A stretch of DNA of 39,739 bases, from contig JALVSJ010000240.1 in the NCBI GenBank assembly GCA_027024445.1, positions 1 through 39,739 on the forward strand, in the 5' to 3' direction. Origin of the DNA: Desulfobacterales bacterium (GTDB taxonomy: Bacteria; Desulfobacterota; DSM-4660; Desulfatiglandales; Desulfatiglandaceae). Every line of letters begins with the position of its first letter. Position 1 is the stretch's first letter. The notes below the pieces were generated by a model. That model saw only the letters and a program-made list of their open reading frames with translations, did no database searches and was not told the DNA's origin. Shown here one piece after another: positions 1 to 39,739 of the stretch. The translations under genes and the position numbers were made by a program.

Positions 1-633
1 GCCATAGAGCCTCTTGTGGTAACCCTCGATGGGACGCCGAGGGATCCCAAGATGGACCTGGATATGTTGCTCAAACTGGATGATTATCTTGAGTCAATCG
101 CGCCTAAATACGCAAACTTGTGCGATACCACTAAAATCTCCGTGATAGATACGGGTGTATTGAAACATCAGATACCCGGTGGGATGATCTCAAACCTTGT
201 GAACCAACTCAAAGAGGCAAACGCCCTTGACAGGATTAATGAAGTATATGCGGAGCTTCCCCAAACCCGCAAAGACCTGGGCACACCTCCACTGGTCACT
301 CCCACATCCCAGATAGTAGGGGTGCAGGCGGTACTCAATGTGCTATTCGGCAGATACAAGATGATAACAAACCAGGTCAAGGACCTCTGCTTTGGCCTTT
401 ACGGACAAACACCTACGGAGATTGATCCAGAGGTCCGGGCTAAAGCCTTGAAAGGATATAAGAGAGGTGAGACGCCTATTACTGGAAGGCCAGGTGATTA
501 TCTCGAACCTGAGCTGGAAAAGGTGAAGGCCGAAGTGGGTGACCTTGCCAAGACCGAAGAGGATCTCCTCATATGTGCCCTTTATCCCACTACAGGTAAG
601 GAGTTTCTGGAATACAAGTACGGAAAGAAATAA
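1..633 (+). CDS. Carboxylase/decarboxylase alpha-type subunit (pyruvate carboxylase B / oxaloacetate decarboxylase alpha), C-terminal part
   Basis: The reading frame is open from the first base, so the start lies outside the window; about 210 C-terminal residues are present. It matches the conserved carboxylase domain shared by pyruvate carboxylase subunit B, oxaloacetate decarboxylase alpha and transcarboxylase 5S. Features seen are a GTPRDPKMDL stretch, the HQIPGGMISNL segment typical of this domain, and an ALYPTTGKEFLEYKYG ending. No biotinyl (MKM) domain follows, so biotin would sit on a separate subunit. In the family this domain moves the carboxyl group between biotin and pyruvate/oxaloacetate in the cytoplasm. 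It has no flagellar role and marks the end of the flagellar cluster. Which of the three enzymes it is cannot be decided from this fragment. Confidence 0.85.
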   Translation, partial: AIEPLVVTLDGTPRDPKMDLDMLLKLDDYLESIAPKYANLCDTTKISVIDTGVLKHQIPGGMISNLVNQLKEANALDRINEVYAELPQTRKDLGTPPLVTPTSQIVGVQAVLNVLFGRYKMITNQVKDLCFGLYGQTPTEIDPEVRAKALKGYKRGETPITGRPGDYLEPELEKVKAEVGDLAKTEEDLLICALYPTTGKEFLEYKYGKK

Positions 634-650
634 CCCTCGGGATAACATAT

Positions 651-1397
651 ATGCCACCAGGGATAGAGTCAGACCAAATAGACAATATTGAAAGGGTTTA
701 TGGCAAGGGTCTGATAAACCTTTTCCGTGAGTTAATCGACAACAAAACAGTTCTTCGGGTGTTCCTTTTGGGTAAAGATTATGAACGCCTTACAATAGTG
801 ACTGATTTAGAAGAGACTGATTCTGGGACCTACATCACCGTTGACTACCCCGGAGGATTTAGAAGGGCTGTTGAAGGGACCACAGGATGGCGGCTACGCT
901 TTGAGTTTACAGGAAAAGATAGGTTGCCATATGTTTTCCGCACCGAGGGCGGAGAAATTACCAAAGACGGCATCAGAGTTCGGCTGCCTGATTTCATTGA
1001 GCGAAGGCAAAGAAGGAGGAGTTTCCGTCTAGAAGCTCCCCTGGGCACCAAGTTGGTGTTCACGAAAGACTTCAAGAAATATGATACAAATGTGATCAAT
1101 ATCAGTTTGGGAGGTGCGCTTGTATGCCTGGAAAAGGGGGATCGCAAAAAACCAGTAGTGGAAGTAGACGAGTATCTCAAAGGCATCAAGGTATTGTTTC
1201 CGTCAAGAGATGAAGAATTGGTGGTATATATAAAGGAGGCCATGGTAAAAAGGGTCCAGAAGGATATTTACCAGAGCCTCTTTAATTATGCATTCCAATT
1301 TACAGATGTTGAAAAAAAGGAAAGCGACTTGCTACAGAAGTTGATCTATCGATTTCAAAGGGAATATTTAAGAAAAAGGCAGCTATTAGACACTTAA
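651..1397 (+). CDS. PilZ domain protein, YcgR-like c-di-GMP receptor
   Basis: A 248-residue cytoplasmic protein. Residues about 15-110 form a beta-rich N-terminal region of the YcgR-N/PilZN kind. The PilZ domain follows, with the arginine-rich c-di-GMP binding stretch RRQRRRSFR at 118-126 (the RxxxR motif) and NISLGG at 150-155, which corresponds to the family D/NxSxxG motif. By family knowledge, such proteins bind c-di-GMP and act on the flagellar motor or another output. The gene starts 18 bases after the carboxylase stop on the same strand and sits beside the flagellar cluster, which supports a motility-brake role by inference. No classical Shine-Dalgarno is obvious at the ATG. PilZ assignment is firm; the motor as target is inferred. 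Confidence 0.85.
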   Translation: MPPGIESDQIDNIERVYGKGLINLFRELIDNKTVLRVFLLGKDYERLTIVTDLEETDSGTYITVDYPGGFRRAVEGTTGWRLRFEFTGKDRLPYVFRTEGGEITKDGIRVRLPDFIERRQRRRSFRLEAPLGTKLVFTKDFKKYDTNVINISLGGALVCLEKGDRKKPVVEVDEYLKGIKVLFPSRDEELVVYIKEAMVKRVQKDIYQSLFNYAFQFTDVEKKESDLLQKLIYRFQREYLRKRQLLDT

Positions 1398-1790
1398 AAG
1401 GAGAGAGCTTCACACGTAGATATCAATAACTTGCCCCAATGCCGTTGGGGACTCCGTAGGAATTCCGGTGGCCGTATAAATCCTTCTTGTCCTGTTTGCC
1501 TCTATCCCTACATATACGATACCATTACCCCGTTTTTCCCTTTCTCTGAAGCTGTTGGCCTCTGGATGAGTGCTCCAGCTCGAGAACCAGGAAATGGGGG
1601 TTGTTGCGACCAAAGCAATACTGGAATCAATAACCATTGATCCCGCCTTTCCTTAACATCTTTTATTTTACCTAAATAAACCATCACCAACTAAAATGCA
1701 ATCATTTTTTCATCTCCGCTTGGTAATCTCCTAATCATGACTATATACAGTGTCGATATGTTATTATGAATTCCAGGCTAGCGAGGTCTA
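1398..1790. other. Intergenic region of 393 bp between two plus-strand genes
   Basis: No gene is certain here. The left part holds a possible small minus-strand reading frame (1410-1637, listed separately). The right part, about 1640-1790, is AT-rich and probably carries the promoter of the FliL-like gene that starts at 1791, but I see no convincing -35/-10, -24/-12 or GCCGATAA element. I see no strong terminator hairpin after the PilZ gene. Confidence 0.4.
1410..1637 (-). CDS. Possible small hypothetical protein or gene remnant
   Basis: A 75-codon frame starting at ATG 1637 with a purine-rich stretch (AAGGAAAGGCGGG) shortly upstream. The N-terminus MVIDSSIALVA resembles, from memory only, short uncharacterised deltaproteobacterial proteins that begin M-x-I-x-SS-x-I-x-L. 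The rest is not recognisable, and other frames on the same strand are also partly open, which would fit a frameshifted remnant. It converges on the PilZ gene. It could equally be a chance frame; confidence is low. Confidence 0.25.
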   Translation of the reverse strand: MVIDSSIALVATTPISWFSSWSTHPEANSFREREKRGNGIVYVGIEANRTRRIYTATGIPTESPTALGQVIDIYV

Positions 1791-2213
1791 ATGAGAAAGG
1801 AACATTCAAATTCAATTCTGGTATTAATTATTTCTCTTATTGTGGGGCTATTGTTGGCTTTTGGTTACTTTTACAGGGCCGAACTCCACATATCTTTACC
1901 TAAAAAATCTGATCTCACGAAACCACTCAGCGGAACCATGAGGTGTACGTTTATTTCTACACTTCAGAACTCTCATTACCTCAGAATGCAATTGGCAGTA
2001 CCTTACAAAGACCGAAAACATTGGATTGAAATAAAAAAGGTTTTACCCAGGGTAAAAAATGAATTTATATTGGCAGTAAATCAGGATGGTATGGAAGGCA
2101 TTATAAGGGACAGAAATTTCGAGGCTCTAAGAAGCCTATTGTTGAGAACCTTCAACCAAAATCTGAAGAGGCCAGTTGATAACGTGTATTTTGAGAATTT
2201 CTTTTACGACTAG
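1791..2213 (+). CDS. Divergent FliL-like membrane protein
   Basis: A 140-residue protein with a short basic N-terminus, one membrane segment at about residues 9-27 and a C-terminal domain outside the membrane. The last third (IIRDRNFEALRSLLLRTF, then NVYFENFFYD) follows the pattern of the FliL C-terminus, where helices lead to a final VYFxxF strand. The true fliL of the cluster (29505-30020) ends NVYFTEFIVQ, so the two share their last secondary-structure unit. The middle is much shorter and more basic than in FliL. FliL proteins are single-pass, stomatin-like proteins around the stator. The start has a GAGG-type ribosome site. This one stands alone on the plus strand at the cluster edge. FliL-like is a moderately sure call; the function is inferred. 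Confidence 0.6.
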   Translation: MRKEHSNSILVLIISLIVGLLLAFGYFYRAELHISLPKKSDLTKPLSGTMRCTFISTLQNSHYLRMQLAVPYKDRKHWIEIKKVLPRVKNEFILAVNQDGMEGIIRDRNFEALRSLLLRTFNQNLKRPVDNVYFENFFYD

Positions 2214-2373
2214 TCAGAAGCACCGCATAAATTACATTATTGAGTCTGCAAAAAGCCGCCAAATGGCGCCTGGAATTTCATCGCCACCCAAGGCAGCATT
2301 TTTCTGACGGATGGATCGAGCCAACAACAAGTTTTGCAAGAGAGCGGGAAAAAAGAGGTTTTGCGATAATGCC

Positions 2374-4383
2374 CTAACCGTACTGCAGCATGAACAACTG
2401 GCCGGCAGCAGCTTCCTCATACCCTATGGCCTCATATACCTCCTGATAAATCCGAGCTGAGGTTTCCATTTTCCGAGTCGATTCAGGTAAATGTAGAACA
2501 AAACGCTTCACCAATTCCCCCTCGTCTCTTATTTTTAACCCTCTTATATAGTCAATAAGCACCTGGAGCCCATCCCTATAGGGATATACTTCTGTAAACA
2601 GCTCACCCCACGTGTTTCGGTATATAATATCCATGGTAAGCCACTTTGACAGCTTATCAAGCTCTTCCATATCGATTATTGTCATTATTTTTTCCATTCT
2701 GGCCGGCTGATTAAATGCTTTACCGTTCTGACCATGATAGTATGCCGGGCTAAAGTAGGTCTGTATATGCTTAAGCAAATGAATCAGGTCATTTAGGGTC
2801 ACGCCTGTGGGATTCGGCACCATCTCCACCGTGGTCCTGTGAAAATCGTAGAGGCCGTTGTTTACCAGCCAAGCAGCTGCTCGCACAATCCTGTCAGCAG
2901 AGAAAATGCGGTGTTTTTTTCTCTTTCTTTCCGTTGGGTACCACGATGCATCATAAAGCACCCATCTGTGTTTTCCGTGTCCCCTTGGCTCATATTGAAA
3001 TACGCATCGATCTAATGTCACTCTCTTACTCGTAAGGAAAGGAGTCACCTGTAGCTTGTTCTTTCTCTGAGAGAAAAGGGCAAAAAGTTTTCTGCCCAAT
3101 ACTGTCAGATCATATTCATCTATCGCTTGTTTCTCTGTAGAGGGAAGGCCTTCGGACAACCTCCTGTAAGTACTTGAAAAAAATCTATTAATCTCCTTAG
3201 AGAACTGCAAGAGCTTGCTATAGCTCCAGTTTTCAATTTGGTTAAGCTCTTCGACCAGGTCCAGTCTCCATTTCCATTGTCTCATAAGGGACTTGAAAAC
3301 CTCATATTTATACTCTCTTCCTTTGATCCTCCTTGCCCGGGTAAGCATGGGATTAGCTTTAAGGTAGAAGGCCTTCCTCAAGAGCTGGACGGCATTTTCA
3401 TCGTGTTCTTCTTCATAGAAATCCAAGACCCTTTCCACCATAAGCAAGTAAGGGTCCAGGTCTTTTAGAAACCTCTTTCCTCCCAAGACTCGACCTTTCA
3501 GGACATCGCAAAGCAAAGGGCCCTTGAATCTGCTTGACAAATACATCTCCATCATGGCCATTTTGAGCAAGGACTTAAAGGGATCCTTTATGCCTTTACT
3601 TAGTTGCCACAGCGCATTTCCCAAGAACTCGGTCTTTGACACTTCCTTCAGATATCCCAAGTCCACAAAATCCACAAAATCTAATGGAGCCTCAACAGAA
3701 AAGGCCTCCCAAAAAGCCTCATAGGCATCCTGGCCAAGTCCGGGCGGCAAAACCCACCAGAAAGGAATCTTTCCACAGACGAATAACATGGTGCGATAGC
3801 ATTCTTCTTTGAGAAAGTTTTTTTGACTCGATCCCGAACTCTCTTCATCAACTCTTCCGAAGTCGTTTCGACGGATCTGTTCCAGGTCGAGTATAAAAAA
3901 ATGAACATCCATATTAAACGTACTCTGACACCAGTGACTGATCTGCAAAGTCTTTTCTCTAAGAGCCTCTAAGATACGCTTTGACCATTTTGACTCGTCT
4001 ACGCAAACCCAAAAGTCGAAGTCCGATTGATCTGTTTGGGCTACAGTCCCTATAGAACCTAACACAAAGAGAGATTCCACAACTGGCTTTCTCACCAGAT
4101 AGCGTTGATATGGAATCTTGCGAAATCTTGTCTCAGGAAAATACTCTTGGATTATGTCCTTCAGACGGTATGACGAACCCACTCCGTAGACCCCACAGCT
4201 CATGTCACCACGACTAACATAGCCGGGCAGGTCCACCTCGTTGACGCTGAGCAAAACAGGTATGATATCAAAAGCTACGGCCGCCTTCTCGGGATCCTGG
4301 GCGAAGGCGTGCTCCATACGAAGCCGATTATAGTTGAAAAACAGCTTTTTGTTTCGCTGGATCTGGTGAATATCAAATTCCAA
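2374..4383 (-). CDS. Class I adenylate cyclase-like protein
   Basis: A 669-residue cytoplasmic protein. The nucleotidyltransferase-type active-site motif of class I cyclases (CyaA of enterobacteria) is intact: G109-S110 and Q116 followed by S120-D121-x-D123-x-W125-V-C127. The N-terminus (FFNYNRLRMEHA) also matches the class. The protein is shorter than the roughly 850-residue E. coli enzyme, so the C-terminal regulatory part is reduced or different. The family makes cAMP from ATP. It lies just downstream of flgM on the same strand, separated by a perfect 13-bp hairpin, so it may be partly co-transcribed with the sigma-28 regulated flgM unit. The class assignment is strong; cAMP synthesis in this organism and a link to motility are inference. 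Confidence 0.82.
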   Translation of the reverse strand: MEFDIHQIQRNKKLFFNYNRLRMEHAFAQDPEKAAVAFDIIPVLLSVNEVDLPGYVSRGDMSCGVYGVGSSYRLKDIIQEYFPETRFRKIPYQRYLVRKPVVESLFVLGSIGTVAQTDQSDFDFWVCVDESKWSKRILEALREKTLQISHWCQSTFNMDVHFFILDLEQIRRNDFGRVDEESSGSSQKNFLKEECYRTMLFVCGKIPFWWVLPPGLGQDAYEAFWEAFSVEAPLDFVDFVDLGYLKEVSKTEFLGNALWQLSKGIKDPFKSLLKMAMMEMYLSSRFKGPLLCDVLKGRVLGGKRFLKDLDPYLLMVERVLDFYEEEHDENAVQLLRKAFYLKANPMLTRARRIKGREYKYEVFKSLMRQWKWRLDLVEELNQIENWSYSKLLQFSKEINRFFSSTYRRLSEGLPSTEKQAIDEYDLTVLGRKLFALFSQRKNKLQVTPFLTSKRVTLDRCVFQYEPRGHGKHRWVLYDASWYPTERKRKKHRIFSADRIVRAAAWLVNNGLYDFHRTTVEMVPNPTGVTLNDLIHLLKHIQTYFSPAYYHGQNGKAFNQPARMEKIMTIIDMEELDKLSKWLTMDIIYRNTWGELFTEVYPYRDGLQVLIDYIRGLKIRDEGELVKRFVLHLPESTRKMETSARIYQEVYEAIGYEEAAAGQLFMLQYG

Positions 4384-4410
4384 TTTTCTTAAATCCTTCT
4401 GCGATTCGTT

Positions 4411-4447
4411 ACAAGAAAAGCCACCCCATATGGATGGCTTTTCTTGT
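4411..4447 (-). terminator. Perfect 13-bp hairpin between flgM and the cyclase gene
   Basis: ACAAGAAAAGCCA at 4411-4423 is exactly complementary to TGGCTTTTCTTGT at 4435-4447, with an 11-base loop that contains the self-complementary CCATATGG. On the minus strand it follows flgM (stop at 4482) and precedes the cyclase start (4383). The T-rich part is inside the 3' arm rather than after it, so it may act as a partial terminator, attenuator or mRNA-stabilising stem rather than a full stop. No protein-coding frame covers it. Confidence 0.7.
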
Positions 4448-4481
4448 GTCGTGAATCAGTATACCAACACAGACCGATTTC

Positions 4482-4802
4482 TCAATCTTCCACCAGGTTA
4501 GGTAGGGAATCTTTTAGAATCTTATCGGCAACTGCCCCTGAATCCACTTTGTAGTTCCCTTGAGTAATAGCTTCTTTCAAGGCTTGAACCTTGGCAGTCC
4601 TTTCGGGATTCTCCCTGTCCAGTGCCTCCTTTACGTTGTTAAAAGCAATAGATATATCGGAAATTTCCACTTTAGCATCCTGATCCGCGTTTTTATTCAC
4701 GTTATGAGCTTGGGAACTCTCAGGGTTTGCCTGTTGGACCCCTTGAGACCCGGGTGAATTCTGAACAACACTCAGGTTTCTGTATATCTCATCTATTTTC
4801 AT
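4482..4802 (-). CDS. flgM: Anti-sigma-28 factor FlgM
   Basis: A 106-residue protein with the FlgM layout: an N-terminal MKIDEIYRNL start, a long polar disordered first half rich in Q, N, S and P, and a C-terminal sigma-28 binding half beginning KVEISDISIAF and containing ALKEAITQGNYKVDSGAVADKIL. FlgM binds FliA and keeps late flagellar genes off until the hook is finished, when it is secreted through the flagellar export gate. It lies 41 bases after the DVU0524-type gene and shares its sigma-28 promoter, which gives the usual negative feedback. The cognate FliA is encoded at 19506-20327. Confidence 0.95.
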   Translation of the reverse strand: MKIDEIYRNLSVVQNSPGSQGVQQANPESSQAHNVNKNADQDAKVEISDISIAFNNVKEALDRENPERTAKVQALKEAITQGNYKVDSGAVADKILKDSLPNLVED

Positions 4803-4843
4803 AAGCGTTATCTCCCTCCATATGTACTATTCAGTGCTTTTGT

Positions 4844-5104
4844 CTATTCCTGCTCTAGCCATTTTTGATACTGTATTTCTTTGGCATAGGTGCCTTTCTC
4901 CGGGGGTTCCTTTTTCAGGTCTGAGATTATTTTGTTAGAAAGCTGACTCAGAACCTGTCTTCTTCTTGCTTCTACCGAGATATCCACAAAATCAGAAGAC
5001 GGTTGGACAGGTTCAATACTTGTATCCAGAAGATTAGCCCGTTTTTTCAGCTGGTTACCATATACCTTCAGTACGTTCCTTATCTGATAGGTAGTTATGG
5101 TCAT
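4844..5104 (-). CDS. DVU0524-family FlgM-associated protein
   Basis: An 86-residue protein beginning MTITTYQIRNVLKVYGNQL, followed by a basic helix and the FVDISVEARRRQVLSQL segment. It has no membrane segment or signal peptide. It matches the short protein regularly encoded just before flgM in deltaproteobacteria (the DVU0524 family); its biochemical role is unknown to me. The DISVEARRRQ stretch resembles the DISxxA region of FlgM itself, which hints at a shared partner such as FliA, but this is only inference. A GGAGGG ribosome site precedes the ATG, and the sigma-28 promoter lies so close that the leader should be about 15 bases. Confidence 0.8.
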   Translation of the reverse strand: MTITTYQIRNVLKVYGNQLKKRANLLDTSIEPVQPSSDFVDISVEARRRQVLSQLSNKIISDLKKEPPEKGTYAKEIQYQKWLEQE

Positions 5105-5124
5105 AGTCTAGCCCTCCGATTATT

Positions 5125-5152
5125 TTATCGGCTGGGCATAAATCAGACTTGA
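5125..5152 (-). promoter_or_regulatory. Sigma-28 (FliA) promoter of the DVU0524-type/flgM unit
   Basis: On the minus strand the -10 element is a perfect GCCGATAA (5125-5132). Upstream lies TCAAGTCT (5145-5152) as a weak match to the TAAAGTTT -35 element, with a 12-base spacer (11 is usual). It sits 21 bases before the ATG of the DVU0524-type gene. The position in front of flgM is exactly where a late-class promoter is expected. Confidence 0.75.
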
Positions 5153-5236
5153 AGGGTTTTTCCCGTAAGATTCTCCGGCCTAGCCTAGGACCCAAAAGTG
5201 CAGCAGAAAAAACGGTGAAATAAATGTCAGTGGATT

Positions 5237-6628
5237 TCAATTTGCCAATCGGGGCCGTTCGATTCCCTGCTTTTTGATTTTTTCTACGAGAGTGGTGCGA
5301 TTCATCCGGAGTAGCTTTGCTGCTCTGTTCTTTACCCATCCGGTTCTCTCTAGAGCACTTATTATAAGCTGCTTCTCATATTCATTCACTGCCTGGCTCA
5401 AGGAAACGCCTTCTTCAGGAATTTCAGTTACCGAGTGCTCCATGCTTTTATGGCCAGCAGCGATTTTCTCGGGCAGGTCATCCATCGTAATGTAGTCGCC
5501 ATCGGTAAGAATGACCATCCTCTCAATAACATTTTCGAGTTCCCTCACATTCCCTGGCCAGTCGTACTCTTCCAGCGCCCTTAGGACTTCCTTTTCCATC
5601 CCTCGTATCTTTTTCTTCTTGGCCTTGTTCATCTGCTCCAGGAAATGATTAACCAGTAAAGGTATGTCACTCTTGCGGTCTCTCAAAGGAGGAAGTTGGA
5701 TGGGTATCACTCTAAGCCTATAATAGAGGTCTTCTCTAAACTTTCCGTCGGAAACAGCTCGCTCCAGGTTCTTGTTAGTCGCCGCTATTATGCGCACGTC
5801 ACATTTTATGGTCCTGGTTCCTCCGAGGCGTTCAAATTCCTGTTCCTGCAATACTCTTAGAAGCTTCACCTGTAAATGGGGGCTCATTTCAGCAATTTCG
5901 TCCAGAAAAATTGTGCCTCCGTGAGCCATCTCAAATCGGCCTATTCTTGTCCTTATCGCATTTGTAAATGCTCCTTTTTCATGACCAAAAAGCTCACTTT
6001 CCAACAATTCCTCGGGTATAGCCCCGCAGTTAACAGGAATCAAAGGCTTGTCTTTTCTAGCGCTGTGGTAGTGAATAGCTCGGGCCACCAGTTCCTTGCC
6101 AGTACCTGACTCACCTAAAATAAGGATGGTACTGTCTGTGTCGGCCACTTTCTCAATAGTTCGAAACACCTTGTTCATTGCGGGACTGTCGCCAATGAAA
6201 TTCTGGAACTTGTATTTCTTCTTGAGCTGTCTTTTGAGTGCATAATTCTCCCTTCTGAGGTCCCTGAATTCTAATGCGCGCCTGATAATCATGAGGACTT
6301 CTTCCATTTTCACAGGCTTTGCCAGGTAATCAAAGGCTCCGGCCTTCATTGCCTCGACGGCATTGCGTATGCTTGCATAACCCGTAAGGATTATTCCGAT
6401 ACTTTCGGGCTCATTTTCCACAAGGTGCCTCAGAACAGTCATTCCATCCACCTTTGGCATGTTTAGGTCGATTAAGACCACATCATAGAATCCCTGATTT
6501 ATTTTCTTTATGGCTACTTGGCCATTTTCTGCCCCATCTACCTCAAAGCCTTCTTTTCCCAAAAATTCTGAAAAGTGGTCTCTAATCTTGGATTCATCAT
6601 CCACAACCAACACTTTTTCTCTTGCCAT
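5237..6628 (-). CDS. Sigma-54 activator response regulator, FlrC/NtrC type
   Basis: A 463-residue cytoplasmic regulator with three domains. The receiver (about 5-120) has D10-D11, phospho-acceptor D54, T82 and K104. The AAA+ domain has Walker A GESGTGK (172-178), Walker B with D243-E244, and the sigma-54 contact loop GAFTNA (219-224), where the usual GAFTGA has N for G. The C-terminal Fis-type helix-turn-helix is [17 protein letters not shown]. The family hydrolyses ATP to open sigma-54 promoters. Location inside the cluster and three -24/-12 promoters in front of flagellar operons (16031, 30993, 35154) point to an FlrC/FleR-like flagellar role by inference. No histidine kinase lies beside it. 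Confidence 0.9.
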
Positions 6629-7023
6629 AACCCAAAGCCCTCGGAAAAGATTAATTTAAAAGGTGTGCATCGTTTGGTGTTAACACTATTTCCAAATTAG
6701 TCAAAAATTTGTCCACATATACCAAAGCGCCAAACTTTTAACATATTTTCTGTCAATTAGCAACTATTTTTTATCACTTTTAATCCCTTGTCATCACCTG
6801 ACATTTCCCCATACTTGCTATTGAGGTAAAGTGCCGAAGACATCTCAAGATCTCCCTATCTCCTTTTGCCCCCGCTGTGGGCAGAACAATGACGGTCCTT
6901 TTCGCTGGTGCAGGTTCGGGTATAATACTGGACCAAACCGTATAAGAGAGGGAAGCACCGTGAAGAAAATGTCGGTATACAGGAAAGAATTCCCAAGACT
7001 TGAACCGGCTGCGCCCAATGGGA
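6629..7023. other. Intergenic region of 395 bp between fliW and the sigma-54 activator
   Basis: The part at 6629-6790 is very AT-rich and should hold the activator's minus-strand promoter. It contains TTGACA/TTGACT-like boxes but no clearly spaced pair, and the perfect 10-bp palindrome GTGTTAACAC at 6677-6686, which could be an operator. The part at 6790-7023 carries a possible small plus-strand zinc-ribbon frame (6831-7121, listed separately). I see no strong terminator after fliW. Confidence 0.45.
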
Positions 7024-7121
7024 TCAGCCTGTTTCACTTAGAACGGGGTAGCGCGTGCTATAAGTGGAATTTGCCAGGACCAATTGTCTTCCAATCTTCT
7101 CTTTGGCGTCAATCAGAATAG
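6831..7121 (+). CDS. Possible small zinc-ribbon-like protein or remnant
   Basis: A 96-codon frame on the plus strand starting at GTG 6831 with a well-placed GAGG five bases upstream. Residues 13-34 read like a short zinc ribbon: CPRCG at the start, then WCRFGYN, where such ribbons usually have WCRxCG. The fourth metal ligand is thus missing, as if one codon had been lost. No other cysteine occurs until about residue 75. Its last 98 bases run antisense over the end of fliW. It may be a decayed gene or a chance frame; the ribosome site and the CPxCG are the only support. Confidence 0.28.
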   Translation: MPKTSQDLPISFCPRCGQNNDGPFRWCRFGYNTGPNRIREGSTVKKMSVYRKEFPRLEPAAPNGISLFHLERGSACYKWNLPGPIVFQSSLWRQSE

Positions 7122-7512
7122 GACCCAGGAGGTTGACCGTCATTTTTTCAACCTGGCCTTTGGGGATAGTTACGAATACAAAAAGGACATAGTTGGCTGC
7201 ATTCTCCCCCTCTAGCAATCTTTTCTCTGAGGCTGGTAGGGCATCAAGGTAGTCTTCTTTTACCAGAAATGGACTCATCATGACGAAGGCCAGATCAGGG
7301 GTTGTTGTGGACTGTAGCCACCAAAAAGGTGAACCAGGTTTGTGTTCCAAGACCACAAAGTTCTTCTCTTGGGGAAAACCCAGGATACCCTCGGGGAAAT
7401 GGATAATACGCCCGGTGTCTATGAATACTTCACCGAAACGAGTGGTTTGGATGCCCACCATTTCTGAGGGTTGATCCATTTCCCGGGGTTCTGAGTTTGA
7501 TGGGCTGTGCAT
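7024..7512 (-). CDS. fliW: Flagellar assembly factor FliW
   Basis: A 162-residue protein with the FliW signature IQTTRFGEVFIDTGRIIHFPEGILGFP near the N-terminus and the TIPKG...MTVNLLGPILIDA stretch in the second half. FliW binds CsrA and flagellin alternately. When flagellin is exported, FliW is free to sequester CsrA and release flagellin translation. It starts 14 bases after the csrA stop, with its GGGGGT ribosome site in the gap, so the antagonist pair is co-transcribed. The chosen ATG gives a non-conserved leader of about 17 residues; internal ATGs at 7479 and 7461 are closer to the usual FliW start. No flagellin gene is in the window. Confidence 0.94.
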   Translation of the reverse strand: MHSPSNSEPREMDQPSEMVGIQTTRFGEVFIDTGRIIHFPEGILGFPQEKNFVVLEHKPGSPFWWLQSTTTPDLAFVMMSPFLVKEDYLDALPASEKRLLEGENAANYVLFVFVTIPKGQVEKMTVNLLGPILIDAKEKIGRQLVLANSTYSTRYPVLSETG

Positions 7513-7526
7513 ATCGTTTCTACCCC

Positions 7527-7760
7527 CTACCTTTTTAATCCATCAAGTTCACCTGGAAGGGTATCCAAACCTCCCACACTCTCCGCCGCTTTGATATTCT
7601 CCTGTACAATAGCATTGTAAACTTCAGTTCTGTGTACAGAAGTCTCCCGAGGTGCATCAATACCCAGCCTCACCTGGTTTCCCCTGATTTCAAGTACCGT
7701 GACTGTTACATTACTCCCGATGGTAATGCTTTCATCCACCTTCCTGGTTAACACCAACAT
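7527..7760 (-). CDS. csrA: Carbon storage regulator CsrA
   Basis: A 77-residue RNA-binding protein with the full CsrA core: [12 protein letters not shown] at the start, [18 protein letters not shown], then [11 protein letters not shown] containing the RNA-binding VHR segment. The C-terminal tail of about 17 residues is longer than in E. coli, as is usual where FliW binds this extension. It binds GGA motifs in mRNA leaders and represses translation, classically of flagellin. It is encoded 97 bases after flgL and directly before fliW. Confidence 0.96.
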
Positions 7761-7789
7761 AGGTACCCTCCATGGTTCCTCACTCTAGA

Positions 7790-7797
7790 TTATCGGA
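7790..7797 (-). promoter_or_regulatory. Possible sigma-28 -10 element upstream of csrA
   Basis: TCCGATAA on the minus strand matches the FliA -10 consensus GCCGATAA at seven of eight bases and lies 30 bases before the csrA ATG. The upstream sequence has no good -35 match at the normal distance, so this is a weak call. Confidence 0.25.
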
Positions 7798-7857
7798 ATA
7801 TCAAGACCTTTTCCCAGGCCCACTCAGAGGTTCTTTTCCTTGGCGCAATGGACAGAT

Positions 7858-8784
7858 CTATATATAGTCCACCAAGCTCAACTGCATGACCTTGGCCGAC
7901 GAAGCCAATGCAGCCTTATAAGCCGTCTGCCTCGTTGTAAGATCCAGCACAGCCTGGGCAATGTCTGCGTCCTCCAATTCGGATTTTCGTTCCTGATAAT
8001 TAAGCTCCAAATCCTGAATAATTCCCGCTTTTACCTCGAGCTGAGTTTCCTTAATGCCTGTGTCTGAGATTATGTTGTTGATATCGTCCATATAAATATC
8101 CAATCTGCCCATAGCTTCCTCAATCCGGTCTACATCATTGTTCTCAAGGGCAGACTTTAGATCCAGAAGACCTTTGAATATGTTCGAAGAACCTGCATCG
8201 GAATCCGACCAATTAAAATTGTCATCCCCAAATATTTGCTCTCCATCTCTGCCCACCTGGACATTCAAGTCCCTACCTATTCGAATTGAAAACGGAGTAT
8301 CATTCCCATTGTAATTGACCTGGGGCGTTGAACCACTTTCATCTAGCTCGAAGGGGGCTGTAGATGTATTAGTTCCGCTGAAAATATATCTTCCTCCCAC
8401 ACGAGTATTCGCAAGGGCAATAATTTGCCTCAGATAACCGTCTACCTGAACAGCAGCATTTGCCCTTTCTGAAGCGCCCTGGCTTGAGTTGGCCATCTGG
8501 ACGCAAAGAGCTTTTGTATCGCTAAGGATATCATATACCTGTGTCAGGGCCGATTCGCCGGCCCTTAACCATGATTTGCCAATTGAAATGTTTTTTTCCA
8601 ACTGCTGGACATTTGCCAAAGATGAACGTAGGTCCAACACATTGACAAGACCAATGGGGTCATCAGAAAGCTTATTGATGCGTTTACCGCTGCTGACCAC
8701 ATTGTGAGCCTTAACCATCTCTTCAGTCACCCTATCCAGATTTGTTCTGACACTATCGTATATTGTCTTGTTGGCGATTCTCAT
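7858..8784 (-). CDS. flgL: Hook-associated protein 3, FlgL
   Basis: A 308-residue flagellin-like protein with conserved D0/D1 ends: the N-terminal MRIANKTIYDSV and VSSGKRINKLSDDPIGL segments, GGRYIFSGT near residue 135, and the C-terminal EDADIAQAVLDLTTRQTAYKAAL helix. FlgL forms the second junction layer between hook and filament and is exported unprocessed by the flagellar type III system. The length is normal. It follows flgK by 57 bases and precedes csrA-fliW in the order typical of deltaproteobacteria. Confidence 0.96.
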   Translation of the reverse strand: MRIANKTIYDSVRTNLDRVTEEMVKAHNVVSSGKRINKLSDDPIGLVNVLDLRSSLANVQQLEKNISIGKSWLRAGESALTQVYDILSDTKALCVQMANSSQGASERANAAVQVDGYLRQIIALANTRVGGRYIFSGTNTSTAPFELDESGSTPQVNYNGNDTPFSIRIGRDLNVQVGRDGEQIFGDDNFNWSDSDAGSSNIFKGLLDLKSALENNDVDRIEEAMGRLDIYMDDINNIISDTGIKETQLEVKAGIIQDLELNYQERKSELEDADIAQAVLDLTTRQTAYKAALASSAKVMQLSLVDYI

Positions 8785-8841
8785 AAATCCCTCGCTATAT
8801 TCATGGCATCATATTCTTGTTCCCACTGCTTTTCAAAGTAC

Positions 8842-10611
8842 TTATCTGATTTCAAGCAGCGTTTTGAACATTTCATCTCCTGTGGAGATGAGTTTAGCCG
8901 CCGCTGCATAGGCATGTTGATACTTTATTATGTTGGTCATCTCTTCATCAATGGAAACTGCTGAAATGTTATCTCGAGTCTGCTCCAATTGACCCACAAT
9001 GACCTCTGTATATTCCCGAGAGCGAGTCACGCTCTGGCTCTTGATTCCAATAGCTCCCTCCAGAAAATGCAAGTACCCATCAAGGGTTGTAGTAACGGTT
9101 TCAGGTGATAAGGCGCCTGTGCCCCGTTCATAGCTATGTTTATTCATGCTTATTTCTGAGTAGGGCAGGTCTGTCATGTCCAGTGCATTGGAGTTGTCGC
9201 CCTCGGAAATCTCTCCACTCGTGGTATCAACCTTGCCTGTCGCGATGAAGGCCTTGTTTTGCTCCACCACAGGATTGACTTCGATAAACTTTGCGTAATC
9301 CCCATCAACCGGGCTGCTTCCCACGAAAAACGTATTCACGCCAAGGGCGGCAAGAACTCCGCTCGTATCATTGGAAAACGCAAATGTGTATCCTCCAACA
9401 CCGGTCAATTCAAGCCTGCCGTTGGAATCAACGCTTGCTGTTATGTGACCTCCAGCCTGGCTGTTGATATCGCTGACAACAGCATTGAGGGTTGTAGCAT
9501 CTGCATCAATATTTATCGTCAGGGGGCCAGAACCTACTACATCGCCATCTGAATCATATACCCATATGTTGAAACTTCCATCGGTAATCTTGTCAGCAAA
9601 GTCCAGACCCGAACTCTGGAGGTCTGCCGTAGCATCTGTTACCCCATAGCTCCCGGTTACCGAGGAAAATGCCTCCGTCCCGACCCCCTGGCTGTGCACA
9701 CGGTTAACTTGCCAAATTAACTGTTTTGCCAACTCGTTCAAGTCTGCTTCAAATCCTGGGATGACCACGTCCCTGATATCAAGCCACCCACCCAGCTTGC
9801 CGCCTGAAATAGTATCAGTAATGTCCCTGTCAGCTGCCCCAGAACTCTCCCATTCTACGTTGCCATCATCATAGTCTAAATCATACTTATCAGAGCCAGT
9901 GACCAAAACATAACCCCTTCCAGTGGTCACCGTGAGACTCCCGTCATCGTTTTCATAATGTCTGATGTCCATATATTGGGACAGTTCCGTCACCAGTTGA
10001 TTTCTTTTGTCTAACAGGTCATTTGGGTTGCCATTAATCCTTCCTGATAGAATCTGCTGGTTCAAATCTGCTATCTTTTCAGTAAGCTCATTTACCTTGC
10101 CCACCGCAGTCTGAATAGAAAGATTAAGCTGGCTGGTGAGTTGACTTAAGTCGGTATGCGCACTGTTCATGGCCTGGCACAGCAGAGCACCCCTTTCATA
10201 TACAATTCCCCTCTCCGAACTGCCCGAAGGATTATTGGCCACGTCATGCCATGCGTTCCAAAACTCCGTAAGTGTAGTGCTCAAGCTTCTTTCTGAACTT
10301 TCATTGAAGATGGCTTCCAGAGCGCTCATATAGACCTCTTTCTCCTTGAGTGAGCTGAGGTCTGTTTTCCGCTCCTGCAACCTAGTTTCAATGAAGGCGT
10401 CAGTGTTGCGCATTACCTCTTCTACATTTACGCCCCTTCCCAGCATCATTCCGGCATAAGGGGCCGGCTGCCTGGTAGTAAGTTGCGGGGTTTGCCTCGA
10501 GTAGCCCGGGGTGTTAACGTTGGCAATATTGTGGCTTACAACGTCAAGGGCAAGCTGTTGGGCCAAAAGTGCGTCCTTAGCTGTACTGAGTAACAGACCT
10601 ATCCCACTCAT
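8842..10611 (-). CDS. flgK: Hook-associated protein 1, FlgK
   Basis: A 589-residue junction protein. The N-terminus carries the rod/hook family signature (LALDVVSHNIANVNTPGYSRQ), the middle holds a variable low-cysteine region (about 330-460), and the C-terminus (VSIDEEMTNIIKYQHAYAAAAKLISTGDEMFKTLLE) is the conserved helix. FlgK joins hook and filament. It starts 1 base after the flgN stop, with an AGAGAGG ribosome site, so chaperone and substrate are translationally coupled. Confidence 0.97.
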   Translation of the reverse strand: MSGIGLLLSTAKDALLAQQLALDVVSHNIANVNTPGYSRQTPQLTTRQPAPYAGMMLGRGVNVEEVMRNTDAFIETRLQERKTDLSSLKEKEVYMSALEAIFNESSERSLSTTLTEFWNAWHDVANNPSGSSERGIVYERGALLCQAMNSAHTDLSQLTSQLNLSIQTAVGKVNELTEKIADLNQQILSGRINGNPNDLLDKRNQLVTELSQYMDIRHYENDDGSLTVTTGRGYVLVTGSDKYDLDYDDGNVEWESSGAADRDITDTISGGKLGGWLDIRDVVIPGFEADLNELAKQLIWQVNRVHSQGVGTEAFSSVTGSYGVTDATADLQSSGLDFADKITDGSFNIWVYDSDGDVVGSGPLTINIDADATTLNAVVSDINSQAGGHITASVDSNGRLELTGVGGYTFAFSNDTSGVLAALGVNTFFVGSSPVDGDYAKFIEVNPVVEQNKAFIATGKVDTTSGEISEGDNSNALDMTDLPYSEISMNKHSYERGTGALSPETVTTTLDGYLHFLEGAIGIKSQSVTRSREYTEVIVGQLEQTRDNISAVSIDEEMTNIIKYQHAYAAAAKLISTGDEMFKTLLEIR

Positions 10612-10612
10612 A

Positions 10613-11050
10613 TCATGCCTCTCTAAATATAATTCTGGGGTAAGAGATCATATTCGACTTCCTTCCATACCTGTCGGTCTGCTCTCCTGGAGTGGCTATG
10701 GCGCCAATCAAACCATCAATAAAACCGAGTACATCCTGAACTATCTTCATGTTTTCTGAACTGAGGGAAACAGCCTGAAGCTTCAAGTGCCTGACCCTTT
10801 TTCTATAGGAAACTAGCCATCGAGGCCTGCTTCTTTCTTTTCCTCCAGCACTCCCTTCTATTTGTTCCCGAATGATTCTCTCCTGAGTTTCCAATTGCTC
10901 GCAGATCTTTTCTTTCTTTTCCCTGAGAGCCCACAGTTTTCCGATTTGTCCCTCAACAAGGCACTCTCGCTCCTGCGCCAGACAGGTGCATAATTCTTCC
11001 AGCAACTTGGCTTCGCTCTCGTATGCATTCTTTAAATCATGCAATTTCAT
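10613..11050 (-). CDS. flgN: FlgN-family export chaperone
   Basis: A 145-residue, mainly helical, charged cytoplasmic protein with heptad-like spacing (LLEELCTCLAQERECLVEGQIGKLW), as in FlgN chaperones that hold FlgK and FlgL before export. Sequence identity in this family is low, so position counts: it lies directly before flgK and flgL and after flgJ. The ATG has AGGAGG right upstream. A 108-base spacer separates it from flgJ. Confidence 0.85.
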   Translation of the reverse strand: MKLHDLKNAYESEAKLLEELCTCLAQERECLVEGQIGKLWALREKKEKICEQLETQERIIREQIEGSAGGKERSRPRWLVSYRKRVRHLKLQAVSLSSENMKIVQDVLGFIDGLIGAIATPGEQTDRYGRKSNMISYPRIIFREA

Positions 11051-11157
11051 ATCCTCCTAAATCATCGACAAATGGAAACCAAACCTGAAATTTAGACCCA
11101 AACGACTTTTTCCCTTCACAGTTCCAATACCCAGTTACTGTTTTAGTACATCTCTCC

Positions 11158-11484
11158 CTAATCCTTCCCGTTTTCCCGATTAAGGGCGCCCGATATGACT
11201 GGCAATTGATCCTTGAATTGGTCATAGAGCATGCGGCTGAGGCTGCCGGGGCCCAAGTCGGCCATCTCCTTGGACAGTTCCATGTCCATAAGGGACTGAT
11301 ATATCTCTTCGCCCTGACCTCCATGAAAAAGATCACATTTTTGGACCGTCCTTCTCATGCTCTTCAGCATCTGATAGGTGAAAACGGCCTCAAAATCCTT
11401 GCAAGCCTTTTTTAATTTTTCCCTCCGCTGTTGTAGGTTGAGGGTCTGAAGTGAATTTCTAATTCCCACTTTTGAGGTATGCAT
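11158..11484 (-). CDS. flgJ: Rod-binding protein FlgJ, N-terminal domain only
   Basis: A 108-residue protein with the FlgJ/rod-binding signature: ACKDFEAVFTYQMLKSMRRTV, then GGQGEEIYQSLMDMELSKEMAD and LSRMLYDQF. It lacks the C-terminal muramidase domain of enterobacterial FlgJ, which is common in this lineage, so a separate lytic enzyme must open the wall for the rod. I chose the ATG at 11484 because GAAGGAG lies six bases upstream; an extended frame to 11562 would overlap flgI and has no ribosome site. Confidence 0.9.
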   Translation of the reverse strand: MHTSKVGIRNSLQTLNLQQRREKLKKACKDFEAVFTYQMLKSMRRTVQKCDLFHGGQGEEIYQSLMDMELSKEMADLGPGSLSRMLYDQFKDQLPVISGALNRENGKD

Positions 11485-11530
11485 ATGAACTCCTTCTGTT
11501 CCAGTATAGTGATGATCACTAAGCCAACTA

Positions 11531-12640
11531 TTACATGATCTCCAAGTCCGCCTGTAGTGCACCAGCGGCCTTGATGGCCTGAAAAACTTCGATTAAATCC
11601 CTGGGTGTTACACCTATGGCATTTAGCGCTCTCACTACCTCGCCCAGCGTGGCTCCCTCTGGCATCAGGATCAGTTTCTTGCCTTCCTCAGCCACATTCA
11701 CTTCAGTGTTGTTAGTCACCACAGTTTGCCCCTGGGAAAAGGGAGGAGGCTGGCTTACTTGCTTTGTCTCCTTGATCTGTACACTTAGGTTGCCATGGGC
11801 AATCGCCACAGACGATATCCTGACGTTTTCACCCATAACTACTGTTCCCGTACGCTCATCTAGGATAATTTTGGCTTTGGCATCTGGTTGAACTCTCAAT
11901 TGCTCCAGCTTCGCCACAAGCCCAACGAGGTTGTTTGTGTAGGCATCAGGAACCTTAAGCCGCACTGTGCCAGCATCTGCCGGATATGCAATTTTGGCTC
12001 CCAGTTCTTTATTGATCGATTCAGACACTCTGAGGGCAGTGGTAAAATCAGGGTCGTTTAAAGAGATCACTAGATTTCTCATCCGATCGAAATCAAATGG
12101 GACCTCCCTTTCTACCGTAGCTCCCCCCGGAATCCTTCCCACTGTGGGATGGTTTTTTTTCACTCCGCCTCCGGCCTGCCCTGAACTTGCAAAGCCCCCT
12201 ACTATGAGTGGTCCTTGCGCAACTGCGTAAACCCTGTTATCTGCACCTTTCAAAGGGGTCAAAAGAAGGGTTCCCCCCTGGAGGCTCTTTGCATCTCCAA
12301 TGGAAGAGACGAGCACATCTAGCTTTGATCCGGTTCTTGCGAAAGGCGGTAGGTCCGCTGTGACCATTACTGCGGCCACGTTGCTAACCTTGACTTCACT
12401 GGCTAGTGTGTGAATCCCCATGCGTTCCATCATGTTCACTAGGGACTGGATTGTAAACTTGGTTCCTGCTCCATCCCCGGTCCCATTAAGACCAACCACT
12501 AGCCCATAGCCTACGAGCTGGTTTGATCTGACACCCTTAAGAGAGGCGATATCTTTAAGCCTCGCACCCTGGGCTTGAACAGCGACCGTCAAAGCAAGTG
12601 CCATAGTGTATGACAAAATCTTTCCTGCTTTTGCCCTCAT
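11531..12640 (-). CDS. flgI: Flagellar P-ring protein FlgI
   Basis: A 369-residue protein with a Sec signal peptide (residues 1 to about 25, ending AVQAQG-A), followed by the conserved mature start RLKDIASLKGVRSNQLVGYGLVVGLNGTGD. The C-terminus LNAIGVTPRDLIEVFQAIKAAGALQADLEIM is typical. FlgI forms the periplasmic ring around the distal rod in the peptidoglycan layer, so the cell has a Gram-negative envelope. It starts 20 bases after flgH with an AAGGGG ribosome site. Length is normal. Confidence 0.97.
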   Translation of the reverse strand: MRAKAGKILSYTMALALTVAVQAQGARLKDIASLKGVRSNQLVGYGLVVGLNGTGDGAGTKFTIQSLVNMMERMGIHTLASEVKVSNVAAVMVTADLPPFARTGSKLDVLVSSIGDAKSLQGGTLLLTPLKGADNRVYAVAQGPLIVGGFASSGQAGGGVKKNHPTVGRIPGGATVEREVPFDFDRMRNLVISLNDPDFTTALRVSESINKELGAKIAYPADAGTVRLKVPDAYTNNLVGLVAKLEQLRVQPDAKAKIILDERTGTVVMGENVRISSVAIAHGNLSVQIKETKQVSQPPPFSQGQTVVTNNTEVNVAEEGKKLILMPEGATLGEVVRALNAIGVTPRDLIEVFQAIKAAGALQADLEIM

Positions 12641-12660
12641 AATTCACCCCTTGTGAGTCA

Positions 12661-13395
12661 TCAAAAAGGCCATACATAGTCCAGCAGTCTCATCAGCCAT
12701 CCCGGGCGCTGCTTGTCACTCACTGCGCCCTTACCCGTGTATTCTATCCTTGCATCTGCGATATAGCTTGACAGCACAGTATTGTCAGGAGAAATGTCAT
12801 AAGGTCGAATTGTTCCCGAGAGAGTAATAAATTGGACTTCATTGTTTACTTTTATTTGCCTGGTTCCCATAATGTACAAATTGCCATTTGGCAGCACCTC
12901 CATTACCCTTGCGGTTATGGAGGCACTCATTGTCTCATCTCGACTTGTTGATCCCGAGCCATCAAACGAGTTCGACATTGATGCCTTGAACATGGTGGAA
13001 TTATTAAAGGCAGTGGGTAGCCCCCCCCACTTTCTCATTTTTGTTTCATAGCCTAATAGATTATTTATCCCTGCGTTTATTGATGATGTCCGCTCTGTCT
13101 TGGTTGAGGCTTTCTTCGTAGCCTTAGAGGTCTCAACAATGTTCACAGTTACAAGATCCCCCACTTTGAATGCTCTGAGATCCTGAAAAAACCCATGGTA
13201 AGCTGCCTCTCTAAAAAGTCCTGCATTTTCGGGTGACTCTTCCAGCGATGCAGTTTTGCCTGGCCCCTTAGTTGCCTGTTTAAGGGAAGCTGGTGTTTTG
13301 TTGATTTTGACGTGCTCTGGGGTACCGGCACATCCAGCCAATAGGAGTATGCTCAGTGTCAAAATAAAACCGATTTCTGCTACTTCCCTTTTCAT
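12661..13395 (-). CDS. flgH: Flagellar L-ring lipoprotein FlgH
   Basis: About 244 residues with a lipoprotein signal ending LLLAGC, so Cys in the lipobox is lipidated and anchored in the outer membrane. The family core is present: FQDLRAFKVGDLVTVNIVETSKATKKAST, INAGINNLLGYE, and IRPYDISPDNTVLSSYIADARIEYTGKG. FlgH forms the outer-membrane ring, which shows a Gram-negative outer membrane. I prefer the ATG at 13395 over the in-frame GTG at 13401, since GAGGG is well placed for it. Confidence 0.96.
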   Translation of the reverse strand: MKREVAEIGFILTLSILLLAGCAGTPEHVKINKTPASLKQATKGPGKTASLEESPENAGLFREAAYHGFFQDLRAFKVGDLVTVNIVETSKATKKASTKTERTSSINAGINNLLGYETKMRKWGGLPTAFNNSTMFKASMSNSFDGSGSTSRDETMSASITARVMEVLPNGNLYIMGTRQIKVNNEVQFITLSGTIRPYDISPDNTVLSSYIADARIEYTGKGAVSDKQRPGWLMRLLDYVWPF

Positions 13396-13440
13396 CTCCA
13401 CCCTCTTCTTCTACCTCAATCCTTATCCTCGCCCCTCTAC

Positions 13441-14421
13441 CTAGAATTGCACTACTACCATTCCAGGCCCCTTAACTGTTGCAAATACCTGTCTCCCGCT
13501 GTTGATATTCACCACCCTAACCTGTTCTCCCTCTCGCCCGTCTTCCAGGGCCTTTCCGGTGGTGATCACTTTTATGTGGTCGTTTTCAGCAAGTATCCTG
13601 ACCTGCTGGCCCTTTCTTACCCACGGCGCCTCCCTTATCATGGATTTGGTCAGGAGTTGCCCTTGTGGCACGCTCCTCAATAATTGTCTGCCCACCGCCT
13701 CTTTTGGACTGTGGAGATACATCTCGTTAAATGAACCAATCAATTTCTCCACAACAATCACGTCATCTGTTCTGAGAACGTGACCTCGGACCAGTTTTGT
13801 TCGTGTTTTTAAAAAACGTTGTTTGACGAGCAGAGTTGCCCGCACAGGTACCTTTGTAACTGGTCGTTCATTTACCCAAAAAGTGACGATTAGCATAAGA
13901 GGGCCAACCCAATGGGTTTTGCCCTGTTGACGAACCGACCATCTTAGCTTTCCTTTGGGTAGTACTACCTTACTGGCACAGACTGGTCTCTGGATTCTAA
14001 TGCTCCCGGCAGGCCAAGGGGAGTGCTTCTTAACATAATCGTGAAGGATCTTTATCAACTGATCCTTTTTCACAGTTTGAGCGGCACGTGTTACGCGCAA
14101 AGAATCTGGCACTTTGACCTTCACATCTCCGTCATTGGCCAATATGCCACCCAGCCTGTAAATAAGAAAATCATGGTTAATGGTGATGCTTGCGCCAGGT
14201 GGCGGAGAAGGCGCAATTCTGACTCGGGCAAGATTTCCCACCCTCGGATCCGTGGCAGGAATGAACTTTGCGATATCTCCTAGCCGGATAAAAGAAGAAT
14301 TTGCCTGGGCTCTGTTCTGGACAAAAATCTCCAGGGCAGAGGACTCAGCAACGGCCTGGCTCATCAGTAATATAGCGGTTACTGTAATGGCCGTAGTTAC
14401 TATTTTTCGTAGTCTGTGCAT
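13441..14421 (-). CDS. flgA: P-ring assembly chaperone FlgA
   Basis: A 326-residue periplasmic protein: signal peptide to about residue 26 (ending AVAES), a variable N-terminal part, then the SAF/FlgA domain with LVRGHVLRTDDVIVVEKLIG, AVGRQLLRSVPQGQLLTKSMI and GKALEDGREGEQVRVVNINSGRQVFATV. FlgA helps FlgI assemble into the P-ring. It lies between flgG and flgH, 10 bases after flgG. It is longer than the enterobacterial protein (about 220) because of the N-terminal half, as is common in deltaproteobacteria. Confidence 0.93.
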   Translation of the reverse strand: MHRLRKIVTTAITVTAILLMSQAVAESSALEIFVQNRAQANSSFIRLGDIAKFIPATDPRVGNLARVRIAPSPPPGASITINHDFLIYRLGGILANDGDVKVKVPDSLRVTRAAQTVKKDQLIKILHDYVKKHSPWPAGSIRIQRPVCASKVVLPKGKLRWSVRQQGKTHWVGPLMLIVTFWVNERPVTKVPVRATLLVKQRFLKTRTKLVRGHVLRTDDVIVVEKLIGSFNEMYLHSPKEAVGRQLLRSVPQGQLLTKSMIREAPWVRKGQQVRILAENDHIKVITTGKALEDGREGEQVRVVNINSGRQVFATVKGPGMVVVQF

Positions 14422-14431
14422 TACATTACCC

Positions 14432-15214
14432 CTATCTCCTTATATTGTTGGCCATCTGCAACATTTCATCAGATGCTTTTATGCATTTGGAGCTCACCTC
14501 ATAGGCACGCTGGCTCGTTATCATATTGACCATTTCCTCAACCACATCCACGTTAGACATTTCAAGATATCCCTGGGCAATGGTCCCCATCCCGTCAACC
14601 CCTGGATTGGCCGCCACTGGATCTCCTGAGGCCTCGGTAGGGAGGAATCTGTTGCCACCTATGCTCAACAGCCCGGAGGGATTGGGGAAACTGTAGAGGG
14701 TGAGCTGGGCGCTGGCCAATTCGCTCCCATCGGCGCCGGTGGCCACCATATTACCACCAGAGTCCACAGTGAAGTGCACTGCATTTGATGGGAGGGCAAA
14801 TTCCGGTTGTAACCTGTCGCCATCCGGGGTACATATGTAGCCTTCGCTGTCGATCTTAAAATTCCCGCAACGCATGTACACTTCTTCACCGTTGCTGATT
14901 ACCTTGAAAAATCCTTTACCCTCTATGGCCAGATCAAATTCATTCTCAGTTTGAACATAATCCCCCTGAGAGAACATCTTTTGAACTGATACCGGCCTTG
15001 TTCCCATCCCAATCTGAATCCCTGTGGGTATTTGCCCGCCTGAGGCTGTTGTAGCACCGGGAGCTCTCATGTTTTGGTAAAGTAAGTCAGCAAAATCTGC
15101 TCTTGACTTCTTGAATCCGGCTGTGTTGACGTTTGCTAGATTATTGGCAATAACGTCAATGTTTAACTTCTGCGCTGCCATGCCCGATGCCGCTGTCCAC
15201 AAGCTTCTTATCAT
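14432..15214 (-). CDS. flgG: Distal rod protein FlgG
   Basis: A 260-residue rod protein with the characteristic start MIRSLWTAASGMAAQKLNIDVIANNLANVNTAGFKK (signature about 1-36) and the C-terminal LEMSNVDVVEEMVNMITSQRAYEVSSK helix. Length is exactly that of FlgG. It forms the distal rod that crosses the P- and L-rings. A GGAGGG ribosome site precedes the ATG, and the gene follows flgF by 35 bases. Confidence 0.97.
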   Translation of the reverse strand: MIRSLWTAASGMAAQKLNIDVIANNLANVNTAGFKKSRADFADLLYQNMRAPGATTASGGQIPTGIQIGMGTRPVSVQKMFSQGDYVQTENEFDLAIEGKGFFKVISNGEEVYMRCGNFKIDSEGYICTPDGDRLQPEFALPSNAVHFTVDSGGNMVATGADGSELASAQLTLYSFPNPSGLLSIGGNRFLPTEASGDPVAANPGVDGMGTIAQGYLEMSNVDVVEEMVNMITSQRAYEVSSKCIKASDEMLQMANNIRR

Positions 15215-15249
15215 TTGCTATCCCTCCGTTTTACTGAACATGTAGAAGG

Positions 15250-15981
15250 TTACCTAACTTTTGCCACCTCATTTGTGACCTTATTATCGAGGTGGTCCAA
15301 AACCTTTATGGCCCTCTGATAGCTCTCAAAAGCTCTCAGACTATGTATCATTTGAACCATTTCTTCGGCGATGTTCACGTTACTTCCTTCCAGATAGCCT
15401 TGCCGCACTGTTGATTCAGAAGGCAAGGGCTCTTCCTTCATATTTTGCGGCTTTGCGAACAAAGTGTCCCCTACCTTTACCAGCCTCTCTTCGTTGGCAA
15501 AGCTTACAATATCCAACTGGCCTACTTCTGCTCCCTCCGCGATTATTTTCCCTCTGTCATCGATCTCCACTCGTTTATCCAATAGGCTTACGCCCCCCCC
15601 CTTTCCAAGGACCTGGTACCCGTCAGGTGTGATTAAATTCCCTAATGCATCCAGCGTAAAGTTACCTTTCCTTGTGTAGCGAATTCCAATGGGAGTCATT
15701 ACCTTGAAAAATCCCCTTCCATTGATGGCAACATCTAGCATGTTCCCCGTAAACCTTATGTCTCCCTGACTCATGTCTGTCCTTATATTCACCAGAGCAG
15801 TATCTACTGACTGTCTTGCAATACCTGAGCTAATGGAGCTCTGCTGAAGCAAAAGGTTTTGGAATGATATTTTATCCTTTTTGAATCCCGGTACAGAAGC
15901 ATTTGCCAGATTGTTTGCAATAACATCAATCCTAAGCTCCTCTTTTAAACATCCTCTTACCGCTTCAATCATGCCTTGCAT
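15250..15981 (-). CDS. flgF: Rod protein FlgF (FlgF/FlgG family)
   Basis: About 243 residues with the rod-family N-terminus (LRIDVIANNLANASVPGFKKDKISF) and C-terminus (LEGSNVNIAEEMVQMIHSLRAFESYQRAIK). It resembles FlgG but is shorter and is encoded just before it, the usual place of FlgF, a proximal rod subunit. Two ATGs lie six bases apart; the second (15981) has AGGAG at the right distance, the first has it directly abutting. It is the first gene of the flgF-flgG-flgA-flgH-flgI unit behind a sigma-54 promoter. Confidence 0.9.
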   Translation of the reverse strand: MQGMIEAVRGCLKEELRIDVIANNLANASVPGFKKDKISFQNLLLQQSSISSGIARQSVDTALVNIRTDMSQGDIRFTGNMLDVAINGRGFFKVMTPIGIRYTRKGNFTLDALGNLITPDGYQVLGKGGGVSLLDKRVEIDDRGKIIAEGAEVGQLDIVSFANEERLVKVGDTLFAKPQNMKEEPLPSESTVRQGYLEGSNVNIAEEMVQMIHSLRAFESYQRAIKVLDHLDNKVTNEVAKVR

Positions 15982-16030
15982 GCTCATCTCCTATCCTATT
16001 CTGATCAGCCTTTATCTGAAACTCCCAAGA

Positions 16031-16046
16031 AGCAATAACCGTACCA
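16031..16046 (-). promoter_or_regulatory. Sigma-54 (-24/-12) promoter of the flgF operon
   Basis: Minus strand: TGGTAC, five bases, TTGCT. The GG and GC doublets have the strict 10-base interval of sigma-54 promoters; only the C of TGGCAC is replaced by T, which the consensus tolerates. It lies about 50 bases before the flgF start, so transcription would begin near 16019. Confidence 0.75.
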
Positions 16047-16226
16047 TCAATCAGAGGTTGACAATTTTTTCTTGCCTTTTAACGTATTGATTTGACAACC
16101 TTTTTGATTAGCTATCTATTACTTTTCCATTTCCCTCTTTGCCCATATTAAATTCCCCACTTCCCGTGAATTTATTTCCTTGTGGCAGGAAAATATTACC
16201 GTGCCCAAGAGACTCAGCAGAGAAGT

Positions 16227-16520
16227 TCATCTATTCTCGATCTGTCGATTCATTGAATAGACGAAGGCAAGAACCTCGGCTACGGCCTTGTAAAGTTCTT
16301 CAGGAATCTCCTCGTACCAATCCAGTGCCGAAAGCGCTGCTACGAGGTCTGCATCCACTTGGATCGGGATTCCTTGTTGCTTGGCCAGTTCAATAATCCT
16401 TTCGGCGACTTTCCCCTGCCCTTTTGCCACCAGGCGTGGAGCATTAAACTTGATCGGCTCATAGCGAAGTGCCACTGCCTTGGTGATCTGCCTTGATTCA
16501 TGAAGATCTTTCTCTTTCAT
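16227..16520 (-). CDS. FlhB C-terminal domain homologue (FlhB2/FlhX-like)
   Basis: A 97-residue soluble protein that aligns with the cytoplasmic C-domain of FlhB after its cleavage site: AVALRYEPIKFNAPRLVAKGQGKVAERI and WYEEIPEELYKAVAEVLAFVYSMNR are parallel to the end of the true FlhB (24475-25542). The segment before AVALRY reads SRQITK, so the NPTH autocleavage motif is absent; the protein equals a free-standing, already cleaved FlhB-CC fragment. Similar proteins (FlhX, YlqH) can replace the FlhB fragment and tune export substrate switching. It lies after the second FliK-like gene (16578-17669), which suggests a shared export-control role by inference. Confidence 0.88.
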   Translation of the reverse strand: MKEKDLHESRQITKAVALRYEPIKFNAPRLVAKGQGKVAERIIELAKQQGIPIQVDADLVAALSALDWYEEIPEELYKAVAEVLAFVYSMNRQIENR

Positions 16521-16577
16521 AGTACCTTTCCTGTGAAATGAATCTTATAGCCTAGTTACCTTCTCAATTTACGCAAA

Positions 16578-17669
16578 TCAGACCTCCACATGTAGACCTC
16601 CAAAGCCCTCCTCACTTGCAAGATGCAAGGCTATTTGATCATCCACTGCCTCATGACACACAAAGGACCCAAGACGGAGCCCACTGGATTCTATCCCTCG
16701 CTTTAGAACCTCTGCGTTGTCTGAGATAAACTGTGCGACCTGGGGTTGTTCCAGATAAAAGACCAAGTCTATAGTATTCTCCTTCAAATCCAGTTTCGCC
16801 TGAACTCTTCCCAGCCTCGACAGAGTAATACTGATCCATATGGTGTACCCTCCACTGACTCTCTTTTTCGTAAGAAGTTCCGCTGCACCATATTTGCCCT
16901 CCTCATAGAAGGGGACAAACCAAAACCAGCCAACATTTCCCTCCAGTGCATACAGGTTCAGGATCTGGTGCGCTTCAATGAGTTGGAGCAATTGGGTGGC
17001 CTTTTGGGCCAGCCCTGACATTTCCACCGATTTGGTCTCAGTATCTTCTATCTCGCCTAATAGTCTTAGGAGCACCGCTTTTAGGTCATCCACCATGTGG
17101 CTCTCGACCCCTCTTGCAAATCCCTGCTTGACAATTTTCCCCAGTTTGGCCTCTAGGAAGATGCCACTTGCTGTGAGGAACATGGCTATTCGATCGGGCA
17201 GTCCCCCTTTTATCACGTCTTTATGGGAGATGGTAAAAAGGTGAACTAGTTGTTCTAGTTTGGAAATGGTACTCCTTGAAGGTCTATTGACATTTTTTGA
17301 AAGTGTAAGTATCTCTGCCAAGATGCGAATGATGGCTTCCCCGTCTGATCTTGTGGCAGCCCAAGCGCGAAAAAAGGGGTGGCCTTTATTGGAGAGCCTC
17401 GATATCACCTTAAGCTCAATTTTTGGTCTGTCTCTGCTAACTAGGAATTGATAGAGTTGACCTTTCGATAATGGTTCTTTACTGTAAGCCCGGAAGATGG
17501 CCCCTTTTGCCGATACCACCACGCCTCCCCCAGCCTCTGTGGTGAGGACAGTACCTGTAAACTTTTCCCCTCTTTTGAAGGGATTTTGCGGAAAATGGTT
17601 TTGTAGTGAGTAGCGCGAGGATATGCTTGAGAGGTTTTTTCTACCTGGCGACAGAAGGTGCCTTATCAT
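16578..17669 (-). CDS. Second FliK-like protein (hook-length control family, C-terminal fold)
   Basis: A 363-residue protein with no signal peptide. Residues about 60-110 form a small beta region (KGAIFRAYSKEPLSKGQLYQFLVS), the middle is helical, and the C-terminal part (LGRVQAKLDLKENTIDLVFYLEQPQVAQFISDNAEVLKRGIESSGLRLGSF) follows the FliK C-domain pattern, in which two strands are followed by a helix and a strand. It lacks the LxPPELG motif that the true FliK has (33439-35109). It lies between the DUF2802 gene and the FlhB-CC homologue. Role in export switching is inferred. Specific function unknown. Confidence 0.6.
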   Translation of the reverse strand: MIRHLLSPGRKNLSSISSRYSLQNHFPQNPFKRGEKFTGTVLTTEAGGGVVVSAKGAIFRAYSKEPLSKGQLYQFLVSRDRPKIELKVISRLSNKGHPFFRAWAATRSDGEAIIRILAEILTLSKNVNRPSRSTISKLEQLVHLFTISHKDVIKGGLPDRIAMFLTASGIFLEAKLGKIVKQGFARGVESHMVDDLKAVLLRLLGEIEDTETKSVEMSGLAQKATQLLQLIEAHQILNLYALEGNVGWFWFVPFYEEGKYGAAELLTKKRVSGGYTIWISITLSRLGRVQAKLDLKENTIDLVFYLEQPQVAQFISDNAEVLKRGIESSGLRLGSFVCHEAVDDQIALHLASEEGFGGLHVEV

Positions 17670-18157
17670 TGCTCTTTTGGACCTTTGTGGTGGGGCTGAT
17701 GCGCGCTGTCCAGCTTAATGATTAGTTCAAGTTCTCCTGAGGGTAGGCCTAGTCGTCGTGCGACCTCTTCCTTTGACATGCCTTTCCCAAGCAGCCTTTC
17801 TATGGTAGATCTGGTGGTGGCCATTCTGTGCCCACTCTTTTCTGGCTCAACGCCGCTTCCTATTGATTTATCGGTGATCTTTATTATTTCATTTCTTATC
17901 AACTGGGCCTTTCGGAGTTTATTATCGAGATCTGCAATCAATATGTTTGTGAGCTCTCTCTTTTCTTCTAAAATTCCCTGGAAAGACTGCCCGAGCGCTT
18001 CCATTTCCTTAATCAAGGCCATAGACTTTTCCATGGCACTTTGAAAATCCGCAGCAACCGATTTCCTGTTTAGATAGAACCGGCTTAAAAGCATTAGAAC
18101 TCCCAGTATTACTAGGTCCAACGCAAATTGTCCTATTATTAGCACCTTCAACTCCAT
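17666..18157 (-). CDS. DUF2802 membrane-anchored protein
   Basis: About 163 residues from the ATG at 18157. An N-terminal membrane segment (about residues 5-25 of that start) precedes a coiled coil (FQSAMEKSMALIKEMEALGQSFQGILEEKREL) and a C-terminal helix-turn-helix-like stretch, RLLGKGMSKEEVARRLGLPSGELELI, that defines DUF2802. The family occurs in polar flagellar clusters; its job is not established. Its stop overlaps the start of the FliK-like gene by four bases (ATGA type). A TTG start at 18202 is possible, but the ATG is more likely. Confidence 0.78.
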   Translation of the reverse strand: MELKVLIIGQFALDLVILGVLMLLSRFYLNRKSVAADFQSAMEKSMALIKEMEALGQSFQGILEEKRELTNILIADLDNKLRKAQLIRNEIIKITDKSIGSGVEPEKSGHRMATTRSTIERLLGKGMSKEEVARRLGLPSGELELIIKLDSAHQPHHKGPKEQ

Positions 18158-18320
18158 AGCCCTTTTCACTTTCCTAGGAGCTACCCACCCTGTGCTGCAC
18201 AAGATTCCTGGTAGCTTCAGCTAATTCGGTACAATATCCAAACCACCACTGGAAGCACTTGTTAGGTTTTCTCATTTTACTTGTTGCTATGGATATCTCT
18301 CTCGTCTGCGAACATGTCAC

Positions 18321-18554
18321 CTAAATCACAATGTCGATCCCTGATCCTTTTGCCTCGCCTTCCTCTTCTAGCTCAGATCTCCCAGTACTGCTGGCTATCG
18401 ACTGGCCCTTTGCATCATGATCAGTTATTCTTTTGGCCTCCTTCCTTTTCCTGCCTTTACGATCACCAGGGCCTCTTTTAGGCGAGACCTTAAGTACTCG
18501 GTCCGCTGGAGGCAGTATCACAAGGCTTGAGCCAAAGCTAGAGTATTCATCCAT
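18321..18554 (-). CDS. Small charged hypothetical protein of the flagellar cluster (77 residues)
   Basis: Start at ATG 18554 with a strong GGAGG site seven bases upstream. The protein begins MDEYSSFGSSLVILPPADRV, has a basic middle (RKGRKRKEAKR), an acidic stretch (ELEEEGE) and ends GSGIDIVI. It has no membrane segment. Small proteins with a basic linker and an I-D-I tail occur at this position next to FliL-like and DUF2802 genes in related clusters, as far as I recall; no function is known to me. It lies 73 bases after the FliL-like stop, on the same strand. Confidence 0.65.
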   Translation of the reverse strand: MDEYSSFGSSLVILPPADRVLKVSPKRGPGDRKGRKRKEAKRITDHDAKGQSIASSTGRSELEEEGEAKGSGIDIVI

Positions 18555-18627
18555 GATCCTTCCTCCATTGCCCTTGCCAGTTAATGTTTGCCCACCTGCC
18601 AGTTGATGCGCTGTGGAGCCGGCGAGC

Positions 18628-19506
18628 CTAGATAAGTTCCACCTCCATAGCACTGATCTTAACGCCGGTTACGCCCAGGGAATTGTTCAGTACCTGAGTG
18701 GCACCATCTTTGATTGCGCTCTTTTCCTTTTGAGGATTTATTCCTTTCTTCAGTAAGCGCCGGAGAAAGTGATATACCTGGCCCCGAATCTCGTAGCGGG
18801 ACTCTTTGAAGCGAATCCCGCATAAACGAGTCCAGTTAACCACAAAATCAATCTTGGCCATCAGTGCCCCCTCTTTTCCTCCATTGAGAGGTACGAAGAA
18901 AGAAGCCAGGTTTTCCTGCACAACCGGATCAGACACAGCCACTGGGTCTTCCTGTTCAACCTTCAACGAGTTCCTATGCCCAATCCTTGCTCCAATGAAA
19001 ACACCCGCCAATACAAACATGAGGCCAAACCCCATAACTCCGATAAGTACCTTGTTCTTCTTGAAAAAGGAAACTTTGTTGGTATTTGAATACGGAGTGG
19101 ATTCAGTCGATGATTCCGCCCCAGTTCTCCCTTCGCTAACATCCTTTCCCTCATCAGCCCTGCCCTCAGTGGAATCTTGCCCTTCAGACACCTCATCCGG
19201 CTCATCAAGAGTCACCGCCTCAGAATCCTCTCCTCGCTTCTCTTCCTCGTTCGGCCCTTTGGATTCATCAGAGCCTCTGGTTACATCAACCGTCGATCCT
19301 GTGTCTCCTTCATTTTCTTCTGCGGCCTCATCAAGCTCTACCGGGTCTTGTGAGAAAAAATCATCAAATCCATTCCCTTTCTCTGTGTCTTCTGGTTCCA
19401 GTTCTTCAAGGCCTTCCTCGTCAAGTTCCTCTGGGGGCTGACTTTGACCTTCAGCTTTCGGGATTTGATCCTTCAGACTCCCGTTTTCTGCTAATTCTTC
19501 CGCCAT
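18628..19506 (-). CDS. FliL-like protein with long acidic cytoplasmic tail
   Basis: About 292 residues. The first 140 are low-complexity and highly acidic (runs of E, D, S and G). A basic KKNK patch and one membrane segment (about 153-175) follow, then a periplasmic domain of about 100 residues (AKIDFVVNW, YEIRGQVYHFLRRLL, ATQVLNNSLGVTGVKISAMEVELI) that follows the FliL pattern. The start overlaps the fliA stop (TGATG), so it is translationally coupled. Its position after fliA and before the DUF2802 gene fits deltaproteobacterial order. The FliL relation is moderately supported; a stator or basal-body role is inferred. Confidence 0.6.
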   Translation of the reverse strand: MAEELAENGSLKDQIPKAEGQSQPPEELDEEGLEELEPEDTEKGNGFDDFFSQDPVELDEAAEENEGDTGSTVDVTRGSDESKGPNEEEKRGEDSEAVTLDEPDEVSEGQDSTEGRADEGKDVSEGRTGAESSTESTPYSNTNKVSFFKKNKVLIGVMGFGLMFVLAGVFIGARIGHRNSLKVEQEDPVAVSDPVVQENLASFFVPLNGGKEGALMAKIDFVVNWTRLCGIRFKESRYEIRGQVYHFLRRLLKKGINPQKEKSAIKDGATQVLNNSLGVTGVKISAMEVELI

Positions 19507-20327
19507 CACGCCCTCGGTATATCTGACATGAAGTAGCTCCTGATCCTATTTCTCAATCTTATTACCGCCTTTGTATGGAGTTGAGATATTCTGGATTCAG
19601 TATAACCCATGATCTCTCCAATCTCTTTCATTGTCAGTTCTTCATAATAATAGAGGCTCACAACCAGCTTCTCCTTTTCAGGCAGCTTATCAATAGCCTC
19701 GGCTATTACTTTTCGGAGCTCTTGATAATCAACATGGGCAACAGGGTCTGAGCCTCTCTTGTCTTGGTACATCTCCCACAATCCATTTATGTGGCGGTGT
19801 GAGATTAGTTCTCCGAGTTCTTCCTCATTTATTATTGAAACGCCTCTGGTCTCTTCCAAAAGTTTGTAAAAGGAGTCCATGTCCAGATTCAGCTCCTTTG
19901 CAACTTCTGAGTCTTTCGCCGGGGCCATCTTTCTGTTTTCTACCTTCTCGTAAGCCTCTTCTAATAGTTTCGCATTTTTTCTCACTGACCTTGGAACCCA
20001 ATCCATGGCCCTAAGTTCATCCAGCATGGCTCCCCTTATCCTGAATTCGGCGTAAGACTTGAAGGCCACCCCTTTTTCTGGATCGAATTTCTCTATTGCG
20101 TCAAGAAGTCCCATGATCCCCGCACTCAGCAGATCGTCCTGATCTACATGGGGCGGAAGTTTCATTGCGAGGCGGCCGGCAATCGTCTTTATCAAAGGAG
20201 CATACTTATACACATATTCCTCTCTCTCGATTGCGTTTAACCGGGTTTTCCCCCGCCTGGGTTCTTGACTATACTTCTTTACTTTATTGGTCGCTGTGCT
20301 CCTCATAGTAGTCTCTCTTCCGAGCAT
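19506..20327 (-). CDS. fliA: Flagellar sigma factor FliA (sigma-28)
   Basis: About 273 residues. Sigma region 2 has DDLLSAGIMGLLDAIEKFDPEKGVAFKSYAEFRIRGAMLDELRAMDWVPRSVR; region 4 has LPEKEKLVVSLYYYEELTMKEIGEIMGYTESRISQLHTKAV. This is the FliA/WhiG class. It directs RNA polymerase to GCCGATAA promoters such as the one at 5125 and is inhibited by FlgM (4482-4802). The ATG at 20327 lies two bases after the flhG stop; the ATG at 20306 has a better GGAAGAG site and may be the true start. It is downstream of flhF-flhG, as in polar flagellates. Confidence 0.96.
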   Translation of the reverse strand: MLGRETTMRSTATNKVKKYSQEPRRGKTRLNAIEREEYVYKYAPLIKTIAGRLAMKLPPHVDQDDLLSAGIMGLLDAIEKFDPEKGVAFKSYAEFRIRGAMLDELRAMDWVPRSVRKNAKLLEEAYEKVENRKMAPAKDSEVAKELNLDMDSFYKLLEETRGVSIINEEELGELISHRHINGLWEMYQDKRGSDPVAHVDYQELRKVIAEAIDKLPEKEKLVVSLYYYEELTMKEIGEIMGYTESRISQLHTKAVIRLRNRIRSYFMSDIPRA

Positions 20328-20328
20328 G

Positions 20329-21240
20329 TTAATGGGCAGTCTTAAGTAACCTTTGCCAGAAAAACTTAACATCTCCGTCAAACTCGCAGTGGTCGCTGAA
20401 GCTCATAAGCCTCTCAGCCACTTCCATAAACTTCTTGCTGGCCTTGGATAAGGGAAATAGATCAAGAACAGCTTGCTGCCTCCTTACGGCTTTTGGGACA
20501 TTCTCGTCATATGGAATCCACCCTAAATAATCGAGAGATAATGAGCCAAGGAACCGGTCCACCACTACGCACAGATGCTTGTAAATTTGCTCGGCTTCCC
20601 GATTGCTTTTGGCCGAATTGATCAGGATTCGAAACTTCTTTTGGTGGTATTTGTTGGCCAGTACTTTTATTAACGCATACGCGTCAGTCAATGAGGCAGG
20701 TTCGTTTGTAATAACAACCAATTTTTCCATGGCTGCGAAATTAAAATACATTACGTTTGATGAAATTCCCGCTCCTGTATCAATAAGAAGAACGTCAAAA
20801 AAATGGTGCAAAGCATCAAACTCGTCGAGCAGGAACATCCTTTGGGCATGAGTCAAATCTGTCAGCTCCGGTATACCTGAAGCTGCAGGCAAAAGATGAA
20901 ATCCGGCCGGTACATTCAAGATAACTTCTTCCAGCCTCTTTTCACCAGACAGAACATGCTGTATTGTGTACCTCGGGTTAAGGCCAAGTAACACATCCAT
21001 GTTGCCTAGACCCAGATCAGCATCAAGGATAAGAACCCGTTTTCCAAGACGGCACAGGGCCAAGGCCAGATTTGCCACTACATTCGTCTTCCCAACACCA
21101 CCCTTTCCACTGGTCACAGAGATTACTCGTAGCTCGTTCATCTCATCCTTGAGTGATCTTTCTTTGGCAACGGACCACGTCTCCTGTCCTGTTCTTAGCG
21201 CATCTTCAACCATTGTCCTCAATCGGCTAGCTTGGTCCAT
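20329..21240 (-). CDS. flhG: FlhG (FleN/YlxH) MinD-like ATPase, flagellar number regulator
   Basis: A 303-residue P-loop ATPase of the MinD family. The N-terminus has the DQASRLR motif (residues 2-8; DQAxxLR), which stimulates the FlhF GTPase. The deviant Walker A is SGKGGVGKT (44-52), followed by LILDADLGLGNMDVLLG and the LLIDTGAGI segment. FlhG limits flagellar number and partners FlhF. Its start overlaps the flhF stop by 14 bases. A C-terminal amphipathic helix (FMEVAERLM) may bind membrane. Confidence 0.95.
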   Translation of the reverse strand: MDQASRLRTMVEDALRTGQETWSVAKERSLKDEMNELRVISVTSGKGGVGKTNVVANLALALCRLGKRVLILDADLGLGNMDVLLGLNPRYTIQHVLSGEKRLEEVILNVPAGFHLLPAASGIPELTDLTHAQRMFLLDEFDALHHFFDVLLIDTGAGISSNVMYFNFAAMEKLVVITNEPASLTDAYALIKVLANKYHQKKFRILINSAKSNREAEQIYKHLCVVVDRFLGSLSLDYLGWIPYDENVPKAVRRQQAVLDLFPLSKASKKFMEVAERLMSFSDHCEFDGDVKFFWQRLLKTAH

Positions 21241-22381
21241 AATGCATTACCTCGCCGCCTCGCTCTATTGATCTCACACGATTCCTGCGCAATATCAATT
21301 CGCCTAACCTTTTCCTCGTCGCAAGCTCGATATCTTCAGGTACATTTTGGCCAGTGGTGAAATATGAAACAGGCCTTTTCCGCTCTAAAAGAAAATTAAT
21401 CATTGATGACCCGTCCATCACTTCGTCCAGCTTTGTAAAAATATAACTTTTGAGTGGAAGTAAACGAAACGCCTTCTCTGCAGCAAGCAAGCTCTCCAGT
21501 TCAGTGTTAGCACTGAGTACAAGATAATGGTAAATGGGATACGGAACATTCAGTGCTTCCCCGATTCTACAAACATCTTCCCTATTATTAGGGCTTCTGC
21601 CTGCTGTATCTATAAGGATCACGTCAGCCCCTCTATATCGCTCAAGGGCGGCCCTTAATTCCGCTGAATTATCAGCCACCTCCAGCGGTAGACCCATTAT
21701 GCGAGCATAAGTCTGCAGTTGGGCCACGGCACCGATGCGATAGGTATCCACCGTTACCAAGGCCACCCTTAGCTTCTTTTTTACTTTATAAATTGCCGCC
21801 AGTTTCGCCATTGTAGTGGTCTTTCCAACTCCTGTTGGCCCCACAAACGCATATATTCTCTGCCTATCACGCAGCGTTGATTCCTTGGCGATTTTTATTG
21901 AGCGCACTATGTCTATGAGACACTCTTGCATTTCTTCTCTCGACAACGCTCTTGTGTGTTGAGTGGCTTCGCCTTTTTTATGCTGTTCTATAAGGTGTAT
22001 GTTTTCAGGGATGATGCCAAAATGCCTGTAATAAACATAGTGGTTCCGTGGAACACACAGGTCAGTCAAGTTACAACCATGAATAGTCGTAGCCTCCAGA
22101 GCCATAAGAAAATGTGTGATTTCCCTCAGCCTTGATTCCAATTGCTCCCACTTTTTTTGAAAGTCCTTATCTTCATAGTCTCTATGGATCCTCTCAGGGC
22201 TGAGGGCAGCATCATAATCAATAGCAGCGGTCACCTCTATTTGCTCCCTGGCTGTGCCGTGACCAAGCCCCTCGTTGACAATTGTTCTTGTTTTGAGGAT
22301 CACGGCATCAGGCCCCATTTCTTCCTTCACTTTCTGAAGCGCTTCCCGAGAATTTCTCGCAATGAATGTCTTAATGTTCAT
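21227..22381 (-). CDS. flhF: FlhF SRP-type GTPase, flagellar placement
   Basis: A 384-residue signal-recognition-particle GTPase. The N-terminal B region starts MNIKTFIARNSREALQKVKEEMG. The NG domain shows G1 GPTGVGKTTTMAKLA, TVDTYRIGAVAQLQTYA, G3 LIDTAGRS and G4 TKLDE. FlhF places the flagellum, usually at the pole, and recruits early basal-body parts. It starts two bases after flhA and overlaps flhG. Polar flagellation is thus likely. Confidence 0.96.
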   Translation of the reverse strand: MNIKTFIARNSREALQKVKEEMGPDAVILKTRTIVNEGLGHGTAREQIEVTAAIDYDAALSPERIHRDYEDKDFQKKWEQLESRLREITHFLMALEATTIHGCNLTDLCVPRNHYVYYRHFGIIPENIHLIEQHKKGEATQHTRALSREEMQECLIDIVRSIKIAKESTLRDRQRIYAFVGPTGVGKTTTMAKLAAIYKVKKKLRVALVTVDTYRIGAVAQLQTYARIMGLPLEVADNSAELRAALERYRGADVILIDTAGRSPNNREDVCRIGEALNVPYPIYHYLVLSANTELESLLAAEKAFRLLPLKSYIFTKLDEVMDGSSMINFLLERKRPVSYFTTGQNVPEDIELATRKRLGELILRRNRVRSIERGGEVMHYGPS

Positions 22382-22383
22382 AG

Positions 22384-24468
22384 CTATAAGCCTATCTCAG
22401 CCACTGACTCCACTTGGATGCCATTGGGTATTTCATTGTGGGAAATAACTGCCACTTGGACCTGAAATCTTTCGCACAGTTTCTTTAAGTGCCGTCTTAT
22501 AGTTGCAGAGCACAGCAAGACTGGATGCTCAATCCTCGCCGCTGCTACATCAATCGTCTTATTTATGGAGGTTATGATCGCCTCGGCTTCAGAAGGCTCA
22601 AGAGCAAGATATGCGCCATATTCGGTCTGGTTGATCCCATTGCTTATCTTTTCCTCGATATCCTGTGACACGGCTATCACTCTGAGCACGTTATCTTTGT
22701 CAAGATACGGTTTAACGAGAGTTCTGGCTAACCTTTGCCTCACATATTCAGTCAGCAGATCCGTATCTTTTGTGATGGGTGCATAGTCGGCTAAGGTTTC
22801 AACAATTGTAAGCAGATCCCTTATGGAAACCTGTTCTCGTACAAGGTTCTGCAGAATCTTCTGGACAGCCCCTACCGTGAGAAGCGACGGGACCAACTCT
22901 TCCACCGCTTTGGGATGAGTGGTAGCCAAGTTATCAAGTAGTCTTTGTACCTCTTGGCGACTCAAGAACTCATATCCATATTGTCGTACTACCTCAGAAA
23001 GATGGGTAATAATAACGCTTGACAGATCCACTACTGTGTAACCAGCCAGTTGTGCGTCACCTTTCTTGTCCGGCGATATCCAACGAGCTGGCAATCCAAA
23101 AGCAGGTTCCTTTGTTGGAATCCCTTCAATCTTGGTTTTTACATCTCCAGGATCAATGGCTAGATAGTGATCCATCATCAGCTCTCCCCTTGCCACTTCA
23201 TTGCCTTTTATGCAAATGGCATATTCATTGGGTTTGAGCTCCAAATTATCCCTAATGTGCAGCGAGGGAATTATCAGCCCCATCTCCAGGGCATATTGTT
23301 TTCTCAATGAGCGTATTCGCTCAAGCAGATTCCCCTGGCTTTGATTATCAACTAGAGGTATAAGTCCGTACCCTATTTCCAGCTCTAACAGATCAAGAGG
23401 AAGCAAGGCTTCCACTTGTTCCGGGCCCTGTCCACCTGCTTTTTCTCCCTCCTTGTCTGTCTTTTCAATTGCAGATTCTTGAACCCCTGCCACCGCTCTG
23501 GATAGAAAGTAGACTGTACCTGCCAAAAGCATAAACGGTATAGCAGGCATCCCAGGAGCCAAGGCGAACAGGAAAATTATTCCTGATGCAATTCGTAATG
23601 CCCTGGGTTGCAGCCCAAATTGTCTTGCGACTTCAGAACCCATATTAGCTTCGGAAGCAGCCCTACTTACCAGTATACCTGCTGCTGTGGATATGATGAG
23701 GGCTGGTATCTGCGATACGAGGCCATCGCCGATGGTCAGGAGGGTATAATTTTGAACAGCAGTCGATATATCCAGATGTTTTTGGACCACGCCAATGACA
23801 AGGCCTCCAATTATATTGATCATGGTTATTACGATGCCTGCTATGGCGTCGCCTCTCACAAATTTACTGGCACCATCCATTGCGCCGTAAAATTCGGCCT
23901 CTTTGGAGATTTCAGACCGTCTGGCCCGCGCTTCAGATTCGTCAATAAGTCCTGCATTTAAATCAGCATCAATACTCATTTGTTTGCCTGGCATAGCATC
24001 CAATGTGAAACGAGCTGCGACTTCCGCAATACGGCCTGCACCTTTTGTTATGACAACGAAGTTAATCACCACCAAAATCATAAATACAACCAGACCTACC
24101 GTTGTGTTGCCTCCCACCACAAATGCCCCGAAACTCTTAATTATCTTCCCTGCGGCCAGTGACCCTTTGTCCCCATTGAGAAGAATCAGCCGAGTGGAAG
24201 CAATATTGAGAGACAGACGAAAGAGGGTAGTGATTAGCAGTAAGGAGGGGAAGACAGAAAAATCAAGAGGTCTTAGCGTGTATATGGTTAGCAAAAGAAT
24301 CAATACGCTTAACGTTATGTTTAGTGCCAGGAGCATGTCGAGCATTGGAGTGGGAAGAGGGATGATCATTACCAGGAGGATCCCCACAATACCCAATGCT
24401 ATGGCGATGTCACTGTTAGCCCCAAGTGAGAACTTGCCTATCGAAACTCTTGCAGAATCCAAAGCCAC
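22384..24468 (-). CDS. flhA: Flagellar export gate protein FlhA
   Basis: A 694-residue membrane protein of normal length. Residues up to about 320 hold around eight membrane segments, including the highly conserved cytoplasmic FHIPEP-type loop in the form FTLDAMPGKQMSIDADLNAGLI. The C-terminal half is the cytoplasmic docking domain for chaperones and FliI/FliJ. FlhA forms the nonameric ring of the type III gate and uses the proton-motive force. The start codon is GTG with AGGA upstream. It lies 6 bases after flhB. Confidence 0.98.
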   Translation of the reverse strand: MALDSARVSIGKFSLGANSDIAIALGIVGILLVMIIPLPTPMLDMLLALNITLSVLILLLTIYTLRPLDFSVFPSLLLITTLFRLSLNIASTRLILLNGDKGSLAAGKIIKSFGAFVVGGNTTVGLVVFMILVVINFVVITKGAGRIAEVAARFTLDAMPGKQMSIDADLNAGLIDESEARARRSEISKEAEFYGAMDGASKFVRGDAIAGIVITMINIIGGLVIGVVQKHLDISTAVQNYTLLTIGDGLVSQIPALIISTAAGILVSRAASEANMGSEVARQFGLQPRALRIASGIIFLFALAPGMPAIPFMLLAGTVYFLSRAVAGVQESAIEKTDKEGEKAGGQGPEQVEALLPLDLLELEIGYGLIPLVDNQSQGNLLERIRSLRKQYALEMGLIIPSLHIRDNLELKPNEYAICIKGNEVARGELMMDHYLAIDPGDVKTKIEGIPTKEPAFGLPARWISPDKKGDAQLAGYTVVDLSSVIITHLSEVVRQYGYEFLSRQEVQRLLDNLATTHPKAVEELVPSLLTVGAVQKILQNLVREQVSIRDLLTIVETLADYAPITKDTDLLTEYVRQRLARTLVKPYLDKDNVLRVIAVSQDIEEKISNGINQTEYGAYLALEPSEAEAIITSINKTIDVAAARIEHPVLLCSATIRRHLKKLCERFQVQVAVISHNEIPNGIQVESVAEIGL

Positions 24469-24474
24469 GACTAA

Positions 24475-25542
24475 CTATCCTGTCTTTCTTTTCAGTCTGT
24501 AAACATAGGCGAGTATTTCAGCCACTGCTTGATACAATGAAGAAGGTATTTCTTCGCCGATATCCACTGATTTATACAAATTTTGTGCCAGCGGTTTGTT
24601 CTCGATTATTGGCACTTTATGCTCTTTGGCAACTTCTCGTATCTTAAACGCAATATGCTCTGCACCCTTTGCCACGACCTTTGGGGCACTCATGGTAAAC
24701 GCATCATATTTCAGAGCAATTGAGAGATGACGCGGGTTGGTGATAACCACGTCCGCTGTTTTCACTTCTTCCATCATGCGCCTTCGTGCTATCTCTCTCT
24801 GAATAGCCTTTATTCGACTTTTTACTAAAGGATCTCCTTCTGTTTGCTTCAATTCTTCTTTTACTTCCTGCTTGGTCATCTTAAGGTTCTGCTCGAAATC
24901 CCATTTCTGGTATAAGTAATCAAGGAAGGCGAGCAGGGCAATCACTATGGTACTTTTGGCCATGACCTTCATAGAGCTGTGACCCAAGTAACTGATTATC
25001 TGCATCTTATCCTGATATGTGAGGAGTATAAGGTGACCAAGCTCTCCCTTTACAACCGACATTGCCGCCCACCCCACAATCAAAATCTTGGCAATGGACT
25101 TAGCTAGCTCTACCAAAGAGCGTTTTGACAGGATTTTCTTAGCCCCCTCTACAGGGTTAATTTTTGACGCCTTTGGCGCCAAGGGTTCGACACTCCAAAT
25201 GAGCCCCGTCTGAGCCAAATTCGCCAGCAATGCTATCAGGCCCAAGGCCAGCATAATTGGAAACAGCAATAGGGTATAAAACTGCAGATAATCTTTGGCA
25301 GCTACAAATACGTCAGTGTTCCCTGAGTTGATATACTGTATAGACGTAAAGGCTCTCTGCATCATCGCGCCAAGAGAAACCATTATTCTCTTTCCGCCAA
25401 AAAAGAAAAAAAGCAGAGCCGCACCCATAACCGCCACAGACGGAATCTCTCTGCTTTTTCCGACTTGCCCCTTTTTGCGAGCATCCTCTCGCCGCTTTGG
25501 AGTCGGTTGTTCGGTCTTTTCTTGAAAGGATTCTTCGGGCAT
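24475..25542 (-). CDS. flhB: Flagellar export switch protein FlhB (NPRH variant)
   Basis: A 355-residue protein with an N-terminal EKTEQPTPKRREDARKKGQV signature, four membrane segments (about 35-215) and a cytoplasmic C-domain. The autocleavage site is N269-P270-R271-H272 in place of NPTH; the catalytic N-P and the His are kept, so cleavage is still expected. FlhB switches export from hook to filament substrates when FliK signals. It starts 7 bases after the fliR stop. A second, FlhB-CC-like protein lies at 16227-16520. Confidence 0.97.
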   Translation of the reverse strand: MPEESFQEKTEQPTPKRREDARKKGQVGKSREIPSVAVMGAALLFFFFGGKRIMVSLGAMMQRAFTSIQYINSGNTDVFVAAKDYLQFYTLLLFPIMLALGLIALLANLAQTGLIWSVEPLAPKASKINPVEGAKKILSKRSLVELAKSIAKILIVGWAAMSVVKGELGHLILLTYQDKMQIISYLGHSSMKVMAKSTIVIALLAFLDYLYQKWDFEQNLKMTKQEVKEELKQTEGDPLVKSRIKAIQREIARRRMMEEVKTADVVITNPRHLSIALKYDAFTMSAPKVVAKGAEHIAFKIREVAKEHKVPIIENKPLAQNLYKSVDIGEEIPSSLYQAVAEILAYVYRLKRKTG

Positions 25543-25549
25543 TGCCTGA

Positions 25550-26320
25550 CTACATTAGCTGAATTGATTTCATAATCACCTCTGCCATGCGCCTTATCAG
25601 TGCAACAAAAAATGGAGAGAGACTATTCATGGTGATTCCCAACAGGATAAGTCCTAATCCTATATTAATTGGGAAGCCCACCATCAAAATATTTACTTGA
25701 GGTACTGTTCTTGCCACGATCCCCAGTCCCAGATTTACCAGGAAAAGGGCAATGAGAATGGGTGCTGAGATTTTAAGGGCGATAACAAACATCTCAGCAC
25801 TTACCCTTGTAAGGCTAAGAAAAAGGGCTGAGGACCCCGTGAAACCCTCTGGCGGTATTACCTTGAAGGAGTAAGCCAGTGCTCTAATAAAGGCATGGTG
25901 GCCGTTTACTGAGAAAAATACTAGCACTGTCACAAGGTAGAGGAATTGGGACATGACCGAACTCTGCCCCCCTGATTGAGGATCCATTATGCTGGCCATA
26001 TTGAAGCCCATCTGAAACCCCATGAACTGACCTGCTAATTGGACTGAAGCCAAGATGAATTTCACCCCCAGCACAAGACAAAAACCAATCAGGACCTCTG
26101 AAGCAACAACAATGACAAATCCCCCAGGCGTCTGGGGCAAAGTTGTTTTAGGTATCGAAGGAAGCATGGCAATTGTAAGAACCATGGCAAATCCTATCTT
26201 CCACAATGTTGGCAGACCCCTGGCCCCGAAAAATGGTAACATAAAAGCTATGACACTCACTCGAAGCAAGGCCCAGAAGAAGGTATGGAATTGTATGGGG
26301 TCAAATATAGGCAATTCCAT
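25550..26320 (-). CDS. fliR: Flagellar export protein FliR
   Basis: A 256-residue protein with about six membrane segments. It contains the family features FFGARGLPTLWKIGFAMVLTIAMLP and GFQMGFNMASIMDPQSG. FliR forms the export gate with FliP and FliQ and joins FlhB. It lies 22 bases after fliQ in fliP-fliQ-fliR-flhB-flhA order. The ribosome site is weak. Confidence 0.97.
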   Translation of the reverse strand: MELPIFDPIQFHTFFWALLRVSVIAFMLPFFGARGLPTLWKIGFAMVLTIAMLPSIPKTTLPQTPGGFVIVVASEVLIGFCLVLGVKFILASVQLAGQFMGFQMGFNMASIMDPQSGGQSSVMSQFLYLVTVLVFFSVNGHHAFIRALAYSFKVIPPEGFTGSSALFLSLTRVSAEMFVIALKISAPILIALFLVNLGLGIVARTVPQVNILMVGFPINIGLGLILLGITMNSLSPFFVALIRRMAEVIMKSIQLM

Positions 26321-26342
26321 AATCTAGGGAATTTCAACAATC

Positions 26343-26612
26343 CTATCTAATAAATTGAGGAATACTCTCTATAATCCTTGCAGTAAAAAAGCTCATCTTA
26401 TGGAGCATCCAGGGGGCCACTGCTATAAGGGTCAAGAGGACCGCGATGATCTTTGGTACAAAGGTCAGGGTCATTTCTTGTACTTGCGTTGTAGCCTGCA
26501 AAATCGCTATCGCCAATCCCACAATTAGACCTATCCCTAGCAGTGGTGCCGAAATTAAGAGACACAGCTTTACCGCTTCATTGGCTACACTCATTACAGA
26601 TTCGGGTGTCAT
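26343..26612 (-). CDS. fliQ: Flagellar export protein FliQ
   Basis: An 89-residue protein with two membrane hairpin segments and the family core LIVGLAIAILQATTQVQEMTLTFVPKIIAV. It is part of the FliPQR export pore. A GAGGAG site precedes the ATG. It starts 10 bases after fliP. Confidence 0.97.
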   Translation of the reverse strand: MTPESVMSVANEAVKLCLLISAPLLGIGLIVGLAIAILQATTQVQEMTLTFVPKIIAVLLTLIAVAPWMLHKMSFFTARIIESIPQFIR

Positions 26613-26622
26613 GGATATCTCC

Positions 26623-27396
26623 TCACAAGAAGCTCTTTATCATGGATCCCACCAATAAATTCCATCCGTCCACAAGGACGAAAAGCATCAATTTAAACGG
26701 CAAAGACACCATAAAAGGAGGAAGCATCATCATTCCCATAGACAAGAGGACGCTTGCCACCACCATGTCAATCACCAGAAAGGGTATGTAGATTAGAAAG
26801 CCTATTTGAAAAGCTGTCTTGAGCTCACTGATAACGAATGACGGAACCAGAACAAGAGTCGGCACATCCTCCATACTCTTTGGTCTTTTGTGCTCGGATA
26901 CCTTCATGAAAAGCGCTAGGTCCTTTTTTCTTGTCTGCCTAAACATAAATTGCCTTATGGGTGTTAGCGCTTTCTTTATTGCTTCCTGCTGAGTAATCTT
27001 CTCTTGCAAATAAGGTTTAAGAGCGTCCTGGTTCACTTTATTGTAGACAGGAGACATAACAAAAAAAGTAAGTAGTAGCGCAAGCCCTATTAGCACCTGG
27101 TTAGGAGGCATCTGTTGCGTACCGAGGGCATGGCGGATAAGAGAAAATACCACTATGATCCTGGTGAAAGATGTCATCATAACCACAATAGCTGGCGCCA
27201 AAGAAAGTACAGTTAGGAGAAAAAGGATTTGGATCAGCATGGAGAATTGATGGGGCTTGCTGGCCTCTTGCACGCCTATAGTAATAGATGGCAATACCGG
27301 ACCATTTTGGGCCAGAGTGTCACCCCCCAACATGAGCAAAGCCACCGCCATGCCCGTTGCCGCAATAAAGGTTTTTGTTTTTCGATCCACCCTCAT
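26623..27396 (-). CDS. fliP: Flagellar export protein FliP
   Basis: A 257-residue protein with a cleavable signal (about residues 1-29, ending TLAQN), four membrane segments and the FliP signatures MMTSFTRIIVVFSLIRHALGTQQMPPNQVLIGLALLLTFFVM and FQIGFLIYIPFLVIDMVVASVLLSMGMMMLPP. Its start overlaps the fliO stop by four bases. FliP forms the core of the export pore. Confidence 0.98.
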   Translation of the reverse strand: MRVDRKTKTFIAATGMAVALLMLGGDTLAQNGPVLPSITIGVQEASKPHQFSMLIQILFLLTVLSLAPAIVVMMTSFTRIIVVFSLIRHALGTQQMPPNQVLIGLALLLTFFVMSPVYNKVNQDALKPYLQEKITQQEAIKKALTPIRQFMFRQTRKKDLALFMKVSEHKRPKSMEDVPTLVLVPSFVISELKTAFQIGFLIYIPFLVIDMVVASVLLSMGMMMLPPFMVSLPFKLMLFVLVDGWNLLVGSMIKSFL

Positions 27397-27911
27397 TGCT
27401 CTTTGTCACCCCTCCGGGCTTGGTTGAACATAAGTTTTTTTGCCTTTAAGATTTTCTGAAAGGAGCTTCCAGAACCCATAGTGGAGTAATTTTCTTGGGA
27501 AGGTCCCGGTGTTGGCTCCATAGTAGATAGTAGATTTATGCTTTCTGTACCTACACCAAGCACAAGCCACTTTTCTCCTATTTCCACAACAGTCACGGAC
27601 CTTTTTGGAGCCACAGAAAGGGAGGCTATGATTTTCATGCTCGGGGCACCTCGGTATTCAGCGCCCAGAGCCCTAAATCGTCTCAACAGATAAAAAACCA
27701 ATATTATGAGGCCCACTATCAAGGCCAGGGACGCCAGCATCTTGAATGTGGCGGCAGTCATGTCGGCGGTCGGGGAGGACCCCTGACTATATGCTGTCTC
27801 GGCGCCTTCAGCCGCCCATCCAGGAGCGCAGGTTAGCCAAGCAATTTCGCATACCACTGCCCAGAGAGATATCTTCATATTGACAATCGAACGATTCATA
27901 ATTCTAAGCAA
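27393..27911 (-). CDS. fliO: Flagellar export assembly protein FliO
   Basis: A 172-residue protein: signal-like hydrophobic N-terminus ending GWAAE, a membrane segment at about 56-75 (LASLALIVGLIILVFYLL) followed by RRF, and a FliO core (MKIIASLSVAPKRSVTVVEIGEKWLVLGVG). FliO helps FliP oligomerise. It overlaps fliN by eight bases and fliP by four. Confidence 0.92.
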   Translation of the reverse strand: MLRIMNRSIVNMKISLWAVVCEIAWLTCAPGWAAEGAETAYSQGSSPTADMTAATFKMLASLALIVGLIILVFYLLRRFRALGAEYRGAPSMKIIASLSVAPKRSVTVVEIGEKWLVLGVGTESINLLSTMEPTPGPSQENYSTMGSGSSFQKILKAKKLMFNQARRGDKEQ

Positions 27912-28299
27912 GCTTTTTCACACGCTCCCCAGGGCTTATGATATTGGTAAGTCTCACTCCAAACTTCTCATTCACTACTACTACCTCACCCTGGGCCATT
28001 AGTTTTTGATTCACATAGATTTCCACAGGCTCGCTTGTCATCTTTTCCAGTTCCACCACAGAACCCTGTCCCAACTTGAGTAGATCACCTATCTGAATCT
28101 TGGTTCTCCCGAGCTCTACTGTGATCTCAAGTGGTACATCGAGCAGAAAGTCCAGGCCCTGGTTATCCATGCATTCTCCTTCATCAGGCTGCATCTCGGA
28201 TAGCTCCATGGCCTCTGTCTTGCCATTTAGATCACCTTTGTTCATCTGCTCCTGATCATCTTTATTTTGCTCTTGCATTGGGGATTCCTCTTCTGCCAT
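27904..28299 (-). CDS. fliN: Flagellar motor switch protein FliN
   Basis: A 131-residue protein with a disordered acidic N-terminal tail of about 48 residues and the SpoA domain (DFLLDVPLEITVELGRTKIQIGDLLKLGQGSVVELEKMTSEPVEIYVNQKLMAQGEVVVVNEKFGVRLTNI). FliN forms the C-ring base with FliM and binds the export ATPase complex. The start has GAGGTGG upstream. Confidence 0.96.
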   Translation of the reverse strand: MAEEESPMQEQNKDDQEQMNKGDLNGKTEAMELSEMQPDEGECMDNQGLDFLLDVPLEITVELGRTKIQIGDLLKLGQGSVVELEKMTSEPVEIYVNQKLMAQGEVVVVNEKFGVRLTNIISPGERVKKLA

Positions 28300-28361
28300 T
28301 TTTCCACCTCATTGTCTCTCTGAATTGGTCTTTTCGTTTCATCCTGCTAGCTCGATGCTAG

Positions 28362-29339
28362 TCAGGACCCATTGATAATACCTTGTACCTTGAATACCTT
28401 TCTGCTCCCGTACTTTCCTGCTACCCCAGTATATCTTGGTTTTCCTTCTACCTTGGCTATCAGGCTGCTCCTTATATCATTCTCCAATACCAGGATGTCC
28501 CCCTCTTTCATATTCAAGAATTCTCTCACCGATAGGTGTGTTCGTCCTAAGTCAACACTCATCATCACGGGAACAGACTCTAACTCTTTTGTTAACTTCT
28601 CCAACCACTGTTTATCTACGTCCTCTCTTTCCTCCTGGAAGCCTCCTGAAAGCTTTTCACGAATAGGTTGTATCGAAGCATATGGTATACATACGATGAT
28701 GTGACCGATTGGTTTGTTGAACTCTACCTCCATTTTTACTGAAACCAAGAACTCAGTGGGGTGGACCACATTGACCGCCAAGGCGTTGGTCTCAGACCGA
28801 ACGAAAGTCGCTTTTATAGGAAATGTTTCAGCCCATGCATTGGTCATGTTTTCAAGGACAATGGAAACTATTTTGGCGATAATCTTTTTTTCTATTGGCG
28901 TGAAGTCACGACCTTCCACCTTGGTACTGTCTGTCCCGCTGCCGCCGAGATACGCTTCAAGCAGGTTAAAAACAAGCCTACTTTCAAGAACCAGCATGCC
29001 GGTGCCTTTCAGGGGTTCCATTTTGAACAGATGTAAGCTTGTGGGGATGGGCAAAGCACGCTGGAACTCTTCAAATTTTATTAGCTCCAAGTTACCGGCA
29101 TCTACCTCAACCATTCTTCGCAGAGAAGTCGATAGACTGTTCTTGAGATTAACGGCGAGCTTTTCATTGATCATCCCCAAAAGGGGCATATCGCCTTTCA
29201 GGTTTCTGCCCTGAGTGTTCCAATCATAGGGCTCATAGTCTAGATCACTTTCCAGACCTTTTTGGTCTGTCTCTATTTCGCCCTTATCCAGACCTTTTAG
29301 TAAGGCATCAACTTCATCTTGAGAGAGTATCTGGTTCAT
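28362..29339 (-). CDS. fliM: Flagellar motor switch protein FliM
   Basis: A 325-residue C-ring protein. The N-terminal CheY-binding peptide LSQDEVDALLKG is present, so CheY-P control of rotation is possible. The middle CheC-like domain and the C-terminal SpoA domain (VPVMMSVDLGRTHLSVREFLNMKEGDILVLENDI) follow. The ribosome site is poor because degenerate repeats reach close to the ATG (29340-29418). Confidence 0.96.
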   Translation of the reverse strand: MNQILSQDEVDALLKGLDKGEIETDQKGLESDLDYEPYDWNTQGRNLKGDMPLLGMINEKLAVNLKNSLSTSLRRMVEVDAGNLELIKFEEFQRALPIPTSLHLFKMEPLKGTGMLVLESRLVFNLLEAYLGGSGTDSTKVEGRDFTPIEKKIIAKIVSIVLENMTNAWAETFPIKATFVRSETNALAVNVVHPTEFLVSVKMEVEFNKPIGHIIVCIPYASIQPIREKLSGGFQEEREDVDKQWLEKLTKELESVPVMMSVDLGRTHLSVREFLNMKEGDILVLENDIRSSLIAKVEGKPRYTGVAGKYGSRKVFKVQGIINGS

Positions 29340-29347
29340 AGAAGTCC

Positions 29348-29494
29348 AAGGGTTTAAGGTCTAAAGTTTAGGGTTTAAGCTTTAAGGTCTAAGGTTTAGG
29401 GTATAGGGTCTTGATTTAGTTCATCATCCCATTGAGCAAAAGGAACTTCACATCCTCCAGCTCCTGAATCCTGACTTCTCACTCCTGTCTCCTG
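29348..29494. repeat. Degenerate simple repeats between fliL and fliM
   Basis: Two kinds occur. At 29348-29418 the plus strand has a chain of imperfect units of the form GGTTTAAGGTCTAA, with repeated TTTAAGG, GGTCTAA and GTTTAGG blocks. At 29461-29494 it has a chain of CTCCTGAAT, CCTGACTT, CTCACT, CCTGTCT and CCTG units. Neither codes for protein, and neither matches an insertion sequence or CRISPR repeat. Confidence 0.75.
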
Positions 29495-29504
29495 CCCCCA
29501 CACT

Positions 29505-30020
29505 TCATTGCACTATGAACTCTGTAAAATATACGTTCTTTATCTTTCCTGTTTTTAGATACCTATTAAGAGATGCCAGAATTTCAGCCCGTAGCTGATA
29601 CTTTCCGGATAGATCACTAATGTCTTTGAACGACTTGCTACTCAACAGAGTCAAGATTGCGTCTCGAAGCTGGGGGAGCCTCTTGTCCATTTCCACTCGC
29701 ATCTCTTCTTTTGCCAGTTCCAGTTGCATCGTAACCTTGAGGTATCTCTTTCCCATGGGATCCATCAAATTGACGATAAAAGTATCCATTGGATATATCG
29801 GGCCAATATCAGGCTTTGCCACCTCTTCTGTCTTCTTTGCTTGAACCTCCTTTTCCCCCTTACCCAAAAGCTTGTCCAACATTCCGCTCTTGAAGGCGAA
29901 AAATCCTCCTCCTGCCAAAATAAAAACCAGCAGCACCAGGATTATCAACTTTACAGGCAGACCTTTTTTCGCCTTCTCTTCCTCTCTTCCTTGTGCTTCT
30001 TTTTTTTCTTCATCAGCCAT
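29505..30020 (-). CDS. fliL: Flagellar basal body protein FliL
   Basis: A 171-residue protein: charged N-terminus (about 1-22), one membrane segment (about 24-45: VKLIILVLLVFILAGGGFFAF), a KK/E-rich linker and the FliL domain (IGPIYPMDTFIVNLMDPMGKRYLKVTMQLEL ... FKDISDLSGKYQLRAEILASLNRYLK ... VYFTEFIVQ). This is the canonical FliL; it surrounds the stator and supports torque. It lies between motA and fliM. Confidence 0.95.
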   Translation of the reverse strand: MADEEKKEAQGREEEKAKKGLPVKLIILVLLVFILAGGGFFAFKSGMLDKLLGKGEKEVQAKKTEEVAKPDIGPIYPMDTFIVNLMDPMGKRYLKVTMQLELAKEEMRVEMDKRLPQLRDAILTLLSSKSFKDISDLSGKYQLRAEILASLNRYLKTGKIKNVYFTEFIVQ

Positions 30021-30038
30021 TGTCCCACCTCGCTTTAT

Positions 30039-30083
30039 TGTTCACGGTTAACAGTTCACCGTTCCCTGCTTACTGTTGAACAA
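30039..30083. repeat. Degenerate GTTCAC/GTTAAC repeats and hairpin between motA and fliL
   Basis: TTGTTCA (30039-30045) and TGAACAA (30077-30083) are exact inverted repeats; ACGGT and ACCGT form an inner stem. Between them lie imperfect direct units of the GTTCACGGTTAACAGTTC type. The hairpin lies 20-60 bases before the fliL start and could act as an mRNA stem. No T-tract makes it a clear terminator. Confidence 0.5.
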
Positions 30084-30180
30084 TGCTCCCTGTTCTCACT
30101 TCATTATTAATTATTCGGTTTTCTTGGATCCTTACTTTTGAGCCCTTATACTGGGAACCTCCATTCTTGAGCTTATCCCC

Positions 30181-30948
30181 CTATTTATTAAATGAGCTTT
30201 CCCTCATATTTGGAGGCAAATAGGCATTGAGCTTTTGTTCAATGACCCGGGGATTCTCTCCTTTTGCTATCGATATGACACCCTCAGTCATCAGCTCTTT
30301 TATCATTACCTCTTCGCTGCTGCGGTTCTTAAGTTTTCCCGCAATGGGCAAGAATAGAATATTGGCCATTACTGCACCATAAAATGTGGTCAACAGCGCA
30401 ACGGCCATGGCTGGGCCAATCGTGCTTGGATCACTCATAGTTTGCAGCATCTGCACGAGCCCTATCAGAGTGCCTATCATACCTAGTGCAGGAGCAAATG
30501 TGCCCATGGTAGTAAAGATCTCTGCACCGAGTTTGTGTCTGTCCTGAATCGCGTCTATTTCAGTTTCCAGGATTTCTTTTATTGCTGCTGGCTCCAGACC
30601 GTCCACCGATAGCTGCATTCCCTTTTTCATGAACTCGTCTTCCATTTCATTGAGTTTTGACTCCAGCGCCAGGATCCCCTCTCGCCTGGCGATACCAGCT
30701 AAATTGACGAAGGTGGCGATGAGTTCGTTTGCCGTCATTTTTTTCATGAAAAAGGCATTCTTTACGACCTTGGTCACCTTCAGGATATCCGGTAAGGGAT
30801 AGTTGATCATGGTGGCCCCAAGGGTGCCGCCCACTACGATCATCACTGAAGGTATATTGATAAAAATGGATAAGCTTCCGCCCATCATGATAGCGGACAA
30901 GACGAGGGCAAATGACAGAACAATGCCCACCAGGGTTGCTATATCCAT
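30181..30948 (-). CDS. motA: Stator protein MotA/PomA
   Basis: A 255-residue stator protein with four membrane segments (about 5-27, 34-52, 148-170, 180-202). The conserved GTLGATMINYP and FAPALGMIGTLIGLVQML segments are present. The start has GAGGAGTAGG upstream. It is a PomA/MotA-type channel subunit; the ion cannot be read from it, as ion choice is mainly set by MotB/PomB. MotB does not follow, although it usually does. Confidence 0.95.
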   Translation of the reverse strand: MDIATLVGIVLSFALVLSAIMMGGSLSIFINIPSVMIVVGGTLGATMINYPLPDILKVTKVVKNAFFMKKMTANELIATFVNLAGIARREGILALESKLNEMEDEFMKKGMQLSVDGLEPAAIKEILETEIDAIQDRHKLGAEIFTTMGTFAPALGMIGTLIGLVQMLQTMSDPSTIGPAMAVALLTTFYGAVMANILFLPIAGKLKNRSSEEVMIKELMTEGVISIAKGENPRVIEQKLNAYLPPNMRESSFNK

Positions 30949-30992
30949 AATGCCTACTCCTCGGCTTTTGATTTATTCTGGCATATGATTAA

Positions 30993-31008
30993 AGCAACCA
31001 TTGTGCCA
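30993..31008 (-). promoter_or_regulatory. Sigma-54 (-24/-12) promoter of the motA-fliL-fliM operon
   Basis: Minus strand: TGGCAC, five bases (AATGG), TTGCT. This is a full match to the sigma-54 consensus with the correct 10-base interval between GG and GC. It lies 45 bases before the motA ATG; transcription would begin near 30981. Confidence 0.85.
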
Positions 31009-31134
31009 TACATAATTAGGAGCTATTACTCATTGCTGTTTAGGCAATTGTTTCGGAATATCAATTAGATAGGTAGGTAAAGATAAAAAGAAGCTAAGAC
31101 GAGGGCTGCCAGCTTAATATTGCATCCGATCACA

Positions 31135-31152
31135 TTGTCAATATATTGACAA
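31135..31152. promoter_or_regulatory. 18-bp perfect palindrome upstream of motA
   Basis: TTGTCAATATATTGACAA is self-complementary over 18 bases and lies 127 bases upstream of the motA sigma-54 element. It could be an operator or activator site; it also includes a TTGACA box on each strand. Function unknown. Confidence 0.5.
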
Positions 31153-31174
31153 AAGGATCTTTAACAAAACTTTT

Positions 31175-31215
31175 TGTTCAGGCGCACCCTGTTCCTACTC
31201 GGGAACGCCTGAACA
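31175..31215 (-). terminator. Hairpin after flgE
   Basis: TGTTCAGGCG (31175-31184) pairs perfectly with CGCCTGAACA (31206-31215), with an inner GTTCC/GGAAC stem. It follows the flgE stop (31239) on the minus strand and is followed by A- and T-rich sequence (AAAAAGTTTTGTT). It probably ends the fliK-flgD-flgE transcript before the motA promoter. Confidence 0.7.
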
Positions 31216-31238
31216 TGGGGTGGAGGGCATAACGCGCA

Positions 31239-32678
31239 TTAGCGCTTCAGGTTGATAAGCTCAGCCAGCATCTGGTCTGTGACGGTTATGATCTTGGAGT
31301 TGGCTTGAAAGCCCCGCTGGGTTGTAATCATTTTGACGAATTCATTGGCTATGTCTACATTAGATTGCTCTAACGAATTGGGCGCTATACTCCCAAGCCC
31401 ATTTGTCCCCGGCCTGTTGGTAATAGCATCACCGCTTTCTCTGGTAGCCCTATATAAGTTTCCTCCGACCTTCCTCAGTCCTTGATTGTTTTGAAACTTG
31501 GCCAGGGCAACTCGAAATAGAGGTATAAGCTGACCGTTAGAGTACACCCCTGTAACGACGCCGTCCACATCTACATCAACCCCTTGAAGATCGCCTGCTC
31601 CGTATCCATTGGCGGATTGAAAGGTGGTGGTGGAGGCGCTGGCAAACTGTGTAGTGGTAAGAGAATCATTTACAAAACTACCTGTTCCGTCATCCTTAGT
31701 GCCTATGTTAAACTCAATGTTCATGGAAGTAGAGCTACCTCCCAAAAAATCAGCTACAAACTCATAGTATCCATTTGAATTAGTGCTAGCTGCTGTCCAA
31801 GTGTATGTAGTCGAGTCATCCCAATCAGTGGCATCGGTTAAGTTATACAATGTGAGATCGCTGATTTGCCCTGAACTAGAATTAAACGTAATGGTTCCTC
31901 GGGCAAGAAGACCTGCGGCCGCTGTGCCTGCCGGCGTATTCCCAGAACCATCAGTTTCTGTCCTAGCATCCTCGGAAGGATCGGAGGTTATGATATACTC
32001 CCATGTACTTCCTGATCCTTTGTCATAGTAAACAGTGATATCATGAGTACTGCCCAGTGAATCATATACCTTCACGGTGGTCTGGTATACATAATTGTCA
32101 CTATCAATAGGCGAAGAAGCAGACCCGTCCCAGGCCCCAGAGAGGCTTGCCGTCTGGCTGCTTGAGTCTGAGTCCAGGTTTGTAATGACCGTAATCCTGC
32201 TGCTTTCCTCGGGTGGAGAGGTGAAAGAATCCAGTACTATGTCTGTAACCGAGCCTGTGTCTTCACCATTTTCGTCAAGCTCCCATCCCTGCACAATATA
32301 CCCCTCTGGATTGACCAGGTATCCATCCTTATTAAACCTGAAGTTGCCGGCCCTTGTGTAGAAATTGTTCTGGGTTCCTGATTCTCTGAGCACAAAGAAG
32401 CCAGCTCCTCCAATGGCAAGATCTGTGGTATTACCAGTGGATTCAAATGAACCTTGCTCAAAGCTGGCAGCGATGTCGCCCATTGCGGTCCCTCTGCCCA
32501 CCTGAGCAGTTCCTGATTGAGTGGAAATGGACTGGCTTAACAGATCTTGAAATGTGAATGTGCTTCCCTTAAAACCCACCGTGTTAACATTTGCAATGTT
32601 ATCACCGATGATCTGCATCGCATTGCCCAGTGTACTCAGTCCGCTAATCCCTGAAAATAGAGCGCTTGATAGAGCCAT
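31239..32678 (-). CDS. flgE: Flagellar hook protein FlgE
   Basis: About 479 residues with the rod/hook N-terminus (GNAMQIIGDNIANVNTVGFKGSTFTFQDLL) and C-terminus (LEQSNVDIANEFVKMITTQRGFQANSKIITVTDQMLAELINLKR). The centre (about 150-370) is a serine/threonine-rich variable domain. FlgE polymerises into the hook. I chose the ATG at 32678 because GGAGG lies 8 bases upstream; the TTG at 32684 is too close to it. Confidence 0.96.
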   Translation of the reverse strand: MALSSALFSGISGLSTLGNAMQIIGDNIANVNTVGFKGSTFTFQDLLSQSISTQSGTAQVGRGTAMGDIAASFEQGSFESTGNTTDLAIGGAGFFVLRESGTQNNFYTRAGNFRFNKDGYLVNPEGYIVQGWELDENGEDTGSVTDIVLDSFTSPPEESSRITVITNLDSDSSSQTASLSGAWDGSASSPIDSDNYVYQTTVKVYDSLGSTHDITVYYDKGSGSTWEYIITSDPSEDARTETDGSGNTPAGTAAAGLLARGTITFNSSSGQISDLTLYNLTDATDWDDSTTYTWTAASTNSNGYYEFVADFLGGSSTSMNIEFNIGTKDDGTGSFVNDSLTTTQFASASTTTFQSANGYGAGDLQGVDVDVDGVVTGVYSNGQLIPLFRVALAKFQNNQGLRKVGGNLYRATRESGDAITNRPGTNGLGSIAPNSLEQSNVDIANEFVKMITTQRGFQANSKIITVTDQMLAELINLKR

Positions 32679-32733
32679 TGCCAATACCTCCGTATCATAT
32701 AGTTTTTGCTGATCTCATTAGCACGTAATTTCT

Positions 32734-33423
32734 CTAGCTGCTGTTATCTTCATTCCCAGGCAATTGAACTTCACTTACCTGGTCTAAACTGATAGGCACA
32801 TCTTCCACATACAAAACCGGAGAATCGCCCTCCATACTTACTCGACTTACGACTCCGCAAATAAAGGTATCTGTCGGGACTGCCTCTCCGGTATCATTCA
32901 ACGAAAGTATGCTAAACCCGTATCGACCAGGGGGCATTTCTCTTCCTGCCTCATCCATTCCGTCCCATGCAAAAATATGGTGGCCAGGGTCCAATTGTCC
33001 CAGTGGTATTTTTCTCACAACATTACCCGACTGATCTTCAATGATAACTGTGCACTCTGCGGTTTCTTGTATATCGAATGCTCCTGTTGCACTTGCACCT
33101 TCTTTTAGTGACAACGAATCCCCTTGGGCCTTGATTTCCTTACCAATTAGTCCCAGTGCCTGAAAACGCGACTCACTATCTTGCACGGACTTGATCTTGC
33201 TCAGGTTTTCGTTGACGTTGAATAGCTGCTCAAGGCTGCTGAATTGTGCAAGCTGAGCAGTAAATTCGGTGCCTTCCATGGGATTAAGGGGGTCCTGATA
33301 TTGAAGTTGAGTAAGAAAGATCTTGAGAAAATCATCTCTGCCCAGTTTTGATCTGCTCTCGCTTGCAGCATCAGTTGAAATCTGCAATCCTTGATTTGCT
33401 GCGGACTGGAGTGCTGCTATCAT
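32734..33423 (-). CDS. flgD: Hook cap scaffolding protein FlgD
   Basis: A 229-residue protein with the FlgD N-terminal signature LGRDDFLKIFLTQLQYQDPLNPMEGTEFTAQLAQFSSLEQLFNVNENL, a Tudor-like/FlgD-Ig part (QSGNVVRKIPLGQLDPGHHIFAWDGMDEAGREMPPGRYGFSI) and a short tail. FlgD caps the growing hook. It lies 15 bases after fliK, with an AAGGAG site. Confidence 0.96.
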   Translation of the reverse strand: MIAALQSAANQGLQISTDAASESRSKLGRDDFLKIFLTQLQYQDPLNPMEGTEFTAQLAQFSSLEQLFNVNENLSKIKSVQDSESRFQALGLIGKEIKAQGDSLSLKEGASATGAFDIQETAECTVIIEDQSGNVVRKIPLGQLDPGHHIFAWDGMDEAGREMPPGRYGFSILSLNDTGEAVPTDTFICGVVSRVSMEGDSPVLYVEDVPISLDQVSEVQLPGNEDNSS

Positions 33424-33438
33424 GATAACATCTCCTTT

Positions 33439-35109
33439 TTAAACAACTATACTCAATTGATGGCTATGTTCTAAAACTACACCTGGAGTTTTCGTGTCTT
33501 GAATCACCTCGGTGTGATTTGACACCTGGATATTGTGCGAATGGGAAAACCTCTCATTTTGTTCACCCTGCCCTGATGACGCTTCAAATCCTCCTCCCCC
33601 CAAACCAACCATTACCTCTAACTTGTCCACCACAAACCCCGCCTGAGTCAGATGGTGCCTGAGGACATTGAGGCTTCCTTCCACAATTTCTTTTGCCCAG
33701 GGATGTTCCGTACCAAGCTGCACTTGCAAATGTCCCTGCTTCACAAGAACTCTGAGGTCTATCTGCCCAAGCTCCGGGGGATGCAGAGTGAGTTTGCTTT
33801 CGTGTTGTCCCCTTGCCACCATCCACCTTAAGTGCTCAATCACCTTTTGGAGAGTGTCGTAGGGATTTGTCCAATTGGCTACTGTTGGACTAACCCACTC
33901 AATAGCTTCTGACCGGAGGGTGTTTTGATTACTGTCTAGAACCAAAGGCGCTTGATTCTTGTTTTCAGAAGTTAATTTCGAGATTCTTGTAGTTTTCCCT
34001 GGTTTATTTCTTAGTGCCGAGGTGATCGGACTTTTCTGAGTATTTCCTGATTCTTCAGGCCTTGATATGGATACACGAATAGATTTGATTTGAGACATCG
34101 GTTTGTGAGGCTTATCACCACTTGCCTCTGCCACTTCATTTAGGCGGGCCTTTAACTGCTCTCGAAGCGATAGGTTTTTGGTGTTTGTTTTGTCTTTTAC
34201 TCGTATGCTCTTGAGCAGTGCTTCTATTTGTTTCTCTGTAACTTCTTCGCCCTTTTCATTATCTCGCGCCCCTTTAGCTGAATTGAAGGTCGTGGTCTCC
34301 AGAATTTGTTTTATCTTCTCAGGGGACAGGCCCTTGCCCCTTAGAACATAGGCTAGCTTTCTCTTTGCAACTGCACTCTGTCCCTTACTTGAGTCTTTTG
34401 GCTCCTGAAATATCTTCAATATATCCTCTTTACCCTTCAACTCCTTTGCCAATGAGCCTAAATTTTGTGGTCTAAGAGGTATGCCCAGATTTCGCAATAA
34501 AGCCTCCATATCCTTTTCACTCAGTTTCAGGCCAGGAGCAAGGTCCTTCAGCATTGCTACAACGTCAGTTATTTCCAATTCAGCTTTTGCAAGCCCGTGT
34601 TTCTCCAGTGCACCTTTTACCGCTTCCAAGTCGCCGCCCAATCTCAGGAAGGCTAAAGCCAACTGTGGTACGTATTCTCTTCCTATACCAATGTTCGAGT
34701 CCCCTGATGGTCTCTTGGCTAATATGCTTTGAACACCCCGTGCTAGCGCGTCCAAGTGTATCAGTCCATTGGAATCAGTAGCTTTGTTTATTAGTGACGT
34801 AATCTGCTCTTTCGTAAGTCCTAACTTTTCGAGAATACTCGCGAGGGCAGCCCCCTTTGTGGAGGGGATCATGACACCCGCGCCAATCAGTCCAGTCAAT
34901 GATTCAACTATTTTCCATTCCTTTTGGATAGAACACTGTTTATTGCTCTTACCCATCCGATGGTCCTGCGAAAACCTTATCCCGTGGATTTCCTTTGCCA
35001 ACAGCTTTCCAAAAAGTCTTTTTGTAGGCGCCAGACTCCCTCCTTTACTTGAAGCATCAGATTGGGGAGAAATATCCATAAACAAATTGAGCGCCACCGG
35101 GTCTTTCAT
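33439..35109 (-). CDS. fliK: Hook-length control protein FliK
   Basis: A 556-residue protein. The long N-terminal part is low in conserved sequence and includes possible helical repeats (LEKLGLTKEQITSLI, LEKHGLAKAELEI, LRGKGLSPEKIKQIL), which may form the molecular ruler. The C-terminal FliK domain (about 420-510) has the PPELG motif at 444-448 followed by Q-I-DLRVLVKQGHLQVQL. FliK measures the hook and triggers FlhB. It is the first gene of the fliK-flgD-flgE operon behind a sigma-54 promoter. Confidence 0.92.
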   Translation of the reverse strand: MKDPVALNLFMDISPQSDASSKGGSLAPTKRLFGKLLAKEIHGIRFSQDHRMGKSNKQCSIQKEWKIVESLTGLIGAGVMIPSTKGAALASILEKLGLTKEQITSLINKATDSNGLIHLDALARGVQSILAKRPSGDSNIGIGREYVPQLALAFLRLGGDLEAVKGALEKHGLAKAELEITDVVAMLKDLAPGLKLSEKDMEALLRNLGIPLRPQNLGSLAKELKGKEDILKIFQEPKDSSKGQSAVAKRKLAYVLRGKGLSPEKIKQILETTTFNSAKGARDNEKGEEVTEKQIEALLKSIRVKDKTNTKNLSLREQLKARLNEVAEASGDKPHKPMSQIKSIRVSISRPEESGNTQKSPITSALRNKPGKTTRISKLTSENKNQAPLVLDSNQNTLRSEAIEWVSPTVANWTNPYDTLQKVIEHLRWMVARGQHESKLTLHPPELGQIDLRVLVKQGHLQVQLGTEHPWAKEIVEGSLNVLRHHLTQAGFVVDKLEVMVGLGGGGFEASSGQGEQNERFSHSHNIQVSNHTEVIQDTKTPGVVLEHSHQLSIVV

Positions 35110-35153
35110 TTATTCACCTCTTGTTTGAATTCACCGTACTGTCGGTGGCTAAC

Positions 35154-35169
35154 AGCAAGCGTCGTGCCA
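35154..35169 (-). promoter_or_regulatory. Sigma-54 (-24/-12) promoter of the fliK-flgD-flgE operon
   Basis: Minus strand: TGGCAC, five bases (GACGC), TTGCT. It is a full match to the consensus with correct spacing, 45 bases before the fliK ATG; transcription would begin near 35142. Confidence 0.87.
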
Positions 35170-35372
35170 CCAAATTAAGTTCCATATTTTTTTCTTGAAT
35201 ATCAGAAGGTTACTAGACCACGGAAGAAACTGTGGTTTTAATTTCAATGGATTTCCAAGGAAAAATATGCCCGGTTGAGGGAGCCAAAGGAAAATTTTTC
35301 CGATCATGCCTGACAGGTAGAATTATTTCTTGAAAATTAGGTGGTGAGTCGCGATCTTTGTAAACAGTAAAG

Positions 35373-35395
35373 GTGCCTAGGGCCCCCCTAGGCGC
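35373..35395 (-). terminator. Hairpin after the EamA gene
   Basis: GCCTAGGG (35375-35382) and CCCTAGGC (35386-35393) form an 8-bp GC-rich stem with a 3-base loop, extended by a G-T and a G-C pair. On the minus strand it lies about 60 bases after the EamA stop. The following sequence (ACCTTTACTG) is only weakly T-rich. Confidence 0.55.
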
Positions 35396-35455
35396 AGGAC
35401 TAGATGGGGTTCTCGCAAAAAAAGTGAAGCACGGTATGTTGCAGTGGCAAGGAGC

Positions 35456-36436
35456 CTACTTGCTTTCACGAACAACCATGGCGCGAGCAGATGTTTGCTG
35501 TTTCAGGACCGCAGGGCTCAGCTCGTCCAGTTCCTTTTCCATCTGAACCAAAATCACGGAAATTATGACGGCCACTCCACCAGCGATTTGCAACAGTTCC
35601 AGTCTCTCTCCCAGGAACACGAAAGCTATGAGCCCTGCCGAGATGGGCTCAAATGTTGCCACAATCGTAGCGCGTGTAGACCTCAAAAGCTCCACTCCCC
35701 ATGCAAATAGTCCGAACGGAACAATGGTACCCAAACTCGAACACAGAAAGATCAACGTCCATGATGTGGCATCCCATCCCATCTTCGGGAGCGTAGCAGG
35801 GCCTAGCACTATGTTCCAGCTTAAGGCACCGAATATTAGGGCATAGAGGAGGATGGTCCAAGGACCATATACTCTTAGCAAATACTCCGAGTAAATAATG
35901 TAAAAAGAATAAGTGAAGGCTGCTCCCAGGCCCCACATAAGGCCTGTAGAATTCATATTAAACAAATTGATATTGTACCCGCCGACCACGAAATAGCACC
36001 CCATAAGGGCCAAAAACAAAGCGATCCATCTCATGGGCCCCATCCTCTGGGCCATAAAAAGGCGCGCATAAACTGCTATAAGAACCGGAGCGATATACTC
36101 TATTAGGATAGCCGCAGCAGTTGCAATTTTGGAGATGGCCTCGAAGTAGCATACATTGACGCCTGCCATTCCCACAACGCCCAAAAATGCAAAATGGGGC
36201 AAATGTCTTCTTTCAATGCGGAGGGCGTCAGGTCGGCTCAGAGCAAGCCACAAGGCCGTCAGGGCCGAAGCAATGGTAAGCCTGCCCTGGGAAAGCACAA
36301 AAGGTGACAGCCCCATATTCATGAGGTATTTGCTCGCCACCCCGTTGGCTCCCCAAGTTGTGGCTGCTCCCAGGCAGGCCAGGACTCCTGTTGTCGTGTT
36401 TGGTGCCGGGTTCCTTGTCATCATGGCCCCGTTCAT
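35456..36436 (-). CDS. EamA/DMT family transporter
   Basis: A 326-residue membrane protein with about ten membrane segments in two EamA repeats: the first has LGAATTWGANGVASKYLMNMGLSPFVLSQGRLTIA, the second LMWGLGAAFTYSFYIIYSEYLL and ATFEPISAGLIAFVFLGERLELLQIAGGVAVIISVIL. This family exports or imports small metabolites; the substrate cannot be told. An AGGA site precedes the ATG. It is not a flagellar gene and breaks the run between the MotE-like gene and fliK. Confidence 0.9.
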   Translation of the reverse strand: MNGAMMTRNPAPNTTTGVLACLGAATTWGANGVASKYLMNMGLSPFVLSQGRLTIASALTALWLALSRPDALRIERRHLPHFAFLGVVGMAGVNVCYFEAISKIATAAAILIEYIAPVLIAVYARLFMAQRMGPMRWIALFLALMGCYFVVGGYNINLFNMNSTGLMWGLGAAFTYSFYIIYSEYLLRVYGPWTILLYALIFGALSWNIVLGPATLPKMGWDATSWTLIFLCSSLGTIVPFGLFAWGVELLRSTRATIVATFEPISAGLIAFVFLGERLELLQIAGGVAVIISVILVQMEKELDELSPAVLKQQTSARAMVVRESK

Positions 36437-36599
36437 GCTTCCTAATCCACATAGTATCTAGTATCCCTGGCTGAGGGCAAGGCGCTGAAGCCACGCGGCC
36501 GTTCCCCAGTTTCTGCCAGCAACCTATTTTGTACTGGGATGATTTGAGATGGGTGATAGTAACTGAAGATTTGTGGAAAAACAAGTACAGGAAGGTCTT

Positions 36600-37271
36600 C
36601 TATTGTTCTCTGGACAATCGCTCACTTATCATGGCAGCCTTTTCAGGGCTCATCATCGCTACAATCCTTCCTGCGGCTTTGCCTTTCATATTTCTCAAAA
36701 TCTTTACAACGGTTTCCATTTTCAGCTTTTCCATAATGGCAGCTGCCTTTGCGGGCTCCATGGCCGTATACAGAGACACCAAATGGGCCATCTTTGCATC
36801 TTTCAAGGCTTTTTCTCTCTGGGCCAGCTTCTTTACGTAGTTGGCAAGCTTGGTCTGAAGCTCATTGAGCTCTGCCATCTTTGCTTCTGTTTCTTGTTTC
36901 AACGCCAGATATTCTTTTTCTTTCTTGGCTATGTCCTCCTCCCTTTTTTTCAACTCCATTTGTTTCTTAATTAGGGATTCCTCTGTCACTACAGGAAAAG
37001 AACTTTGCCCAGAGTCCTGCTCCTCCTGCTTTGCCAACGCCTCATTACCAAAGTAGTGCGTTGAAATGTACACACCGCTCAAGATCATTTTGGAAAGCAC
37101 AATAGCCCCAAGGAAAAACATAAGGAAGATGAAAGGGCCTTTGGATCCTAACGAAATTCTCTTCCGTGACGCAGCGCTGCCATTTCGTTCAGTGCTACAC
37201 GTTCCTTCGCCTCTCTTTCTCCTACCCATTTCCGAAAATCCTTTTCTTTCAGTTTGTCCATTATCTTCCAT
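36600..37271 (-). CDS. MotE/FlbB-like membrane protein with coiled coil
   Basis: Up to 223 residues: basic N-terminus, one membrane segment (about 46-66), a long charged coiled coil (about 95-160: KKREEDIAKKEKEYLALKQETEAKMAELNELQ) and a C-terminal MgtE-N-like helical domain (YTAMEPAKAAAIMEKLKMETVVKILRNMKGKAAGRIVAMMSPEKAAMISERL). Such proteins (MotE, FlbB) act in the periplasm at the stator or basal body. The ATG at 37271 (AAGGA upstream) gives an overlap of 124 bases with fliJ in another frame; the ATG at 37229 also overlaps. The exact start is uncertain. Confidence 0.8.
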   Translation of the reverse strand: MEDNGQTERKGFSEMGRRKRGEGTCSTERNGSAASRKRISLGSKGPFIFLMFFLGAIVLSKMILSGVYISTHYFGNEALAKQEEQDSGQSSFPVVTEESLIKKQMELKKREEDIAKKEKEYLALKQETEAKMAELNELQTKLANYVKKLAQREKALKDAKMAHLVSLYTAMEPAKAAAIMEKLKMETVVKILRNMKGKAAGRIVAMMSPEKAAMISERLSREQ

Positions 37272-37597
37272 TCCTTATCCTTTTCCAATAACGCTGATCT
37301 ATTTTTCTCAACGATTTCTTCCCACTCAGCCACCTGAAGCGCTTTCTGGGATATCTCTTCTTTCAGTCTGCCCAAATACGTTGTGTAGTTTTTGAGCTTT
37401 TGCGCTGTAATGCCTTCCCTCAGACTGTGGTTAAGCCTGCCGGTGGCCTTATTATACTCTACAGTAAGGGATTCCAGGGCTTCTTTAGCCACTTGTAATT
37501 GCTCCATTGAACGAGCCAGCTCCACCTTGGCCATATCTTTTAAATGCCTTCTGTAGTTTAGCAGGCTTTCGTATCGGAATTTGAACGCCATAGCCAT
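37148..37597 (-). CDS. fliJ: Flagellar export chaperone-escort FliJ
   Basis: A 149-residue, almost wholly helical coiled-coil protein, MAFKFRYESLLNYRRHLKDMAKVEL at the start. Length and the FKFRYESLLNYR signature match FliJ. It sits in the FliI ring and moves chaperone-substrate complexes to FlhA. It lies 7 bases after fliI. Confidence 0.92.
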   Translation of the reverse strand: MAMAFKFRYESLLNYRRHLKDMAKVELARSMEQLQVAKEALESLTVEYNKATGRLNHSLREGITAQKLKNYTTYLGRLKEEISQKALQVAEWEEIVEKNRSALLEKDKEWKIMDKLKEKDFRKWVGEREAKERVALNEMAALRHGREFR

Positions 37598-37604
37598 CCC
37601 CTAA

Positions 37605-38924
37605 TCAACCGAACAATTCCTTCAAGCGCTTTACTCCCTCTTCCATTGTCGATCTGCTTCCAACATCTTGGCGCAAAAAGGCGTTTAATTTGTCTATCAT
37701 GTTCACTGCATAGTCAGCTCTTTTGTTATTTCCTTTCTTGTAAGCGCCCAGGTTAACAAGATCTTCTATCTTTGCATAATCTGCCATTAACGCCCTAAAC
37801 TTCTTGGAATAGTCCAAATGAGCAGAATCCACTACGTCATTCATCAATCTGCTCACACTGGAAAGCACGTCAATGGCCGGGTAGTGGCCACGCGAGGCAA
37901 GGGTCCTGTCCAATACAATGTGACCATCCACAATGGAGCGAACCGCGTCGGCAATGGGCTCGTTCATATCGTCGCCCTCCACCAGTACCGTGTAGAGGCC
38001 TGTTATTGACCCTTTTCTGCCATTGGTGCCGGCCCTTTCCAAAAGCCTTGGAAGATGGGCGAATGTACTGGGAGGATATGCCTTGTTGCTGGGTGGCTCA
38101 CCCGATGCCAGACCCACCTCCCGGGCGGCCATGGCGAACCTTGTGATGGAATCCATCATCAACAAGACATCTTTGCCGTTATCCCTGAAGAATTCCGCTA
38201 TTGCTGTGGCCAGGTATGCTCCCCTCATCCGGATCAGAGGAGAGGTGTCAGATGTGGCTGCGACCACCACAGAACGCTTCAGACCTTCTGCACCAAGATC
38301 CTTTTCGATAAACTCCTTTACCTCTCTACCCCTCTCACCAATAAGGGCAATTACATTAACATCTGCTTTTGTAAACCTTGCCATCATTCCAAGAAGCACA
38401 CTTTTTCCCACCCCGGATCCAGCCATAATAGCAGCCCTTTGTCCTTTGGCCAGAGTCACCAGTGAATTGATCGCCCTTATTCCCACGTCCAGAGGCTCCT
38501 TGATCCTGGTCCTGTTTAAGGGATTAAGGGGCTTTGCGTACAAGGGCATTGTCTTGGTGTAGCGGATAGGGTGTCCACCATCTATTGGCTCCCCCAACCC
38601 GTCCAATACCCTGCCCAGCATGTCGAAACCAACGTGCACTGAGGCCTGATATTTTCTCGCCACTATTCTACTGCCCGGTTCCACGCCGTCGCATGAACAC
38701 AGAGGCATCAACAGCAGAGAATTTTCTCTAAATCCGATGACTTCTGCCAGCACAGGGTCTGCATAACGCGGTGGGTAAACCTGACATATCCCGCCTAATG
38801 GCATGGAAGGGCCATTGCCTTCTATCACAGTCCCCACAACCTTAGTAACTCTGCCCTCCAGCAGGACAGGCTCTACCGCATCCAGCTTATCAATATATTT
38901 CTTAAGCGATATTTGTGCTCCCAT
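37605..38924 (-). CDS. fliI: Flagellar export ATPase FliI
   Basis: A 439-residue ATPase of the F1-beta/type III family. Walker A is AGSGVGKSVLLGMMA, followed by ALIGERGREVKEFIEKDLG and Walker B VLLMMDSITRFAMAAREVGLASGEPP. The N-terminal barrel carries RVTKVVGTVIEG. It energises export with FliH and FliJ. It overlaps fliH by 23 bases. Confidence 0.98.
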   Translation of the reverse strand: MGAQISLKKYIDKLDAVEPVLLEGRVTKVVGTVIEGNGPSMPLGGICQVYPPRYADPVLAEVIGFRENSLLLMPLCSCDGVEPGSRIVARKYQASVHVGFDMLGRVLDGLGEPIDGGHPIRYTKTMPLYAKPLNPLNRTRIKEPLDVGIRAINSLVTLAKGQRAAIMAGSGVGKSVLLGMMARFTKADVNVIALIGERGREVKEFIEKDLGAEGLKRSVVVAATSDTSPLIRMRGAYLATAIAEFFRDNGKDVLLMMDSITRFAMAAREVGLASGEPPSNKAYPPSTFAHLPRLLERAGTNGRKGSITGLYTVLVEGDDMNEPIADAVRSIVDGHIVLDRTLASRGHYPAIDVLSSVSRLMNDVVDSAHLDYSKKFRALMADYAKIEDLVNLGAYKKGNNKRADYAVNMIDKLNAFLRQDVGSRSTMEEGVKRLKELFG

Positions 38925-39579
38925 GGCCGGTGTTGCCTAACTCATCCTCCAACTCTCTCGCTATAGCTTCCAGTTGATCTTCGATAGCTGCATTAATACT
39001 CCCAAAACCCGTCTCAAGTATACATCCCCCCCGAGCTATGCTCGGATCTTCTGCCAACTCTATCCTCTCTACCTTTTTTCTGGCCTTTATTTCAGGAAGC
39101 GCTTCTTCCACTTTGTGCATGTCAGCCGGGTTAACCAGTATCCTGATAGCTGTGCGTTCAGTAAGAAACTCCGTCGCCTTCCTTATTGACCGCAATACCA
39201 TATCTTTGTCCAAGCCGATCTCTTTATCCAGAATCTTCCTGGCTATCTCCACTGACAGCTTCAGTATCTCCTCCTCTGCCTCTCGATAGAGGTTACCCTT
39301 GAGCTCGGACAGGCTGCTTATCAACGCGTCCAATCTTTTTGCGGTCTCCTCCAAGCGCTTTTTTCCCAAAGCAAGACCATCTTTCTGCCCCTGATTGAAT
39401 CCTTTCTCATAGGCCTCTCTTTCTATTTCAGAGATTCGATCCTGCGTGCCACCCCGCCTCACATGCTTGTGTGAAGAGCTATTGAATTCGGTATCTACCT
39501 TTATTTCCTGGGCCCGGAAAGCCTCTATTTTAAGGCCCTCATGCTGGTGTCTCTTGATTAAATTAGACAACGACGTCAT
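38902..39579 (-). CDS. fliH: Flagellar export stator FliH
   Basis: About 225 residues: an N-terminal variable part, the AYEKGFNQGQKDGLALGKKRLEET region with regularly spaced G residues (family GxxxG-like segment, about 75-95), and the V-ATPase E-like C-domain (KLSVEIARKILDKEIGLDKDMVLRSIRKAT ... RGGCILETGFGSINAAIEDQLEAI). It binds FliI and FliN. The ATG at 39579 has GGGGAGG upstream and overlaps fliG by 17 bases; the GTG at 39603 is less likely. Confidence 0.93.
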   Translation of the reverse strand: MTSLSNLIKRHQHEGLKIEAFRAQEIKVDTEFNSSSHKHVRRGGTQDRISEIEREAYEKGFNQGQKDGLALGKKRLEETAKRLDALISSLSELKGNLYREAEEEILKLSVEIARKILDKEIGLDKDMVLRSIRKATEFLTERTAIRILVNPADMHKVEEALPEIKARKKVERIELAEDPSIARGGCILETGFGSINAAIEDQLEAIARELEDELGNTGHGSTNIA

Positions 39580-39739
39580 CACCTCCCCGGCCTCCGAGCA
39601 CAATCTTGCCTTCCTCTTCCAGTCTTCTTGCTGTCTTAATGATACTTCTCTGTGCCTGTTCCACCTCTTTTACCCTCACCGGGCCCATTACTTCCATATC
39701 CTCTTTGAGCATCTCTGCAGCCCTCTGACTCAAGTTGCT
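39563..39739 (-). CDS. fliG: Motor switch protein FliG, C-terminal 58 residues
   Basis: The frame is open to the window's right edge. Translation of the minus strand gives SNLSQRAAEMLKEDMEVMGP, then VRVKEVEQAQRSIIKTARRL and a short EEEGKIVLGG tail before the TAA. This is the FliG C-terminal domain end. FliG sits on the MS-ring and takes torque from MotA. The start, and most likely fliF, fliE, flgC and flgB, lie to the right. Confidence 0.93.
   Translation of the reverse strand, partial: SNLSQRAAEMLKEDMEVMGPVRVKEVEQAQRSIIKTARRLEEEGKIVLGGRGGDDVVV

Follow-up and report, generated by a model that had tools for sequence, protein, structure and literature searches.

A FliK-type protein and a free FlhB C-domain form a widely conserved gene pair and a candidate accessory switch unit of flagellar export

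The flagellar cluster analyzed here encodes, next to a free FlhB cytoplasmic C-domain (FlhX), a FliK relative (FliK2), and such FliK2/FlhX-like pairs are ancient and have been kept together across many bacterial phyla. The sequence features of the pair point to a function in the switching of export. In the window, by which we mean the whole stretch of 39,739 nucleotides of a Desulfobacterales contig, the pair is accompanied by genes for a 77-residue protein (P77) and a FipA/SwrB-like protein. We see about an even chance that this four-gene module serves the flagellar export gate as an accessory switch unit of FliK-FlhB type. FliK2-FlhX is its general core, and P77 and the FipA-like gene are lineage additions.

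The whole window is a single long flagellar cluster. All four minus-strand open reading frames that a first-pass annotation had placed there are present: P77 (18321-18554; 77 aa), the fipA/swrB-like gene (17666-18157; 163 aa), fliK2 (16578-17669; 363 aa) and flhX (16227-16520; 97 aa), with the fliK2 ATG overlapping the preceding fipA-like stop as ATGA. FliA, FlhG, FlhF, FlhA and a FliLMNOP set are encoded upstream and FlgF/G-type rod genes downstream, the rod gene downstream of flhX lying on the minus strand at 15250-15987 (PF06429, PF22692, PF00460). The minus strand also carries the classical pair that the annotation had listed, flhB with an NPRH motif in its translation (24475-25542) and fliK (33439-35109; 556 aa, translated end QLSIVV, PF02120 at 61.6 bits). 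Upstream of the module, a second FliL-like protein (18628-19509, minus strand) was assigned from a weak PF03748 match of 12.9 bits together with its position. It is very divergent, with an acidic disordered N-terminal part, one membrane segment and a weak FliL domain; a FliL-like gene occupies the same place in about 9 of 14 relatives, and the classical FliL is encoded separately at 29505-30020.

FlhX had been annotated as a free FlhB C-domain devoid of the NPTH motif, and the family analysis bears this out. PF01312 aligns to it over positions 262-335 of 335 (73 bits), the nearest model is TIGR00789 (flhB_rel; 100.7 bits against a curated cut-off of 117.35 bits), and its PDB matches are the FlhB-CC structures 3b1s and 3b0z. 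There is no transmembrane part, and the NPxH autocleavage motif occurs in 0 of 76 FlhX sequences. The early-substrate pocket of Salmonella FlhB consists of A286, P287, A341 and L344 (PMC13344023); the FlhX equivalents A27, P28, A81 and L84 are kept in 70, 76, 76 and 73 of the 76 sequences. With 27 of the 97 FlhX columns as strongly conserved, retention of all four would arise by chance at about 0.6% under independence, which makes it suggestive. These data identify FlhX as the FlhB C-domain made as a protein of its own, in effect pre-cleaved, in which the predicted docking pocket for rod and hook substrates is kept. The annotation had also held that none of the four proteins has an assigned function. 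This does not stand for FlhX, which belongs to a known family: to go by the title of Wand et al. 2006 (in PMC3040844), H. pylori HP1575 (FlhX) is a "spare part" for FlhB-CC, a role reported there for deleted FlhB-CC.

The assignment of FliK2 as a second FliK-like protein is upheld by PF02120, the C-terminal switch domain, which matches at 37.1 bits (cut-off 29.8) and is found in 65 of 67 family members. Searched against PDB sequences, the family profile has one convincing match, FliK 2RRL (2.9e-5). The AlphaFold2 (AF2) model, built with 67 relatives, is compact (mean pLDDT 84.7). It comprises a disordered segment (1-26), an OB-like beta domain (~36-91), a helical domain (~98-243), a beta/alpha switch (T3S4) domain (~248-340) and a disordered tail (355-363). 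Residues 36-340 are folded, mostly at high confidence, and an extended disordered N-terminal ruler was not encountered. In Foldseek, the C-domain matches FliK 2RRL and the PscP switch domain 5cuk (rmsd 1.8), matches being weak overall, and whole FliK2 has no match below an E-value of 0.001. The N-domain weakly but consistently matches OB folds of IF1/eIF1A and of proteasomal ATPases, on which its OB-like assignment rests. FliK contacts FlhB through V302 and I304 (PMC6972891); both equivalent positions are hydrophobic in 62 of 67 FliK2 proteins, and the adjoining G is kept in 65. Within the window's own order, FliK2 length is nearly constant (352-366 aa). FliK2 is hence a FliK relative that has the switch half and the tail, with a folded OB-like/helical region in place of the ruler.

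Comparison across genomes shows how the four genes belong together. A FliK2 protein search over 61 related genomes gave a match in 15, own genome included. In the 14 other own-order loci, the FipA/SwrB-like gene is directly upstream of FliK2 in all 14 (the L008 copy being cut by the contig end), FlhX is directly downstream in 13, and nearly all have a small charged ORF at the P77 position, between the FliL-like and FipA-like genes. FlhX was used as a second seed, independent of FliK2, in three samples. The gene immediately upstream of FlhX is FliK2 in 24 of 30 loci from the window's own phylum, in 68 of 80 GTDB-wide by HMM (70 after inspection of L125 and L139), and in 29 of 30 from the phylum of Aneurinibacillus. 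Record titles in the GTDB sample include Nitrospirae, Nitrospinae/Nitrospinota, Sulfurihydrogenibium, Hydrogenedentota and Aneurinibacillus, and further Syntrophomonadaceae, a planctomycete, Aquicultor and Thermotogae. Order and orientation of the two genes are kept across phyla, and their ends often overlap.

In several genomes of the phylum of Aneurinibacillus, FlhX and flhB are separated by distances of tens to hundreds of kb. As the pair persists at such a distance, the link between FliK2 and FlhX is more than membership in a common cluster. The condition under which the annotation would have been refuted, independent occurrence of the families, fails for FliK2-FlhX, and its view of a FliK-type and an FlhB-type gene as a unit apart from classical fliK/flhB agrees with their adjacency in all three samples. 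The second substrate switch that it suggested is an inferred role. A chance neighborhood was rejected on synteny in the own order, the own phylum, GTDB and the phylum of Aneurinibacillus. Natural FliK2-FlhX fusions, considered as proof of contact, were not seen; the long "FlhX" ORFs are extended frames overlapping FliK2. Residue coupling between the two proteins (98 pairs, Neff 92) was at noise level, inter-protein scores being no clearer than intra-protein ones. We take ylqG/ylqH to be the corresponding pair of B. subtilis, and to our knowledge Salmonella and E. coli have no FlhX.

The annotated four-gene form is less general than its core. The window's phylum (Desulfobacterota-type), Hydrogenedentota and Nitrospinota have both P77 and the FipA-like gene beside the pair, and some Nitrospirota have P77 alone. 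In four loci of Nitrospirota/Nitrospinota (L104, L110, L138, L140), P77-type proteins precede FliK2 without a FipA-like gene. Most loci of Nitrospirota or Bacillota showed no FipA-like gene in the vicinity of the pair, and neither addition was seen near it in the Aneurinibacillus locus. Since both are missing beside the pair in many phyla, neither is essential to it.

Several loci depart from the common arrangement. One genus (L020-L024 against L048-L050) has FliK2, P77 and the FipA-like gene at one site and FlhX at another place in the genome; several of its genomes have both FliK2 and FlhX, unlinked, and the genus thereby offers a natural test of the need for linkage. A 780-aa protein upstream of FlhX in a Thermotogae locus (L139, 5657-7999) was missed by the FliK2 HMM; its end, GSFDVYA, is by sequence a typical FliK tail. 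Four loci of Desulfobulbaceae/Deltaproteobacteria type (L141, L146, L152, L154) have no recognizable FliK2 upstream of FlhX; where the contig reaches far enough, FlhX is on its own ahead of a rod gene. In L087, FliK2 and the region matching FlhX are separated by a small helical-bundle-type ORF (7578-7937). A complete FlhX frame was not called there; an insertion or frame disruption is possible.

P77 starts with ATG just downstream of a GGAGGA-type ribosome site. It is charged and of low complexity, and against Pfam and NCBIfam it matched no family above noise. AF2 gave a pLDDT of 58 and a pTM of 0.18, and disorder is predicted. A spurious ORF was rejected, as both position and C-terminus are conserved and the relative in L002 is 57% identical. 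A small ORF occupies the P77 position in 65 of 67 loci; the relatives have 70-124 aa, 38% charged residues and a partly conserved N-terminal segment. Our tail scan found FliK-type C-termini on the minus strand in both P77 (GIDIVI-COOH, 18324-18341) and FliK2 (LHVEV-COOH, 16581-16595), and the end of P77, GSGIDIVI, resembles that of E. coli FliK, NSGVDIFA. The tail occurs in 60 of 67 ORFs at the P77 position (44 in the strict form [VIL]D[VIL]x[VIA]), in 94 of 110 FliK2 proteins, in 16 of 20 classical FliKs sampled and, with a slightly wider pattern, in 27 of 30 FliK2 loci of the phylum of Aneurinibacillus. The motif was set after the ends of FliK2 and P77 were known, and the independent checks are classical FliK, E. 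coli and the phylum of Aneurinibacillus. As controls, FipA-like proteins (0 of 67) and FlhX (0 of 113) lack it. Background frequency is 2-4%, with 78 of 2093 other ORFs (3.7%; strict, 32 of 2093) and, among ORFs of at least 250 aa, 13 of 565 (strict, 0).

Within the module, the tail motif appears specific to FliK2 and P77, and these comparisons identify P77 as a protein, disordered by prediction, that bears a FliK-type tail. For Salmonella, it has been proposed that FliK acts through its last five residues on FlhBCCD, with subsequent loss of FlhBCCD (PMC13344023). Our tentative proposal, for which we would put the chances at distinctly below even, is that P77 is the first member of a so far undescribed family of small, disordered "switch-tail" proteins. 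By offering the C-terminal peptide of FliK to FlhB-CC/FlhX in trans, they would let a soluble peptide set or hold export specificity independent of hook length, with FliK2-FlhX as a conserved pair able to reload and clear the FlhB-CC position of the gate. The tail has just 5-6 residues, and other selection, e.g. for degradation or for a different partner, could produce it.

The FipA-like gene encodes 163 aa from its ATG, and a TTG at 18202 would yield 178 aa. An N-terminal membrane anchor is followed by a coiled-coil-like region and a C-terminal DUF2802/DUF6115 domain, as indicated by Pfam on the relatives and by the FipA invariants. The annotated DUF2802 label is clear across the family, 45 of 59 relatives matching at E<=0.01 (best 5e-11); the window protein itself falls below the Pfam cut-offs, with 23.3 against 33.5 bits for DUF2802 and 24.4 against 27 for DUF6115. 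DUF6115 matches 57 of the 59, and all 59 have an N-terminal hydrophobic segment by hydropathy. A PDB sequence search with the family returned only generic coiled-coil/HTH matches. For DUF2802, too, the statement that no function was assigned has to be revised: FipA is an FlhF partner that acts on FlhF localization, with the invariants G110, E126 and L129 in V. parahaemolyticus, of which G and L are needed for FlhF binding (PMC11620751). G126, E142 and L145 of the window protein correspond to them at identical spacing and are kept in 52, 58 and 55 of 59 sequences. FlhF (21227-22381) and the FlhG-type ATPase FlhG (20329-21240), the FipA partner system, are both encoded just upstream of the module on the minus strand, as assigned by profile matches. 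The gene product likely serves as a membrane anchor and belongs to the FlhF-binding family, with FlhF as a likely contact; FipA-type proteins would thereby extend beyond gammaproteobacteria. SwrB we assume to represent the DUF6115 side of this family. SwrB activates export through FliP (PMC4526659), and FlgW/SwrB is a listed flagellar component of Campylobacter (PMC9321776).

Taken together, the module could operate as follows. FlhX would be a replaceable, ready-made FlhB-CC, and FliK2 its dedicated cytoplasmic switch partner. FliK2 probably binds FlhX, in our judgement, and perhaps also FlhB-CC; it would do so via switch domain and tail, staying in the cytoplasm. That FliK2 and FlhX govern how the FlhB-CC position is occupied, and with it early and late export, seems to us an evenly balanced proposition. 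FliK2 would set the timing with which FlhX occupies or leaves this site at the gate: once FliK ejects the original FlhB-CC, FlhX would restore the early (rod/hook) export mode, which FliK2 would then end. P77 may act on the same tail-binding surface as FliK2, as competitor or trigger, competing for or adding to the contact; we hold this somewhat less than evenly probable. The FipA-like protein might tether the set to the membrane in the vicinity of FlhF and the gate, and here we judge the two outcomes equal.

A simpler account sees FlhX as a backup FlhB C-domain and FliK2 as a redundant second FliK that aids its folding or docking, with no separate switching event, and counts P77 and the FipA-like protein among the factors of FlhF-dependent flagellar placement. 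It draws on the title of Wand et al. 2006 on H. pylori FlhX (in PMC3040844) and on the action of FipA on FlhF localization (PMC11620751), together with the nearby flhF and flhG. However, a pure backup is not expected to retain a dedicated FliK-type neighbor in about nine of ten loci across phyla, and P77 bears a FliK tail without evident placement role; we regard this account as rather unlikely. The switch domain, tail and disordered N-terminus of FliK2 would also suit a second exported regulator of length or timing, e.g. at the rod or early-to-hook transition, with FlhX as its own docking partner and P77 as a small exported mini-FliK. P77 relatives, with their partly conserved N-terminal segment, disordered linker and tail, look like FliK minus the folded core. 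Exported rulers are largely extended. FliK2, in contrast, is mostly folded in its AF2 model and nearly constant in length within the order, and we consider this reading improbable.

Finally, the genes might be mere neighbors without joint function, as the window is a long flagellar cluster in which most neighbors share regulation. The preserved order, orientation and often overlapping ends of FliK2-FlhX, even with flhX far from flhB, largely refute this for the pair, and the tail motif specific to FliK2 and P77 also speaks against it, leaving it very improbable. The accessory switch unit remains our preferred reading.

All parts of the module except P77 fall into known families. FlhX/FlhB2 (H. 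pylori HP1575; TIGR00789) is likewise a stand-alone cytoplasmic C-domain of FlhB that lacks a transmembrane part and, by the title of Wand et al. 2006, is reported as able to replace FlhB-CC; here, the difference lies in a general one-to-one pairing across phyla with a non-ruler FliK2, and in the P77 and FipA-like additions. FliK shares with FliK2 the PF02120 switch domain, the LG-x-h-x-h contact strand and a VDxxA-type tail, whereas in FliK2 the folded OB-like and helical parts take the place of the disordered ruler, and the classical FliK is separate in the window. Gammaproteobacterial FipA has the same N-terminal anchor, coiled region, DUF2802 and G-(16)-E-(3)-L pattern, with FlhF/FlhG nearby. 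Its gene, however, sits downstream of the flhAF/chemotaxis operon rather than next to FliK2-FlhX, and the family of the window protein matches DUF6115 slightly better than DUF2802, the window protein itself staying below the Pfam cut-off. SwrB of B. subtilis (FlgW/SwrB in Campylobacter), a monotopic membrane protein (PMC4526659), is similar by description and possibly of the same family. The Flk/Fluke and FlhBCCD early-mode locks of Salmonella (PMC13344023) likewise combine a removable FlhB-CC with a membrane-anchored accessory regulator, a likeness of idea rather than of demonstrated sequence relation. The openly licensed papers searched gave no description of the general FliK2-FlhX pairing, of its P77 and FipA-like additions or of a FliK-tail protein beyond a passing mention of "flhX-fliK" as a single locus in Nitratiruptor (PMC9321776).

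A widespread FliK-FlhB pair and a near-bare FliK-tail protein provide genetic and biochemical handles on the FliK/FlhB switch step. The way in which FliK turns FlhB from export of hook to export of filament proteins has been debated for decades. If true, our preferred reading would suggest that many bacteria have a second flagellar export control point and that the Salmonella/E. coli model is a reduced case. A class I adenylate cyclase-like protein (best NCBIfam score 494 bits, below cut-off) is encoded at positions 2374-4383 of the window, where the flagellar cluster has its edge.
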